Assembly: GCF_019656655.1 (NCBI RefSeq)
Contig: NZ_BPMV01000002.1
Location: 248,001 to 312,000 of the forward strand
Length of the DNA stretch: 64,000 bases
Source of the DNA: Tsukamurella sp. TY48
GTDB taxonomy: Bacteria > Actinomycetota > Actinomycetes > Mycobacteriales > Mycobacteriaceae
Direction of reading: 5' to 3'
Positions 1 to 64,000 of the stretch are shown piece after piece. The notes under the pieces are model-generated. The model was not told where the DNA came from. It saw only the letters and a list, made by a program, of their open reading frames with translations, and searched no databases. The first letter of the stretch is position 1, and each line of letters opens with the position of its first letter. Both the position numbers and the translations under genes were made by a program.

Positions 1-3728
<3,728 letters not shown>

Positions 3729-3806
3729 GCCCCGACGTTCGTGCAGGAGCGAGGCGATCGCGTGACGAAGCCCCGCGTCGAAGCATGACTCGGTCGGCCC
3801 CGGCGC

Positions 3807-3812
3807 TACGCT
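3807..3812 (+). promoter_or_regulatory. -10 box TACGCT, leaderless start of PAC2 gene
   Basis: TACGCT lies 7 nt before the ATG at 3820 and there is no Shine-Dalgarno sequence, so transcription probably starts at the ATG. This favours 3820 over the in-frame ATG at 3829. Confidence 0.6.
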
Positions 3813-3819
3813 TCTTCAG

Positions 3820-4680
3820 ATGACGGACATGCGCAAGCTCGAACGTCCGGTGCTGATCGCGGCGTTCGAAGGATGGAACGACGCCGGGGATTCGGCGTCG
3901 GGCGCCGTGGAGCACCTCGAACTGATCTGGGACGCCCAGCCCCTCACCGAGCTGGACTCGGACGATTTCTACGACTTCCAGGTGAACCGGCCCACCATCA
4001 AGCAGATCGACGGCGTGACCCGCGCCGTCGAATGGCCGATGACCACCCTGTCGGTGTGCCGCCCGCCGAAGGCCGACCGCGATGTGGTGCTGCTGCGCGG
4101 CATCGAGCCGAACTTCCGGTGGCGTGCCTTCTGCGACCAACTGCTCGCGGTGTTCACCGAGCTGCGGATCGACACCGTGGTGATCCTCGGGGCACTGCTC
4201 GCCGACACGCCGCACACCCGCCCCGTCCCCGTCACCGGAACCGGCTACGACGCCGAGTCGGCGCGCCGGTACGGGCTCGAGGAGAACCGCTACGAGGGCC
4301 CCACCGGGATCACCGGCGTGCTCCAGGACGCGTGCGTGCGCTCCGGGTTCCCCGCGGTCTCCTTCTGGGCCGCGGTACCGCACTACGTCTCGCAGCCGCC
4401 GAACCCGAAGGCCACGGTGGCCCTGCTGCAGCGGGTCGAGCACGTGCTCGACCTCGCAGTTCCGCTCGCCGACCTGCCCGAGCGCGCCGAGGAGTGGGAA
4501 TCCTCCGTCACCGAGATGACCTCCGACGACGACGATGTGGCCGCCTACGTGCGCGGACTCGAAGAGCGCGGCGACGAGGAGGCCAAGCGGGAGAACGCGG
4601 AGCGCCAGATCGACGGTGACGCGCTCGCGGCGGAGTTCGAGAAGTACCTGCGCCGCCGCGACCCCGGCACCGGTCCCTAG
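3820..4680 (+). CDS. PAC2 family protein
   Basis: 286-residue homologue of proteasome-assembly-chaperone-2 fold proteins, which in actinobacteria sit next to metH (Rv2125 in M. tuberculosis). The N-terminal half has the family's pattern (PVLIAAFEGWNDAGDSAS near residue 8; VVILGALLADTPHTRPVP near residue 125). The C-terminal 60 residues are highly charged and probably helical. The cellular role in bacteria is not established; a link to the mycobacterial proteasome is an inference from fold only. Its TAG stop overlaps the stop of the convergent phosphodiesterase gene in the palindrome CTAG. Confidence 0.88.
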   Translation: MTDMRKLERPVLIAAFEGWNDAGDSASGAVEHLELIWDAQPLTELDSDDFYDFQVNRPTIKQIDGVTRAVEWPMTTLSVCRPPKADRDVVLLRGIEPNFRWRAFCDQLLAVFTELRIDTVVILGALLADTPHTRPVPVTGTGYDAESARRYGLEENRYEGPTGITGVLQDACVRSGFPAVSFWAAVPHYVSQPPNPKATVALLQRVEHVLDLAVPLADLPERAEEWESSVTEMTSDDDDVAAYVRGLEERGDEEAKRENAERQIDGDALAAEFEKYLRRRDPGTGP

Positions 4681-5837
4681 CGCACCAGCACCGGGACGAG
4701 CTGCTCGTCCTCGGTGAGCGAGCCGTGCTGTCCGATCAGGTGCGAGACCACGGGCTCGGTGGAGGGGCGCACCACGGTGTGCGCGCCCCGCATCGCCACC
4801 ACCAGGTCGCCGATCCGTTCCCTGGTGCGGTCGAGTACGCGCGGGCCGAACCAGCCTGCGGCGGCCGCCTCATCGCGGGTCAGGATCCAGGCCCGCTGCC
4901 CCAGCGTCTCGGACCAGGCGGCCCGGACGTCGTCGAGGGCACCGTCGGTGGTGTGCACGTGCCGCACGCGCGGTTCGCCCGCCAGCAGCCGCACCCCGGC
5001 CCGGAGATCGCTCTCGGCGTCGAAGTCGATCCGGGACGCCTCCGGGGCCTCGATCATGCCGTGATCCGCGGTGATCACCAGCAGACAATCCGAGGGCAGC
5101 GCTGCGGCCAGGGATTCGGCCAACGTGTCCACCTGGCGCAGCTGCATCATCCACGGCAGCGAGCCGGGGCCGTAGACGTGCCCGAGCATGTCGAGATCGC
5201 CGTGGTAGGCGTAGCAGAAGGCGCGCTCGCCCGGGCCCGTCGAGGTGGCGGCCACGGCGCGGCCCACCACATCGCCGAGCGCGGCCGCCGCCACCGGATC
5301 GGCGCCGCGCAGCACCGCGCGACTGAGGCCGCTGCCCACGTGATCCTTCGGCGTCACCGTGGTCACCGCGACCCCGTCGGCGGCCATCGCATCGAACAGC
5401 GTCGGCGCGGGTTGCTGTTCCTCGGGAACCACCGTCGCGCGCAGGTCGTGCGGCCGCCCGGGTCCCGAGCTGTTCCACCCGAGCGCGTTGAGCACCGTGC
5501 CCTTCGGGACCCCGTCGCCGCACACCGCGAACGAGAGCCCGACGATGCCGTGCTCACCCGGCGGCAGACCGGTGCCGATCGACGAGATGCTCGTCGCCGT
5601 GGTGGAGGGGAAACCCGCGGTGATGTGCGTGGCGGTGAGCTCGGACAGGAACGGCGCCTGCGCCGCGTAGCGGTCCAGCAGCCGGTGGCCCAGCCCGTCC
5701 ACCAGCAGCAGGCACACGCGCCGCGTGGGACGGAACCCCAGCAGGTTGGTGTACCCGGCAACCCCGAGTGCGGCGGCCGCCGAGGGCACGACGTCGGCCA
5801 GCGAGCCCGAGCCGTACCGCGGGACCACCTGCCCCAT
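4677..5837 (-). CDS. Alkaline phosphatase-superfamily nucleotide pyrophosphatase/phosphodiesterase
   Basis: 386-residue metal-dependent hydrolase of the type I phosphodiesterase/nucleotide pyrophosphatase group. Visible motifs: LLLVDGLGHRLLD (first metal Asp, about residue 46), GFPSTTATSISSIGTG (Thr nucleophile region, about residue 76), YHGDLDMLGHVYG (second metal cluster, about residue 212) and ITADHGM (about residue 250). No signal peptide is obvious, so probably cytoplasmic. It follows the DUF5998 gene on the minus strand with 5 bp between and no strong Shine-Dalgarno sequence, suggesting co-transcription. The substrate is unknown. Confidence 0.88.
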   Translation of the reverse strand: MGQVVPRYGSGSLADVVPSAAAALGVAGYTNLLGFRPTRRVCLLLVDGLGHRLLDRYAAQAPFLSELTATHITAGFPSTTATSISSIGTGLPPGEHGIVGLSFAVCGDGVPKGTVLNALGWNSSGPGRPHDLRATVVPEEQQPAPTLFDAMAADGVAVTTVTPKDHVGSGLSRAVLRGADPVAAAALGDVVGRAVAATSTGPGERAFCYAYHGDLDMLGHVYGPGSLPWMMQLRQVDTLAESLAAALPSDCLLVITADHGMIEAPEASRIDFDAESDLRAGVRLLAGEPRVRHVHTTDGALDDVRAAWSETLGQRAWILTRDEAAAAGWFGPRVLDRTRERIGDLVVAMRGAHTVVRPSTEPVVSHLIGQHGSLTEDEQLVPVLVR

Positions 5838-5842
5838 CGGAG

Positions 5843-6154
5843 CTATCCGATGCGCTCGATCGACACGACCGGCGTGGTGATCCGCCAGGTGCGCACATCC
5901 GGATCGTCGGCGGCGCGAACCCAGAACTGCGCCGATTCACCCACCCGGCAGCTCTTGATCCCCAGCAGGGGGATGTCCTCCGAGTCACGACGCAGCGAGC
6001 TGATGCTCCACTGCTCGTCCTCGGCGGTGCCGCCGATCCCGGGTGCGCGCATCAGCGTCATCTCCCCCAGGTCCAGCACATAGGTCGACGTGCGGGTCTG
6101 CACGGTCCACACGCCCTCGGTCAGATCCGGGGCCAGCTCGCTGACGGTCCTCAC
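5843..6154 (-). CDS. DUF5998 family protein
   Basis: 103-residue protein that I place in the DUF5998 family from its neighbours and residues such as VWTVQTRTSTYVLDL and SCRVGESAQFWVR. It looks like a small beta-rich cytoplasmic domain with no membrane segment. Longer in-frame starts exist up to 6247, but GTG at 6154 is preferred because TATATT stands 6 nt upstream. It lies between mshC and the phosphodiesterase gene, all on the minus strand. Function unknown. Confidence 0.78.
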   Translation of the reverse strand: MRTVSELAPDLTEGVWTVQTRTSTYVLDLGEMTLMRAPGIGGTAEDEQWSISSLRRDSEDIPLLGIKSCRVGESAQFWVRAADDPDVRTWRITTPVVSIERIG

Positions 6155-6160
6155 AGGCGA

Positions 6161-6166
6161 AATATA
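6161..6166 (-). promoter_or_regulatory. -10 box TATATT, leaderless start of DUF5998 gene
   Basis: Minus-strand TATATT ends 6 nt before GTG at 6154. It is one of the closest matches to consensus in the window and lies inside the 25-bp gap after mshC. Confidence 0.6.
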
Positions 6167-6179
6167 GCGCGACGAGCCG

Positions 6180-7424
6180 CTACGCCGATACCGCAACGCC
6201 GAGGAGGGCGTCGACTGCGGCCGCAACGGTGGCCGGACCGTCCGCATCCGGGCCGCCGACGGTGACCGCCCGCTCGGCCCACGCGTCGAGCGCCGCGAGC
6301 GCCTTCGGGGTGTCGAGATCGTCGGCGAGGTAGCGCCGCAGCCGCCCCACGAGTTCCGCGCCGTCGGGGCTCGACTCGGCGGCGAAAGCCCTGCGCCACA
6401 GGTCGAGTCGGGCCTGCGCGCGCGCCAGCACGTCGTCCGACCAGGTGCGATCGGTGCGGTAGTGGCCCTCGAACAGGCCGAGGCGGATGGCCGCCGGGTC
6501 GACGCCCGAGCGGCGCAGTTTCGAGACGAAGACGAGGTTGCCGCGGCTCTTGGACATCTTCTCGCCGTCCAGACCGATCATCGCCGCGTGCACGTAGTGC
6601 CGAGCGAAGCGGCGGGCACCGGTATCGGCCTCGACGTGCGCGGCCGAGAACTCGTGGTGCGGGAAGATCAGGTCGCTACCGCCGCCCTGGATGTCGAAGC
6701 CGACCCCGAGCCGGTTCTCGGCGATCGCGGCGCACTCGACGTGCCAGCCGGGGCGTCCCGGTCCCTGCGGGGACGGCCACGAGGGCTCGCCCGGCCGGGC
6801 CGCGCGCCACAGCAGCGCGTCGATCGGGTCGCGCTTGCCCGGGCGGTCCGGGTCGCCGCCCCGCTCGGCGAACAGGCGCTCCATGGTGGCGCGGTCGTAG
6901 CCGGATTCGTAGCCGAACTGCTCGGTGGCGTCGGCCCGGAAGTAGACATCGGGGAACTCGGGGTCGTCGACCACGTAGGCCGCGCCGCTCTCCAGCAGCC
7001 GGCCGACCAGCTCGACCACCTCGTCGATCGACTCGACCGCGCCGATGTAGTCCCGCGGCGCGAGCACCCGCAGCGCCTCCATGTCCTCGCGGAACAGGTC
7101 GGTCTCGCGGGCGCCGAGATCACGCCAGTCGATGCCGTCGCGGTCGGCACGCTCGAACAGCGGATCGTCCACATCGGTCACGTTCTGCACGTAGTGCACC
7201 TCGTGGCCGTTGGCCCGCAGCACGCGGTTGATCAGGTCGAAGGTGAGGTAGGTCGCGGCGTGTCCCAGGTGAGTGGCGTCGTAGGGGGTGATGCCGCACA
7301 CGTACATCCCCGACACGGCGCCCGGGTTCACCGGGCGCACCGTCTGATCGGAGGTGTCGAACAGGCGCAGCGGCACCGACGGGCCGGAGAGGGTGGGAAC
7401 GGCGGGAGACGGCCAGGAACGCAT
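6180..7424 (-). CDS. mshC: L-cysteine:1D-myo-inositol 2-amino-2-deoxy-alpha-D-glucopyranoside ligase MshC
   Basis: ATP-dependent ligase that joins cysteine to GlcN-Ins, the penultimate step of mycothiol synthesis; a paralogue of cysteinyl-tRNA synthetase. At 414 residues it matches M. tuberculosis MshC in length, and long stretches ([47 protein letters not shown]) are near-identical to what I recall of that protein. The class I signatures THLGHA (HIGH type) and KMSKS are intact, and the zinc-binding Cys and His residues are present. Start MRSWPSP at 7424 agrees with the mycobacterial N-terminus and with a TAGGGT box 7 nt upstream. Its presence implies a mycothiol-producing actinobacterium. 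Confidence 0.97.
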
Positions 7425-7431
7425 GTCCCCC

Positions 7432-7437
7432 ACCCTA
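7432..7437 (-). promoter_or_regulatory. -10 box TAGGGT, leaderless start of mshC
   Basis: Minus-strand TAGGGT ends 7 nt before the ATG at 7424 and excludes the longer in-frame start at 7493. Confidence 0.6.
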
Positions 7438-7550
7438 TGCGTCGCGGGAGGAGCCGGTCTTCCGGGCCGGGTGGTGGACCCGGGTGGAACCACGGCGAGA
7501 TGAGCGGAAGACCGACGCCGCGTGCCGCGACCAGCACGGACGGAGCTGAA

Positions 7551-8339
7551 TCAGAAGGGCGGCCAGGGAATCGGGCGCTGCGAATCCGGGAGCGGCATGG
7601 TGCCGAGCTCTCCCAGCAGGCGCGCCCGATCGACGAGCGCCTGCTGTTCCTCGTCGGTGATCAGTCCGGTGAGGTCGGGCGGGGCGTCCGCGAATCGCGC
7701 GATATCGGCGAGCATGTCCTCGGCCACGAGGCGGCCCGCCCACCCCCACAGCACGGTCCGCAGCTTCGGCTGTGCGTGCAGGCAGATGCCATGGTCCACG
7801 CCGAACAGGCGGCCGTCGGTGCCGGTGAGGATGTGGCCGCCCTTGCGATCGGCGTTGTTGAGCAGCACGTCGAGCACGGCCATGCGCCGCAGCCGCGGAT
7901 CGTCGGCGTGCGCGAGCACCACCTCGCGGATCCCGTCCTGCGCGGCGGAGTCCTCCACGTAGCCGGTGAACACCGGCAGGTAGTCCGCCGGAACCGCATC
8001 ATCGTCGAAGATGTCGACGAGGTCGGTCGCATCGTCGCCGGTGTCGGGCTCGTCGATCCACCGCTGCACCATCCCGGGGCCCAGCGGACCGTCGCGCAGC
8101 ACCGTCTCGGGGATCAGGCCCCAGCCGAGCGCCTCCGAGATCAGGTACGAGGAGACCTCGCGGCCGGCCAGGGTGCCGTCCGGGAAGTCCCACAGCGGCG
8201 CCTCGCCGCGCACGGGCTTGTACACCGCACGATCGCCGGTGTCCCGGGTCGAGCCGTCACCCAGCTCGCACAGCAGTGTCGCGTTCGAGGCGGTGGTGAT
8301 CCGACCGAGGATGGTCAGGTCGGCGGTGGCGAGGTCCAC
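7551..8339 (-). CDS. SCO1664 family protein (kinase-like fold)
   Basis: 262-residue member of the SCO1664 family, related in outline to phosphatidylinositol-kinase-like/HipA-like folds: a nucleotide-binding Lys region (DRAVYKPVRGEAPLWDFP, about residue 36), VLDVLLNNADRKGGHIL (catalytic-loop-like N-A-D-R-K-G-G-H, about residue 158) and GVDHGICLH (metal-binding D-like). In mycobacteria it sits in this same block (Rv2133c/Rv2134c region). GTG at 8339 follows directly after the DUF3090 stop, so the two are translated from one message. Substrate unknown; no kinase activity can be assigned from sequence alone. Confidence 0.85.
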   Translation of the reverse strand: MDLATADLTILGRITTASNATLLCELGDGSTRDTGDRAVYKPVRGEAPLWDFPDGTLAGREVSSYLISEALGWGLIPETVLRDGPLGPGMVQRWIDEPDTGDDATDLVDIFDDDAVPADYLPVFTGYVEDSAAQDGIREVVLAHADDPRLRRMAVLDVLLNNADRKGGHILTGTDGRLFGVDHGICLHAQPKLRTVLWGWAGRLVAEDMLADIARFADAPPDLTGLITDEEQQALVDRARLLGELGTMPLPDSQRPIPWPPF

Positions 8340-8921
8340 CTAGGAGGCCTCGGAACCGAAGGCGCCACCACGGCGGTATCCGTTGAGCCGCACACACATG
8401 TGGCCGTCCGGATCGAGCGGCGACCCGCACAGCGGGCAGGCGGGACGACCCGCGCCGATCACCCGGTCCGAGCGGGCGGCGAACTCGCGGGCGGCGGCGG
8501 GCGAGAGGAACACCCGCACCGCATCGGGGCCCTCTTCGGCATCGTCGGCCAGCACCACGGACTCGTCGAGCTCCTGCTCGGTGATCGCCAGCAGCTCGAT
8601 CACCACGGCTGCGGCATCGGCGTCCCAGCCCAGGCCCATCGTGCCCACCCGGAACTCGGCGTCGACCGGCATCACCAGCGGCTGCAGATCGCTCACGGGG
8701 GCATCGGCGGGCGGCATCTCGGTGCCGAACCGGCGGGCCACCTCGTCGAGGAGCGCGCCGATCCGCTCGGCGAGAACCTGCACCTGCTGCTTCTCCAGCA
8801 GCACCGAGATCACCCGGGAATCGTGGACGACCTGCAGGTAGAAGGTGCGGTCGCCCGGTTGTCCCACGGTGCCCGCCACGAAGCGATCGGGCGTGCGGAA
8901 GATGTGCACGGAACGGCTCAT
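8340..8921 (-). CDS. DUF3090 family protein
   Basis: 193-residue conserved actinobacterial protein of unknown function. The C-terminus carries a rubredoxin-like metal site, CPLCGSPLDPDGHMC (about residues 162-176), probably binding zinc. A strong Shine-Dalgarno sequence (GGGGAGGTGG) precedes the ATG at 8921. It sits between the histidine phosphatase and the SCO1664-like gene and probably belongs to one operon with them. Confidence 0.88.
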   Translation of the reverse strand: MSRSVHIFRTPDRFVAGTVGQPGDRTFYLQVVHDSRVISVLLEKQQVQVLAERIGALLDEVARRFGTEMPPADAPVSDLQPLVMPVDAEFRVGTMGLGWDADAAAVVIELLAITEQELDESVVLADDAEEGPDAVRVFLSPAAAREFAARSDRVIGAGRPACPLCGSPLDPDGHMCVRLNGYRRGGAFGSEAS

Positions 8922-8986
8922 GCCACCTCCCCGGTTCGTCGCGAGTGCTGCATCATCGGCTTCCAGTATCTCTCGGACGCGCTCAT
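8918..8986 (-). CDS. Possible 22-codon minicistron
   Basis: An ATG at 8986 overlaps the phosphatase stop (ATGA), and after 22 sense codons a TGA overlaps the DUF3090 ATG (ATGA again), so the short frame exactly bridges the two genes. The peptide starts MSASERYWKP and is basic. No homologue is recognised, and the DUF3090 Shine-Dalgarno sequence lies inside it. It may be only a coupling device or chance. Confidence 0.3.
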   Translation of the reverse strand: MSASERYWKPMMQHSRRTGEVA

Positions 8987-9648
8987 GCGCCGCTCTCGCC
9001 TCCCACGGTGGCCTCCTTGGGTGGCTGTTTCGGCAGCCGGACGGTGCCCGTCGAGTTCACGCAGTGCACGGCGGGCCGGTCCGGCCCGTAGCCGATGATC
9101 GACACCGACGCCGGGGCCACGAAGATGCGCTGGAACTGGTCGAGATGGGTGCCGATGGCATCGGCCACCACGGATTTGATCACGTCGCCGTGGCTGCACG
9201 CGACCCAGACGGCACCCGGACCGTGCTGCTCGGTGATCCGCCGATCGTGTTCGCGGATCGCGGCCACCGCACGGGCCTGCACGTGCGCGAGTCCCTCGCC
9301 GTCGGGGAAGACGGCGGCCGAGGGCTGCTGTTGCACCACCTTCCACAGCGGTTCGTGCAGCAGCTCGGAGATCGGCCGCCCGGTCCACGTGCCGTAGTCC
9401 ACTTCGACGAGCCGGTCGTCGATGGACGTGCGCAGGTCCTGCGCGGCGAGCAGTGGTGCCAGCGTCTGCTCGCACCGGAGCAGGGGCGAGCGCACGGCCT
9501 CGACCAGGTCGACCCCGGCGAGGCGCCCGACGAGGTCCGCGGCCTGCGCGCGCCCGGTGTCGTCGAGGGCGACGCCTTCGGTGCGTCCCGCGAGCACCCC
9601 GGAGGTGTTCGCGGTGGAGCGGCCGTGGCGGATCAGGATGACCGTCAT
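8983..9648 (-). CDS. Histidine phosphatase, MSMEG_4193 type
   Basis: 221-residue branch-1 histidine phosphatase (phosphoglycerate-mutase-like). It has the catalytic LIRHGRSTAN at residues 5-14, the R-S-P arginine (AVRSPLLRCEQT), the E-V-D-Y-G-T-W motif and the second histidine in VACSHGDVIKS. The family substrate is unknown. ATG 9648 is supported by TAGACT 7 nt upstream; the longer frame to 9972 gives a low-complexity N-terminus. It heads the phosphatase-DUF3090-SCO1664 gene run. Confidence 0.9.
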   Translation of the reverse strand: MTVILIRHGRSTANTSGVLAGRTEGVALDDTGRAQAADLVGRLAGVDLVEAVRSPLLRCEQTLAPLLAAQDLRTSIDDRLVEVDYGTWTGRPISELLHEPLWKVVQQQPSAAVFPDGEGLAHVQARAVAAIREHDRRITEQHGPGAVWVACSHGDVIKSVVADAIGTHLDQFQRIFVAPASVSIIGYGPDRPAVHCVNSTGTVRLPKQPPKEATVGGESGA

Positions 9649-9655
9649 ATCGACG

Positions 9656-9661
9656 AGTCTA
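9656..9661 (-). promoter_or_regulatory. -10 box TAGACT, leaderless start of phosphatase operon
   Basis: Minus-strand TAGACT ends 7 nt before ATG 9648; likely promoter for the three-gene run down to 7551. Confidence 0.6.
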
Positions 9662-9673
9662 GGTGCGCACCGA

Positions 9674-9889
9674 TCAGCGCCCGTCGCCGCCGCGGAAGGC
9701 GCTGTAGGTCTCCCACACGCCGAGCAGCACCAGGACGATCCCGAACGGGCGACCCTGGAACCAGAAGAACCGGAGGTCGGGGAAGGCGAGCGCGAGCACC
9801 GCGCCGACCACGATGAGCGCGGGACCGACGAGCTTGCGGGGCGTGAGCGAGGAGGTGGACTGCGGCTTATCGGGCGGTGAGGTGGACAT
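9674..9889 (-). CDS. Small two-helix membrane protein
   Basis: 71 residues: a short polar N-terminus (MSTSPPDKPQ) and two hydrophobic segments (LVGPALIVVGAVLALAFPDL, and FGIVLVLLGVWETYSAF) joined by a short aromatic loop. No family recognised. ATG 9889 is preferred over the in-frame extension to 9988, which is arginine-rich. It lies 25 bp before the phosphatase promoter on the same strand. Confidence 0.6.
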   Translation of the reverse strand: MSTSPPDKPQSTSSLTPRKLVGPALIVVGAVLALAFPDLRFFWFQGRPFGIVLVLLGVWETYSAFRGGDGR

Positions 9890-10020
9890 GCACCGATTCT
9901 CACGGGCGGCCGGGGATCTGTCGTCCCCCGTTCGGCGGACGCGTGATCCCCGGATCGGGGCCGTGCGCTCACCTAGACTCGGCGGCACGCGATGTCCGCG
10001 TCCGTGAAGGAGCTGCGCCC

Positions 10021-13000
10021 GTGCACGATGAGACCTCCCTGACCATCGGCCGCGTCAACCGGGTACTCGGTGAGCGCATCCGGCCGGCCATCCACTCGGC
10101 GCGGATACCGCTGGAGGTGGCGGCCAACCAGCTGCCGGGCGAACCGATTCCGCCGGCCGAGGCGCTGGCGCTCGAGTACGGGCCCTTCGCCGACGACCGC
10201 CGCTGGGGTCCGGCGTGGGGCACCACCTGGTTCCGGCTGCGCGGCGAGGTCCCGGCCGAGTGGGCGGGCAAACGCGTCGAGGCACTCATCGACCTCGGAT
10301 TCGATGTGAACCAGACCGGCTTCCAGTGCGAGGGCCTGGCCTACCGCCGCGGTCCCGACGGTGCGCCGGTTCCGGTCAAGGGCATCAACCCGCGTAATCA
10401 GGCGGTCGCGGTGAGCGAAAGCGCCGCCGGCGGTGAGCAGGTGGAGCTGTTCATCGAGGGCGCCGCGAACCCTGTGATCTTGGACTACCACCCGTTCCTG
10501 CCCACCCGGCAGGGCGACGTGCTCACCTCGTCGCCCGAGCCGCTGTACCGGGTGCGCGCGCTGGACCTCGCCGTTTTCGAGCCGGAGGTCTTCGGGCTGG
10601 CCCTGGACATCGAGGTACTGCTGGAACTGCAGGCCGAACTGCCCGAGACGCAGCCGCGGCGGATGCGGATCCTGCAGGCGCTCGACGACTGCCTCGATGC
10701 GCTCGACCTGCAGCGGATCACCGAGACCGCCGCCGATGCCCGGGCCGCGCTCGTGGATGTGCTCGCCGCCCCGGCCGATGCCAGCGCGCACCGGATCGCC
10801 GCGATCGGACACTCGCACATCGATTCCGCGTGGCTGTGGCCGCTGCGCGAGACCATCCGCAAGGTCGCGCGGACCACCGCGTCGATGACCACCCTGCTCG
10901 ACGAGCAGCCGCAGTACCTGTACGGCATGTCCAGCGCGCAGCAGTACGCCTGGGTGAAGGAGCACCGCCCCGAGGTGTGGGAGCGGATCCGCGCCGCCGT
11001 CGCCGACGGCCGGTTCCTGCCGATCGGCGGTATGTGGGTCGAGTCCGACACCGTGATGCCCACCGGCGAGTCGCTGGTGCGGCAGTTCTCCTACGGTCAG
11101 CGGTTCTTCGAGCGCGAGTTCGGGATCCGGAGCAGGGGTGTGTGGCTGCCCGACAGCTTCGGCTACTCCCCCGCGCTGCCGCAGCTGATGCGCCGGGCCG
11201 GCTTCGAATGGTTCTTCACCCAGAAGATCTCGTGGAATCAGCGCAACGTCTTCCCGCATCACACCTTCTCGTGGGAGGGCATCGACGGCTCGCGGATCTT
11301 CACCCACTTCCCGCCGATGGACACCTACTGCTCGTCGCTGTCGGGCATGGAGGTCGCGAAGGCGGCCCGCCAGTTCAAGGAGAACCGGGTGGCCACGCGG
11401 TCGATCGCGCCGGTCGGCTGGGGCGACGGTGGCGGCGGCACCACCCGCGAGATGACGGGCAAGGCGGAGCGTCTGGCGAACCTGGAGGGCAGCGCCCGCG
11501 TCGACTGGGTGCATCCGGACGACTTCTTCGACGCCGCGAAGGCCGAGCTCCCCGACCCCGCGGTGTGGGTGGGTGAGCTGTACCTGGAACTGCATCGCGG
11601 CACGCTCACCAGTCAGCACGCCACCAAGGCGACGCACCGCCGGTGCGAGCAGGCGCTGCTGGAGGCCGAGCTGTGGTCCGCGACCGCGGCGGTACAGCGC
11701 GGTGCGACGTACCCGTACCAGGAGCTCGACGCGCTGTGGGAGCAGGTGCTGCTGCACGAGTTCCACGACATCCTGCCCGGCACCTCGATCGCCTGGGTGC
11801 ACCGCGAGGCCGTCGCCGTGCTCACCGAGGTGCTCACGCAGGCACAGGAACTCGCCGCCGAGGCGCGCGCGGTGCTCGCCGGGACCGGCGAGGTGGACCT
11901 GGTGTTCCGGCCGGTGCACACCCCCGTCGACGGTGACGGTGCGCTCGGCGCGGCCCCGGCCGCACCGGCGGGCGAGGCGGTGGTGCTCACGCCGAAGGAC
12001 GGCGGCTTCCGCATCGCCAACGATCTGGTGTCGGTCACCGTCTCCCGTGACGGTCTGGTGACCTCGGCGATCGATCTGGCCACCGGTAGGGAGGCGATCC
12101 CGGAGGGGCGCGCCGCCAACCTCTTCCAGCTCCACCAGGATTCCCCAACGCCTGGGACGCCTGGGACATCGACCGCTACTACCGCAATCGGGTCGAGGAC
12201 CTCAGCGCGGCGACGTCGATCAGCGGCGCCGTGGTCGAGGGCAGCGCCGAGATCGTCGTGGAGCGGTCGTTCTCGGCATCGTCGCTGCGGCAGACGATCT
12301 CCCTGGCACCCGGCTCGCGGACGCTGCTGCTGCGCAACCGGATCGACTGGCACGAGACGGAGAAGCTGCTCAAGCTCGCCTTCCCCCTCGACGTCTTCGC
12401 CCGCGAGACGGCCGCCGAGACCCAGTTCGGATTCCAGCGCCGCACGACCCACGTGAACACCAGCTGGGAGGCCACGAAGTTCGAGACCTCCATGCACCGT
12501 TTCGTGCTCGCCGAGGAGGACGGATTCGGCGTGGCCGTGATCAACGATTCGGTGTACGGCTACGACACCGCTCGCGACGAGAAGGACGGCGCGATCACGA
12601 CCACGGTCCGGGTCTCGTTGCTGCGCGCGCCCCGGTTCCCCGATCCCGACACCGATCACGGCGTGCACGAGATCACCGTGGGCCTGGTGGTCGGCGCCGA
12701 TCCGGCGATCGCGACCACCGAGGGCCAGCGGCTCAACGCCCCGCACACGGTGGTGCGCGGCGCGGAACCGGTGGCGCCGCTGGTGACGCTCGCCGGCGAG
12801 GGCATCGTCATCTCGTCGGTCAAGCTCGCCGACGACCGCTCGGGTGATGTGATCGTGCGCCTGTACGAGGCCCTGGGCCGACGCGCGAGCGGATCGCTCA
12901 CCGTGGGCTTCCCGCACGGCGGTATCCGCGAGGTCAGCCTCATCGAGGACGAACTCGACGATACGCGGGTGGGCGGCGATCTGGTGTTGCGCCCGTTCGA

Positions 13001-13031
13001 GGTGCGGACGCTGCGGATCAGTCGACGCTGA
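10021..13031 (+). pseudogene. GH38 alpha-mannosidase, frameshifted
   Basis: Encodes a glycoside hydrolase family 38 alpha-mannosidase in two frames. The N-terminal part (10021 to about 12140) has the family metal site and catalytic motifs: IGHSHIDSAWLWPLRET, GMWVESD and WLPDSFGYSPALPQ (nucleophile Asp). The C-terminal beta-sandwich part (12141-13031) continues in another frame. Around 12136-12146 the bases read cag-ga-ttc-ccc-aac, where one base is missing from an Asp codon; restoring it gives HQDFPNAWDAWDIDRYYRN and a continuous protein of about 1003 residues, the normal GH38 length. GTG 10021 has AAGGAG about 9 nt upstream. Either an inactivated gene or a sequencing error. Its 3' end overlaps the convergent dapA-like gene by 14 bp. 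Confidence 0.9.
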
Positions 13032-13908
13032 CCAGCACCCGGCCGGTGGCGCGCAGGGCGTCGGCGACCGCGGTATCGGACGCCGGAACCAGCGGCAGGC
13101 GCACGTCGGGCGTGGCGATCCGGCCCTGCGCGGCGAGTACGCCCTTGATGACGGTGGGATTGGGCTCACTGAACAGGGCCGATGCCAGCGCAGCGAGGGA
13201 GCCACCGATCAGGCGCGCCTCCTCGATGCGGCGCTCGCGCCAGGCGGCGACGAGTGCGGCGAACTCCCCCGCGGCCACGTTCGCGCTCGCGGAGATCGCG
13301 CCGTGGCCGCCGAGGGCCAGGATCGCGCTCACGAACGCATCGTCGCCGGCGAGCACCGCGACCCCGTCCGGCACCTCGGCCAGCAGGCGCACCGTGGTCT
13401 CCGTGACGCCGCCCACGGCGTGCTTGAAGCCCGCGACGCCGTCGATCGCGGCGAGATCGAGGAGGGCGGGCAGACCGAGCGTGCGGCCGGTCCGTTGCGG
13501 GATGTCGTAGACGATCACGGGCACCGGGCTGGCCGCGGTGATGTGGCGGTAGTGCTCCACCACGCCGGCCTCGGACGGGCGGGTGTAGTGCGGGACGGCG
13601 ACCAGCGCGTAGTCGGCGCGCGGGTGGATGCCGCGGAGGGCCTCGGCGCAGGCGGCGGTGGCGTTCGAGCCGGCGCCCACGGTGAGGACCGCGCCGCGGT
13701 CGGTGCACACGCCGGCGATCCGGTCGATGATCACGGCGCGCTCGGCATCGGTGAGGGTGGCGGGTTCGCCGGTGGTGCCGAGCGCGACGAGGCCGTCGGC
13801 GCCGTCGTCGAGGTGATCGTGGGCGAGGCGCTCCAGCGCCGGGAGGTCGACGGTGCCGTCACTGTTGAACGGGGTGATGAGCGGGACGTGGAGGCCGGTG
13901 AGCTGCAT
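13018..13908 (-). CDS. DapA-family aldolase/lyase (dihydrodipicolinate synthase-like)
   Basis: 296-residue (beta/alpha)8 class I aldolase. The DapA/NAL signatures are present: LITPFNSDGTVD near the N-terminus, ALGTTGEPATLTDAER (TT dyad, about residue 44), VYDIPQRTG (catalytic Tyr) and GFKHAVGG (Schiff-base Lys, about residue 157). These residues fit 4-hydroxy-tetrahydrodipicolinate synthase, but the placement beside an alpha-mannosidase and a divergent LysR gene, away from lysine genes, fits a catabolic paralogue equally well. I therefore give no symbol. ATG 13908. Confidence 0.85.
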   Translation of the reverse strand: MQLTGLHVPLITPFNSDGTVDLPALERLAHDHLDDGADGLVALGTTGEPATLTDAERAVIIDRIAGVCTDRGAVLTVGAGSNATAACAEALRGIHPRADYALVAVPHYTRPSEAGVVEHYRHITAASPVPVIVYDIPQRTGRTLGLPALLDLAAIDGVAGFKHAVGGVTETTVRLLAEVPDGVAVLAGDDAFVSAILALGGHGAISASANVAAGEFAALVAAWRERRIEEARLIGGSLAALASALFSEPNPTVIKGVLAAQGRIATPDVRLPLVPASDTAVADALRATGRVLVSVD

Positions 13909-13966
13909 GGCTCTACGGTCGCTCGATTCGAGCTTCAGCACCAGCGCGGAAATCCGACTTCGAGCG

Positions 13967-13972
13967 TAAGCT
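13967..13972 (+). promoter_or_regulatory. -10 box TAAGCT, leaderless start of LysR gene
   Basis: TAAGCT ends 6 nt before ATG 13979, in the 70-bp divergent gap with the dapA-like gene. Confidence 0.58.
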
Positions 13973-13978
13973 GATCTG

Positions 13979-14842
13979 ATGCTCGATGTGCACCGTCTGC
14001 GCCTGCTCCGGGAACTCTCGCTGCGCGGCACGATCGCCGCGGTCGCCCAGGCCCTCGACTACACCCCGTCGGCGGTCTCGCAGCAGCTCACCACGCTGGA
14101 ACGGGAAGCCGGGACGCCCCTGCTCGAACGCACCGGCCGCAGCGTCCGGCTCACCGAGGCGGGCCGGCTCCTCGTGGGGCACGCCGATGCGGTGCTGGCC
14201 CGCCTGGAACAGGCGCGCGCCGACCTCGACGCGCTCGGCGGCAGCGTGACCGGCGAGCTGCGGATCGGTGCCTACCCCTCCGCGATGCGCACGGTGATCA
14301 CCCCCGCGCTGATCCGCCTCTCCGCCGACCATCCGCAGCTGCGGGTCCGGGTCACCGAGATCGACCCCGCCACGGCGCCGGAGGCGCTCCGCTCCGGGAA
14401 GCTCGACGTGGCGCTGCTGCACCGGTACGACTGCCTGCCCGGGCGCGACGATCCCTCGCTCGACACCGAGCCCCTGTTCGAGGAGGCCGTACACCTGGCC
14501 ACACCCGCCGACAGCACCGGCGCACTGGCGGACTTCGCCGCCGCGCAGTGGATCTCGGGAACCGTGGGCACGATGTGCGACGACGCCACGGTGCGTACCT
14601 GCGAGGCCGCGGGATTCACACCGCGGGTGCGCCACCGCACGGACGATTTCGCCGCGGTCCTCGCGCTGGTCGATGCCGGACAGGGCGTGGCGATCGTCCC
14701 GGACGTGGCCGCCGCCGATGCGCCGTCCACGGTGCGCCTCGCACCGCTCGACATCCGGCGCCGCACGGCGCTGGCCTACCGCCGCGGCGCCGCCCGCGAC
14801 CCGCTCGTCGGTGCGGCGCGCAGCGCGCTCACTGCGCGCTGA
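13979..14842 (+). CDS. LysR family transcriptional regulator
   Basis: 287 residues. N-terminal winged helix ([39 protein letters not shown] split over residues 8-45) followed by a periplasmic-binding-like effector domain ([20 protein letters not shown]…). Divergent from the dapA-like gene with 70 bp between, so it may control that gene; this is inference from position. Its last 14 bp overlap the end of uppP on the opposite strand. Confidence 0.88.
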
Positions 14843-15680
14843 TCACGCCCGCCTGCAGCAGCCCGAGCACGGTGACGCCCACGATGATGCGGTAGCCCAC
14901 GAACCAGTTCAGCGAGTGCTTGGAGACGAAGTCCAGGAGCCACGCGATCGCGGCGTAGCCCACGATGAAGGCGATCACGGTGGCCACGAGCAGCTGCGGG
15001 CCGGAGGCGTGCAGGCCCGGGCCGCCCTTCTCGAAGGCGTCCGGGAGGCTGAACAAGCCGGATGCCGTGACCGCGGGGATCGCGAGCAGGAAGGACAGCC
15101 GCACCGCGGCCTCGCGGGTCAGCCCCAGGAACAGGCCGGCGCTCGACGTGGCGCCCGAGCGGGAAACGCCGGGGATCAGGGCGAGACACTGCGCCAGTCC
15201 CATCATGATGCCGTCGCGAGCGGTCACCTGCTCCAGCGGACGCTGCCGGTTGGCGTAGTACTTACTGCTCACGTACTCGGCGGCCAGGATGACGAACGAG
15301 AAGACGATGAGCATGGTGGCCACCAGGTACAGATCCCGGGCGGCCGTGCGGATCTGATCCTTGAACAGATACCCCAGCACGCCGATCGGAATGGTGCCGA
15401 TGATCACGTACCAGCCGATCCGGTAGTCCACCCCGCGCTGCGTCTTGTCCGTCAGGCCGCGGAACCAGGCCACCACGATCCGGTAGATGTCCCGGGCGAA
15501 GTAGATGAGCACCGCGAGCTCGGTGCCGAGCTGCGTGACCGCGGTGAACGAGGCGCCCGCATCGTCGCCGAACCAGATCTCCGAGACGATCCGCAGGTGG
15601 CCCGAGGACGAGACGGGCAGGAACTCCGTCAGGCCCTGCACCAGGCCGAGCACGATCGCCTGAATCCATGTCATGTCCAC
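14829..15680 (-). CDS. uppP: Undecaprenyl-diphosphatase UppP (BacA)
   Basis: Integral membrane phosphatase that recycles undecaprenyl pyrophosphate for cell-wall synthesis. The 283-residue length is typical. Both active-site motifs are intact: [13 protein letters not shown] (about residue 19) and [12 protein letters not shown] (about residue 168), with multiple membrane helices between. Ends in a helix with [11 protein letters not shown] 15680 is supported by TAGCCT 6 nt upstream; ATG 15674 is the alternative. Position matches Rv2136c. Confidence 0.95.
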
Positions 15681-15686
15681 CCGGGC

Positions 15687-15692
15687 AGGCTA
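15687..15692 (-). promoter_or_regulatory. -10 box TAGCCT, leaderless start of uppP
   Basis: Minus-strand TAGCCT ends 6 nt before GTG 15680; back-to-back with the lipoprotein promoter. Confidence 0.5.
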
Positions 15693-15722
15693 CCGGCCGG
15701 GGGCCGTGGCGGCCGCAGACGG

Positions 15723-15728
15723 TAACTT
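15723..15728 (+). promoter_or_regulatory. -10 box TAACTT upstream of lipoprotein gene
   Basis: TAACTT ends 9 nt before ATG 15738, so the leader would be absent or 1-3 nt. Likely promoter for the lipoprotein-DUF5703-pyrD run. Confidence 0.5.
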
Positions 15729-15737
15729 CGAAGCATC

Positions 15738-16748
15738 ATGAGCCGCACATTCCTCGCCCCGGTCGTCGCCGTCCTCGTCTCGGTGTCCCTCGTGTCGGCG
15801 GGCTGCTCGTCGACCCCGGCCCGGGAGGACCGCCCGACGATCACCCCCGCGACCCCGGCGGTCGCCCCGGAGCCCGCCGCGGCGCCCGCCGGTCGGGTGA
15901 CCCCCGCGGCGCCCGGCGAAGGTCTCGCCTTCGACCCGGTGAGCCGGCGGCTGGCCGCCATCACCGACGGTGCGGTGGTGCTGTACTCGGTCGACGAGGG
16001 CCTCAAGGAGACCGGGCGGGTGGCGATCGAGGGCCGTGCGAACCAGGTGGTCCCCAATGCCGGTGGCGGATTCCTCGTCGCGGCGAAGGGCCTCGTCGGT
16101 GTCATCGCGAAGGACGGCGACGCCATCGAGGCGGGCTCACCGCGCTTCGACGGCGACGTGCTCACCGTCGCGGCGTACCCCGATGGCGGACACCTGGCGT
16201 TGGCGGGCACCGCCGACGGGAGGATCGTGGTCCTGGACCGCAACGTGAGCACGCCGGTACGCACCATCACCGGCCCGGTCGAGGCGAGCGTCGTCATGGT
16301 CCGTGACGGCAAGGCGGCCGTCGTCGACCGCCGCCAGGCGTCGATCACCGAGCTGGACCTCGACGGCGGCAAGGCCGGCAAGTCGCTGCGCGTGGGGCGC
16401 GGCATCACCAACGCGGTCATCGACCCGTTCGGCCGCATGCTCTCGGTGGACACCAGCGAGGATCAAGTCCTGGCGTACTCGATAGCCCCCTTCATGCTGC
16501 GGTTCCAGTACCCCGTGGCGAGCGCGCCCTGGGCCGTGGTCTACGACGAGACCGCCAAGCTGATGTGGGTCACGCAGACGGCGACCAACGAGATCGCGGG
16601 CTACGCTCTCGGTTCGGGCATGCCGGACCCGAAGCTGCGTTTCCCCACGATCCGCCAGCCGAACGCGGTGGCCGCCGACGCCGAGACCGGCACGGTGTAC
16701 GTGCAGTCGGCCACCGGCGGCGGCATCCAGGCGATCCCGACCAGGTAG
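15738..16748 (+). CDS. LppL-like lipoprotein with beta-propeller-like repeats
   Basis: 336 residues. N-terminal lipoprotein signal peptide with lipobox LVSAGC (Cys about residue 23), then a Pro/Ala linker and a domain of repeated strand units (LAFDPVSRRLAAI, VIDPFGRMLSV, AVAADAETGTVYVQ) like a seven-bladed propeller. Gene position between uppP and pyrD matches LppL (Rv2138) of M. tuberculosis. Exported and lipid-anchored; the biochemical role is unknown. DUF5703 follows 8 bp later. Confidence 0.88.
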   Translation: MSRTFLAPVVAVLVSVSLVSAGCSSTPAREDRPTITPATPAVAPEPAAAPAGRVTPAAPGEGLAFDPVSRRLAAITDGAVVLYSVDEGLKETGRVAIEGRANQVVPNAGGGFLVAAKGLVGVIAKDGDAIEAGSPRFDGDVLTVAAYPDGGHLALAGTADGRIVVLDRNVSTPVRTITGPVEASVVMVRDGKAAVVDRRQASITELDLDGGKAGKSLRVGRGITNAVIDPFGRMLSVDTSEDQVLAYSIAPFMLRFQYPVASAPWAVVYDETAKLMWVTQTATNEIAGYALGSGMPDPKLRFPTIRQPNAVAADAETGTVYVQSATGGGIQAIPTR

Positions 16749-16756
16749 GAGGCCCG

Positions 16757-17011
16757 ATGGCAGCGGGCACGGCGCGGGGGGACGCGGGCGATCCGTACTC
16801 CGGCGAGGAGTACGATTTCCTGCCGTTGCGATTGCCGCGGGACGTCTCGCGGGTGACCGCGGCGATGCGCCTCACGATCGAGGCCGAATTCGGCGGCTGG
16901 GAGTTGTCCCGGGTGCGGCTCTACACCGACGGGTCGCGCCGGGTACTGCTGCGCCGTCGCCGCACGAAGACCTCCGGCATGCTGCCGCCGGACGCCACGA
17001 AGGGGCTGTAA
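16757..17011 (+). CDS. DUF5703 family protein
   Basis: 84 residues, with [20 protein letters not shown] followed by [23 protein letters not shown] and a basic end. Small conserved actinobacterial protein of unknown function always seen just before pyrD in this gene order. Start ATG 16757 follows an AGGAGG Shine-Dalgarno sequence (16747-16752) that overlaps the lipoprotein stop; pyrD starts 4 bp after its stop. Confidence 0.85.
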
Positions 17012-17015
17012 CACC

Positions 17016-18110
17016 ATGTCGTCACTGACGTCGTCCGCGTACCGGCTGTTGCTGCGCACCATGTTCCTGGTGGCACCCGAGCGGATCCACCACCTCGTCT
17101 TCGGGTTGATCCGCGGCACCACGGCCGTGCCGCCGGTGCGCACCGGGATCCGCCGCACGCTCGCCTTCCGCGATCCGATCCTGGCGCAGACGGTGTTCGG
17201 CGTCGACTTCCCATCGCCCCTGGGTCTGGCCGCCGGGTTCGATAAGAACGCCCGCGCCGTCAACGGCTGGGGTCCGCTCGGCTTCGGCTTCGCCGAGATC
17301 GGCACCGTGACCGCCCACGCCCAGCCCGGCAACCCCGAGCCGCGGCTGTTCCGGCTCCCCCAGGATAAGGCCCTGATCAACCGGATGGGCTTCAACAACT
17401 ACGGCTCCGGCGCCGCCGCGAACGAGCTCCGCAAGCGCGACGCCGGACCGACCGCCGTGCCGATCGGCGCCAACATCGGCAAGACCAAGACGACCCCGCT
17501 CGACGGCGCCGCCGACGACTACCGGGTGAGCGCCATGCTGCTCGGACCGCTCGCCGACTTCATCGTGGTCAACGTCTCCTCGCCCAATACCCCCGGCCTG
17601 CGCGACCTTCAGGCCACCGAATCGTTGCGGCCCGTCCTCCAGGCCGTGCTCGACACCGTGACGGTGCCGGTGCTGGTGAAGATCGCCCCCGATCTCGCCG
17701 ACGAGGATGTGGACGCCGTCGCCGATCTGGCACTGGAACTGGGGCTCGCGGGCATCGTGGCCACCAACACCACGATCAGCCGGGAGGGCCTGAACACCTC
17801 CGCTGCGGAGATCGAGGCGATCGGTCCCGGCGGACTGTCCGGCCACCCGGTCAAGCAGCGCTCGCTGGAGGTGCTGCGGCGCCTGTCGGCCCGGGTCGGC
17901 GACCGGCTGGTCCTGATCTCGGTGGGCGGGATCGAGGACGTCGACGACGTCTACCAGCGCATCCGCGCCGGCGCCTCCCTCGTGCAGGTGTACACCCAGT
18001 TCATCTACGGCGGCCCGCTGTGGGTGCGCACCGTGCAGAAGCAGCTCGCGGAGCGGCTGCGCGCCGACGGCTTCGCATCGATCTCCGAGGCCGTCGGCGT
18101 CGACCGCTAG
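17016..18110 (+). CDS. pyrD: Quinone-dependent dihydroorotate dehydrogenase
   Basis: Class 2 DHODH: oxidises dihydroorotate to orotate in pyrimidine synthesis and passes electrons to the quinone pool. 364 residues with the membrane-associating N-terminal helices ([21 protein letters not shown]), FMN site ([27 protein letters not shown]), NRMGFNN, the catalytic-serine loop [15 protein letters not shown] and [17 protein letters not shown]. Third gene of the lipoprotein-DUF5703-pyrD run. Ends 1 bp before the convergent PEBP-like gene. Confidence 0.96.
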
Positions 18111-18647
18111 CTAGATCTGCGCGTAGGTCGCGGTCAGCCTGGCGCGCGCGATCGCCGCGCCGAACAGGTTGAAGCCCAGGAACGCCGGGGTCGCGTTGTC
18201 CGGCAGCTCCAGCTTCGCCACGCCGAGGGCGTGCACCACGAAGATGTACCGGTGCGGTCCGTGGCCGGCGGGCGGCGCCGCACCGAGGAAGCGCTTGATC
18301 CCACCGTCGTTGGTGAGGGTGACCGCACCGTCGGGCAGCGAACCGGGCGCGCCGTTGCCGGCGTCCTCGGCGAGCTCGGTGACCGAGGCGGGAATGTTGG
18401 CCACCGCCCAGTGCCAGAAACCCGAGGCGGTGGGCGCGTCCGGGTCGTAGGCGGTCACGGCGAAGGACTTCGTCTGCTCGGGGAAGCCCGACCAGGACAG
18501 CTGCGGCGAGACGTCCTGTCCACCCGCGCCGAAGATCCCGCTCAGCTGCGGGGTGGCGAGCGTCGCCCCGTCGGTGAACGTGGTGGAGGTCAAGGTGAAC
18601 GTGGGCAGCTGCGGCAGCGGCGCGTACGGATCGAACTTCTCGGTCAT
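18111..18647 (-). CDS. YbhB/YbcL family (PEBP-like) protein
   Basis: 178-residue phosphatidylethanolamine-binding-protein homologue; the M. tuberculosis counterpart at this position is Rv2140c. The ligand-pocket signatures are present ([18 protein letters not shown], about residue 64, and [12 protein letters not shown], about residue 133). No signal peptide, so cytosolic. ATG 18647 has GAGAGGAC upstream. The bacterial function is poorly defined; ligand binding is inferred from the family. Confidence 0.92.
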
Positions 18648-18679
18648 GGTGTCCTCTCGATCATCAGTACTTTTGGGGG

Positions 18680-20017
18680 TCAGGAGTTGAGCAGGAAGTG
18701 CTCGAAGACGCGGGTGCCGAACAGCAGCGAGTCCACGGGGACGCGCTCGTCCACGCCGTGGAACAGGGCCGCGAAGTCCAGCTCCTCCGGCAGCTTGAGC
18801 GGTGCGAAACCGAAGCAGCGGATGCCGAGCTTGGCGAAGGCCTTGGCGTCGGTGCCGCCGGAGAGCATGTAGGGCACCGTCTGGCCGTCCGGATCGAAGG
18901 TGTGGATCGCGGTGTTCATCGCGTCCACGAGCGCACCGTCGAAGGAGGTCTCGTAGGGTTCGAGCTTGGTGATCCACTCCCGCTCGATATCCGGTCCGAG
19001 CAGCTCGTCCAGTTCCTTCTCGAAGGCCTCCTGGCGGCCCGGCAGCACGCGGCAGTCGATCACGGCCTCGGCGGTCTGCGGGATCACGTTGGCCTTGTAG
19101 CCGGCGCGCAGCATGGTCGGGTTGGCGGTATCGCGCAGCGTCGCGCCCACGATCCGGGAGATGCCGCCGATCTTCGCGAGTTGGCCTTCCAGATCAGGGG
19201 ATTCGACGTCGATGTCGATGGTCGACTCGAGGTCCAGCGCCTGCAGGAACTCGCGGACGGTGTCGGTGAGCACCAGCGGGAACCGATGCCGGCCGAGCCT
19301 GGCGACCGCCTCCGACAGCACCGTCACGGCGTTGTCCTCGTGCACGAACGAGCCGTGTCCGGCGCGGGCCTTGGCGGTGATCCGCATCCAGCCCAGGCTC
19401 TTCTCCGCCGACTCCACGAGATAGAGCCGCTTCTTGCCGCCCGCGGGTGTGTCCACGGTGAGCGAGAACCCGCCCACCTCGCCCACGGCCTCGGAGACGC
19501 CCTCGAACAGGTCCGGACGGTGCTCGACCAGCCAGTGCGAACCCCAGGTGCCACCGGCCTCCTCGTCGGCGAGGAAGGCGAAGACGATGTCCCGCGGCGG
19601 CACCGTCCCGGTGGACTTCAGCTGGCGGGCCAGCGCCAGCATGATGCCGCACATGTCCTTCATGTCCACCGCGCCGCGGCCCCAGACGTAGCCGTCCTCG
19701 ACCGCCCCGGAGAAGGGGTGCACCGACCAGTCCGCGGGTTCGGCGGGAACCACGTCGAGGTGTCCGTGCACCAGGAGTGCGCCGCGACCCGATTCAGCGC
19801 CCTTGAGGGTGGCGAAGACGTTGCCGCGGCCGGGTTGTCCGGACTCCAGGTACTCGGTCTCGTACCCCACCTCGTCGAGCTGGGCCTGGACCCAGCGCGC
19901 GCACTCGGCCTCGCCCTTGGTGGTGGCGAGCTCGCCGGTGTTGGACGTGTCGAAGCGGATCAGATTGCTGACGGTGTCGACGACCTCGTCGAGCGCGTTC
20001 ACTGCACTGGTAGCCAC
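18680..20017 (-). CDS. M20/M25/M40 family zinc metallopeptidase
   Basis: 445-residue di-zinc amidohydrolase (ArgE/DapE/CPG2 group), counterpart of Rv2141c by position. Motifs: [13 protein letters not shown] (metal His and Asp, about residue 83), [10 protein letters not shown] (bridging Asp), [13 protein letters not shown] (catalytic Glu pair), GHGSF, and a C-terminal metal His ([18 protein letters not shown]). A dimerisation lid lies between. Cytoplasmic. GTG 20017; an imperfect TAGGTA box stands 6 nt upstream. Specific substrate unknown. Confidence 0.92.
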
Positions 20018-20081
20018 GCTCTATACCTACCACGCGGCCGCCGCCACCGATCGGCGCCCGCAGGCACCCCGACGTGCCGAT

Positions 20082-20111
20082 TTGGTGCAGCGGGCGGGCG
20101 TGGATTACTGT
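20082..20111 (+). promoter_or_regulatory. tRNA-Leu promoter
   Basis: TTGGTG (20082-20087), an 18-nt spacer, then TACTGT (20106-20111). The -10 ends 13 nt before the mature tRNA 5' end. Confidence 0.5.
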
Positions 20112-20124
20112 GAACAAGCTTCCC

Positions 20125-20210
20125 GCGCGGGTGGCGGAATGGCAGACGCGCTAGCTTGAGGTGCTAGTGTCCTACTAATGGACGTGGGGGTTCAAGTCCC
20201 CCTCCGCGCA
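20125..20210 (+). tRNA. tRNA-Leu (anticodon GAG)
   Basis: An 86-nt class II tRNA. Acceptor GCGCGGG pairs with TCCGCGC (last pair G-U), discriminator A at 20210. The anticodon loop CTTGAGG gives GAG, which reads CUC/CUU. It has the long variable arm expected for Leu and a T-arm of GGGGG TTCAAGT CCCCC. CCA is not encoded. Confidence 0.95.
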
Positions 20211-20216
20211 CAGACG

Positions 20217-20252
20217 AAAGACCCCGGTATCGCACCGGGGTCTTTCGCTTTT
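20217..20252 (+). terminator. Rho-independent terminator after tRNA-Leu
   Basis: A perfect 12-bp stem (AAAGACCCCGGT / ACCGGGGTCTTT) with a 5-nt loop, followed by CGCTTTT, starting 7 nt after the tRNA. Confidence 0.85.
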
Positions 20253-20275
20253 CCCGGCTCGAATCCCCGTGATCC

Positions 20276-20521
20276 TCAGATCGCGTGCTGCGGAGCCAGC
20301 TCCACCCGGTGCGTCGCGGCCCAGGGGATGTCAGGATGCAGCGAGGAGAAGCTGTACTCCACGCTGTCTCGACCGCCGGACTCGTCCAGCTTCAGGCCCG
20401 ACAACCTGCCCGCGGCCAGGAGCCGGCCGTCGGCGTCGTAGATCCGCGCGTCCCGGTCGGCGACCGCGTCGTAGTCCGCGTGGAAGGCCTCGTACAACTC
20501 GGTCCCGCTGAACGTGTCCAT
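20276..20521 (-). CDS. Conserved small hypothetical protein
   Basis: 81 residues, acidic and without membrane segments: starts MDTFSGTELYEAFHADYDAV and continues with an antiparallel-strand-like stretch (RIYDADGRLLAAGRLSGLKL). No family recognised. ATG 20521 is chosen because upstream in-frame sequence is arginine-rich and unlike protein. It stands alone between the tRNA terminator and the divergent YkgB-like gene. Confidence 0.55.
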   Translation of the reverse strand: MDTFSGTELYEAFHADYDAVADRDARIYDADGRLLAAGRLSGLKLDESGGRDSVEYSFSSLHPDIPWAATHRVELAPQHAI

Positions 20522-20656
20522 GGCTCCATGGTGCTCCCGACGAGCCGTCGGTAGGGCCGGTTCCGACGATCGCGTGCGCGCCGGACGCGGCGCACGCGAA
20601 TTCTTACGGATGCCTGACAGCCCTGCCCGATGTCCGTTTCCGCCGGATCCGGTCGC

Positions 20657-20662
20657 TACCGT
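20657..20662 (+). promoter_or_regulatory. -10 box TACCGT, leaderless start of YkgB-like gene
   Basis: TACCGT ends 7 nt before GTG 20670, which fixes a start 156 nt inside the longest open frame. Confidence 0.55.
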
Positions 20663-20669
20663 CGAACCA

Positions 20670-21137
20670 GTGACCATCGACCGGAACTTCATGCAGACCA
20701 TGGGGCTTCACGTGATCCGTGCCGGCCTCGTCCTCAATCTCGGCTGGCAGGGCCTCGGCAAGTTCACCGCTGCCGAGGCCACGGCGATCGAGCCACTGAT
20801 CAGCGGAAGCCCCCTCATGTCGTGGACGCTGCGACTGTTCGACCTGCGCACGGTGTCGTCGGGTATCGGCGTCATCGAGCTGCTGACGACGATCGCCCTG
20901 ATCGTGGGCATCTGGTCGCGACCGGCCAACGACATCGCCGTGGCCGCCGCGTCCCTCACCTTCCTCGGGACCTTCTCCTTCCTGTTCACCTCCATCGACT
21001 ACGACTGGGGCCTCCTGCCGCCGAGCGGCTTCCTGCTCAAGGACCTCGTGCTGTTGGGCGCATCGCTCGCGCTGCTGCGCACGGCGCGATCCGCGGTGCG
21101 GCCCGATCCGAACCGCGAGACCGTCGCGTCCGGCTGA
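20670..21137 (+). CDS. DUF417/YkgB (RclC-like) membrane protein
   Basis: 155 residues with four predicted membrane helices, within the DoxX-like/DUF417 superfamily. Features: LNLGWQGLGKFTAAEATAIEPLISGSP (family-typical ‘KFT..EA..I.PLI..SP’), MSWTLRLF, and IGVIELLTTIALIVGIW. Inner-membrane protein; E. coli RclC is linked to reactive-chlorine resistance, but no oxidant regulator is adjacent here. GTG 20670 is set by the -10 box. The DUF4185 gene follows on the same strand after 23 bp. Confidence 0.82.
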   Translation: MTIDRNFMQTMGLHVIRAGLVLNLGWQGLGKFTAAEATAIEPLISGSPLMSWTLRLFDLRTVSSGIGVIELLTTIALIVGIWSRPANDIAVAAASLTFLGTFSFLFTSIDYDWGLLPPSGFLLKDLVLLGASLALLRTARSAVRPDPNRETVASG

Positions 21138-21160
21138 CCGGCATCTGGCAGTCTGACCGT

Positions 21161-22150
21161 GTGCCCATCTCGCTCGAGCTGCCCCGCATGCACAAGGTCC
21201 GCGACATCACGCCGGTCACCCGGTTCGGTGTCGGCGGTACCGACCTCGGAATCGCGTGCCGGGTGGGTCGCGAGATCCTGTACGTCTTCGGCGACACCTT
21301 CGAGGGGCTGACCATCGGGGCGGGCGACTGGCGCTCCCCCGTCGGATTGTTCGGCACCGCTACGGGTCTCATCACCCGGCCCGCGGGGCCGGACTCCAGG
21401 CGCGCGCGGCAGCTGCTGGACTACAGCCACGACACGGGCGAGTTCTCCACGATCCTTCCCACCACCTGCATCGAGGTCGACGGGGCGCTCTACCTGCACA
21501 CCATGACGATGCAGAGCCTCGATACCGTGGTGCGGACGGCCCTATGGCGCTCGGACGACCGCGCGGCCACCTGGCGGGAGGTGGCCCGGTTCGACGCCCG
21601 CCAGGCCGACGGGTGCCGGAACATGTGGGCCCTGTGCCCCGCGCCGGACGGCTACACCTACAACCTGTCCACCGGCGGCCTCAGCCGGGACAAGGGCCTG
21701 CGGCTGCACCGCCTCCGCACGGAGCTGCTCGCCACGCTCGCGCCCGGCGTCGACGTGCCCTGGGAGCCGTGGGGATGGCGCCCGGACACGGGCTGGCGGT
21801 GGGGCAACCCGCCCACCGATCTGGCGCTCGGCAGTGGCTACGGCGAACTCTGCCTGGCGCTGATCGACGGGGTCTGGGTGATGACCTACTTCGACGCGGC
21901 GCACTACCGGATCGCGGCGCGGTTCGCCGAGCGGATCGACGGCATCTGGTCCGAGCCGGTGACCCTCCTGCAGGGGTCGTCGTGGCAGGACGAGGATCAC
22001 GCCGATGGCCGCGTCGCGCAGCTCTACGGCGGCTACCTGGTTCCGGGCTCCACCCTGCGCTCGGCGCGATTGGTGGTCTCGCAGTGGAACACCCAGAACA
22101 ATCATCCGTACAAATCGATGATGTTCACGGGCCCCTTGCGGGTGCAGTAG
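21161..22150 (+). CDS. DUF4185 domain-containing protein
   Basis: 329 residues. The family hallmarks are present: TRFGVGGTDLG near the N-terminus, ILYVFGDTFEG (about residue 40), WRSDDRAATWREV (sialidase-like Asp-box region) and a C-terminal LRSARLVVSQWNTQNNHPYKS. The fold is a five-bladed propeller like glycoside hydrolases, and some family members degrade arabinogalactan-type glycans; activity here is not shown. No signal peptide is seen from GTG 21161. An imperfect CAGTCT box precedes it by 6 nt. The lipase gene begins 10 bp downstream. Confidence 0.8.
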   Translation: MPISLELPRMHKVRDITPVTRFGVGGTDLGIACRVGREILYVFGDTFEGLTIGAGDWRSPVGLFGTATGLITRPAGPDSRRARQLLDYSHDTGEFSTILPTTCIEVDGALYLHTMTMQSLDTVVRTALWRSDDRAATWREVARFDARQADGCRNMWALCPAPDGYTYNLSTGGLSRDKGLRLHRLRTELLATLAPGVDVPWEPWGWRPDTGWRWGNPPTDLALGSGYGELCLALIDGVWVMTYFDAAHYRIAARFAERIDGIWSEPVTLLQGSSWQDEDHADGRVAQLYGGYLVPGSTLRSARLVVSQWNTQNNHPYKSMMFTGPLRVQ

Positions 22151-22153
22151 CGT
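22148..22153 (+). promoter_or_regulatory. -10 box TAGCGT overlapping the DUF4185 stop
   Basis: TAGCGT ends 7 nt before ATG 22161; its TAG is also the stop codon of the upstream gene, so the lipase gene can have its own leaderless message. Confidence 0.55.
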
Positions 22154-22160
22154 CCGGAGA

Positions 22161-23300
22161 ATGTTCGGTACGCGCGTACTCACCGCCGTCCTGTCGGCCG
22201 CCTGCCTGTTCGGCGTGGCGGGCCCCGTCGCGGCGGGGCCCGCAGCCCCGGCCCCGATCGGCACGCTCGTCTCCCGAGGGCCACTCGGCGCACCGGAAGG
22301 GCTGGACGGTGCGGTCACGGCCACCCGGATCGCGTACACCTCGCGCACACCCGCGGGTGCCCCGATCACAGCGACCGGCGGCGTGTACGTACCGCCCGGT
22401 CCGGCCCCCGCGGGCGGATGGCCGCTGGTGGCGATGGGCCACGGCACCTCGGGCGTGGATCGCCGGTGTGCCCCGACCGACGCCACCGACCAGTTCGGCA
22501 ATGCGCCGTATCTGGCCGACCTGGTGCGCCGCGGTTTCGCCGTGGTGCTCCCCAACTACCAGGGCCTGGGCGGCGAGGGCCTGCACCCGTACCTGGACTC
22601 CACCTCGGAGGGACTCGACGTGCTCGGCTCCGTCCGCGCCGCGCGGGCGCTGCCGATCCGATTCACCCCGGACACAGTGCTGTACGGCAACTCCCAGGGC
22701 GGTCGCGCGACAGAAGCGGCCGCGGAGCTCGCGCCGACCCGCGCACCGGAACTCCGGTTCGCAGGCAACGCCCTGGTCTCCCCCGCTCTGCGCCTGGACA
22801 TCCTGGCCCAGATCGACCAGGGCCGGATGTCCCTGCCGCAGTACTCGGTCATGCCGATGGTGGTCCGCGGCGCGCAGGCCGTCGATCCGTCGATCCGCAC
22901 CGAAGCCGTGCTGCGTGGCCCGATCCTGGCCCAGCATGACGCGCTCCTCTCGTGCACCGCCCGGACCCCGGCCACGCTCGACCTCAGCAGTGTCACGGCC
23001 GACGATGTGCGCCCCGAACCCGGGACGCGGGCACGACTGGCCGCCTTCTTCGACCGGAATCAGCTACCGCGCCAGGCGAATCGCAGCGTCCCGGCCCTCG
23101 TGGTCTACGGCAAGAGCGACGACCTCGTGCTCCCGCAATGGACGCGCCGCGGGATCGCCGACCTCTGCCGCGCGGGCGTCCCGGTGCAGGTGGCCGCCCG
23201 CACCGGCGGCCACACCGACAAGCGCGATATCGCCACGGTCGGCGACTGGATCGGCGACCGGTTCGCTGGACGGCCGGTGGCGCCGAACTGCGCGGCTTAG
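22161..23300 (+). CDS. Secreted lipase (LIP family, alpha/beta hydrolase)
   Basis: 379 residues with a Sec signal peptide (hydrophobic VLTAVLSAACLFGVAGPVAA, cleavage after about residue 25). Alpha/beta-hydrolase motifs: oxyanion region AMGHGTSGVDRRCAPT, nucleophile elbow YGNSQGGRA (Ser about residue 176), acid near VVYGKSDDLVLP and His in RTGGHTDKRD. This is the secretory-lipase (pfam LIP) pattern common in mycolata. Extracytoplasmic ester hydrolysis is inferred. Its stop overlaps that of the convergent TetR gene. Confidence 0.85.
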   Translation: MFGTRVLTAVLSAACLFGVAGPVAAGPAAPAPIGTLVSRGPLGAPEGLDGAVTATRIAYTSRTPAGAPITATGGVYVPPGPAPAGGWPLVAMGHGTSGVDRRCAPTDATDQFGNAPYLADLVRRGFAVVLPNYQGLGGEGLHPYLDSTSEGLDVLGSVRAARALPIRFTPDTVLYGNSQGGRATEAAAELAPTRAPELRFAGNALVSPALRLDILAQIDQGRMSLPQYSVMPMVVRGAQAVDPSIRTEAVLRGPILAQHDALLSCTARTPATLDLSSVTADDVRPEPGTRARLAAFFDRNQLPRQANRSVPALVVYGKSDDLVLPQWTRRGIADLCRAGVPVQVAARTGGHTDKRDIATVGDWIGDRFAGRPVAPNCAA

Positions 23301-23926
23301 CCGTTCTCCCCTGATTCGCGTACCAGCCCGTCCTCGATGAACCGGACGGTCTGCTCGATCAGTGGCCGCATCAACTCTTGGACCTCGGCGTCCGCGACCG
23401 GCCGCCCCAGAATGACCGCGCCGAGCTGCGGGACCATGAAGGGCGCGGCCTGCAGGCCGATCGCGACGAACATCGCGATCGCCGCCCGTAGCGCGTCCTG
23501 CTCACCGCTCACCTGCTGCAACCGCTCGACCTTGCGCCGGTAGAAGTCCCGGCGGCCGTCGCTGAACGGCGGTGTCTGCCCCTGGTCGGCGTCGTAGTGC
23601 AGCGATTCCCACATGAGCAGGCGCACCAACTCGGGATCGCGGCGGTGATGTTCGAACGCGGCCATCACGTGATCGGTGAGGCTCTGACCTTCGAGGAACG
23701 GCGTCTGCTCGGCATGCTCCGTCAGCGCCTTGGCCATGACCACCTCGAACAGCCCCTCCTTGCTCCCGAAGTAGCCGTAGATGCGCTCCTTGTTGACGCC
23801 GGCTTCTTCGGCGATCCGGGCCACGCGGGCACCGTCGAATCCGCGCCGGGTGAATTCCGCGCGGGCGGCCTCGATGAGCGCCTCGCTGGTGGGCGTCGAT
23901 TCGTACTGTGCGGTGGTCTCGGTCAC
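23297..23926 (-). CDS. TetR family transcriptional regulator
   Basis: 209 residues. N-terminal helix-turn-helix: ALIEAARAEFTRRGFDGARVARIAEEAGVNKERIYGYFGSKE in outline (residues about 15-57), followed by an all-helical ligand domain. GTG 23926 is preferred to the longer frame (24175) because TAGGGT stands 7 nt upstream and the extension would run through the operators and into the MFS gene. Divergent from the MFS transporter; the shared region has two palindromes, so it very likely represses that gene and itself. Confidence 0.9.
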   Translation of the reverse strand: MTETTAQYESTPTSEALIEAARAEFTRRGFDGARVARIAEEAGVNKERIYGYFGSKEGLFEVVMAKALTEHAEQTPFLEGQSLTDHVMAAFEHHRRDPELVRLLMWESLHYDADQGQTPPFSDGRRDFYRRKVERLQQVSGEQDALRAAIAMFVAIGLQAAPFMVPQLGAVILGRPVADAEVQELMRPLIEQTVRFIEDGLVRESGENG

Positions 23927-23933
23927 GGCCGCA

Positions 23934-23939
23934 ACCCTA
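23934..23939 (-). promoter_or_regulatory. -10 box TAGGGT, leaderless start of tetR-type gene
   Basis: Minus-strand TAGGGT ends 7 nt before GTG 23926 and lies 4 bp from the first operator copy. Confidence 0.55.
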
Positions 23940-23943
23940 CCGC

Positions 23944-23977
23944 CAACCGAACGGTTGACGCGCCAACCGAACGGTTG
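23944..23977. promoter_or_regulatory. Tandem TetR operators
   Basis: Two identical 14-bp inverted repeats, CAACCG-AA-CGGTTG, at 23944-23957 and 23964-23977, with a 20-bp period, so both lie on the same helix face two turns apart. Confidence 0.8.
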
Positions 23978-23984
23978 GTAGCGT
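23955..23984 (+). promoter_or_regulatory. MFS transporter promoter
   Basis: TTGACG (23955-23960), an 18-nt spacer, TAGCGT (23979-23984), then 7 nt to ATG 23992. The -35 overlaps operator 1 and the spacer contains operator 2, as expected for tight repression. Confidence 0.7.
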
Positions 23985-23991
23985 CGCCGCC

Positions 23992-25164
23992 ATGACGACC
24001 GCGCCCCCGATTCCCCTGTCCCGGAACGCCGCCGCCTCCTGGCGCACCGGCGTGATCGGCGCCGCCGCCGCGCTGCCGATCGTCGGCCAGCTCTACGTCG
24101 TACTGCCCTTAGCGCCGCAGGTGCTCGCGCTGCCCGGCACCTCGTCGTCCACCGTGCCGGTCGCGACCACCGCATTCGCGCTGGTGTACGCGGTCGGAAT
24201 CCTGCTGCTCGGCCCTCTCGCCGACCGATTCGGTGCCCATCGCCTCATGCTCGCCAGTGCCGCGGCAACCGCTGTTACCACCGCACTCGTGGCGTTCGCG
24301 CCCACCTCGACGTGGTTCTTGCTGGGGCGCGCCGCTCAAGGGCTCGCCGCCGCCGCGTTCACCCCGGCCGCGCTGGCCTTCATCGCGCGCACCACCGCAC
24401 CGTCGGCCCGGGTTCCGCTGAACACCGCCGTCATCGGCGCAGGGCTCGGCTCGGCGGTGGTCAGTCAGGTGACGGCGCAACTGCTCGCCGCGTCAGCGGG
24501 GCTCACCGGCGTCTTCCTCGTCTGTGCCGCGGCGACCGCCGCCGGTGCCGTCGCGATCGCGCTACTACTCCCGGCCGACCCCGTGCCCGCCGGACAGCGC
24601 CCGTCCGCCATGGAGGTCTACCGCGCTGTTCCGGGCCTGCTGCGGCGGCCGCGACTGCTGCTGCTGTACGGCACCGGGCTCACCTTCCTGAGCGTGCTCG
24701 TGGCGATCTACACCGCCCTCGCCGCCGACGGCCGCTGGTCTCCCGGCACGCTGCTGATACTGCGTGCCAGCTCGTTGCCCGCGGTGGTGCTCGCCGGCCT
24801 CCTGATCCTGCGCCTCGGCGACGTACCCGCGCGCCGCCGGATCCTCGGCGCTGTGGCCCTCGGGGTGCTCGGTGCGGCGACGTGCGCCGCCGGTGGCACC
24901 GCGGCGGTCGGTGCGGGACTGTTCGCCCTCGTCGGCGCGATGGCGCTGGCCGCGCCCTCAGTGGTCGCCGAGGTCACCCGGCTCGGCGCACCGGCCGTCG
25001 GGGCCGCGGCCTCGCTGTACACCGTGACCATCTTCGGGGGCGCGAGCCTCGGCGCCCCTCTCGACGCAGCGCTGGGCGGCGAATTGCCCCGGGTCGCACT
25101 CGGCGGAGCCGTGATCCTGGCGCTCGGCGGGATCACCGCGGCCATCGCCACCCGGCCGGAGTGA
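23992..25164 (+). CDS. MFS drug-efflux-type transporter
   Basis: 390 residues, 12 predicted membrane helices. The motif-A-like loop LLLGPLADRFGAHRLML follows helix 2 (about residue 64-80), and the first half ends in a helix with RTTAPSARVPLNTAVIGAG. The length and motif fit the small proton-coupled multidrug or arabinose-efflux-like MFS group. Control by the divergent TetR protein points to an inducible efflux pump; the substrate cannot be told. Its stop abuts the convergent gluconokinase gene. Confidence 0.88.
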   Translation: MTTAPPIPLSRNAAASWRTGVIGAAAALPIVGQLYVVLPLAPQVLALPGTSSSTVPVATTAFALVYAVGILLLGPLADRFGAHRLMLASAAATAVTTALVAFAPTSTWFLLGRAAQGLAAAAFTPAALAFIARTTAPSARVPLNTAVIGAGLGSAVVSQVTAQLLAASAGLTGVFLVCAAATAAGAVAIALLLPADPVPAGQRPSAMEVYRAVPGLLRRPRLLLLYGTGLTFLSVLVAIYTALAADGRWSPGTLLILRASSLPAVVLAGLLILRLGDVPARRRILGAVALGVLGAATCAAGGTAAVGAGLFALVGAMALAAPSVVAEVTRLGAPAVGAAASLYTVTIFGGASLGAPLDAALGGELPRVALGGAVILALGGITAAIATRPE

Positions 25165-25689
25165 TCAGGCGATTCCGGGCACCTCGGTGGCGGCGAAATC
25201 GGCCAGCGCCTCGGTCACGATCTGCGGGATATCGCCCGAGACGTTGACGGTGACACCGAACTCGTCCGGCTCCAGCGGCTCGAGAATGGCCAGCTGCGAG
25301 GCCAACATGTCGGCCTTCATGAAGTGCCCCGCACGCCCCTGCATCCGCTCCAGCAACAGCTCCTCGTTGCCGGTGAGGAAGACGAAGTAGACGCTGGCGC
25401 CCGCGGCGCGGATCCGGTCCCGGTAGACCCGCTTGAGTGCGGAGCAGGCCACCACCGTGGGCCGCCCCGCCACCATCTCGTCGCGCAGATGGGCGCCGAT
25501 CGTGGCGAGCCACGGCCACCGGTCCTCATCGGTCAGAGGCCGACCCGAGGCCATCTTGGCGCGGTTGGCGTCACTGTGGAAATCGTCACCGTCGGCGAAG
25601 CTCCGGCCCAGGCGGGAGGCCAGCTCGGCCCCCACGGTCGACTTCCCGGAGCCGGACACTCCCATCACGCAGATCTGGATAGTGGACAC
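25165..25689 (-). CDS. gntK: Gluconokinase
   Basis: 174-residue P-loop carbohydrate kinase that phosphorylates D-gluconate to 6-phosphogluconate for the pentose phosphate pathway. Walker A is VMGVSGSGKSTVG (residues 8-20), followed by the family motifs FADGDDFHSDANRAKMASGRPLTDEDR in outline (residues 31-57), VVACSALKRVYRDRIR and the lid EGLF-like GRAGHFMKADMLASQ. GTG 25689; a TGTACT box 6 nt upstream is an imperfect leaderless signal. No gluconate permease is adjacent. Confidence 0.92.
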   Translation of the reverse strand: MSTIQICVMGVSGSGKSTVGAELASRLGRSFADGDDFHSDANRAKMASGRPLTDEDRWPWLATIGAHLRDEMVAGRPTVVACSALKRVYRDRIRAAGASVYFVFLTGNEELLLERMQGRAGHFMKADMLASQLAILEPLEPDEFGVTVNVSGDIPQIVTEALADFAATEVPGIA

Positions 25690-25737
25690 TTGTCGAGTAC
25701 ATCACGACCCGCCGCAGTACCCGGCAGGAAAGGCCCC

Positions 25738-27195
25738 ATGTCCGACCCGATCTCCGCCGAAGACCTCGCCGCGTTCCACCGCGTCCTCGAGGCGGCGGCC
25801 GCCCTCGACGCCGACGATCCGCAATCGATCGAGGTACAGCGGTCGGTGGGGCACATGTTCAAGATGCTCAAGCGGATGCGCCGCAAGGAGTCCCGGGCCA
25901 AGGTCCGCGAGGCCGATCGCGACGTCCTCGAGCGCACCGCGACCGGCAACGCCGAGCGCATCGACGACGAGACCGCCGGCATCCTGCTGACCACGCCCAC
26001 CGCCGGCGACAGCGCGGGCGAACTGCTGCGTCCGCAGAGCTGCTACATCTGCAAGCAGCCGTACACCCGGATCGATGCCTTCTACCACCAGCTCTGCCCG
26101 GAGTGCGCCGCGTTCAGTCACTCCAAGCGCGATGCCACCACCGATCTCACGGGCCGCCGCGCCCTGCTCACCGGTGGCCGCGCCAAGATCGGCATGTACA
26201 TCGCCCTGCGCCTGCTGCGCGACGGTGCCGATCTCACTATCACCACCCGCTTCCCCACCGACGCCGCGCGCCGGTTCGCTGCCCTGGCCGACAGCGACGA
26301 GTGGCTCGACCGGCTGCACATCGTGGGCATCGACCTGCGCGACCCGTCGCAGGTGAGCGCGCTCGCCGATGCGGTCGCCGCCCGCGGGCCGCTGGACATC
26401 ATCATCAACAACGCCGCGCAGACGGTGCGCCGCTCGCCCGGCGCGTACTCCGCCCTGGTCGACGCCGAGGCCGGCGATGTGCCGCCGCAGCTCGCCGAGC
26501 GGATCATCCGCTTCGGCCGCGCCAGCTCGGCCCACCCGGCGGCTCTCACCGAGGCCCTCGACGGGCACACCCTCGACCGCTCGGGCGATGTCAGCGCCCT
26601 GGACCCCGCGGCCCTGACCGCGCTCGCGCTGCGCGGCGGATCGTCGTCGGCGGCGCGCATCGAGGACGGCAGCGCCATCGACGCCGGCGGCCTGCTGCCC
26701 GACCTCGTGCACACCAACTCCTGGGTGCAGACCGTGGAGGAGGTGCAGCCGCTCGAACTGCTCGAGGTGCAGCTGTGCAACTCGGTGGCGCCGTTCATCC
26801 TGATCTCGAAGCTTCGGCCCGCCCTCGCGGCGTCGCCCGCGCGGCGCAAGTACGTGGTGAACGTCTCCGCGATGGAGGGCCAGTTCGGCCGCGGCTACAA
26901 GGGGCCCGGCCACCCGCACACCAACATGGCCAAGGCCGCGCTGAACATGCTCACCCGCACCTCCAGCGCGGAGATGCTGGAGCAGGACGGCATCCTGATG
27001 ACGGCCGTCGACACCGGCTGGATCACCGACGAACGTCCGCACCACACCAAGATGCGCCTCGCCGAGGAGGGCTTCCGCGCCCCACTCGACCTGGTCGACG
27101 GTGCCGCCCGCGTCTACGACCCGATCGTGCAGGGCGAGGCCGGCGTGGACCTCTACGGCTGCTTCCTCAAGGACTACAAGCCCTCACCGTGGTGA
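25738..27195 (+). CDS. SDR family oxidoreductase with N-terminal zinc ribbon
   Basis: 485 residues in two parts. Residues 1-135 are helical and charged and end with a C4 metal site (CYICKQPY…LCPECA, about residues 102-121). From about residue 138 comes a Rossmann SDR domain with ALLTGGRAKIGMYIALRL (TGGRxxIG cofactor loop), IINNAAQTVRR and VVNVSAMEGQFG (Ser). Where the catalytic YxxxK is expected the sequence is HTNMAKAALN: Lys is kept but Tyr is Thr. An 80-residue insertion follows the NNAAQ strand. ATG 25738 has GGAAAGG upstream. Substrate unknown; the family is recognisable but atypical. Confidence 0.8.
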   Translation: MSDPISAEDLAAFHRVLEAAAALDADDPQSIEVQRSVGHMFKMLKRMRRKESRAKVREADRDVLERTATGNAERIDDETAGILLTTPTAGDSAGELLRPQSCYICKQPYTRIDAFYHQLCPECAAFSHSKRDATTDLTGRRALLTGGRAKIGMYIALRLLRDGADLTITTRFPTDAARRFAALADSDEWLDRLHIVGIDLRDPSQVSALADAVAARGPLDIIINNAAQTVRRSPGAYSALVDAEAGDVPPQLAERIIRFGRASSAHPAALTEALDGHTLDRSGDVSALDPAALTALALRGGSSSAARIEDGSAIDAGGLLPDLVHTNSWVQTVEEVQPLELLEVQLCNSVAPFILISKLRPALAASPARRKYVVNVSAMEGQFGRGYKGPGHPHTNMAKAALNMLTRTSSAEMLEQDGILMTAVDTGWITDERPHHTKMRLAEEGFRAPLDLVDGAARVYDPIVQGEAGVDLYGCFLKDYKPSPW

Positions 27196-27210
27196 TGGGC
27201 GGCCGATCGC

Positions 27211-27216
27211 TAGGGT
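27211..27216 (+). promoter_or_regulatory. -10 box TAGGGT, leaderless start of nucleoside hydrolase
   Basis: TAGGGT ends 6 nt before GTG 27223, giving the following genes their own promoter. Confidence 0.55.
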
Positions 27217-27222
27217 GATTCC

Positions 27223-28260
27223 GTGGCGGAAACGAAGGTCCTGTTCGACTGCGATACCGGTGTCGACGACTCCCTGGCCCTGCTCTACCTGCTGGCCAAG
27301 CCCGAGGTGAACATCCTGGGAATCGTGTCCACGGCCGGCAACGTGCCCGGGCCCCAGGTGGTCGAGAACAATCTCGCCTGGCTGGAACTGCTGGGGCGCA
27401 CCGATATCGATGTCTTCGTCGGTTCCGACTCCCCCGTCTCGGCGCCGCTCATCACCACTGAGGAGACGCACGGTCCGTTCGGCGTCGGCTACGCCGAACT
27501 GCCCACGCCCACCCGCACTCCGGCGGACCGGTCGGGTGCCCAGGCCTGGTCCGATCTGACCCGGGAGCATCCGGGCGAGGTGGTCGGTCTCGTCACCGGC
27601 CCGTGCACGAACCTCGCGCTGGCACTGCGCGACGATCCGGGCATCCTCGCCCGCCTGCGTCGGCTCGTGATCATGGGCGGCGTCTTCTGGCACCCCGGCA
27701 ACACGACTCCCACCTCGGAGTGGAACGTGGCCGTCGATCCCGAGTCGCTGTGGGAGGTCTTGCGCGCCTACGGCGAGCTCGACGGCACCGGGGTACCGCT
27801 CCCGATCCTGTGCCCGCTCGACCTGACCGAGACGATCGAGCTCACCCCCGACCACATCGTGCGGCTCGCCGATGCCGCGGGGAGCAGCCCGGCCGAGGTG
27901 CTCGATCCCCAGGACCCCGATGGCACCCGCTCCACCGCGAGTGACCCCGTGGTGCGGGCCACCTCGGATGCGGTGCGGTTCTACTTCGAGTTCCACCGCG
28001 ACCACGACCTCGGCTACATCGCGCACATGCACGACCCGTTCGCCGCCGCCGTCGCGCTCGATCCGTCGATCGTGCGCACCAGGGCGTACCCGGTCGACGT
28101 GGAGCTGAGCGGGGCATTGACCCGCGGCACCACCGTCGCGGACGTGCACGGCGCCTGGAATCGCCCGGACACCGCCCAGATCGCCGTCGCCACCGATCCG
28201 GTGGCCTTCTTCGACGATCTGCTCGATTCGATCGCGAGGCTCGCCCGTGACCGCGTCTGA
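27223..28260 (+). CDS. Inosine-uridine-preferring type nucleoside hydrolase
   Basis: 345 residues. Calcium-dependent ribonucleoside N-glycosidase fold: N-terminal FDCDTGVDDSLALLYLL (DxDxxxDD calcium motif, residues 7-23), VTGPCTNLALALRDDPG, the VIMGGVFWHPGN loop and EWNVAVDPESLWEV (Asn/Asp contacts), with a C-terminal His/Asp region (HMHDPFAAAVALDPS). Salvages nucleosides to base plus ribose in the cytoplasm; base preference is not predictable. The DinB gene start overlaps its 3' end by 14 bp. Confidence 0.9.
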   Translation: MAETKVLFDCDTGVDDSLALLYLLAKPEVNILGIVSTAGNVPGPQVVENNLAWLELLGRTDIDVFVGSDSPVSAPLITTEETHGPFGVGYAELPTPTRTPADRSGAQAWSDLTREHPGEVVGLVTGPCTNLALALRDDPGILARLRRLVIMGGVFWHPGNTTPTSEWNVAVDPESLWEVLRAYGELDGTGVPLPILCPLDLTETIELTPDHIVRLADAAGSSPAEVLDPQDPDGTRSTASDPVVRATSDAVRFYFEFHRDHDLGYIAHMHDPFAAAVALDPSIVRTRAYPVDVELSGALTRGTTVADVHGAWNRPDTAQIAVATDPVAFFDDLLDSIARLARDRV

Positions 28261-28714
28261 CGCACAGATCGCGGCCTTCCTGCAGGTGGCCGCGGAGACG
28301 CTGGACACCGTGGACGCGGTGCTCGGCGATCTCGACGACACCACGGTGAACCTGGCCACCCCCGGCGGCAACTCCGTCTTCGCGCTCGTGACCCACGTAC
28401 GGGGCGCGCTCGGTTACTGGGGCGGTTCGCTGCTGGCCGGCGAGGACATCCCGCGCGACCGCTCCGCGGAGTTCCACGCGACCGGCACCGTCGAGCAGGC
28501 GCGCGGCATCGTCGCCGGGCTCCGCACCGACCTCGCGCGCTGGGCGCCCGTGGCCGCCATCGGGATCCGCAACCCGCAGGCGCGCGGCACCACCCGCCGC
28601 GATGCGGCCGCGGCCACTCCCGAATGGGTGCTCACCCACATGCTGCGGGAGCTCACCCAGCACACCGGGCACATGGAGATCTGTCGCGACGTGGTCGTGC
28701 GCGGCGCACACTGA
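28247..28714 (+). CDS. DinB-like four-helix protein (mycothiol S-transferase-like)
   Basis: 155 residues. DinB/YfiT superfamily four-helix bundle with its likely metal histidines at FALVTHVRGALGYW (about residue 49) and LTHMLRELTQHTGHMEICRD (about residues 129-148). In mycothiol producers many members use mycothiol or act as detoxification transferases; the exact reaction is unknown. GTG 28247 overlaps the nucleoside hydrolase, indicating translational coupling. Confidence 0.82.
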   Translation: MTASDAQIAAFLQVAAETLDTVDAVLGDLDDTTVNLATPGGNSVFALVTHVRGALGYWGGSLLAGEDIPRDRSAEFHATGTVEQARGIVAGLRTDLARWAPVAAIGIRNPQARGTTRRDAAAATPEWVLTHMLRELTQHTGHMEICRDVVVRGAH

Positions 28715-28718
28715 AGCC

Positions 28719-29372
28719 GTGCTCATACCGAAGGCGATCGCGGAGGGCGTCCGCGACGGCACCGTGACCACTCAGTACCGCCGCTGGGACGCGCCCCGCG
28801 TGAAGGTGGGCGGAACCCAGCTCACTCCGGCGGGCCTGCTGCGGTTCACGCGCGTCACCAAGGTGCCCGACGTCGAGAAGATCACCGATCGCGCCGCGCG
28901 GGCGGCCGGGATGAAGGACGCCGCCGCGCTGCGCCGGGCCCTGCGGCCCCGCGATCCCGATGCCCCGCGCCGGGAGCGCTCGGCGCGGGGCGGCGAGCAC
29001 GTCTACCGCGTTCACCTCGAATGGGCCGGAGAGGACCCGCGGCTCGCGCTGCGGGAGGCCCTGCCCGACGACGCCGAACTGGCGACGATCGCCGCCCGCC
29101 TCGCCCGGCTGGACGCCCGCCCCACGGGGCCCTGGACCCGCGACATCCTGGAGTGGATCCGCGATCACCCGCGCATCGTCTCGAAGGAACTCGCCACCGA
29201 GCGCGGGGTCGAATTGCTGCCGATGAAGGTCGACATCCGCAAGCTCAAGGGCATGGGACTGACGATCAGCCACGAGGTCGGCTACGAACTCGCACCGCGC
29301 GGCGCCGCGTACCTCGAATGGCTGGCCGCGCGCGATACAAAGACGGCGACCGATGACTGCACGCCGAATTAG
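28719..29372 (+). CDS. ASCH-like domain protein with C-terminal helix-turn-helix-like region
   Basis: 217 residues. The N-terminus (IPKAIAEGVRDGTVTTQYRRWDAPRVKVGG in outline) resembles ASCH/PUA-like RNA-binding domains, which share the ‘GTV..RRW..P.VK.G’ pattern. The C-terminal part (about 150-205: IVSKELATERGVELLPMKVD… followed by a YELAPRGAAYLEW wing-like end) resembles a winged helix. Starts at GTG 28719, 4 bp after the DinB gene; an upstream extension to 28602 would overlap DinB. Function unknown, possibly nucleic-acid binding. Last gene with normal composition before the low-GC island. Confidence 0.65.
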   Translation: MLIPKAIAEGVRDGTVTTQYRRWDAPRVKVGGTQLTPAGLLRFTRVTKVPDVEKITDRAARAAGMKDAAALRRALRPRDPDAPRRERSARGGEHVYRVHLEWAGEDPRLALREALPDDAELATIAARLARLDARPTGPWTRDILEWIRDHPRIVSKELATERGVELLPMKVDIRKLKGMGLTISHEVGYELAPRGAAYLEWLAARDTKTATDDCTPN

Positions 29373-29402
29373 GCCCGCCGCCGCCAACCAGGGAGAGAAA
29401 CA

Positions 29403-29690
29403 ATGACCACCTTCCTGTTCGGCGAACTGAAGTCAGAGTTCCTAGCAACGCCAACGTTGGTGCGACTCATTGCAGAGCCAGGACGACGGCCTGCAATCGC
29501 AGTCAAATGCTCGGCTTTGCAACTGCGATACTTTCTAACAACAGACTCGATAACGATCACTATCGTAACACTCAAAGAAGGCCAAATCATTTACGCCCTA
29601 GCCATGCCGGACCAGCCAGTCGGTGAGGCCTTTATCTGGTCGGTGCTCGAAAATGAATACGAGCGTGAGTCTCTACGCTTGATTCTTTGA
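29403..29690 (+). CDS. Island protein, N-terminal part (95 codons)
   Basis: Starts at ATG 29403 after GGGAGAG (29391-29397). 95 residues with alternating strands (LVRLIAEPGRRPAIAVK, SITITIVTLKEGQIIYALAM) and a helix (GEAFIWSVLENEYERESLRL). No family recognised. Base composition is far below the neighbours (line 29521-29580 is 23 G+C in 60). It ends at TGA 29688-29690, but the same frame stays open right into the next gene, so it may be the front of one interrupted 418-codon gene. Foreign origin is inferred from composition and codon use. Confidence 0.6.
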   Translation: MTTFLFGELKSEFLATPTLVRLIAEPGRRPAIAVKCSALQLRYFLTTDSITITIVTLKEGQIIYALAMPDQPVGEAFIWSVLENEYERESLRLIL

Positions 29691-29735
29691 GGAAGTGCCG
29701 TAGACCTACATCTGTTTAATGAAATCGCAATCAAT

Positions 29736-30659
29736 GTGGCTACGATACAGGTCAAATTTAATCTGGATTTGGTCGAGTCATTGATTGACCCTGACCGAAT
29801 CGAAATCAGTCGATCGGGATTCGTGGACTCTCGCGAATTGTTGCTTGAGACTCTTGCCTCGGTAGGTCGGAGTAACACGAATGACTCCCCGGGGATCCGC
29901 CTCGATGCAACGTTTCGTGGAGCGTGGCAACACCCTTCTTCGTGGTACTACACGAGCGGCAATAACTTAGCCACGCATCTTTCCGTATTCGATCCGAACG
30001 AAGGGGGACAGCAGGAGGCGTTGTGCTTATGGATCGCCGACGTACTCGAGCCAGGTTGCGCCTTCCTGAGCCCGTCAGTCACGCCAGCGGTGGGTAACAA
30101 GGGGCCTCGCGAACTGTGCGATGTGCTACTCACGTCCGGCGAACATACGTTCGTCATTGAATCGAAGTCCCTGTCGGTGCTCGGGCGATCGGTCCTTCCC
30201 TCGCGAAGCGACTTGCGAATGGATGTCGAGAAGCATATTAGGAAAGCTATCAAGCAGGTAACCGGTGCAGCCAAGTACCTTAAACTTGACTATCCGGTTC
30301 AAAACTCATCGGGCGAGATTGTGGACCTCAACAGGAATGTTCCGTTTCACCTCGTCATACTGATCCCGGACTTGTCTCTACTGAATACCTCAGAGGGCTT
30401 CGGCGCTGAGTTCATTGCCGAACACATCACGAAAACGCATTGTTACGTGCATATCTTGGATCCAAGCCAACTGCTTCGCGCGGTGCAAGCGGCAGCAATG
30501 ATCGCGCGACGCTCCTCGCTTTCGCCTGTCGGCGCTCTCGATCTACACCTTTCAAAGCGGGTAGAAGTTGCTTTGCAGAGAGACACCCCGGATATCGACT
30601 TTCTCGTTAGATTCGGCGTGGACGCACAAGGAATGCCCTCTGCGTCCGAGCGACCTTAG
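29736..30659 (+). CDS. Island protein with PD-(D/E)XK-like motif
   Basis: 307 residues from GTG 29736, in the same frame as the preceding ORF; no better in-frame start lies between. The central CDVLLTSGEHTFVIESKSL has the D-x12-E-x-K spacing (D129, E142, K144) of PD-(D/E)XK nuclease-fold proteins, on two predicted strands. The C-terminal half has a long helix (SQLLRAVQAAAMIARR). No signal peptide or membrane segment. The fold assignment is a motif-level inference; no restriction or methyltransferase partner is adjacent. Composition is about 50% G+C. Ends 6 bp before the convergent fadD. Confidence 0.6.
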   Translation: MATIQVKFNLDLVESLIDPDRIEISRSGFVDSRELLLETLASVGRSNTNDSPGIRLDATFRGAWQHPSSWYYTSGNNLATHLSVFDPNEGGQQEALCLWIADVLEPGCAFLSPSVTPAVGNKGPRELCDVLLTSGEHTFVIESKSLSVLGRSVLPSRSDLRMDVEKHIRKAIKQVTGAAKYLKLDYPVQNSSGEIVDLNRNVPFHLVILIPDLSLLNTSEGFGAEFIAEHITKTHCYVHILDPSQLLRAVQAAAMIARRSSLSPVGALDLHLSKRVEVALQRDTPDIDFLVRFGVDAQGMPSASERP

Positions 30660-30665
30660 ATGCGG

Positions 30666-32303
30666 TCAGGCAGGTTGCTCGGAATCCGCCGCGTCCTCGG
30701 CGGTCGACTTGGCCCAGCGGTAGTCGGCCTTGCCGGCCGGCGTGCGCTTGACCTGGTCCACGAAGACCACGGTGCGCGGGACCTTGTACCCGGCCAGCTC
30801 GCCGCGCGCGAAGGTCTGGATGTCCTCGATGCTGGGCCGCTCCTGGCCCTCGGCGACGGCGACGACGGCGGCCACCCGCTGCCCGTACCGGGCGTCGGGG
30901 ACCGGGACCACGAGCGCGTCCGCGATGGCGGGGTGGCCGTGCAGGGTGGCCTCCACCTCCTCGGCGTACACCTTCTCGCCGCCGGTGTTGATGCACTGGC
31001 TGCCGCGACCGAGGAAGACGATGCCGCCGTCCTCCGCCGGGTACCCCATATCGCCGAGCACCGAGATGCGGCGGCCGTCCTTCAGCGTGGGGAAGGTGCG
31101 CGCCGACTTCTCGGGATCGTTGTAGTAGCCCAGCGGCACGTTGCCGACACGGGCGATGTAGCCCACCTCGCCGGGCGTGGTGATCTCCTCGAACTGCTCG
31201 TCGACCACCATCATCTTGTCGGTGGGCGGGGCGTGCAGGTTGCCCTCGTCGTCGAGCTGCATGACGCCGTCGTTGCCCGTCTCCGAGGCGCCGAAGTTGT
31301 CACGCAGGATCAGCTCGGGCTTGATCGCGGCCATCCGGTCGCGCACGTGCTTGGACCAGATCGCGCCGCCCGAGGTGATCGAGAACAACGAGGAGAAATC
31401 GGCGGTGTCCTTCTGCTTCTCCATCTCCTCCACCAGCGGGATGCCCATGGCGTCGCCCACGATGAGGATGGTCTGCGTCTGATCACGGGCGATGTTCCGC
31501 ACGATCTGCTCGGCGTTGAAATCGCGTTCCAGGATGATCCGCGATCCGAGCACGAAGAAGGTGAACAGGGAGTAGGCCCCGGCGCCGTGCATGAGCGGCG
31601 CCGCGATCAGGAAGGCCAGCGGCGGGAAGGATTTCGCGCCCTCGCCGACCTCGTCCAGCGAGGTGCGCGGTTCGCCACCGTACGGGACACCCGCGGAGAG
31701 CGGCTTGCGGAAGAAGTCGTCGTGCTGCCACACCACGCCCTTCGGGTAGCCGGTGGTACCGCCGGTGTAGATGATGTAGTGCTCCTCGCCGGTGCGGGGC
31801 TCGAAGTTCCGTTCCTCGGAGAGGTTTTCGGACTCGGAGAAGGGCACCACCTCGACGGTGCGGTCGCCGAGGGCGGCGGCCGCGGTTGCCAGTTCGGGCG
31901 TGGTCTCCCCCACCACGAAGACCGTGCGCAGATCCGGGAGGGCGGGCAGCAGCGAGGCGAGGGTCCGCTGATGCTCGGGCAGTTCGACGATGATCGCGAC
32001 CGCGTCGGAGTTGGTGAAGATGTACTCCAGCTCGGGGGCGGTGTACCGGTAGTTGACGTTCACCGGTACCGCGCGGATCTTGATGAGACCCAACAGGGAT
32101 TGCACGTGCTCGACGCTGTTCTTGAGGAACAGGGCCACGTGATCGAACGCGCCCACGCCGTGGGCCGCGAACAGGTGCGCCACGCGATTGGTCTGGGCGT
32201 CCATATCGGCGTAGCTGGTCTGCTCGCCGTTGTAACTGAGCACGATCCGTTCGGGCACCGCGTCGACGACCGCCTCGAAGATGTCGGCGAGGTTGAACTT
32301 CAT
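30666..32303 (-). CDS. FadD19-like acyl-CoA synthetase
   Basis: 545-residue class I adenylate-forming enzyme: activates a fatty or sterol side-chain acid to acyl-AMP, then acyl-CoA. Core motifs: YIIYTGGTTGYPKGVVWQ (P-loop, about residue 172), DNFGASETGN, LGDMGYPAEDG and the C-terminal hinge LGRGSQCINTGGEKVYAEEVE and catalytic Lys region (TPAGKADYRWAK). It resembles what I recall of M. tuberculosis FadD19 (3-oxocholestenoate activation) in length and in the start and end sequences. ATG 32303 has AGGAG upstream. Two KstR-type palindromes lie just upstream, supporting a role in sterol catabolism. Confidence 0.85.
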   Translation of the reverse strand: MKFNLADIFEAVVDAVPERIVLSYNGEQTSYADMDAQTNRVAHLFAAHGVGAFDHVALFLKNSVEHVQSLLGLIKIRAVPVNVNYRYTAPELEYIFTNSDAVAIIVELPEHQRTLASLLPALPDLRTVFVVGETTPELATAAAALGDRTVEVVPFSESENLSEERNFEPRTGEEHYIIYTGGTTGYPKGVVWQHDDFFRKPLSAGVPYGGEPRTSLDEVGEGAKSFPPLAFLIAAPLMHGAGAYSLFTFFVLGSRIILERDFNAEQIVRNIARDQTQTILIVGDAMGIPLVEEMEKQKDTADFSSLFSITSGGAIWSKHVRDRMAAIKPELILRDNFGASETGNDGVMQLDDEGNLHAPPTDKMMVVDEQFEEITTPGEVGYIARVGNVPLGYYNDPEKSARTFPTLKDGRRISVLGDMGYPAEDGGIVFLGRGSQCINTGGEKVYAEEVEATLHGHPAIADALVVPVPDARYGQRVAAVVAVAEGQERPSIEDIQTFARGELAGYKVPRTVVFVDQVKRTPAGKADYRWAKSTAEDAADSEQPA

Positions 32304-32342
32304 GAGCACTCCTGTCCCTGACCTGCCGCGTCGGCACACCGG

Positions 32343-32356
32343 CAGAACGTGTTCTA
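32343..32356. promoter_or_regulatory. KstR-like operator 1
   Basis: CAGAACGTGTTCTA matches 7 of the 8 fixed positions of the KstR consensus TNNAACNNGTTNNA (C for the first T). It lies 40 bp upstream of the fadD start. Confidence 0.65.
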
Positions 32357-32415
32357 GTTCTATCAGGTGTACCCCCGCCCTGTCTGCGGTTCCGCAGGGA
32401 ATCGGACAGTCGTTT

Positions 32416-32429
32416 TAGAACACGTACTA
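32416..32429. promoter_or_regulatory. KstR-like operator 2
   Basis: TAGAACACGTACTA matches the KstR consensus except GTA for GTT. It overlaps the stop codon of the upstream minus-strand gene, 73 bp (about seven helix turns) from site 1. Confidence 0.55.
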
Positions 32430-33662
32430 GTCGTCTTCGCCGCGTGCGACGACGGCCACCACCGACCGTGCCTGATCGACGATCGCGGCCAGGTTGGCCC
32501 GGTACTCCGGCGATGCGGTCACGGCCCGGTCCGTAGGCAGGCCGTCGAGCACCGGGGTGTGCACGTGCCCGCCGGGAACGGACGCGCCGAGCCGATCGCG
32601 CACCAGCGTCACGCGGTAGCCGATCTCGTTGGAGAGGTAGTCGCCACCCGCACCCTGCCGCGCCATCGCGGACGCGGGCGGCGCCTCCGTGGTGGTGGTC
32701 GACGGGAGCTTCGGCAGATCGCACACCGTGCTGGTCGCGGGATTCGGGCCCGCGGCGTAACTGATCTCGGAGTTGCGGGCCACCGGGTACCGGCCCTGCG
32801 CCGCCGCGCTGATCGCCGCCATCGGCAGGGTGCTCCGAGTCCACTGCGGGGCCTGCGCGGCGACGGGCGCCGGACCGCGGTAGCAGGCCGCCTCGTTGTC
32901 GGAGGCGCCACCGCGCCACACCCCGTTGATCGCCTCCAGATCGAACTTGCCGGGCCTGCCCTGGCTGATCGTGGTGAAGCCCACCGCCCGCGACGGCCCG
33001 GGCGCCAGGAACGGCGTCACGGCGCGTTCCACCATCCCGGCCCCGAAATCGCGCCACCGCACTGGGAACAGCATCGCCACCACCGTGACCCTGCCCGCAG
33101 GCGTGTCGATCACCGTGCCGTCCAGGGCGAGCGCGATCGCCCCCGACGGATTGCCCTGCCGGATATCGCGGTTGAGCCGGAACGGGTCGAAACCCGTGAC
33201 CAGGACCGTGCGGCCCGACGGTGCGCGGCGCTGCCCGCGGGAGACCTCGTCGATGGTGGTCACGATGCGCGTGCGCTCCGCATCCGTCACGGCGGGACGC
33301 CAGGCGCGCACCGCCCGGATGAGCGCGAGCCGCGCCCAGTACAGCGGACGGTCGTCCGCGGTGAACCCCGCGCCTGCGCCCTGCGCCCGCCGGACCGCGG
33401 CGCGGAACAGTTCGGACGAGACCCGTGCGGCGGCGCGCTCGGCCTCGGCGGCCGTGGACGCACGCCCGAGCGCATCGTCGAGGTCGCGCACGTACCGGTC
33501 GAAGCCCGCGTCCGCCACCAGTCGTGCGGGGACATCGCCGGCGTCGTACAGGCGCTCCTCGGCGGTCACCACGGTGGCGGGGCCGTCGGCGGCGGCGACT
33601 GCGGGGCTGATCAGAGCGGCGGTCAGGGCGAGGATCACGGCGGGAATCAGGGAGCGGCGCAT
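32427..33662 (-). CDS. Secreted pyroglutamyl-peptidase-I-like protein with Cys-to-Ser change
   Basis: 411 residues with a Sec signal peptide (SLIPAVILALTAALISPAVA, cleavage near residue 25) and about 140 helical residues, then a peptidase C15-like domain: VLVTGFDPFRLNRDIRQGNPSG (family GFxPF…NPS motif), VVAMLFPVRW and GGDYLSNEIGYRV. In C15 enzymes the last motif carries the nucleophile (YVCN); here the position is Ser344. A His lies at GGHVHTP (about 366-368). Activity is therefore uncertain. Full pyroglutamyl peptidases are about 200 residues and cytosolic, so this is an exported, enlarged variant. ATG 33662 has TAGATT 6 nt upstream. Confidence 0.75.
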   Translation of the reverse strand: MRRSLIPAVILALTAALISPAVAAADGPATVVTAEERLYDAGDVPARLVADAGFDRYVRDLDDALGRASTAAEAERAAARVSSELFRAAVRRAQGAGAGFTADDRPLYWARLALIRAVRAWRPAVTDAERTRIVTTIDEVSRGQRRAPSGRTVLVTGFDPFRLNRDIRQGNPSGAIALALDGTVIDTPAGRVTVVAMLFPVRWRDFGAGMVERAVTPFLAPGPSRAVGFTTISQGRPGKFDLEAINGVWRGGASDNEAACYRGPAPVAAQAPQWTRSTLPMAAISAAAQGRYPVARNSEISYAAGPNPATSTVCDLPKLPSTTTTEAPPASAMARQGAGGDYLSNEIGYRVTLVRDRLGASVPGGHVHTPVLDGLPTDRAVTASPEYRANLAAIVDQARSVVAVVARGEDD

Positions 33663-33668
33663 CGCCCG

Positions 33669-33674
33669 AATCTA
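33669..33674 (-). promoter_or_regulatory. -10 box TAGATT, leaderless start of C15-like gene
   Basis: Minus-strand TAGATT ends 6 nt before ATG 33662. Confidence 0.55.
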
Positions 33675-33791
33675 GTGCCCCGCGCGCCGCGCCACCCGGC
33701 GAACGGCAGGTGGTACGCGCGACGAAGGAGATTCGTTCACGGCGCGGCGAACCCTCGTCAAAGCGATCGAGTGCGACGACAGTTCCCGGGC

Positions 33792-35009
33792 ATGACCACC
33801 TCGCTCACCCGTACCCCGTCCGATGCCGAACTCGACGCGACGTTCGGCCCCGTCTACGCCCGGATCGCCGAGGGTGCCGTCGAGCGCGAGCGCGGCCGGG
33901 TCCTGGCGCACGCGCCCATCGCCCTGCTCAAGGAGGCCGGCTTCACCGCACTGCGGGTCCCCGCAGAGTTCGGCGGCTCCGAGGTCACGGTCCGGCAGTT
34001 CTTCCGCCAGCTGATCAACCTCGCCGCCGCGGACTCCAACCTGCCGCAGGCCCTGCGGGTGCACCTGCTGTTCGTCGAGGACCAGCGCCTGGCGAAGACC
34101 GCCGCCGGCGATGCCTGGTTGCGCGCCTCCGCCGAGGGCACAGTGGTCGGCAACGCCATCACCGAACCCGGCGCGGGATCGGTCGGCGGCTACCAGACCA
34201 CGCTGACCCGCGACGGCGACGGATATCGCCTCAACGGCACCAAGTTCTACTCCACCGGCACCCTGTACGCCGACCACATCCTGGTGGCCGCGGATCTCGA
34301 CGGCGAGCGGGTCGCGGTACTCGTGGACGCCGACTCCCCCGGAGTCGAGAAGGTCGACGACTGGAACGGTTTCGGACAGAAGCTCACCGCGAGCGGAACC
34401 ACCGTCTTCACCGACGTCTTCGTCCCCGCGGACCGGTTCCTCGGCGAGGGCTACGGCGCCCCCGGCCCCACCTACGCCACCTCGTACCTGCAGCTCGTGC
34501 AGTTGGCCGGGCTCGCCGGTACCGCCCAGCGCGCCACTGACGACACCGTGGCCTGGGTGCAGGCGCGCACCCGCACCTTCTCGCACGCCGCCGCCGACCT
34601 GCAGCGCGACGATCCGCTGGTGCAGCAGGTGATCGGTCGCCTCTCCAGCGCCGCGTTCACCGCGAAACAAGCCGTTCTGGCCGTGGCCGACGTGCTCGAC
34701 CAGGCGCTGGCGGGCCGAGAACTGCACGAGGACCTGCTGCCGGAGGCCGAACTCGCCGCGGCGCACGCACAGATCGCCGTGATCGACCTCGTGCTCAAGG
34801 CCACCACCGACCTGTTCGAGGTGGGCGGAGCGTCCCTCGTGGACGCCGATCTCGCGCTCGATCGGCACTGGCGCAACGCCCGCACCCTCGCCGTGCACAA
34901 CCCCGCGATCCAGAAGGCCCGCGCGATCGGCGATCTCCTGCTCAACGGCGCCGAGCTCCCGTACGCCTGGAACGCCGGCGCCCGCACGCAGACCGCTCAC
35001 ACCAACTGA
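33792..35009 (+). CDS. Acyl-CoA-dehydrogenase-fold flavin monooxygenase (DszC/SfnB-like)
   Basis: 405 residues with the acyl-CoA dehydrogenase fold: helical N-terminus (LLKEAGFTALRVPAEFGG), the flavin-binding beta domain (GNAITEPGAGSVGGYQT, LNGTKFYSTGTLYADHILV) and a helical C-terminus ending in HWRNARTLAVHNPA. These features fit FMNH2-dependent two-component monooxygenases (DszC, SfnB) rather than true acyl-CoA dehydrogenases. Start ATG 33792 has no strong Shine-Dalgarno sequence. A StyA-like monooxygenase follows after 22 bp. A reductase is needed but absent nearby. Substrate unknown; sulfur or aromatic compounds are plausible. Confidence 0.8.
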   Translation: MTTSLTRTPSDAELDATFGPVYARIAEGAVERERGRVLAHAPIALLKEAGFTALRVPAEFGGSEVTVRQFFRQLINLAAADSNLPQALRVHLLFVEDQRLAKTAAGDAWLRASAEGTVVGNAITEPGAGSVGGYQTTLTRDGDGYRLNGTKFYSTGTLYADHILVAADLDGERVAVLVDADSPGVEKVDDWNGFGQKLTASGTTVFTDVFVPADRFLGEGYGAPGPTYATSYLQLVQLAGLAGTAQRATDDTVAWVQARTRTFSHAAADLQRDDPLVQQVIGRLSSAAFTAKQAVLAVADVLDQALAGRELHEDLLPEAELAAAHAQIAVIDLVLKATTDLFEVGGASLVDADLALDRHWRNARTLAVHNPAIQKARAIGDLLLNGAELPYAWNAGARTQTAHTN

Positions 35010-35031
35010 CCCCGCAACGAAAGGCACGACC

Positions 35032-36339
35032 ATGACGCAGACCCGCATCGCCATCATCGGCGCAGGAGTGGTGGGTGCCACCGCCGCGCTCGTCCTCGCC
35101 CAGCGCGGCCACCAGGTGGACCTGTACAGCGAGCGCACCGCGCAGCAGCTCCGCGACGACGTCCCCGCCACCGGAACGGCCGTGCTGTTCGGGCACTCCC
35201 GCGACGTCGACCACACCCTGGTCCCCGAGCTGTACCCCGACGCTCCCGTGTCCACCGGCATGAACACCCGGCTGCAGACGGGCGAGCCCGGCGGCCTGGA
35301 GCAGGTCCTCGCCTTCGATCCCGACTTCCGGTACACCGCCGCGGGTATCGACGTGCGCCTGCGGGCGTACGACCGGATCCGGCTGTTCGAGGAGGCGGGT
35401 GGGAACTTCATCGTCGACACCGTGACCCCGGACGGTCTCGACGCCATCGCCGGGCAGCACGATCTGACGCTGGTCTCCACCGGCAAGGGCGGCCTGTCCG
35501 GACTGTTCCCGGTCGACGAATCGCGCACCGTCTACCGCTCCCCGCAGCGGCACCTGCTCGCCGCCGCCTTCACCGGGCTCGGCCACGGCGACGACGTCTT
35601 CACCGCACGCGGTCACGGCGCGGGCGCCCACAACGTCTTCAACCTGCACACCGACCACGGCGAGATCTGGATCGGCCCGTACTGGCACAAGGACGCGGGC
35701 GCCACCTGGAGCGTGCTCGGCTTCGCCAAGCCGGACGGTGGCTGGGTGGAGCGGTTCAACGAGGTGACCGACCCGCAGAGCGCGCTCGAGGTGGTGGTGG
35801 GGATCTACCGCGACTACTTCCCCGACGATCTGCCGGACATCGAGAAGCTCCGCGTGATCGAGGAGGACCGCCACCCCTGGCTGCGCGGCGCGGTGACGCC
35901 CACGGTGCGCCAGGGCGTCGGGTTCACCCGCAGCGGCCACCCCGTCGCCTCGCTCGGCGACACCTCGATCGCCTTCGATCCGATCGCCGGACAGGGCGCG
36001 CAGACCGGCCTGATCCAGGTCGCGGCGCTCGTCAAGGCCATCGAGGATCGCGGCCCGAACTTCACCGCGTTCACCGCCGATTGGATCCGCGATCAGTTCG
36101 ACCGGCACTGGGAGGAGCGCGGCCACGCCGCGGCCGAGGTGACCCGGCTGTTCCTGGGCGATCCGGACTACGCCTTCGCCGCCGGGCCCCTGTTCGCGGG
36201 TGCCACCGCCGACGACGCCGTGGGCGCCGCCCTGTTCGGTCTGCTCTCGGTGCCGGACCCCATCCTGGAGCTCAAGACCGAGGAGGATGTGCAGCGGTTC
36301 ATCGAGGAGGCGAAGGCCGCCGCCCTGGTCCGCAGCTGA
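35032..36339 (+). CDS. StyA-like FAD monooxygenase (styrene/indole type)
   Basis: 435-residue group E flavin monooxygenase. N-terminal FAD-binding IAIIGAGVVGATAALVLAQRGHQV (GxGxxG, residues 7-30), the family DFRYTAAGIDVRLRAYDRI region and a second FAD motif near the end of the catalytic domain (ASLGDTSIAFDPIAGQGAQTG). StyA enzymes epoxidise styrene or indole with FADH2 from a separate reductase, StyB, which is not in the window. GAAAGG precedes ATG 35032. Probably co-transcribed with the DszC-like gene. Actual substrate unknown. Confidence 0.85.
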   Translation: MTQTRIAIIGAGVVGATAALVLAQRGHQVDLYSERTAQQLRDDVPATGTAVLFGHSRDVDHTLVPELYPDAPVSTGMNTRLQTGEPGGLEQVLAFDPDFRYTAAGIDVRLRAYDRIRLFEEAGGNFIVDTVTPDGLDAIAGQHDLTLVSTGKGGLSGLFPVDESRTVYRSPQRHLLAAAFTGLGHGDDVFTARGHGAGAHNVFNLHTDHGEIWIGPYWHKDAGATWSVLGFAKPDGGWVERFNEVTDPQSALEVVVGIYRDYFPDDLPDIEKLRVIEEDRHPWLRGAVTPTVRQGVGFTRSGHPVASLGDTSIAFDPIAGQGAQTGLIQVAALVKAIEDRGPNFTAFTADWIRDQFDRHWEERGHAAAEVTRLFLGDPDYAFAAGPLFAGATADDAVGAALFGLLSVPDPILELKTEEDVQRFIEEAKAAALVRS

Positions 36340-36401
36340 CCGAAAAGCGCACGATCCGACACCGGAAATCCGATATTTCTCCATGGCGCTCGGGCCGCGA
36401 G

Positions 36402-36407
36402 TAGGGT
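36402..36407 (+). promoter_or_regulatory. -10 box TAGGGT, leaderless start of permease gene
   Basis: TAGGGT ends 8 nt before ATG 36416 and rules out the longer frame from 36200, which would overlap the StyA-like gene. Confidence 0.55.
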
Positions 36408-36415
36408 CCGGCGGA

Positions 36416-37873
36416 ATGGACCTGTTGCGGACCAAACCCATCGCCCGGATCAAGGCCGACGGTGCCGCCGAGGGGGGCCTCCGGCGCAACCTCGGGCTCG
36501 TCGACCTGGTGGGGTTCGGCGTCGGCATCGTGATCGGGACCGGCATCTTCACCCTCACCGGCATTCAGGCCAAGGTGAACGCCGGTCCGGGCATCGCGCT
36601 GTCCTTCGTGGTGGCCGGCGTCGTGAGCCTGTTCGCGGCCCTCTGTTACGCCGAGCTCGCCGCCGCGGTACCGACCGCGGGCAGCGCCTACACCTACGCG
36701 TACGCCACGATCGGCGAGGTCTTCGCGTGGATCATCGGCTGGGACCTGCTGCTGGAGTTCGGGCTCGGCGCGGCTGTGGTCTCGCGCAGCTGGTCCGGCT
36801 ACCTGGCGGATCTGCTCGGGCTCCCGCCGAGCCTGTTCACCGAAGAGGCACCGGTCAACGTGGGCGCCATCCTGATCATCCTGGTGCTCGGCCTGGTCGC
36901 GGCGTTCGGGATCCGCGAGTCGGCACGCGTCACCAACGGGCTGGTCCTGATCAAGGTGGCGATCTCGGTGTTCGTGGTGGCCGTGGGCGCCTTCTTCGTC
37001 ACCCGGTCGAACCTGGTCCCGTTCATCCCGGACGCGGTCCCCGCGTCCTCCGAGGGCAGGGCCATCGACCGCCCGCTGATCGAGACCCTCCTCGGCGGCG
37101 CGCCCTCGCACTACGGGATGGCGGGCATCCTCACCGCCGCGGCGATCGTCTTCTTCGCGTACACCGGGTTCGAGGCGGTGGCGAACCTCGGCGAGGAGGC
37201 CAAGCGGCCCGAACGCGATATGCCGCGGGCGCTGATCGGCACGCTGCTCGCGTGCACGCTGCTGTACGTGCTCGTCTCACTCGTGCTCACCGGGATGGTG
37301 AAGTACACCGACATCGACGAGAGCGCGCCGCTGTCCAAGGCCTTCGAGTTCGTGGGCGCCCGGTGGGCGGGTGACCTGGTCGCCGTCGCGGCCGTCGCGG
37401 GCCTGACCTCCGTGATCCTGGTGGAGCTGGTGACGATGGGGCGCATCGGCTACGCCATGGGCCGCGACGGCCTGCTCCCGCAGTCGGTGGCGAAGGTCTC
37501 GCCCAAGTACGGCACTCCGGTCCGGTTCACCGTGATCGTGGTGGTCGTGTGCGCGCTGCTCGGCGGCTTCGTGCCGATCGAGGAGCTGTCCGAGATGGTC
37601 AGTATCGGCGCCCTGTTCGCCTTCCTCCTGGTCTCCCTCGCCGTGCCGGTGCTGCGGCGCACGAAGCCCGATCTGGAGCGCCCGTTCAGGGTGCCCCTCT
37701 CCCCGCTGGTCCCGATCCTGTCGGGTCTGGCGTGCGTGGCATTGATGACGAATCTCGCGATCGCGACCTGGTTGCGATTCCTGGTGTGGTTCGCCCTCGG
37801 CCTCGCCATCTATCTTCTCTATGGGCGCCGACATTCGGTTCTGGGCCGTGAGGCCGCCGCCGAGAGGGAGTGA
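36416..37873 (+). CDS. APC family amino acid permease (cationic amino acid transporter type)
   Basis: 485 residues with 12-14 predicted membrane helices. Family motifs: GFGVGIVIGTGIFTLTGIQA (helix 1 unwound substrate site, about residue 35), the helix-6 stretch IVFFAYTGFEAVANLGEEAKRPERDMPRA (CAT-type ‘YxGFE…EE…P.RD.P’) and a helix-8 YAMGRDGLLP loop. This is the eukaryote-like cationic amino acid transporter group, a proton-coupled importer; substrate not fixed. The Gfo/Idh gene follows 4 bp after its stop and the pair look co-transcribed. Confidence 0.88.
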   Translation: MDLLRTKPIARIKADGAAEGGLRRNLGLVDLVGFGVGIVIGTGIFTLTGIQAKVNAGPGIALSFVVAGVVSLFAALCYAELAAAVPTAGSAYTYAYATIGEVFAWIIGWDLLLEFGLGAAVVSRSWSGYLADLLGLPPSLFTEEAPVNVGAILIILVLGLVAAFGIRESARVTNGLVLIKVAISVFVVAVGAFFVTRSNLVPFIPDAVPASSEGRAIDRPLIETLLGGAPSHYGMAGILTAAAIVFFAYTGFEAVANLGEEAKRPERDMPRALIGTLLACTLLYVLVSLVLTGMVKYTDIDESAPLSKAFEFVGARWAGDLVAVAAVAGLTSVILVELVTMGRIGYAMGRDGLLPQSVAKVSPKYGTPVRFTVIVVVVCALLGGFVPIEELSEMVSIGALFAFLLVSLAVPVLRRTKPDLERPFRVPLSPLVPILSGLACVALMTNLAIATWLRFLVWFALGLAIYLLYGRRHSVLGREAAAERE

Positions 37874-37877
37874 GACG

Positions 37878-38762
37878 TTGACCGAACCACTGCGTGTGGG
37901 ACTGATCGGCGCCGGACCGTGGGCGCAGGAAACACATGCCCCCGCGCTCGCCGCGCATCCCGGGATCGACTTCGTCGGGGGCTGGGCCCGCAACCCCGCC
38001 GCGGCGGATGCGCTGTTCCCGCGCACCTTCGACTCACCCGAAGCCCTGTTCAGCGCCGTGGACGCCGTGGCCTTCGCCGTCCCGCCGAACGTGCAGGCCC
38101 CGCTCGCGATCGCCGCCGCGCAGGCGGGCAAGCACCTGATCCTCGACAAGCCGATCGCCCTGGACCTGGACGCGGCCACGCAGCTGGCCGCCGCGGTCTC
38201 CGCCGCGGGAGTCCGGTCGATCGTCGCCTTCACCCGGCGCTTCGCCCCGGAGACGCGCGAGTTCGTCGACCGCGCCTGCGCGATCACGCCCGTCGCCGTG
38301 GAGGCGCAGTGGCTGTCCGGTGCGGCACTGAGCGGCAAGTTCGCCGCCTCGGCCTGGCGCCAGGAACAGGGCGCCCTGTTCGATGTGGGCCCGCACATCC
38401 TCGACCTCGTCGACGCCGCCGCCGGACCGGTCTCGTCGGTGTCCGCCGCTCGATACGACGCGCCCAGCGACACCTGGACGGTGCAGCTCGACCACGCCGA
38501 CGGTGCCGCATCGTCGATCTCCCTGTCGCTGCGGACGCCCGCGATCCCCACCGTGATGCGCGTGTCCGCGCACTCCACCACCGGAATCGCCGTACTGGAC
38601 AGCCGTGAGACCTCGTCGGCGGAGTGCTTCCGGGTGCTGCTCGACGAGTTCCTGGACTCGATCGCCACCGGCGTCGACCACCCGCTGGGTGTGCTCCGCG
38701 GGCTCGCGCTGCAACGGGTGATCACGCAGATCCAGGAGGCGCAGTGTCCGTCGGGCGGGTGA
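37878..38762 (+). CDS. Gfo/Idh/MocA family oxidoreductase
   Basis: 294 residues. N-terminal Rossmann domain with VGLIGAGPWAQETHAPAL (GxGxxA, about residue 7) and the family AGKHLILDKPIALDL (E/DKP catalytic loop, about residue 88), then an alpha/beta substrate domain. TTG 37878 is chosen over the frame start at 37821: GAGAGGGAG lies just upstream and the shorter start gives the normal N-terminus (LTEPLRVGLIG). NAD(P)-dependent oxidation of a sugar-like compound is the family role; substrate unknown. The next gene starts 19 bp inside its 3' end. Confidence 0.85.
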   Translation: MTEPLRVGLIGAGPWAQETHAPALAAHPGIDFVGGWARNPAAADALFPRTFDSPEALFSAVDAVAFAVPPNVQAPLAIAAAQAGKHLILDKPIALDLDAATQLAAAVSAAGVRSIVAFTRRFAPETREFVDRACAITPVAVEAQWLSGAALSGKFAASAWRQEQGALFDVGPHILDLVDAAAGPVSSVSAARYDAPSDTWTVQLDHADGAASSISLSLRTPAIPTVMRVSAHSTTGIAVLDSRETSSAECFRVLLDEFLDSIATGVDHPLGVLRGLALQRVITQIQEAQCPSGG

Positions 38763-41287
38763 GCCCGCCGCCGGCCGAGACCCCGTTCGACGACGGCTTC
38801 TACCGAGCCGTGGTGGACCGGTCGGTCGACGGCTTCTTCGTGCACGACGAGGAGGGGCGCCTCGTCGCCGTCAACGACCAGGCGTGCACCAGCACCGGGT
38901 ACACCCGCGACGAGCTCCTGCAGATGAATGCCCTCGACATCGTGCAGGTGACCACGGACCTCGCCCGGAGCGGCTGGGCTCTCGCCTTCGCCGGCGAGAC
39001 GATCCTGATCCCCGCGATGCACCGCCGCAAGGACGGGTCCCTGTTCCCCATCGAGGCGCACATCTCGAGCCAGGTGATCGACGGTCGCCGGTACATCGTG
39101 GGCCTCACGCGTGACATCACCGACCGCGTCGAGGCCGATGCCGCCAAGCTGGAGGCCACGCGACGGCTCGAGGCGCGCATGGAGGCGACGCGGACCTCCT
39201 CGCAGCAGGTGGCGAATCTGCTGCAGGCCGTGATCGACGCCGCACCGGACCTGGTGTACATCAAGGACCGGCAGGGTCGGTACCTGTACATCAACGCCGC
39301 CGTCGCGGAGCTGGCCGGCGTCGCCCGCGAGGACGCGATCGGATACGACGACACGGTGCTCTTCCCCGGTGCGCTCGCGAAGGAGCTGATGGCCACCGAT
39401 CGCGACATCATGGACACCGGCATCGGCCGCGAGGTCGAGGAGTATCCGTTCGTCGACGGGGTCAAGCGCACGTACCTGTCGAACAAGTCCCCGCACCGCG
39501 ACGCCGAGGGCCGCGTGATCGGCCTGATCGGCATCTCGCGTGACATCACCGCGAGCCGGATCGATCAGGAACTGTTGCGGCACAGCGAGGCCCGGTGGCA
39601 GTTCGCCATCGACGGGGCGGGCGACGGCATCTGGGACTGGGATGTCCCCTCGGGAGCGGTCTTCTTCTCCCATCAGTGGAAGGCCATGCTCGGCTACTCC
39701 GACGACGAGGTCGGCGCCACGGTGTCCGAGTGGGTCGAGCGGGTGCACACGGACGATTTCGATCGCTGCTGGGCCATCGTGCGAGGTGTGGTCCAGGGCC
39801 GTGCGACGGAGTACGAGTTCGAGCACCGCATGCGGACCAAGGATGGTGCGTGGCGTTGGATCCTGAGCCGGGGCCGGGTGATGGAGCGCGACGCCGAGGG
39901 CTTGCCGAGCCGCCTGATCGGGACGCACACCGACATCACCGAGCGGCACGAGAACGAGGACGAGATCCGCGAACTCACCGAGCGGCTGCAGTGGCGGGCG
40001 GATCACGACGATCTCACCGAGCTGTTAGGGCGCACCGCCTTCATCGAGCGGGCGACCCGGATCGTCGAAGAGCGCCGGACGGACGGCGCCACGCTCGCCC
40101 TGCTGTGGATCGACCTCGACACGTTCACCCGGATCAATGATTCCCTCGGGCACGATCTCGGCGACCACGTGCTCGCGGAGGTGGCCCGGCGGCTGGCGGC
40201 GTCCGGCCGGCCCGACGATCTGGTCGCCCGGCTGGGTGGCGACGAGTTCGTCGTCCTGCGCCCGCGGGTCGACGAGGGCGACGATCTGCCGGCGTGGACC
40301 GAAGACGTCCGGCTCGCCCTCGCGGAACCCATGGATGTGGACGGGATCCTGCTCACGGTCACGTGCTCGATCGGTCTCGTCGAGTCGAACGGCTCGGACG
40401 ACGACGTCACGCAGTTGCTGATCGACGGTGATACCGCTCTGTTGCAAGCGAAACGGGCGGGCCGTAACCGCATCGTCCGGCACACCACCGGGCTGCGTGC
40501 GACCCAGCACCAGCGCGCCGATCTCGCCGCACACCTGCGCTCCACCATCGAGACCGGCGACATCATCGTGCGGTATCAGCCGGTGATCGACCTCGCCACC
40601 GGGGCGATGGTGGGTGCCGAGGCGCTCACCCGACTGATCGGCCCGGGCGGTGACGAGCTCACGCCGCCGCAGTTCCTCCCGCACCTGGAGGCACTGGGCC
40701 TGATGCCCTCGCTCGCCTCCCTCGTGCTGCGCCGGGCCTGCGTCGAATTCGCCTCCGCGCCCGACCTGGGGTGGGTGTCGGTCAACCTCGCCTCGGAGGA
40801 CCTCTCGGCGCCGCACCTTCCCGCCACCGTCGCGCGGACCATCGAGGCGACCGGTCTGGCCGCGGAGCGGTTGATCCTGGAGATCAACGAGCGGGTGGTT
40901 CCGGAGCCGCACATCCTGGCCGCGACCCGGCGACTGGCCGAGCTCGGGCCGCGGATCGCACTGGACGACTTCGGGACCGGTTGGTCGAGCCTCGCGCAGC
41001 TCAAGGACCTCGAGCTCGCCCTGGTGAAGATCGACCGGTCGGTGGTCACCGCGTCGACGGTGCACGACAATCCGCAGTTGGAGGCCATGCTGGCGGCCGC
41101 GATCGCGATGGCCCGGGCGCTCGACCTGGAGGTGATCGCCGAGGGCATCGAGCGGCAGGCGGAATCATCGGCGCTCGTCGCCGCCGGGGCGCAGTTCGGC
41201 CAGGGATACCTCTTCAGCCGCGCCATCGACTTCGACGAGCTGCGCCGGTGGCGCGCCTCCCGCGACCACGAGGGCCTGCTCGGCTGA
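38744..41287 (+). CDS. PAS-GGDEF-EAL cyclic-di-GMP regulatory protein
   Basis: 847 residues, cytoplasmic: three PAS domains (about 15-130, 165-285, 290-415; the last has a PAC-type ending DGAWRWILSRGRV), a GGDEF domain (RLGGDEFVVLR, about residue 495) and an EAL domain (GAEALTR, about residue 624). Diguanylate cyclase residues and all EAL metal/catalytic positions (E in EAL, VSVNLA Asn, LEINE, DDFGTG, VKID, AEGIE, GQGYLF) are present, so both c-di-GMP synthesis and breakdown are possible. No membrane segment. GTG 38744 follows AGGAGG and overlaps the Gfo/Idh gene; GTG 38759 is the alternative. The PAS ligand is unknown. Confidence 0.92.
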   Translation: MSVGRVSPPPAETPFDDGFYRAVVDRSVDGFFVHDEEGRLVAVNDQACTSTGYTRDELLQMNALDIVQVTTDLARSGWALAFAGETILIPAMHRRKDGSLFPIEAHISSQVIDGRRYIVGLTRDITDRVEADAAKLEATRRLEARMEATRTSSQQVANLLQAVIDAAPDLVYIKDRQGRYLYINAAVAELAGVAREDAIGYDDTVLFPGALAKELMATDRDIMDTGIGREVEEYPFVDGVKRTYLSNKSPHRDAEGRVIGLIGISRDITASRIDQELLRHSEARWQFAIDGAGDGIWDWDVPSGAVFFSHQWKAMLGYSDDEVGATVSEWVERVHTDDFDRCWAIVRGVVQGRATEYEFEHRMRTKDGAWRWILSRGRVMERDAEGLPSRLIGTHTDITERHENEDEIRELTERLQWRADHDDLTELLGRTAFIERATRIVEERRTDGATLALLWIDLDTFTRINDSLGHDLGDHVLAEVARRLAASGRPDDLVARLGGDEFVVLRPRVDEGDDLPAWTEDVRLALAEPMDVDGILLTVTCSIGLVESNGSDDDVTQLLIDGDTALLQAKRAGRNRIVRHTTGLRATQHQRADLAAHLRSTIETGDIIVRYQPVIDLATGAMVGAEALTRLIGPGGDELTPPQFLPHLEALGLMPSLASLVLRRACVEFASAPDLGWVSVNLASEDLSAPHLPATVARTIEATGLAAERLILEINERVVPEPHILAATRRLAELGPRIALDDFGTGWSSLAQLKDLELALVKIDRSVVTASTVHDNPQLEAMLAAAIAMARALDLEVIAEGIERQAESSALVAAGAQFGQGYLFSRAIDFDELRRWRASRDHEGLLG

Positions 41288-41339
41288 TCCGGCGCTATCC
41301 GGGCGTTCGCGGCCGCCGACGCGCCGCCGCGTCCGTCGC

Positions 41340-41345
41340 TACGCT
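41340..41345 (+). promoter_or_regulatory. -10 box TACGCT, leaderless start of 115-codon gene
   Basis: TACGCT ends 6 nt before ATG 41352. Confidence 0.55.
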
Positions 41346-41351
41346 GAGGAC

Positions 41352-41699
41352 ATGACGAACCCCGGTGATGCCCGCGACTCCGCGCCGAACGATGCACCTG
41401 TCGACGCACCCGGTGACGCACCCATCGACGCCGAGATCGTCGACCTGCCGGCGGCGCCCGTCGCCCCCACCCGCGCCGATGTCACCGGGTACACCGAGGG
41501 CGGGGTTCCCACCTTCGACCACGTCCGTGAGGTGATCGAGCGACGCACCGCCACCGCGATCGGCGGCGAGGAGCTCGCGCACGGCACGGCGGCCGGGCAG
41601 GACGCCGAGCGGGCCTTCGCCGAGCGGGAGAAGGCGGCCAAGGCGAAGCTCGACGAGATCCGCGCATCGCTACGGGCCTCGTCGCCCGAGAAGGACTGA
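41352..41699 (+). CDS. Conserved hypothetical, Pro/Ala/Asp-rich N-terminus
   Basis: 115 residues: a low-complexity acidic N-terminus with repeated D-A-P units (about residues 10-30), a central GYTEGGVPTFDHVREVIERR segment and a C-terminal charged helix (ERAFAEREKAAKAKLDEIRASL) likely to form a coiled coil. No family recognised; the central segment is well ordered and may be the conserved core. Convergent with trpB2, 7 bp between stops. Confidence 0.65.
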   Translation: MTNPGDARDSAPNDAPVDAPGDAPIDAEIVDLPAAPVAPTRADVTGYTEGGVPTFDHVREVIERRTATAIGGEELAHGTAAGQDAERAFAEREKAAKAKLDEIRASLRASSPEKD

Positions 41700-41706
41700 C
41701 CCGGGC

Positions 41707-43005
41707 TCAGGCCAGGTTGCCGGCCAGGTATTCCGCGTAGGCCGGAAGGTCGAGCTGACCATGGCCGGACAGTCCGATCACGAGGACCTCGTCGGAGTGC
41801 TCCCGCGCGTAGCTCGCGGCGGCCGCGATGGCGTGGGTCGATTCCGGGGCCGGCACGATGCCCTGGCTGCGGGCGAACTGCACGCCGGCGGCGAAGGCCT
41901 CGTTCTGCTCGATCGCCACGCCCTCGACCAGTCCGAGCTCCACCGTGTGGCTCAGCGCGGGCGACATGCCGTGGTAGCGCAGCCCACCCGCGTGGATCGG
42001 GTCGGGAACGAAGTCCATGCCCAGGGTGTGCATCTTCAGCAACGGGGTCAGGCCCGCCACGTCGCCGTGGTCGTAGCGGTACTCCCCCTTCGTGATCGAC
42101 GGGCAGGCCGCGGGCTCGGCGGCCACGATCCGCGGGTTCTGCCGGCCGTGGATCTTCTCCCGCAGGAACGGGAACGCGAGACCCGCGAGGTTGGAACCGC
42201 CGCCCGCGCAACCGAAGACCACGTCGGCGCCCTTCTCGTGCAGATTCAGCTGGTCCACCGCCTCCAGGCCGATCACGGACTGGTGCAGCACCACGTGATT
42301 GAGCACGCTGCCCAGCGCGTACCGGGCGTCCGGGTCCTGCGCGGCCACCTCGACGGCCTCCGAGACGGCCATGCCCAGGCTGCCGCTGGTGTTCGGGTCC
42401 TTCTCCAGCATCGCGCGGCCCGACGCGGTGAGATCCGAGGGACTGGGATGCACGGTGCCGCCGTAGGTGCGCATGAGGTGACCGCGGTAGGGCTTGGAAT
42501 CGAACGAGGCCCGCACCTGCCAGATCTCCACGTCGATGCCGAACTGGGCGCCGGCGAAGGAGAGCGCGCTCCCCCACTGTCCGGCACCGGTCTCGGTGGT
42601 CAGCTTCTTCACACCGTCGAGCGAGTTGTAGTAGGCCTGCGCCACCGCGGAGTTGGTCTTGTGCGAACCCACCGGGCTCACACCCTCGTACTTGACGTAG
42701 ATCCGGCAGCTGGTGCCGAGTGCGTTCTCGAACTTCCGCGCACGGATGAGCGGCGACGGCCGCCACAGGGCCAGGATCTCGCGGACCGGCTCGGGGATCT
42801 CGTGGTACGCCTCGGTGGACCCCTCCTGCGCGATCAGGCCGCTCGCGAACAGCGGCGCCAGATCCTCCGGCTGCACCGGCTGCTTGGTCCCCGGATGCAG
42901 GTGCGGTGGGATCGGGGTCGAAAGCTCAGCGGCCAGGTTGTACCAGTGAGTGGGTACCTCCACCACGGTGATGTCGCGCTGATCGAGGTCCTGCGAGTGA
43001 GTCAT
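41707..43005 (-). CDS. TrpB-like pyridoxal-phosphate enzyme (TrpB2)
   Basis: 432 residues, fold type II PLP enzyme of the TrpB2 group (longer than TrpB1, about 400). The PLP lysine is in VSPVGSHKTNSAVAQAYY (about residue 115), the glycine-rich phosphate loop is FGCAGGGSNLAG, and the active-site ETGAGQWGSAL is conserved. The N-terminal extension (THWYNLAAELSTPIPPHLHPG) is typical of TrpB2. It condenses indole with serine in studied relatives, but no trpA or other trp gene is near; a free-standing indole salvage role is inferred. ATG 43005 has TAGGGT 7 nt upstream. Confidence 0.9.
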   Translation of the reverse strand: MTHSQDLDQRDITVVEVPTHWYNLAAELSTPIPPHLHPGTKQPVQPEDLAPLFASGLIAQEGSTEAYHEIPEPVREILALWRPSPLIRARKFENALGTSCRIYVKYEGVSPVGSHKTNSAVAQAYYNSLDGVKKLTTETGAGQWGSALSFAGAQFGIDVEIWQVRASFDSKPYRGHLMRTYGGTVHPSPSDLTASGRAMLEKDPNTSGSLGMAVSEAVEVAAQDPDARYALGSVLNHVVLHQSVIGLEAVDQLNLHEKGADVVFGCAGGGSNLAGLAFPFLREKIHGRQNPRIVAAEPAACPSITKGEYRYDHGDVAGLTPLLKMHTLGMDFVPDPIHAGGLRYHGMSPALSHTVELGLVEGVAIEQNEAFAAGVQFARSQGIVPAPESTHAIAAAASYAREHSDEVLVIGLSGHGQLDLPAYAEYLAGNLA

Positions 43006-43012
43006 GGATCAC

Positions 43013-43018
43013 ACCCTA
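43013..43018 (-). promoter_or_regulatory. -10 box TAGGGT, leaderless start of trpB2
   Basis: Minus-strand TAGGGT ends 7 nt before ATG 43005. Confidence 0.6.
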
Positions 43019-43132
43019 GAACGCGTCCTCGCCGCTCTCGGCCGGGAGGTCCGAAGTCGGCCAAATCGGACTCGCCGGGAGGCAAGGCAGAATGGAAGCA
43101 CGAGGCCTCCTTCACGAAGGTGATTGATACCA

Positions 43133-44374
43133 GTGACGCCACTGCTGGACGTACCGCTCACCGCGGGCATGCTGCCGGTCGCGCTCGCCGTCGCGGGCGC
43201 CGCCGGTCTGGCAGTGCTGCTCCTCGGCGTCCGGCGCGGTAGGCCCGCGCGCACCATCGCCGCGTGCATCGTCGGCGCGATCACCCTGACCGCGGTCCTC
43301 GACTACCTGGTGGAGTACGTGTGGCGGCCCTTCCCCGACCGGCTCGACCCGGCGGTACTGCTGTGGGTGGCGGTGGCGCTCACCGGGCTGCTGCTGGCGG
43401 CGGTCCGCATCGTCGAACGCCGCAGCTGGCGCACCGCCGCGGCCAGCGGCACCGCGGTGGTGGCCGTGTTCGCGATGGCCGCGGCGGAGGTTAACATCGT
43501 CTACTCGGCCTACCCCGTGGTCGAGGACCTGATGCCCGTCGAGTACCCGAACACGGTGCCGACGCCCGCGGCGGGAACCAGCCCCGCCCGCGGCAAGGTC
43601 GTCAATGCCACGATCCCGGCCACCTCATCGAAGTTCACCGCGCGCCCGGGCCTGGTGTACTTCCCGCCGGCGTACCTCTCCGCGTCGAGGGAGCGGCTTC
43701 CGGTGCTGGTGCTGCTGGCCGGGCAGCCGGGTGGTCCGCGGGACTGGTTCGTGGGCGGCAAGCTGGCGCGCACCATGGACGCCTACGCGCAGCGCCACGG
43801 CGGCGTGGCCCCGGTGGTCGTGGTCCCGGATGCGACCGGCGGCCCGCTGGCCAATCCCCTGTGCGCCGACACCAAGCGGGCGAAGGCCGCCAGCTATCTC
43901 GGCGTCGACGTTCCCGCGTGGATCCGGCAGAACCTGCCGGTGAACCCGGATCCGTCGGCGTGGGCGGTGGGCGGGTTCTCCTACGGCGGCACCTGCGCCC
44001 TGCAACTGGCCACCGGATTCCCGGACGTGTACCGCACCTTCCTCGCCCTCTCCGCCGATGCGGAGCCCGATCTCGGTGGCCCGGCCCGCACGATCTCCGA
44101 GGGCTTCGGCGGTGATCGATCGGCCTTCGAGCGGAACAGTCCGTTGGTCCGGATGGCCGCACGGACCTATCCGGACACCGCCGGTGTGGTGGTGGTGGGC
44201 ACCGACGATCCCTCGGTCCAGGCGTCCTCGGTGAAGATCCGCGCCGCGGCGGCACGCGCGGGCATGAGTGTGCGGGAGCGTCGCCTCCCCGGCGGCCACA
44301 GCTTCGCGGTGTGGACCCCCGGCCTGGCGGCGGAGCTCGACTGGCTGGGCCAGCGCATGGGCCTCGGCGACTGA
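43133..44374 (+). CDS. Membrane-anchored esterase (alpha/beta hydrolase, Ag85/EstD-like)
   Basis: 413 residues from GTG 43133 (TTG 43124, 3 codons longer, is the alternative; AAGG at 43117-43120 favours neither strongly). Four N-terminal hydrophobic segments span about residues 1-125, then a mycolyl/esterase-D-type alpha/beta hydrolase: VVVVPDATGGPLANPLC, nucleophile elbow AVGGFSYGGTCAL (Ser about residue 280), Asp near VVVVGTDDPSV and His in PGGHSFAVW. The catalytic domain is likely outside the membrane. The architecture resembles corynebacterial and mycobacterial esterases acting on mycolates, but no mycolate function can be shown here. Its stop abuts the convergent KAS III-like gene. Confidence 0.82.
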   Translation: MTPLLDVPLTAGMLPVALAVAGAAGLAVLLLGVRRGRPARTIAACIVGAITLTAVLDYLVEYVWRPFPDRLDPAVLLWVAVALTGLLLAAVRIVERRSWRTAAASGTAVVAVFAMAAAEVNIVYSAYPVVEDLMPVEYPNTVPTPAAGTSPARGKVVNATIPATSSKFTARPGLVYFPPAYLSASRERLPVLVLLAGQPGGPRDWFVGGKLARTMDAYAQRHGGVAPVVVVPDATGGPLANPLCADTKRAKAASYLGVDVPAWIRQNLPVNPDPSAWAVGGFSYGGTCALQLATGFPDVYRTFLALSADAEPDLGGPARTISEGFGGDRSAFERNSPLVRMAARTYPDTAGVVVVGTDDPSVQASSVKIRAAAARAGMSVRERRLPGGHSFAVWTPGLAAELDWLGQRMGLGD

Positions 44375-45385
44375 TCAGGTCTGCAACAGCGCGGCCGCAG
44401 CGAAATCGCCGGCGTGCGCGAAAGCCGCCAGCACCACCGGTTCGCCTCGATCGATCCGGCCCTGAGCCAGCGATGTGGCGAGCGTGTGGGGCACCCCGAC
44501 CGCGAACAGGTTGCCGCACTCGTCGAAGGTGTCGGGATGGCGCTCCGGCGGGAGTTCCAGCGCCTCACGCCAATTCCGCAGGAAGGTCCGGTTCGGCTGA
44601 TTCGTCACGAGGTGGCCCACCTCGGGTCCGCGCAGTCCGCCCGCCGCGGCGGCGGCGAGTGCCACCTCGGGGACGAGCCGGTTGCCCCGCGCGAGGACCT
44701 TGGCGATCTTCGACTCGGTGAAGCCCACGTGGAGCTGCCCGCTGCCCGCCTCCCAGTACTTGCGCGGCGGATCGATCGCGGCCGTCATATCGCCGGCGTA
44801 CTCGCTGTGCTGCGCGAGCACCACCTCGCGCACCGTGATGCCTTCGCCGTCCGCTGCGGCGGAGACCACCGCGGCGGCGGCACCGTCGCCCGGGATGGCG
44901 GCCTGCGGAAGTGTGCGCACGCGGTCCTGGGTGAAGACGTTCCCGGCCGCGTTCGTCGCCGTGAGCAGCAGTGCCGTGCGGGCGGTGCCCGCGGCGAACA
45001 GGGTGCGGGCCAGGTGCAGCATCAGGATGAACGCGGCGCAGCCGCCGTTGTGCAGATCGAGCACGAGCGAGGGCGACAGCTTCAGCCGCCTCGCCACGTC
45101 GCCGCCGCACCCCACCACCGGGAGGTCGGGCAGCTGGGAGTGGGTGAGGATCACATCGACCCCGGCCACGGCGGCGGCAGCGGGCTCGGGCAGCCGTTCG
45201 ATCGCCGCGCACATGAGGTCGACATTGGACTCCTCGGGCCCCGCATGATGCCGGAACGCGGGAGGCGCGAACATCGGGTTCTCGGACAGCGTCCGGCTGT
45301 CGGCGTCGGCGAATTCCCGGAAGTACGAGGCGGGTACGCGGTTCGCGGGTAGATAGGACGCGAGGCCCATGATGTGGGTGTCCAT
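44375..45385 (-). CDS. KAS III-like (FabH-type) acyl-transferring enzyme
   Basis: 336 residues of the thiolase superfamily: N-terminal MGLASYLPANRVP, the catalytic Cys in DLHNGGCAAFILML (C116), a glycine-rich PGDGAAAAVVSA, and the C-terminal pair VTNQPNRTF and FDECGNLFAVGVP. In FabH the third motif is HQAN; here His is Asn, while the last Asn (GN) is kept. Such changes are seen in KAS III relatives that transfer acyl groups without a decarboxylating condensation. Last gene of a three-gene operon: ATG 45385 overlaps the START-like stop as TGATG. Acyl donor and acceptor unknown. Confidence 0.8.
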   Translation of the reverse strand: MDTHIMGLASYLPANRVPASYFREFADADSRTLSENPMFAPPAFRHHAGPEESNVDLMCAAIERLPEPAAAAVAGVDVILTHSQLPDLPVVGCGGDVARRLKLSPSLVLDLHNGGCAAFILMLHLARTLFAAGTARTALLLTATNAAGNVFTQDRVRTLPQAAIPGDGAAAAVVSAAADGEGITVREVVLAQHSEYAGDMTAAIDPPRKYWEAGSGQLHVGFTESKIAKVLARGNRLVPEVALAAAAAGGLRGPEVGHLVTNQPNRTFLRNWREALELPPERHPDTFDECGNLFAVGVPHTLATSLAQGRIDRGEPVVLAAFAHAGDFAAAALLQT

Positions 45386-46017
45386 CACGCCATCCACTCC
45401 GGACGGATGGGCAGTCCTCGCGCGTGCCGATGCTCGGCGATGGCGGTGAGGTTGTCGAGTTCGAGCTGGTGGCCGGCCGAGAACATGTCCCAGAAGTCGC
45501 CGACCCAGACGGGGCGTTCGGGTGGCGCTGTCTCGGGGTACGGGTTCTCGTCGTAGAACGGATGGTGGCAATTGGTCCAGAGCACCACGGAACCCGGCTT
45601 GTTGAAGACGGCCTGCGCGTCCACCACCCGCATCAGGTAGATCATCCACAGGTGTTTCCCCTGATCCCAGGCGCAGTGGTAGTCCACGGTGCGAGCGGTG
45701 GGCTCGGCGACGGTGCGGGTGTAGATCTCGGTCTGGTCGCCGAGCATGTCGCGGGCCACCCACAGTCCGGGTTCGTCGGTGCGCTCGAAACCGCGCAGGC
45801 TGTACGTCCACTCCTCCAGCGAACGGGTGTCGGCGAGCCATGCGTACAACTCGTCCGGCGGCGCGTTCACATAGCCCTGCACGGTGCAGAAGTCGCCGAA
45901 GACCTGCTGGTGCGGGTATACCGACCGGAGCCGGTCCAGCACCAGTGGAGTGGCGACCGGGCGCGGATGGCTCTCGATCCGGATGGTTCCTTCGATGTCG
46001 TCCAGGGGCGGGATCAT
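45385..46017 (-). CDS. SRPBCC/START-like protein
   Basis: 210 residues. The central TVQGYVNAPPDELYAWLADTRSLEEW looks like the N-terminal strand-helix of the SRPBCC (Bet v1/aromatase-cyclase) fold and is followed by long strands (TVDYHCAWDQGKHLWMIYLMRV). The C-terminus DMFSAGHQLELDNLTAIAEHRHARG forms the long closing helix. Possible lipophilic ligand binding or cyclase role. ATG 46017 overlaps the upstream gene's TGA (ATGA) and its stop overlaps the next ATG, so translation is coupled on both sides. Confidence 0.7.
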   Translation of the reverse strand: MIPPLDDIEGTIRIESHPRPVATPLVLDRLRSVYPHQQVFGDFCTVQGYVNAPPDELYAWLADTRSLEEWTYSLRGFERTDEPGLWVARDMLGDQTEIYTRTVAEPTARTVDYHCAWDQGKHLWMIYLMRVVDAQAVFNKPGSVVLWTNCHHPFYDENPYPETAPPERPVWVGDFWDMFSAGHQLELDNLTAIAEHRHARGLPIRPEWMA

Positions 46018-47666
46018 CGGGGCTCCTTCGCGGTGGCGGGCAGGATGGCGGCGAACGGTGGGATCTCAAGCGGATCGGTGTCGATCACCAGGCACTCCGG
46101 TCCGTCGCGCGTCTCGGCGAGATCGAGGGCGGCCGTACGGATCTCGTCGACGGTGCCGGCGGTGCGCACCCGCATGGTGGGGAACATCGCGGCCAGCCCG
46201 TCGCCGATGCGGGTGTGCCGGAACAGGTTCAGGCTGGGGAGATCGGAGAAGAAGCGCTCCTCCCGGGCCACGCACATGCCGTGGGCGTCGTTGTTGAACA
46301 CCACCAGCAGCACCGGCGCGTTCGCCTCGATCGCGGTGTGGATCTCCATACCGTGCATGTAGAAGGCGCCGTCACCGGCGAGGATCACCGTGCGGCGCCC
46401 GGTGGCGATCGCGGCGCCCACGCCGGCGGCGATGCCGAAGCCCATCCCGCCCATGCCGAGGGCCACCACGAACCGGGAGCCGGTGCCCAGCGGGAGGCGA
46501 TGCACGGCGGCGGCGCCGGCGTTGCCGGCATCGGCGAAGACGAGGGCGTCCGGCGGGATGGTCTCCGCCAGGGTGTCGACGGCGTCCGCGCAGGTGATCC
46601 GGCCGCTCTCCGGGCGAGGCACGACGATCGGCTCGGGCCCGGCCGTGGTCCACGGGGGCCGGTCCGGCCCCGGACCGAGCCCGGTGACGAGGCCGCGGAT
46701 GTACCCCGGTACGTCGGGAGCCGGTTCGTGTACGGACACCTCGAACAGCGGCGGCTGCGCATCGGCGTGCACGGTGAAGGTCGCTCGGAGGGCGGGCTCC
46801 AGCCCACCGCGATCCATGACATCGAGATCGGTGCCGAGGGCGAGGATCAGATCGGCTTCCCCCGCCGCACGGACGACCGACGGGTGGCCCATCACGCCGG
46901 ACACGCCCACGGTGCGCCCGTCCCCGAGCGCCAGGTCTCGGCCGTTCGGTCCCACCGCGATCACCGCGCCCGTCGCCCGGGCCAGGTCACCCACCGCGCG
47001 GCCGACGCGGGCCCGCGACGCCGCACCGCCGAGCAGGATCAGGGGTCGCCGCGCCGCCCGGAGCGCGTCGATCACCTCGGCGGACGGCGCGATGGTGGGC
47101 GGTGACGCGTAATGACGCTCGGCCGGCATCTCCTGCGCGTCCGCGACCTGGACGTCCTTGGGGAGGAGAAGGGCCGCGGGGAGCCCGCTGTCGAGGGCGT
47201 CGAAGGCGCCCGCGAGCGCGGGCCCGAGGTCCGACGGTGCGCCCACCCGCGCCGAGTATCCGGTGACGGCGCGGAACAGGGCCGGAGCGTCGACACTGCG
47301 CGGCGCGTTGCACATGTCCTGGAACGCGCCGTGCCCCTCCGAACCGGTGGGCGGGCAGCCGATGAGGGCGAGCACCGGCACCCGGGACTGGTACGCCTCC
47401 GCGAGTGCGGGAACGCAATTCATCGCGGCGCCGCCCGATGTCGCGATCAGGCAGCTGGGCCGACCGGTGATGCGGGTGGCACCGTCGGCCATGGCGCCCG
47501 CGCCGAACTCGTGTTTGGCGATGGTCAGCCGGACCCGCCGGTCGCGGGGCGCGCGGAGCAGTGCCGCGAACAGATCCTCCGAGTTGGCGCCGTGGATACC
47601 GTACGCGTTACGAATCCCATACCCATACAACGCATCTGCTAGTGCACTTGCGCAGTTCGGCGTCAC
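46014..47666 (-). CDS. Thiamine-diphosphate-dependent decarboxylase/synthase
   Basis: 550 residues in the three-domain ThDP order: N-terminal Pyr domain with the activating Glu (AKHEFGAGAMADGATRITG) and ATSGGAAMN; a central Rossmann-like domain (PLILLGGAASRARVGRAV); and a C-terminal PP domain with the GDG…NN cofactor motif (LAGDGAFYMHGMEIHTAIE…VVFNNDAHG). It resembles acetolactate synthase, phosphonopyruvate decarboxylase and acyl-decarboxylating relatives but I cannot pick one. GTG 47666 is chosen because TACTGT lies 7 nt upstream. First gene of the operon with the START-like and KAS III-like genes. Confidence 0.82.
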   Translation of the reverse strand: MTPNCASALADALYGYGIRNAYGIHGANSEDLFAALLRAPRDRRVRLTIAKHEFGAGAMADGATRITGRPSCLIATSGGAAMNCVPALAEAYQSRVPVLALIGCPPTGSEGHGAFQDMCNAPRSVDAPALFRAVTGYSARVGAPSDLGPALAGAFDALDSGLPAALLLPKDVQVADAQEMPAERHYASPPTIAPSAEVIDALRAARRPLILLGGAASRARVGRAVGDLARATGAVIAVGPNGRDLALGDGRTVGVSGVMGHPSVVRAAGEADLILALGTDLDVMDRGGLEPALRATFTVHADAQPPLFEVSVHEPAPDVPGYIRGLVTGLGPGPDRPPWTTAGPEPIVVPRPESGRITCADAVDTLAETIPPDALVFADAGNAGAAAVHRLPLGTGSRFVVALGMGGMGFGIAAGVGAAIATGRRTVILAGDGAFYMHGMEIHTAIEANAPVLLVVFNNDAHGMCVAREERFFSDLPSLNLFRHTRIGDGLAAMFPTMRVRTAGTVDEIRTAALDLAETRDGPECLVIDTDPLEIPPFAAILPATAKEPR

Positions 47667-47673
47667 ATCAGCC

Positions 47674-47679
47674 ACAGTA
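47674..47679 (-). promoter_or_regulatory. -10 box TACTGT, leaderless start of ThDP enzyme operon
   Basis: Minus-strand TACTGT ends 7 nt before GTG 47666; the alternative GTG 47675 would overlap the box. Confidence 0.5.
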
Positions 47680-47768
47680 GGCCCGTGTGACTCGCACCAC
47701 AAGGAAGGTCCGCAGGACGAAGGATTGACCGTCAGATGCATTGCACCGGAATGTATCTGCGTACCGGA

Positions 47769-48760
47769 CTATTCGGGCGCGGAACCCCCGTCGAAAGCGG
47801 CGAGGAGGCGTTGTGCGGCCAGCGCCGGGGTCAGGCTTCCGTCCTGCACTCCGGCCTCCACCTCGCCGCGCACGAAACGCACACCGTCGGACCGCTCGAC
47901 CCGGCCCAGCACGGCGTCGCGCACCATGGTCCAGGTCCACTCCACCTGCTGGTCGCGGCGGCGCCGGTCGAACTCCCCCGCGTCCCGCAGCGTCCGCTGG
48001 TGCCGCAGGATCTCGTCCCAGAACTCGGGGACGCCGGTGCCCTCCAAGGCGCTCATGGTGAGCACGGGCGGGCGCCACAGCGAGCCCTTCGGATGGATCA
48101 ACCGCAGCGCGCCGGACAGTTCGCGCGCGGCCACCCGGGCCTCCACGATGTGGTCACCGTCGGCCTTGTTCACCGAGACCACATCGGCGAGCTCCAGCAC
48201 GCCCTTCTTGATCCCCTGCAGTTGATCACCGGTCCGCGCCAGGGTGAGGAAGGCGAAGGTGTCCACCATGTTCGCCACCGTCACCTCGGACTGGCCCACA
48301 CCCACGGTCTCCACCAGGATCACGTCGAAGCCCGCCGCCTCGAGCAGCACGATCGTCTCGCGCGTGGCCTTGGCGACGCCGCCGAGGGTTCCGGAGGTCG
48401 GAGACGGCCGGATGTAGGCACGCGGGTTCACCGCGAGCGTCCCCATCCGCGTCTTATCGCCGAGGATCGAGCCGCCGCTGCGCGTGGACGACGGGTCCAC
48501 CGCGAGCACGGCGACTTTGTGCCCCAACGAGATCAGGTGATTGCCCAGGGCCTCGATCGTGGTCGACTTGCCCACCCCGGGAACGCCCGTGATCCCCACC
48601 CGGGTGGAGATCGGAGCGTCCGGTGCCGGCGTCAGCTCCAGCAGCAGTTCCTGCGCCAGCGCCTGGTGATCGGCCCGCCGCGACTCCACGAGCGTGATCG
48701 CCCGCGCCAGCACCGCCCGGGTGTCGGCCCGCACGCCCTCGGCGAGCTCGGAGACGGTGA

Positions 48761-48764
<4 letters not shown>
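47769..48764 (-). CDS. meaB: Methylmalonyl-CoA mutase-associated GTPase MeaB
   Basis: 331-residue G3E P-loop GTPase that loads and protects the adenosylcobalamin of methylmalonyl-CoA mutase. Motifs: Walker [19 protein letters not shown] (about residue 57), [20 protein letters not shown] (switch/Walker B region), [10 protein letters not shown] and the guanine-specific NKAD. GTG 48764 overlaps the mutase large-subunit stop (GTGA), so it is the last gene of a mutA-mutB-meaB operon. Confidence 0.95.
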
Positions 48765-50997
<2,233 letters not shown>

Positions 50998-50998
<1 letters not shown>

Positions 50999-52791
50999 CA
51001 CGCCCCCAATCGGGTGAGCAGGTCGTCGAGCACGGCAGCCGCGTCGATCTTCGCGTGCAGGTAGAAGTCGATCAGGCCGTCGCCCACGGTGCCCGGGGCG
51101 CCCGCCAGCAGCACGAGGTAGCCCTCGTCGCGGAGCGAGCGGGCCAGCGTCTCGCCCTCGTCGGCGTAGCCGCCGTCGGAACCCGCGAGGACCACGATCT
51201 TGGCGCCCGGCGAACCGTCCACGGTGGCGGTCCCGGCCACCTGCTCATCGGCGTCCAGCACGGTCTCGATGCCGCCGGAGGCCAGCAGGTTGGTCAGGAA
51301 GGTCGAGCGGCCGTTGTGCGCCGCGACGGAACCGATGGTCACCATCCGGATCCGCGGCCGCACGCCGTGTTCGCGCAGGAACGAATCCGAGCGCGTGCGG
51401 AGCGCCTCGAACGGGGCGGCGTAGGCGCGGAGCACGGGCCCGTTGGTGGCGGCCGACGGTGCGATCGGCGCCTCGGCGAGGTTCGGGAATTCGTTGACGC
51501 CGGTGAGCTTGCGGGCGCGGCGCGAGACCGCGGCGTCGCGGCGCTCGGCGGCCTCGCCGAGCCGGTTCGCGATGGTCTCGTCCTCGACGCCGCGGGCGAA
51601 GCCGCCGTCCCGCTCGACGGCCTGCAGCTCGGCCCATGCCGCGCGGGCGAGATCGTCGGTGAGGGATTCGACGTGCCAGGAACCGGCGCCGGGATCGGCG
51701 ACGCGGCCGAGGTTCGACTCCTCCAGGAGCAGGAGCTGGGTGTTGCGGGCGATGCGCCGGGAGAACGCCGGCGAGTACCCCTCGACGCCGCCGGGCAGGG
51801 CCGCGTCGTATCCGAGGGTGGTCACGTAATCGGCGCCACCCACGCCCGCGCCGAACGCGGCGACGGTGCCGCGGAGCATGTTCACCCACGGATCGCGCTG
51901 GCTGGTCGCGGCGAGCGAGGTCACCGCGTGCACCGGGGCGTTCCCCGCTTCGGGGTGCCCGAGCTGTTCCGCGACGCGGGCCCAGACGGTGCGCCAGGCG
52001 CGGATCTTGGCCAGCGTGAGGAACTGGTCGTCGGTGGCGGCCAGCCGGACCGTCACCTGGCCCAGTGCGGCGGCCACGGACAGTCCGGCGGCGGTGAGAG
52101 CGCGGATGTGGTCGAGGCCGGCGGCGGCCGCGAGGCCGAGTTCCTGGGCGCAGGTGGCGCCGGCGTTGTGCAGGTCGGCACCGTCGACCACGAGGGCGCG
52201 CACGTCCTCGGCCCGGGCGTCGGCCGTGCGGGCCAGCGCGACGGCCTCCTCGTCGGAGACATCGGAGCGACCGACCACGGCCGAGGTGAGCGGCGCGGCG
52301 CCGAGGCTGACGCGCACCAGGTCGGCACGGTACTGATCGCTCCGGGCGGCGGTGTCGAGCGCGGCGAGCACCTGGTCGGCCGCCTCGACGGCGTGCGAAC
52401 CGGCGGTGAGCAGGATCGGAGCCATGTCCGGGTACACGCCGTCGAGCAGGACGCCGGGGTCGCGCCGGGTGATCCACAGCGCGCTCGCGCCGGATTCGAG
52501 GGCGCCCAGGACATCGGCCGCGTCGGTCTCGGGTCCGAAGACCTCGGCCACGCGCCATCCCAGGCGGACATCGGGCGTCGGCGAACCGCCGCGGGTGTAC
52601 GGGTACGCCCCCGGCAAGGGGGCCTCGGGCAGTTCGTCGCGCTGCGAGTACAGCGGCGCGATGAGGACGCCGTCGTCCTCGGTGGGGGTGGTCAGGGCCG
52701 CGATCGGATCCTCCGGCGGCGTTCCGCCGCGCGACTTCGCGAGCACCGCGCCGACCGATTCGCGCCATGCATCGTAGGGATTGTCTGCCAC
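50998..52791 (-). CDS. mutA: Methylmalonyl-CoA mutase small subunit
   Basis: 597 residues from GTG 52791, with a GGAGG Shine-Dalgarno sequence. Homologous to the large subunit but lacks the B12 lower-ligand motif: the equivalent region reads [27 protein letters not shown], without DxHxxG. It forms the structural half of the heterodimer. Its barrel motifs are [34 protein letters not shown] in outline (about residues 347-380). First gene of the operon; 151 bp to the divergent TVP38-like gene. Confidence 0.95.
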
Positions 52792-52928
52792 GCGCCCTCC
52801 TCACCTGTGGCCCAGCACACCTGCGGGCCTGTGGCGCCGTGCCATCACAGCGGCGTCCGAGAACTCACGTTAACTGATTCGACTATCTACGCCCCAGTAG
52901 GGTCGCGCCGCTGCGCCGGTCAGGCGCG

Positions 52929-52934
52929 TATCTT
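52929..52934 (+). promoter_or_regulatory. -10 box TATCTT, leaderless start of TVP38-like gene
   Basis: TATCTT ends 8 nt before GTG 52943. Confidence 0.55.
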
Positions 52935-52942
52935 GGCTCGAC

Positions 52943-53632
52943 GTGGGTGCCAACGAAACTCGGTTCCGTCCCGGCGACCGGTCGTTGGTGATCCGGGCGG
53001 TGATCGGCTGCGCGGTCGTGCTCACCGTGGTGGCGGCGGGCCTGTTGCTGCCCCATCCCGCCCCGTCGACGATCCGGGCCTGGGCCGATTCGACGGGACC
53101 GTGGTTCCTGGCGCTGTTCTTCCTCACGCACGTCGTGGTCACGGTGTTCCCGATCCCGCGCACGATGTTCACGGTGTCGGCCGGATTCCTGTTCGGCCCC
53201 GTCGTGGGCATCACCGTGTGCATGACGGCGTCGACGCTCGCCGCGGTGATCGCCTTCCTCGGGGTGCGCGCGATCGACCGGCGCTATCCGTCGGAGGTGA
53301 TCGCGCGGGTCCGCGAACACCCGGCCTACGCGCCGATCGCCGCCCGTCTGCGCACCCGGGGATGGCTCGCGGTGGGATCGCTGCGGCTCATCGCACCGGC
53401 GCCGTTCTCGCTGGTCAACTACGCGTCCGCGCTCTCGCCGGTCCGGTTCTGGCCGTACACGGTGGCGACGGTGGCCGGCCTCGCCCCCGGAACCATCGCC
53501 GTGGTGCTGCTGGGCGATGCGCTCACCGGCCGGTCCGAACCCTGGCTGGTGGCGATCAGCATCGGCCTGATGTCGATCGGACTGCTCGGCCTGGTCGCCG
53601 ACGCCCGGATGCCCGCAAGCCGTAAGCCTTGA
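52943..53632 (+). CDS. TVP38/TMEM64 (DedA-like) membrane protein
   Basis: 229 residues with about six hydrophobic segments. The VTT domain shows as FLTHVVVTVFPIPRTMFTVSAGFLFGP (re-entrant loop with Pro residues, about residues 59-85), GWLAVGSLRLIAPAPFSLVNYASALSPV and TVAGLAPGTIAVVLLG. Such proteins move or handle lipids in membranes; the substrate is unknown. It stands alone: divergent from mutA and convergent with the phosphonatase-like gene, 28 bp apart. Confidence 0.85.
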   Translation: MGANETRFRPGDRSLVIRAVIGCAVVLTVVAAGLLLPHPAPSTIRAWADSTGPWFLALFFLTHVVVTVFPIPRTMFTVSAGFLFGPVVGITVCMTASTLAAVIAFLGVRAIDRRYPSEVIARVREHPAYAPIAARLRTRGWLAVGSLRLIAPAPFSLVNYASALSPVRFWPYTVATVAGLAPGTIAVVLLGDALTGRSEPWLVAISIGLMSIGLLGLVADARMPASRKP

Positions 53633-53660
53633 TCAGGGGCAGCGCAAGCGTCTGAGCTTG

Positions 53661-54353
53661 CTAGCGGAGTCCGAGGAGCGCCGGGAGGTCGACGACGCCG
53701 CCGAGCACGTGGTCGGCACCGGCCGTCGCGAGTGCCTCGGGATCGGCCTTCCCAGTGAGCACGCCCACCGAGATGGCACCGGCGTTGTTCGCCGCCTGCA
53801 CGTCGACGGCGGTGTCCCCCGCCGCCAGCACGCGGCGGACGTCGCGGGCGCCCGTCTTCTCCATCGCGCGGTGGATCAGGTAGGGCGCCGGGCGGCCCGC
53901 CGCGACATCGGAGGTGGTGACCACCGCGTCGACGGTCGCTTCGGGATCGTCGCCGATCCGCCACCCCAGGGCGGCGAGTAGTGGGTAGGCCACGGCGTCG
54001 TCGAATCCGGTGGTCAGGGCCACCGGGATACCGCGCCCGCGGAGCTCGGCGAGCGCTTGCGGCACACCGTCGATCGCGGTGGGTGGGGTGCCGGCGTAGG
54101 CCTGCCCGAGGCGCTCCCGGAAGCGCTCGAACCCGGCGGCGACGCGCTCGGCGGTGGGCTCGACACCTCCGATCCGCAGCAGGTTGGTGATAGCCTCGAC
54201 CTTGTCGGTCCCCATCCAGGCCTGCAGATCCGGCTGCGCAACCGGGGCTCCGCCGTCCTCGACCGCGCCGCGCAGCGCCTCGTAGACCGCACCGCCGTCG
54301 TCGATCGTGGTTCCGGCCATGTCGAGGGCGACGAGGTCGACGGGAACGGTCAT
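53661..54353 (-). CDS. Phosphonatase-like HAD hydrolase (PhnX-like)
   Basis: 230 residues of the HAD superfamily, phosphonoacetaldehyde-hydrolase type. Motif I is LDMAGTTID (nucleophile D11, with Ala at +2 as in PhnX), followed by MGTDKVEAI where K51 occupies the place of the PhnX Schiff-base Lys (MGxxK), then TTGFDD (motif II), GRPAPYLI (motif III) and AAGDTAVDVQAANNAG (motif IV). Expected reaction: phosphonoacetaldehyde to acetaldehyde and phosphate. ATG 54353 overlaps the GntR stop (ATGA) and has AGGAG. The context of an FAD oxidase and ABC importer supports this role. Confidence 0.85.
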   Translation of the reverse strand: MTVPVDLVALDMAGTTIDDGGAVYEALRGAVEDGGAPVAQPDLQAWMGTDKVEAITNLLRIGGVEPTAERVAAGFERFRERLGQAYAGTPPTAIDGVPQALAELRGRGIPVALTTGFDDAVAYPLLAALGWRIGDDPEATVDAVVTTSDVAAGRPAPYLIHRAMEKTGARDVRRVLAAGDTAVDVQAANNAGAISVGVLTGKADPEALATAGADHVLGGVVDLPALLGLR

Positions 54354-55114
54354 GCGTTTCTCCTGACGGGAAGGGATCGGAGCGTCGCCGCGGGTGCGGC
54401 GAAGAGGCGGTTCTCGACGGTCACGGTGGTCACGCCGGGCACATACCGGTCCTCGGAGTACTCGACGACGTCGCCTGCGGAATCAGTGGTGATCCGGCGG
54501 ACCCGCAGCAGCGGAGATCCTTCCGGCACTGCGAGATCTGTGGCGTCCTCGACGGTGGCGGCCACTGCGTCGAGCTGATGGGTCGAGGCGAAGAGATCAG
54601 CGCCCGCGTCGAGCAGGAATCGGTTCACGGATCCGGAATCCGGGTCGAACTCCATCAGGCGGCGGCCCAGTTCCCAGGTGAAGTACATCTCCTCGCGCAA
54701 GGCGGGCGCACCGTCGAGCGTGCGGACCCGGCGCAGTTCCAGGACCGGGTCTCCCGCCGCCACCTGCAGCCGTTCCGCGATCTCCTCGGTGGCGGGAATC
54801 CGGGCCTGGAGGGTGGTGCGCTGTCCCGGCTCACGGCCCTGCTCGGTGGCCCACGCGGTGAACGATCCCAGCGCACTGGCGGAATGGCTCGGCACGTTCC
54901 GGCGCACCACCGGCGAGCGCCCCTGTCCGCCGACGATCAGGCCCTCGGCGCGCAGGGTCGCCAGGGCTTGCCGCACCGGACCACGCGAGGTGCCGAACTC
55001 CTCACACAGGGAGGCCTCGCTGGGCGCCTGCTCACCCTCCGGCCAGTCCCCCGAACCGATCCGCGTGCGGAACTCGGCCGCGAGACGTTGGTGGAGCGGC
55101 TGACCTGCTGTCAT
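54350..55114 (-). CDS. GntR/UTRA family regulator of the phosphonate locus
   Basis: 254 residues from ATG 55114. N-terminal winged helix (GEQAPSEASLCEEFGTSRGPVRQALATLRAEGLI in outline, about residues 27-60) and a UTRA ligand domain with the conserved ELRRVRTLDGAPALREEMYF region. The longer frame to 55405 is rejected because a perfect -10 box sits 7 nt before 55114. It overlaps the phosphonatase gene by 4 bp and is divergent from the oxidase-importer genes. Two related CTTGTATA sites in the gap suggest autoregulation and control of both sides. Confidence 0.88.
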   Translation of the reverse strand: MTAGQPLHQRLAAEFRTRIGSGDWPEGEQAPSEASLCEEFGTSRGPVRQALATLRAEGLIVGGQGRSPVVRRNVPSHSASALGSFTAWATEQGREPGQRTTLQARIPATEEIAERLQVAAGDPVLELRRVRTLDGAPALREEMYFTWELGRRLMEFDPDSGSVNRFLLDAGADLFASTHQLDAVAATVEDATDLAVPEGSPLLRVRRITTDSAGDVVEYSEDRYVPGVTTVTVENRLFAAPAATLRSLPVRRNA

Positions 55115-55117
55115 GAC

Positions 55118-55131
55118 CTTGAGTATACAAG
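55118..55131. promoter_or_regulatory. GntR operator site A
   Basis: CTTGAGTATACAAG, an inverted repeat (CTTG-N6-CAAG), covers the -10 box of the regulator's own gene. Confidence 0.6.
55122..55127 (-). promoter_or_regulatory. -10 box TATACT, leaderless start of gntR-type gene
   Basis: Minus-strand TATACT ends 7 nt before ATG 55114 and lies inside operator site A. Confidence 0.65.
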
Positions 55132-55204
55132 TGCGCCTGGCATCAACGAGGTCGATGCATGAACGGTCGATGAACGAATATCTACACGGATGTACGCCGG
55201 GACA

Positions 55205-55219
55205 ACTTGTATAGACATC
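55205..55219. promoter_or_regulatory. GntR operator site B
   Basis: ACTTGTATAGACATC shares ACTTGTATA with the minus strand of site A and contains TGTNTANACA symmetry. It is about 87 bp away and 50 bp upstream of the oxidase ATG. Confidence 0.5.
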
Positions 55220-55268
55220 TACCGCAGGGGCTTGTTCGAAACGGGGTGCGCACGCCAAGCTCGACGAC

Positions 55269-56372
55269 ATGGACAGCGCAGCGGACATCGTGATCGTGGG
55301 AGCCGGCGTCGTGGGACTCGCCCACGCGGCCGAAGCCCTCGCCCGCGGCCTGCGCGTGACGGTGCTGGAGCGCGATGCCCGCGCCGTGGGCGCCTCCGTA
55401 CGCAACTTCGGTCACGCCTGTGTCACCGGGCAGTCCGGCGACCTCGCCGAGCTCGCCCACCTCGCGCGGGAGCGGTGGCTCGACCTCGACGACCGCGCCC
55501 GGCTCGGTGTCCGCGCGACCGGCGGACTCGCCGTCGCACGTCACGCCACCGAGCTCGCCGTCCTCGAAGAACTCGCCGCCGCCCGGCCCGGCGACGTCGA
55601 GCTGCGCACCGCCGCGTCCACCCGCTTCGAGCTCCCCGGCGGCGCCGACGACATCGTGGGAGGCGCAGCGCTCCTGGCGGACCTGCGCGTCGACCCGCGG
55701 ACCACCGTCGGGCGCCTCGCCGCATGGATCGACGCCCAGGATCGCGCCGCGGTCCTCTTCCGCACTGCCTACCTCGGCTTCGACGGCACCCACGCCGTCA
55801 CCAGCCGCGGCCGGATCTCTACCGACCGCGTGATCGTCTGCGTCGGCCACGATCTCGACCACCTCTACCCGGAGACGGCGGAGGAACACCGGATCGACCG
55901 CTGCGCCCTGCAGATGGCGCGTGCCGCCGACCCGGGTGCGCCGATCACCCCCGCGGTACTCACCGCGACCTCGCTGCTGCGCTATCCGGCCTTCGCCGGT
56001 ACCGCCGCCGCAGGCGCGCTCCGCGACCGGATGCGCGCCGAGCGACCCGACCTGCTCGACATCGACGCCAACGTCATGTTCACCCAGCGGCCCGACGGCA
56101 CGCTGCTCATCGGCGACTCGCACCACACCGAGGCCACCGTGGCTCCCTTCCTCGACGAGACGATCGCGGACACCCTGCGCACCGAGGTGGCACGGGTGCT
56201 CGGGATCGCGGATCTGCGGATCGTCGAACGGTGGCAGGGCGTGTACGCCTCCAGTCCGCTCCGCCCCTACGTCGTCGCCGAGCCGCAGCCGGGACTCCAT
56301 GTGCGCGTGGTGACCTCGGGTGTCGGCATGACCATTGCGCACGGGCTCGCCCGCCGCCACTTCCCCGCCTGA
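55269..56372 (+). CDS. FAD-dependent oxidase of phosphonate loci (TIGR03364/PbfD-like)
   Basis: 367 residues of the DAO/glycine-oxidase fold. N-terminal IVIVGAGVVGLAHAAEALARGLRVTVLERD (FAD Rossmann, residues 6-35), SVRNFGHACVTGQSGD, and C-terminal GVYASSPLRPYVVAEPQPGLHVRVVTSGVGMT in outline. This oxidoreductase type accompanies phosphonatase-like HAD genes, and studied relatives oxidise 2-aminoethylphosphonate or its N-methyl form to phosphonoacetaldehyde. Here it would replace the PhnW transaminase. ATG 55269; the ABC importer genes follow on the same strand. Confidence 0.82.
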   Translation: MDSAADIVIVGAGVVGLAHAAEALARGLRVTVLERDARAVGASVRNFGHACVTGQSGDLAELAHLARERWLDLDDRARLGVRATGGLAVARHATELAVLEELAAARPGDVELRTAASTRFELPGGADDIVGGAALLADLRVDPRTTVGRLAAWIDAQDRAAVLFRTAYLGFDGTHAVTSRGRISTDRVIVCVGHDLDHLYPETAEEHRIDRCALQMARAADPGAPITPAVLTATSLLRYPAFAGTAAAGALRDRMRAERPDLLDIDANVMFTQRPDGTLLIGDSHHTEATVAPFLDETIADTLRTEVARVLGIADLRIVERWQGVYASSPLRPYVVAEPQPGLHVRVVTSGVGMTIAHGLARRHFPA

Positions 56373-56434
56373 TCCCTCCCCGACCAGAACACCCTCTTCC
56401 ACCGCTTCCGACCTCCCTCGAAGGGCGATATCCC

Positions 56435-57466
56435 ATGCGCATCACCCGATCCCTCACCGCGGCGGTCACCGTCGCCGCCGTCCTCGCCGTCTCCGCGTGC
56501 GGCGGCACCGGCGGCGGGTCCGGCTCCGCCGACACCGTGACCGTTTACAGCGCCGACGGCCTGGCCGACTGGTACAAGGCCGAATTCGCCGAGTTCACCA
56601 AGCAGACCGGGATCAGCGTCTCGCTCGTGGAGGCGGGCTCCGGCGAGGTGGTCTCGCGCGCCCAGAAGGAGAAGGCCAACCCTCAGGTCGACGTGCTCGT
56701 CACCCTGCCGCCGTTCATACAGCAGGCGCAACAGCAGGGTTCGCTCGCGCCCGCCGGAATCGACACCGGCTCGGTGCCCGCCGAGCTCAAGGCGAAGGAC
56801 GGCACCTACTTGGCCGTGGTCAACAACTACTTCGCGATGATCCGCAACACCGCCGCGCAGCCCAAGCCCACCGACTGGGCCGAATTCACCGGCCCCGCGT
56901 ACAAGCAGAAGATCCAGTACTCCACGCCCGGCAAGGCCGGTGACGGCACCGCCCTCCTGCTACTGCTCCAGCAGATCATGGGCGAAGAGGCCGCGCTCGC
57001 CTACCTCACCGATGTGCAGCCCAACAACGTCGGTCCGTCGACGTCCACCGGCAAGCTCGGCCCGAAGGTCTCGAAAGGCGAACTGAGCGTTGCAAATTCG
57101 GATGTGCAGATGGCGCTCGCCGCGATCGCCGCTGACAAGGTGGCCTACGAGGTCTTCTACCCGTCCTTCGCTGGGAAGCGCAGCACGCTCCCGCTGCCCT
57201 ACTACATGGGGCTCGCGGACAAGGCGCCGCACGCCGCGAACGGCACCAAGCTCATGGAGCACCTGCTGTCCAAGGACGTCCAGCAGAACGTTCCCGCCCG
57301 CGCCTGGGGCGCCCCGGTACGCACCGATGTCACCCCATCGGGCCCGCAGTGGGACGCTTTCCGCGCAGCGATCGACGGCGTCGAGATCTGGTACCCGAAC
57401 TGGGATCAGGTACTCACCGGGCTCGACGCTGATATCAAGGCCTACGAGAAGGCCACCGGCCAGTGA
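56435..57466 (+). CDS. Phosphonate ABC transporter substrate-binding lipoprotein
   Basis: 343 residues with a lipoprotein signal peptide (lipobox VSACG, Cys about residue 21) and a Gly/Ser linker. The mature domain is an extracellular solute-binding family 1-like fold starting TVTVYSADGLADWYKAEFAEF, as in 2-aminoethylphosphonate- or iron-type binding proteins. Placement between the AEP oxidase and ABC genes decides the AEP assignment. ATG 56435 has GAAGGGCG upstream. Its stop overlaps the ATPase start (GTGA). Confidence 0.85.
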   Translation: MRITRSLTAAVTVAAVLAVSACGGTGGGSGSADTVTVYSADGLADWYKAEFAEFTKQTGISVSLVEAGSGEVVSRAQKEKANPQVDVLVTLPPFIQQAQQQGSLAPAGIDTGSVPAELKAKDGTYLAVVNNYFAMIRNTAAQPKPTDWAEFTGPAYKQKIQYSTPGKAGDGTALLLLLQQIMGEEAALAYLTDVQPNNVGPSTSTGKLGPKVSKGELSVANSDVQMALAAIAADKVAYEVFYPSFAGKRSTLPLPYYMGLADKAPHAANGTKLMEHLLSKDVQQNVPARAWGAPVRTDVTPSGPQWDAFRAAIDGVEIWYPNWDQVLTGLDADIKAYEKATGQ

Positions 57467-58620
57467 CCCGCCCGGAAGGCGTGATCCGCGCGCCGCGGGG
57501 ACTCGCCGACGACGAGGTGGACCGCACCGTCCGCCGTCGAGCGGCGGTGCGGCTGGACCGGGTGAGCGTGCGTTACGGCGACACGACGGCGCTGCGCGAG
57601 TGCAGCTTCGAGGTTGCCCGCGGTGAGACCGTGGCACTGCTCGGTCCGTCCGGATCGGGAAAGTCGACGGCGCTCAAGGCGATCGCCGGCTTCGAGCAGG
57701 TGGCCTCGGGCTCCGTGACGATCGACGGGCGCGATGTGACGCGCCTCTCGCCCGCCAAGCGCGGAATCGGCATCGTGGTGCAGAGCTACGCCCTCTTCCC
57801 GCACATGACGGTCCGCAAGAACGTCGCCTTCGGCCTCACGGCCCGCGGCGCCGACCGCGCCTCCGTCGCGCCTCGCGTCAACGAGGTGCTCGCGATGGTG
57901 GGGATGAGCGACTACGCCGACCGGCTGCCCGCGCAACTGTCCGGCGGACAGCAGCAGCGCGTCGCGATCGCCCGCGCGCTCGCGACCCGTCCCGGCGTGA
58001 TCCTGCTCGACGAGCCGCTCTCGGCACTCGATGCGGGCATGCGCAAGGACATGCTCGGCGAGTTGCAGCGGCTGCGTGCCGAACTCCCCGAGGTCGCCAT
58101 GGTCTACGTGACCCACGATCAGAGCGAGGCGCTGGCGCTCGCGGACCGGATCGCCGTGATGCGGGATGCGCGGCTGGAGGCCATCGGGAGCACCGTGGAG
58201 CTCTTCCACACTCCGCCGACCGCCTTCACCGCCACCTTCCTCGGCGGCGCCGATGTGCTCGCGGTCAGCGACGTCCGCGACGACGGGCTCGGATTGCGCG
58301 CCGCCTACGGATCCGCCGTCCTCACCACCACGCGCACGGCGCCGGCCGGAGCGGACCGGATCGGCTTCGCGGTGCGCCCGTGGGCGTGGCGATTCACCCG
58401 CACCGCACCGGCCAACGGCGTGCGCGTGACCGTCGAACAGGAGCAGTGGCGCGGCGCCGTCCGGCATCTCACCGCACGGGTCGCGGATACCGGCCAGTGC
58501 ATCGGCGTGGACGTCCCGGTGCTCACCGAGGCGCCGATGAAGGCCGAGACGCTCTGGGCCGCAGTCGACCCCGCCGAGGTCATGGTGATCCCGCTCGACG
58601 AGGCGGGGGCATCCGCATGA
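57463..58620 (+). CDS. Phosphonate ABC transporter ATP-binding protein
   Basis: 385 residues. Walker A GPSGSGKSTAL (about residue 63), Q-loop VVQSYALFPHMTV, ABC signature LSGGQQQRVAIARAL, Walker B VILLDEPLSALDAGM and the switch His in VTHDQSEA. The C-terminal 110 residues form a TOBE-type domain as in spermidine/AEP importers. GTG 57463 overlaps the binding-protein stop; its own stop overlaps the next ATG (ATGA). Confidence 0.93.
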   Translation: MTRPEGVIRAPRGLADDEVDRTVRRRAAVRLDRVSVRYGDTTALRECSFEVARGETVALLGPSGSGKSTALKAIAGFEQVASGSVTIDGRDVTRLSPAKRGIGIVVQSYALFPHMTVRKNVAFGLTARGADRASVAPRVNEVLAMVGMSDYADRLPAQLSGGQQQRVAIARALATRPGVILLDEPLSALDAGMRKDMLGELQRLRAELPEVAMVYVTHDQSEALALADRIAVMRDARLEAIGSTVELFHTPPTAFTATFLGGADVLAVSDVRDDGLGLRAAYGSAVLTTTRTAPAGADRIGFAVRPWAWRFTRTAPANGVRVTVEQEQWRGAVRHLTARVADTGQCIGVDVPVLTEAPMKAETLWAAVDPAEVMVIPLDEAGASA

Positions 58621-59468
58621 GCACCGCTGTCGTCCGGCCGCTCATCCCGGCGGGCGTCGGTGTGCCGCGCTGGGTGTGGGCCCTTCCGCCGGTCGCCCTC
58701 ATCCTCGTGGCCGTGGTGTACCCGCTGACCGGGATCGTCGCGCGGACCTTCACCGATAAGGCCGAGCGCCCGGCCGGCCTGGCCACGTGGCGCGAAACCC
58801 TCAGCGAAGGCGCAGTTCTCCGGGCGCTGGGCACCACCGTGCAGGTCGCGGCCCTGTCCACGATCGGCTGCCTGGTCGCGGGGACCTTCCTGGCGCTGGT
58901 CCTCGCCTTCGTCCCGTTCCCGGGTTCCCCGGCGGTGGTGCGGCTCATCGAGGTGGTGGTCTCCTTCCCGAGCTTCCTGATCCCGCTCGCCCTGGGAGTG
59001 CTGCTCGGCCCGGTGGGCGTGGTGAACGCGGCCGTCTCACCGCTCGGGCTCTCGACGGGATCGTTCACCACCTCGCTGTGGGGCGTCGTGCTGGCGGAGA
59101 TCGCCTTCTACACACCGTTCGTGGTGCGACCGATGCTCGCCGCCTTCGGGCAAGTGCCGACGGCGCAGATCGATGTGGCCTCGTCGCTGGGTGCGGGCCC
59201 GCTGCGGATCGTCGCCCGGGTGATCCTGCCCGCCGCGTTCCCCGCCCTCGCGGCCGCCGCCTCGCTGACCTTCCTGCTCACACTCAACGAGTTCGGGATC
59301 GTGCTGTTCACCGGCGCCAAGGATGTGATCACGCTGCCGATGCTGGTGTACACCCGCTCGATCGTGGGGCAGGACTTCGCGACCGCGGCCGTGCTCGCCA
59401 CGGTCCAGCTCGCGATCTCGGTGGCGGTCTACCTGCTGTACCGCTCGCTCACCCGGAAGGTCCGCTGA
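58617..59468 (+). CDS. Phosphonate ABC transporter permease 1
   Basis: 283 residues with six predicted membrane helices and the EAA loop VASSLGAGPLRIVARVILPAAFPAL (about residues 185-209), which docks on the ATPase. ATG 58617 is set by the ATGA overlap with the ATPase stop; the longer frame (58380) would lie inside the ATPase gene. Its stop overlaps the next ATG as TGATG. Confidence 0.9.
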   Translation: MSTAVVRPLIPAGVGVPRWVWALPPVALILVAVVYPLTGIVARTFTDKAERPAGLATWRETLSEGAVLRALGTTVQVAALSTIGCLVAGTFLALVLAFVPFPGSPAVVRLIEVVVSFPSFLIPLALGVLLGPVGVVNAAVSPLGLSTGSFTTSLWGVVLAEIAFYTPFVVRPMLAAFGQVPTAQIDVASSLGAGPLRIVARVILPAAFPALAAAASLTFLLTLNEFGIVLFTGAKDVITLPMLVYTRSIVGQDFATAAVLATVQLAISVAVYLLYRSLTRKVR

Positions 59469-60262
59469 TGCTGGTACGGAACGGAGCGGCCCGGGTCGCG
59501 GTGTGGCTCGTCTTCGGCGTGGTGCTGCTGGCCCTGGTGATCACGCCCGTCGTGGTCACGCTGGTCACCGCGTTCAGCGCCTCCTGGACCTCGGTGTTGC
59601 CGTCGGCGCTGACCACAGACCACGTGCGCGACGCCTTCACCCCGGAGAACGCGGCCAGCATCGGGGTCTCGGTGCAGACGGCGATCATCGCCTCCGCCCT
59701 GGCCGTCGTCGCCGGCACCTGGGCTGCGCTCGCGGTGCCGGGGCTGCCACCGCGCCTGCGCGGCGCGGCGGACGCCTTCTTCCATCTGCCGGTGGCGGTG
59801 CCGTCGGTGGTGGTGGGTCTCGGTGTGCTGGTGGCCTTCTCGGCGCCGCCCGTGATTCTCGGGGGTACACCCGCGATCGTGATCCTGGTGCAGGCGATCC
59901 TGGTGTTCGCCTTCGCCTATTCGATGGTCTCCGCCGCTGCGGTCCGGCTGGATCCGATGCTGGACAAGGTGGGCGGATCGCTCGGCGCCGGGCCGCTGCG
60001 GCTCCTGGTGCAGGTACGACTCCCGCTGCTGTTCCCCGCCATCGCGGCGGCGTCGGGGCTGTCCGTGGCGCTGTGCATGGGTGAACTCGGCGCGACGATC
60101 ATGGTGTACCCCGCATCCTGGCGCACCCTGCCGGTCACGGTGTTCACCCAGTCCGATCGGGGCGACATCTTCGGTGCCGCGGCCAACACCACGCTGCTCG
60201 TGTTGGTCACCGTGGTGATCCTGGGCGGGCTCTCGGCGCTCCGGCGGCGCGACCGGAGCTGA
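59468..60262 (+). CDS. Phosphonate ABC transporter permease 2
   Basis: 264 residues, six predicted helices, EAA loop DKVGGSLGAGPLRLLVQVRLPLLFPAI (about residues 163-189). Pairs with permease 1. ATG 59468 overlaps the upstream stop. The last 56 bp lie opposite the 3' end of the convergent LysR gene; the protein ends in a basic tail (LRRRDRS). Confidence 0.9.
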   Translation: MLVRNGAARVAVWLVFGVVLLALVITPVVVTLVTAFSASWTSVLPSALTTDHVRDAFTPENAASIGVSVQTAIIASALAVVAGTWAALAVPGLPPRLRGAADAFFHLPVAVPSVVVGLGVLVAFSAPPVILGGTPAIVILVQAILVFAFAYSMVSAAAVRLDPMLDKVGGSLGAGPLRLLVQVRLPLLFPAIAAASGLSVALCMGELGATIMVYPASWRTLPVTVFTQSDRGDIFGAAANTTLLVLVTVVILGGLSALRRRDRS

Positions 60263-61136
60263 CGGCCAGCAGGGTCGAGACCACATCACGCGGTGGGGCG
60301 TCCTTGCGCCGCACCGCGCGCAGCTCACGCCGCAGATCGATGCCGGTGGTGGGAATCTCGACCAGCCGACCGTCGCTGAGCTCCGCCGCCACCGCGAGCT
60401 CACTGAGGACCGCGGCGTGGTCGCCGACGCCCACCATGATCTTCACCGCGGCGTTGGTGCCTAGCGCGACCGCGTCGGGATTGGGCGAGAGGTTCTTCCG
60501 GGCGAGTGCCGCCACCAGTGCGTCGCGGGTGCCGGCCCCGGGTTCGCGGGTCACGAGGGACAGGCCGGTGAGTTCCTCCGCCGTCACCGGGCGGTCTGCG
60601 GGCCGCCGGGTCAGACGGTGTCCGGGTGCCGCGACGAGGACCAATCGGTCAGTGCGGACGGTGCGAGAGGCCAGGTCGCGGGGCACCGTCGGGCCCTCCA
60701 CGAAACCGAGGTCGGCGATGTGCCCGCGCACGTCGGCGAGGACCGCAGCCGTGTTGCCGACCGTCAGGTGCACCGGCTCGTCGGTGTGCTCGCGGAGCCG
60801 CGCGAGCCAGGCCGGCATGAGGTACTCGGCGATGGTCTGGCTGCATGCGATACGCACGGTGTGATCGGAGCGCAGCGCTTCCGCACCGGTCTGCAACGCC
60901 GACATCGCCGCCACCACCGACCGGGCCCACTCGGTGACGGCGGCTCCCTCCGGGGTCAGCTCGGCGCCGCGGGTGCGCCGGTCGAGCAGATCGAGGCGGA
61001 GCTGCCGCTCCAGGTGCCGCAACCGCGAGCTGGCGCTGGGCTGGGAGATCCCGCATTCGCGCGCGGCGGCCGAGATCGACCCCAGATCGGCGACCGCGAC
61101 CAGCAGGCGCAGTGATTCCACCGCGGGCATGTCCAT
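60207..61136 (-). CDS. LysR family transcriptional regulator
   Basis: 309 residues. Winged helix: SLRLLVAVADLGSISAAARECGISQPSASSRLRHLERQL in outline (residues 8-46), then an effector domain (VRIACSQTIAEYLMPAWLARL…). Divergent from the TDT transporter with a 62-bp gap that carries CTAT-N6-ATAG, so it probably controls that gene. The C-terminal tail after residue 295 is Arg/Pro-rich and is encoded opposite the permease 2 end. ATG 61136 is supported by TAGAAT 6 nt upstream. Confidence 0.9.
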   Translation of the reverse strand: MDMPAVESLRLLVAVADLGSISAAARECGISQPSASSRLRHLERQLRLDLLDRRTRGAELTPEGAAVTEWARSVVAAMSALQTGAEALRSDHTVRIACSQTIAEYLMPAWLARLREHTDEPVHLTVGNTAAVLADVRGHIADLGFVEGPTVPRDLASRTVRTDRLVLVAAPGHRLTRRPADRPVTAEELTGLSLVTREPGAGTRDALVAALARKNLSPNPDAVALGTNAAVKIMVGVGDHAAVLSELAVAAELSDGRLVEIPTTGIDLRRELRAVRRKDAPPRDVVSTLLAVSSGRAAGAPRARPGSPR

Positions 61137-61142
61137 AGTGTC

Positions 61143-61148
61143 ATTCTA
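61143..61148 (-). promoter_or_regulatory. -10 box TAGAAT, leaderless start of LysR gene
   Basis: Minus-strand TAGAAT ends 6 nt before ATG 61136. Confidence 0.6.
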
Positions 61149-61159
61149 TGGGTAGATAG
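61146..61159. promoter_or_regulatory. Possible LysR operator
   Basis: CTATGGGTAGATAG, an inverted repeat CTAT-N6-ATAG in the divergent LysR/TDT gap, overlaps the LysR -10 box. Confidence 0.4.
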
Positions 61160-61198
61160 ACGAGCTGTGGCTACCGGAAGGGAAGTTCCGAGGCCAGT

Positions 61199-62368
61199 GT
61201 GGTCGGTATGCACGTGATGACCACCGCCCCCAGCGCCGTCGAGCCCACCCGGTCCGGACTGCTGCGCGATCTGCGGAGTCCGTGGCACGCCGTATCCAAC
61301 CTGACGCCGAACTGGTTCGCCTCGGTGATGGGTACCGGCATCATCGCCAACGCGGCCGTGGGACTGCCCGTGCACGTGCCGGGCCTGCGCGCGGTCGCGG
61401 CCGCCGTGTGGGCGCTGGCGGCGGTCCTGCTCGCGGTGCTCACGATAGGCACCGTCGCGCACTGGGTCCGGTATCCAGGATTCGCCCGCAGGCACCACCG
61501 TGACCCGGTGATCGGAAACTTCTACGGCGCGATGGCGATGGCCTTCCTCACCGTCGGCATCGGCGCAATTCTGGTGGGCCGGGATTGGATCGGGGTGAGC
61601 GCCGCGCTCGTACTGGGCGTGGGACTGTGGGTGATCGGCAGCGCCTTGGGCCTGTTCTTCGCCCTCCTGATACCGGTGCTGATGCTCCGCGGTGGCCACT
61701 ACCGTGCGGATGCGGCGTTCGCCGGATGGCTGATGCCCGTCGTCTCCCCCATGGTGACCGCGGCAGGCGGCGCAGCGCTGATGCCGTACACCGCCGAAGG
61801 GGTCGTGCGCAGCTCGCTGCTCTGGTTCAGCTACGGCTGCTTCGCGTTCACGCTCCTCGCCTCCCTCGTGGTGCTGCCCTCGGTGGTGGTGCGCCTCGTG
61901 CGCGGCCCCGCGTGGGCCGCGCCCGTGGTGCCGACCGCCTGGATCGTGCTCGGCCCGCTGGGGCAGTCGATCACCGCCGCGAACGGCCTCGGTTCCGCCG
62001 CGCACGTGGCCGTCGGCGCGGATCTCGCCACCGCCCTCCAGCGCTTCGGCACGGACTACGGCTGGACCGTCACCGTGGCGGTGCTGATGTGGACGGGCGT
62101 GGCGCTCCTGCTGACCGCGCGCACCGCCCTGGGTACCGCGGAGGGACTCCCGTTCGCCCCGACGTGGTGGTCCTTCACCTTCCCCGTCGGCACCTGCGTC
62201 ACCGGATTCTGCGCGATGTCGGCGGCCACCGGCGCCGCCGGGTACGCCGTGCTCGCCGTCGCCTACTTCATCGGCCTGGTCGTCGGCTGGGTCGCCGCCG
62301 CTCGCGGTACCGTCAGCCGGGCGCTCGTCAGCGGCGCTCTGCTGCGGCACCCCGATCTCGCGGAGTGA
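61199..62368 (+). CDS. TDT family transporter (TehA/SSU1-like)
   Basis: 389 residues with ten predicted membrane helices. The family start NLTPNWFASVMGTGIIANAAVGL (about residues 35-57) is present, as is the C-terminal TWWSFTFPVGTCVTGFCAMS. TDT proteins export dicarboxylates, tellurite-related anions or sulfite; which applies here is unknown. GTG 61199 has GAGG 5 nt upstream; ATG 61208 and 61217 are alternatives. Likely regulated by the divergent LysR protein. Confidence 0.87.
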   Translation: MVGMHVMTTAPSAVEPTRSGLLRDLRSPWHAVSNLTPNWFASVMGTGIIANAAVGLPVHVPGLRAVAAAVWALAAVLLAVLTIGTVAHWVRYPGFARRHHRDPVIGNFYGAMAMAFLTVGIGAILVGRDWIGVSAALVLGVGLWVIGSALGLFFALLIPVLMLRGGHYRADAAFAGWLMPVVSPMVTAAGGAALMPYTAEGVVRSSLLWFSYGCFAFTLLASLVVLPSVVVRLVRGPAWAAPVVPTAWIVLGPLGQSITAANGLGSAAHVAVGADLATALQRFGTDYGWTVTVAVLMWTGVALLLTARTALGTAEGLPFAPTWWSFTFPVGTCVTGFCAMSAATGAAGYAVLAVAYFIGLVVGWVAAARGTVSRALVSGALLRHPDLAE

Positions 62369-62421
62369 ACTCCCAGCCTTTCAGCAAGCCATTTCCCTTG
62401 CGTTAGCCGGATGCAAGCTCG

Positions 62422-62427
62422 TAGACT
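62422..62427 (+). promoter_or_regulatory. -10 box TAGACT, leaderless start of SatD-like gene
   Basis: TAGACT ends 6 nt before ATG 62434. Confidence 0.6.
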
Positions 62428-62433
62428 TGCGCG

Positions 62434-63033
62434 ATGATCGTTCTCACCGCGGACCAACGGGGCAGCCGCTCGGACTCCGATCGAGTCGAGGCGGCACAGG
62501 CCGCCCTGGCGCCCTTCGGCTGGCTTCGCCCGCCCGACCGTACTGCGGGTGACGAACTGCAGGCCGTCACCGACGATGCGGGCGTCGCGGTCGATGCGGC
62601 CCTGGCGCTCCTGTCCGACGGGCACTGGAGCGTCGGGATCGGGACCGGACCGGTCGAGACACCGCTGCCCCCGCAGACGCGGGCGGGCCGCGGCCGCGCC
62701 TTCGAGGCGGCACGTGAGGCGGTCGAGGCGGCCAAGGGCGCGGCGGTTCCTCTGCAGGTCCGTGGCCACGACGCCCACGCTGCGGCCCGCGCCGAAGCGA
62801 TCCTGTCGGTGCTCGGCCTTATCGTGGGCCGCAGATCGAGGGAAGGGCAGGAGGTGGCGGCGTTGTTGAACACCGGCATCACGATCACGGCCGCAGCGGA
62901 ACGGCTCGGCGTCTCGCGGCAGGCCGCCTCGCAGCGGGCGGCCGCGGCGGGGTGGGCGGTGGAGCCGGCGGGCCGGTCGCTCGCCGTCGAACTGCTCACG
63001 GAGGCCGATGCGGCGGCGGAGGCACTCGGATGA
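62434..63033 (+). CDS. SatD-like protein with C-terminal helix-turn-helix
   Basis: 199 residues. The N-terminus IVLTADQRGSRSDSDRVEAA, the internal TAGDELQAV and the GIGTGPVETPL…GRGRAFEAAREAVEAAK segment fit the SatD family. The C-terminus has a helix-turn-helix (AALLNTGITITAAAERLGVSRQAASQRAAAAGW, about residues 143-175). Probably a DNA-binding or regulatory protein; function not established. Overlaps the following membrane-protein gene by 4 bp (ATGA). Confidence 0.72.
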   Translation: MIVLTADQRGSRSDSDRVEAAQAALAPFGWLRPPDRTAGDELQAVTDDAGVAVDAALALLSDGHWSVGIGTGPVETPLPPQTRAGRGRAFEAAREAVEAAKGAAVPLQVRGHDAHAAARAEAILSVLGLIVGRRSREGQEVAALLNTGITITAAAERLGVSRQAASQRAAAAGWAVEPAGRSLAVELLTEADAAAEALG

Positions 63034-63626
63034 TCGTCGCGGTGGTCGTCCTGCTGGTGCTCGCCGGCGTGGCCGGAATCCTGGCCGGCAGGGCGGGAAC
63101 GGACGGCCGAGCGGGACTGATCCGCGCGGCGGCGCCACTGGTCTTCCTGGCGGCGGCTGCGGTCGTGGCGCTGGCCGCCCCCGCGGCGAGCGGATTCGGG
63201 CTGGCCACCGTACGGGTGGCGGCGGTGCTCGCCGCCATGGCGGGAGGCAGCGTTCTGGTCACCGCCACGTTCGTGCTCGCCGGTGCCAACGGCCGGGAGC
63301 AGGAGGAGCCCACGGAGGCACCCGCGAGTGTCGCCGGCTCGGCAGCAGCATCCCCGGAGGAGGCCGTCGAAGAGACCGATGCGGAGGTGGTCGAGGAGCC
63401 GCTGCGCGGCGGGCTCGCGATCGGCATCCTGGAGCGCGCGGCGATCGCCGTGTGCATCCTCGCCAATTTCGCCGCCGGCCTCGCCGTGATCGTGGCGGCG
63501 AAGGGACTGGCCCGTTATCCGGAACTGCGCAACCCCGGCGCCGCCGAGCAGTTCATCATCGGCACCTTCGTCTCGGTGCTCTGGGCTGCAGGCTGTGCCG
63601 GGGTCGCGGTGGCCGTCGGCAGGTAG
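63030..63626 (+). CDS. Membrane protein co-translated with SatD-like protein
   Basis: 198 residues with about five hydrophobic helices: three in the first 95 residues (VVVLLVLAGVAGILAG; LVFLAAAAVVALAAP; VLAAMAGGSVLVTATFVLAG), an acidic 35-residue loop rich in Glu and Ala, then two more (AAIAVCILANFAAGLAVIVAA; FIIGTFVSVLWAAGCAGVAVAV). ATG 63030 overlaps the SatD stop. No family recognised. Convergent with the SPFH gene, 1 bp between stops. Confidence 0.72.
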   Translation: MIVAVVVLLVLAGVAGILAGRAGTDGRAGLIRAAAPLVFLAAAAVVALAAPAASGFGLATVRVAAVLAAMAGGSVLVTATFVLAGANGREQEEPTEAPASVAGSAAASPEEAVEETDAEVVEEPLRGGLAIGILERAAIAVCILANFAAGLAVIVAAKGLARYPELRNPGAAEQFIIGTFVSVLWAAGCAGVAVAVGR

Positions 63627-63627
63627 C

Positions 63628-64000
63628 TCAGGCCTCTTCCTGCGGCTCGGTGACAGGGAACCCCGGTTGCTGCACCTGATACGGCGAGCGCTGCGGCGGA
63701 GACACGGGCAGTGGCGCCGTCATCGGCTCCGGTGCCGCCGGAGCGTGGGGCGGCACGAGGCGGTCGGCCGGTGCCTCGGTCACCACGACCGGGGCCACGG
63801 GTTCCGGATTGTCGAACCAGCCGTCGGTGTCGATCTCCCGGTGCTCCTCGGGCTGCTGCTCCTGCGTCGGCTCGAAACGGAACACCCCATCGGCGCCCTG
63901 GGTTCCCAGGTTGCGCATGAATCCCTGCAGCGCGGCGTTGAAGTCGCTCGGCACCACCCACACCTTGTTCGCATCGCCCTGTGCCATCTCGGGCAGCGTC
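63628..64000 (-). CDS. SPFH/band 7 (flotillin/stomatin-like) protein, C-terminal part
   Basis: 3' end only; the 5' part lies beyond base 64000. The visible sequence enters as TLPEMAQGDANKVWVVPSDFNAAL, the conserved end of the SPFH coiled-coil region in actinobacterial stomatin-like proteins, followed by a Pro/Glu-rich unstructured tail of about 90 residues. Full-length relatives are membrane-anchored scaffold proteins of about 400 residues. Confidence 0.8.
   Translation of the reverse strand, partial: TLPEMAQGDANKVWVVPSDFNAALQGFMRNLGTQGADGVFRFEPTQEQQPEEHREIDTDGWFDNPEPVAPVVVTEAPADRLVPPHAPAAPEPMTAPLPVSPPQRSPYQVQQPGFPVTEPQEEA

Follow-up and report, generated by a model that had tools for sequence, protein, structure and literature searches.

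The carbazole ring of certain Streptomyces antioxidants is formed by a known set of enzymes. Carbazole-core formation has been described for CqsB3, CqsB2 and CqsB1, which operate with FabG, FabD and PPTase borrowed from fatty acid metabolism (reviewed in PMC7466098). The carquinostatin genes of Streptomyces exfoliatus (cqsB1-cqsB2-cqsB3) and the neocarazostatin genes of Streptomyces sp. MA37 (nzsJ-nzsI-nzsH) encode together a ThDP enzyme, a carbazole synthase and a KAS III-like enzyme; CqsB2 is the carbazole synthase of carquinostatin (PMC7466098). Lipocarbazoles are described in an excerpt of PMC11350554 as 1-alkyl-2-methylcarbazoles, and the title of the lipocarbazole paper listed as reference 7 of PMC7466098 names Tsukamurella pseudospumae Acta 1857. 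The literature searched yielded no lipocarbazole gene cluster, and no metabolite or enzyme activity for the group of enzymes considered here.

The window, a 64,000-nucleotide stretch of Tsukamurella sp. TY48 DNA, contains a three-gene operon whose products correspond to CqsB3-CqsB2-CqsB1 and NzsH-NzsI-NzsJ. Its features are as follows.

47674..47702, minus strand, predicted leaderless-type promoter TTGTGG-N17-TACTGT; the GTG start codon follows after 7 nt
47686..47701, minus strand, palindrome TGTGG-N6-TCACA, a putative operator overlapping the promoter
46014..47666, minus strand, predicted ThDP-dependent carboligase, counterpart of CqsB3/NzsH (550 aa, GTG start, intact ORF)
45385..46017, minus strand, carbazole synthase-like START-fold cyclase, homolog of CqsB2/NzsI (210 aa, ATG start, intact ORF)
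44375..45385, minus strand, KAS III-like condensing enzyme, counterpart of CqsB1/NzsJ (336 aa, ATG start, intact ORF)

The open reading frames bear out the original prediction of three minus-strand genes that overlap by 4 bp (ATGA, ThDP/cyclase) and 1 bp (TGATG, cyclase/KAS) behind a TACTGT promoter. The original reading of the trio as a biosynthetic unit would have been refuted had the homologs rarely been adjacent elsewhere; instead, 79 of 80 fetched relatives show the order ThDP-cyclase-KAS on one strand, and chance therefore does not account for it. The CqsB-like locus L125, our proxy for cqs, has the reverse order, KAS-cyclase-ThDP. An alternative ThDP start exists at ATG 47741, but we prefer GTG 47666 because the upstream promoter element fits it and is common to the loci examined in the genus. 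In the window, TTGTGG (47702-47697) and TACTGT (47679-47674) are separated by 17 nt, and the general form TTGTG-N(16-22)-TAC[TC]GT-N7-GTG is found here and in all eight other Tsukamurella-genus loci (L002-L008 and L134). A generic scan for sigma-70 promoters and terminators reported no site in the operon region. The palindrome, in the form TGTGR-N6-TCACR, occurs at six of nine loci, the window counted. It resembles a CRP site and is a possible operator.

The 550-aa protein matches the Pfam domains TPP_enzyme_N, TPP_enzyme_M and TPP_enzyme_C. It also carries the ThDP-activating Glu and the GDG motif, each present in 79 of 79 aligned rows, and thus has the features of an acetolactate synthase-like carboligase. 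Among solved ThDP enzymes, its nearest match is BbmA (1.1e-43 with the single sequence, 1.4e-86 with a profile), and CsmA stands fourth in the list (8x3x and 8x3z for the two enzymes); the literature searched yielded nothing usable on the pathways of either.

The 210-aa middle protein matches no Pfam domain. Its phmmer alignment to CqsB2 (6ipv), however, has an E-value of 7.7e-48, with 79 identical residues among 176 aligned. Of the five CqsB2 positions compared, four are unchanged: the counterparts of Tyr144, Tyr172, His206 and Glu209 are present in 81 of 81 cyclase rows. The fifth, Glu105, is replaced by Asp in all 81, whereas CqsB2, L125 and L129 have Glu in this column.

The 336-aa protein scores above the cut-off for ACP_syn_III and ACP_syn_III_C. 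Its active site reads Cys116-Asn262-Asn292 in place of the canonical FabH triad Cys-His-Asn: the Cys and the final Asn are retained (81/81 each), and the His column holds Asn in 81 of 81 rows. This column was checked in profile alignments to two FabH chains, obtained from a rerun at 1e-5 after the profile search returned no matches at 1e-30. The KAS of L125, which stands in for the CqsB1 sequence in our comparison with the carbazole type, retains the His. The His-to-Asn and Glu105-to-Asp exchanges, which set the operon apart from cqs and nzs, mean that the substrate or product may differ from those of the characterized carbazoles.

We propose that the operon probably encodes a minimal set of core enzymes for lipocarbazole-type synthesis, supplied by general metabolism. 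Tryptophan would be converted to indole-3-pyruvate by an aromatic aminotransferase whose gene lies elsewhere in the genome, and the ThDP enzyme is predicted to join indole-3-pyruvate, as donor, to pyruvate as the acceptor. By analogy with CqsB1, the KAS III-like enzyme would then take up an acyl group on its Cys, from ACP or CoA, and condense it with the acid from the preceding step, releasing CO2. The START-fold protein, if it acts as CqsB2 does, would hold the unstable product while indole C2 attacks the new ketone, and loss of water and aromatization would give a 1-alkyl-2-methyl-3-oxygenated carbazole. This pattern matches that of the lipocarbazoles of strain Acta 1857, a member of the same genus, and antioxidant lipocarbazoles, as in T. 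pseudospumae, are the likely product class. The trio itself was read in a different strain of that species, JCM 13375. Water addition by CqsB2 leads to a 3,4-oxygenated ring, whereas lipocarbazoles are classed as 3-oxygenated, which leaves a reductive step unexplained.

The proposal draws on homology, on residues and a gene order that are conserved, and on the supply genes that relatives carry. An aminotransferase is encoded within the locus in 70 of 80 relatives, directly after the KAS gene in 69, a linkage shared with the cqs and nzs systems. The best solved match of the one member tested is a putative phenylalanine aminotransferase (4.1e-50), to which the genome of the window encodes a near match elsewhere (4e-126). 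An aminotransferase gene adjoins the trio neither in the window nor in the seven named Tsukamurella loci; it does so in two genomes of the genus (G011 and G012). Genes for an ACP and a fatty acyl-AMP ligase-like protein follow the KAS gene in three of 80 relatives (L039, L065 and L076), and also in L107 and L124. The window trio differs from cqs and nzs in having no adjoining ACP, aminotransferase, prenyltransferase or P450 gene; the adjacent genes scanned encode MeaB, an esterase and a TrpB-like protein, with no prenyltransferase or P450 among them. The TrpB-like gene (41707-43005) is separated from the trio by the esterase gene on the opposite strand, and it is present also in G013, a genome with no cassette.

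Seen against these results, the chemical logic first offered for the operon (carboligation, acyl condensation and START-type cyclization) agrees with the published homologs, while its description as an operon without a pathway match gives way to the CqsB3/B2/B1 precedent (PMC7466098). The lack of an attached carrier or tailoring gene can be explained by the supply genes in relatives and the borrowing of FabG, FabD and PPTase (PMC7466098). Nor did any match reveal a known unrelated primary role.

The same reaction types could act on another arylpyruvate or acyl partner, in which case the product would be a related cyclized or open acyloin lipid and no carbazole. We regard this as unlikely, although several observations point that way. 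The KAS and cyclase exchanges are fixed in 81 rows, which form a group separate from L125, and the ThDP enzymes of the window and L125 share only 35% identity. The aminotransferase of the relatives, as far as the single member tested indicates, resembles a phenylalanine aminotransferase, and NzsH homologs of Clostridium form the acyloin core of sattazolins, as stated in an excerpt of PMC9822442. Against these stand the four CqsB2 residues conserved throughout the cyclases and the naming of the genus, in a paper title, as a lipocarbazole source.

The trio also lies downstream of a methylmalonyl-CoA mutase operon on the same strand (meaB assigned by NCBIfam, mutA and mutB named by eye), a gap of 102 bp separating meaB from the GTG start codon, and this linkage recurs in the seven named Tsukamurella loci. 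It is nevertheless very unlikely that the trio is a primary-metabolism annex of that operon: tblastn finds no mut genes in the 73 other fetched loci, where the neighbors are mostly sigL-rslA-type or two-component genes. The cassette and meaB are on separate contigs in G011, G013 has mut genes without the cassette, and the trio has its own conserved predicted promoter. Neighborhood genes were called by a home-made codon-composition caller, which places wrong-strand ORFs upstream of the ThDP gene in L005 and L006.

The cyclase is found in 151 of 401 sampled family genomes and is matched in 15 of 16 genomes of the genus, that of the window included. The exception, G013, together with the interrupted ThDP frame of G004, the cyclase match split across two frames in G010 and the unlinked aminotransferase, could indicate a decaying, functionless remnant in this lineage; we consider this highly improbable, as all three window frames are open, the catalytic residues are retained and the cyclase is so nearly universal in the genus. 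Scytonemin biosynthesis likewise pairs a ThDP indole carboligase (ScyA) with a cyclase (ScyC), and scytonemin clusters are not known to include a KAS partner. We give almost no credence to a pathway of this kind, since the NCBIfam ScyC match of the window cyclase (NF035924, 1.9e-4) scores 20.9 bits, far short of the 400-bit cut-off, and CqsB2 is far closer.

To return to the proposed lipocarbazole-type pathway, its regulation seems to vary among relatives. The element TGAAC[CT]-N(15-18)-CGT lies upstream of the cassette in 43/48 and 9/9 loci of the Mycobacterium, Nocardia and similar type (52/57), and upstream of sigL itself in 32/36. It occurs in 0 of 21 other loci and is absent from all Tsukamurella and Gordonia loci. 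A stricter element ending in CGTGT is found in only 24/31 and 5/18. The literature searched yielded nothing usable on a published SigL promoter consensus; our argument builds on sigL's own upstream region. On this basis, the cassette promoter of these relatives may be controlled by a redox-sensing sigma factor. More tentatively, the cassette might represent an old and widespread Mycobacteriales pathway to an antioxidant lipid carbazole, made through a Cys-Asn-Asn condensing enzyme. It might be switched on by redox-sensing SigL-RslA in Mycobacterium and Nocardia, be missing from the rslA-Rv0737 interval of M. tuberculosis, and have been placed under another promoter in Tsukamurella.

If this interpretation is right, the trio would be a candidate for the genes behind lipocarbazole synthesis, a Streptomyces carbazole-type pathway would be widespread in mycobacteria and their relatives, and SigL would gain an output in environmental and opportunistic species.

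Three overlapping minus-strand genes had been described in the window as a minimal biosynthetic unit matched to no known pathway. The gene structure was borne out, with intact reading frames throughout and overlaps of 4 bp (ThDP/cyclase) and 1 bp (cyclase/KAS):

47666-46014, minus strand: ThDP enzyme gene, intact frame, Pfam match
46017-45385, minus strand: START-like cyclase gene, intact frame, no Pfam match
45385-44375, minus strand: KAS III-like gene, intact frame, Pfam match

Among solved structures, the best match to the cyclase is the carbazole synthase CqsB2 (7.7e-48), with identity at 79 of 176 residues aligned to the CqsB2 fragment; with a threshold of E = 10, the one other match was to an antibody chain (0.59). 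According to the accessible text of PMC7466098, the carquinostatin enzymes comprise the ThDP enzyme CqsB3, which uses indole-3-pyruvate and pyruvate, the KAS III-like CqsB1, which takes an acyl-ACP partner in a decarboxylative condensation, and CqsB2, which closes the ring. These are the same three protein types as in the trio. The same text names Tyr144, Tyr172, His206, Glu209, and Glu105 of CqsB2 in the mechanism. Counterparts of the first four are present in all 81 cyclases compared (80 loci plus the window), and the Glu105 counterpart is Asp in 81/81. The trio is probably a new variant of a known, carbazole-type kind of pathway. The original prediction was partly right, and what falls is its statement that no known pathway matched.

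The 80 loci are the best of 484 relatives encoded among 512 pattern matches in a scan of genome contigs, so that counts on them describe near relatives. Conservation of gene order, one of the checks proposed for the operon, was found: 79/80 of these loci carry ThDP, cyclase, and KAS genes in this order on a single strand. L065 lacks a ThDP gene beside its cyclase, and L068 is truncated where its contig ends. With the nearest possible start used, which biases the counts towards overlap, ThDP and cyclase genes overlap in 71/79 loci, and cyclase and KAS genes share 4 bp or 1 bp in 44/80. A cyclase match occurs in 15/16 genomes of the genus, 151/401 of the family, 42/397 of the order, and 29/394 of the class; these samples overlap and include the window's own genome, and the wider ones contain a few weak or partial matches. 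In genome G010, rated 83% complete, the match is two overlapping pieces in different frames (G010:C1:2136354-2136973; L095, L096), possibly a sequencing error.

The KAS catalytic Cys and Asn are present in 81/81 proteins, and the column of the FabH His, checked against FabH, holds Asn in all 81 (Cys116, Asn262, and Asn292 in the window). L125, a CqsB-like locus in a genome of the same class, encodes a cyclase that shares 71% identity with the CqsB2 fragment. It has the order KAS-cyclase-ThDP, the KAS His, and the cyclase Glu105, whereas the window's group has ThDP-cyclase-KAS, Asn, and Asp. Beside L125, all 12 other KAS compared have Asn, and among 13 other cyclases L129 alone has Glu. In the KAS tree L125 has a very long branch, which makes its position unsure. 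Judged from these sequences, the window's cassette belongs to a sister variant of the characterized CqsB type, not to a plain copy of it.

Genes that could supply substrates accompany the trio in relatives. An aminotransferase gene is present in 70/80 loci, directly after KAS in 69, often with overlap, and after ACP and AMP-ligase genes in L039. The single member tested, from L022, matches Pfam Aminotran_1_2, and its top solved match is a putative phenylalanine aminotransferase. The ten loci without the gene are the seven named Tsukamurella loci, L021 (near a contig end), L065, and L076. Within the genus it adjoins the trio in two genomes, G011 and G012; the window's own genome encodes a homolog away from the trio that closely matches the solved enzyme hit by the L022 protein. 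ACP-like and AMP-ligase genes follow KAS in 3/80 loci (L039, the one on which Pfam was run, L065, and L076) and in two further loci from the genome search (L107, L124), which favors acyl-ACP as the substrate of the KAS enzyme. The best NCBIfam name for the ligase is fatty acyl-AMP ligase, scoring below its cut-off. In another family of the order, L130, L131, and L132 have ThDP and KAS relatives, with a cyclase adjoining them or close by, alongside two ACP-like genes and one HMG-synthase-like gene; L130 and L131 add enoyl-CoA hydratase-like and polyketide synthase-like genes. With names assigned by eye, these may be larger pathways built on the same core.

Derived from the published reactions, the predicted trio product would have a 1-alkyl-2-methylcarbazole framework, its alkyl coming from the acyl group and its methyl from pyruvate. 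The accessible part of PMC11350554 gives this framework for lipocarbazoles. PMC7466098, as far as its accessible text goes, classes lipocarbazoles as 3-oxygenated carbazoles and lists a paper whose title names T. pseudospumae Acta 1857 as their source. The water-adding step proposed for CqsB2 would leave the ring oxygenated at positions 3 and 4, and the lipocarbazole explanation therefore lacks a reducing step. A flavodoxin-like protein might supply the reducing power if the product is mono-oxygenated; its gene immediately precedes ThDP in at least 4 of the 7 named Tsukamurella loci (L002, L003, L004, and L008; Pfam was run on L003 only, 5831-6298). The window has only 102 bp upstream of ThDP where these four carry that gene. 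Our literature search, outside which most subscription journals lay, found no paper tying the trio genes to lipocarbazoles or mycobacteria.

By these sequences the window's genome is related to Tsukamurella: the nearest named loci are from that genus (cyclase identity 80-84%), and the KAS tree places the window in a clade with four Tsukamurella proteins (support 100/100). The tree mostly follows genus lines, and the sister of the Tsukamurella group is Gordonia (99/93). In L126 (G638:C22:407000-424000) the KAS falls inside the Nocardia group despite a genome of another family, which suggests from phylogeny that this cassette was acquired by transfer; the same genome also holds the CqsB-like L125. 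Genome G013 provides a natural empty site (L154) that keeps mutA-mutB-meaB and the TrpB-like and EAL-type genes, with no cassette or esterase match between the mut-meaB and TrpB-like flanks. In G011 the cassette and its aminotransferase lie on a different contig from meaB. The nearest relative, L134 (G004:C1:2190000-2208000; cyclase 89% identical), has an interrupted ThDP frame, either real or an assembly error. The KAS tree also puts L009 (CAJCHX010000662.1), on a contig labeled Acidobacteriaceae and probably wrongly binned, with Tsukamurella, and aminotransferase and two-component genes accompany its cassette. Beyond the window's esterase gene lie a TrpB-like PLP enzyme (41707-43005; NCBIfam equivalog above cut-off) and a PAS/GGDEF/EAL-type signaling protein (38744-41287; motifs by eye), a conserved neighbor in Tsukamurella.

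Upstream of the cassette, a TTGTG-N-TAC[TC]GT-N7-GTG element occurs in 9/9 loci of the genus Tsukamurella, the window counted, and a CRP-like palindrome overlapping the promoter (47686-47701 in the window) in 6/9. An rslA-type gene lies directly upstream in 31/80 loci, usually preceded by a sigL-type gene; in L022, the single locus tested, these encode an ECF sigma factor and a zf-HC2 anti-sigma protein. In a search region reaching from 300 bp before the ThDP gene to 30 bp into it, TGAAC[CT]-N(15-18)-CGT occurs in 43/48 Mycobacterium and other loci, 9/9 Nocardia/Skermania/Antrihabitans loci, 0/14 Gordonia/Williamsia/L009 loci, 0/7 Tsukamurella loci, and 66/2000 random windows of equal length; the motif was picked after sequence inspection and the loci share ancestry, which is why the counts cannot be treated as independent tests. 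All 52 loci with the motif have a spacer of 16 nt, and the five of the 48 that lack the motif (L018, L026, L039, L047, L076) also lack adjoining sigL-rslA. A stricter form ending CGTGT occurs in 24/31 rslA-adjacent loci, 11/54 other loci (a set partly overlapping the 31), and only 5/18 sigL upstream regions; the looser TGAAC[CT]...CGT is found in 32/36 sigL regions (31 before the gene and one just within it; one spacer of 17 nt). SigL may thus drive the cassette. The best SigL match in the window's own genome is 27% identical, and thus no close SigL. In M. tuberculosis, according to the accessible text of PMC13002591, rv0737 lies immediately downstream of sigL-rslA, so the cassette does not lie between them there; the same text states that the place of the rv0737 ortholog differs from one mycobacterium to another. 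The M. tuberculosis protein RslA binds zinc and is an anti-sigma factor sensitive to redox state (PMC3184428, accessible text). The most interesting reading is that the mycobacterial version of the cassette may be redox-controlled.
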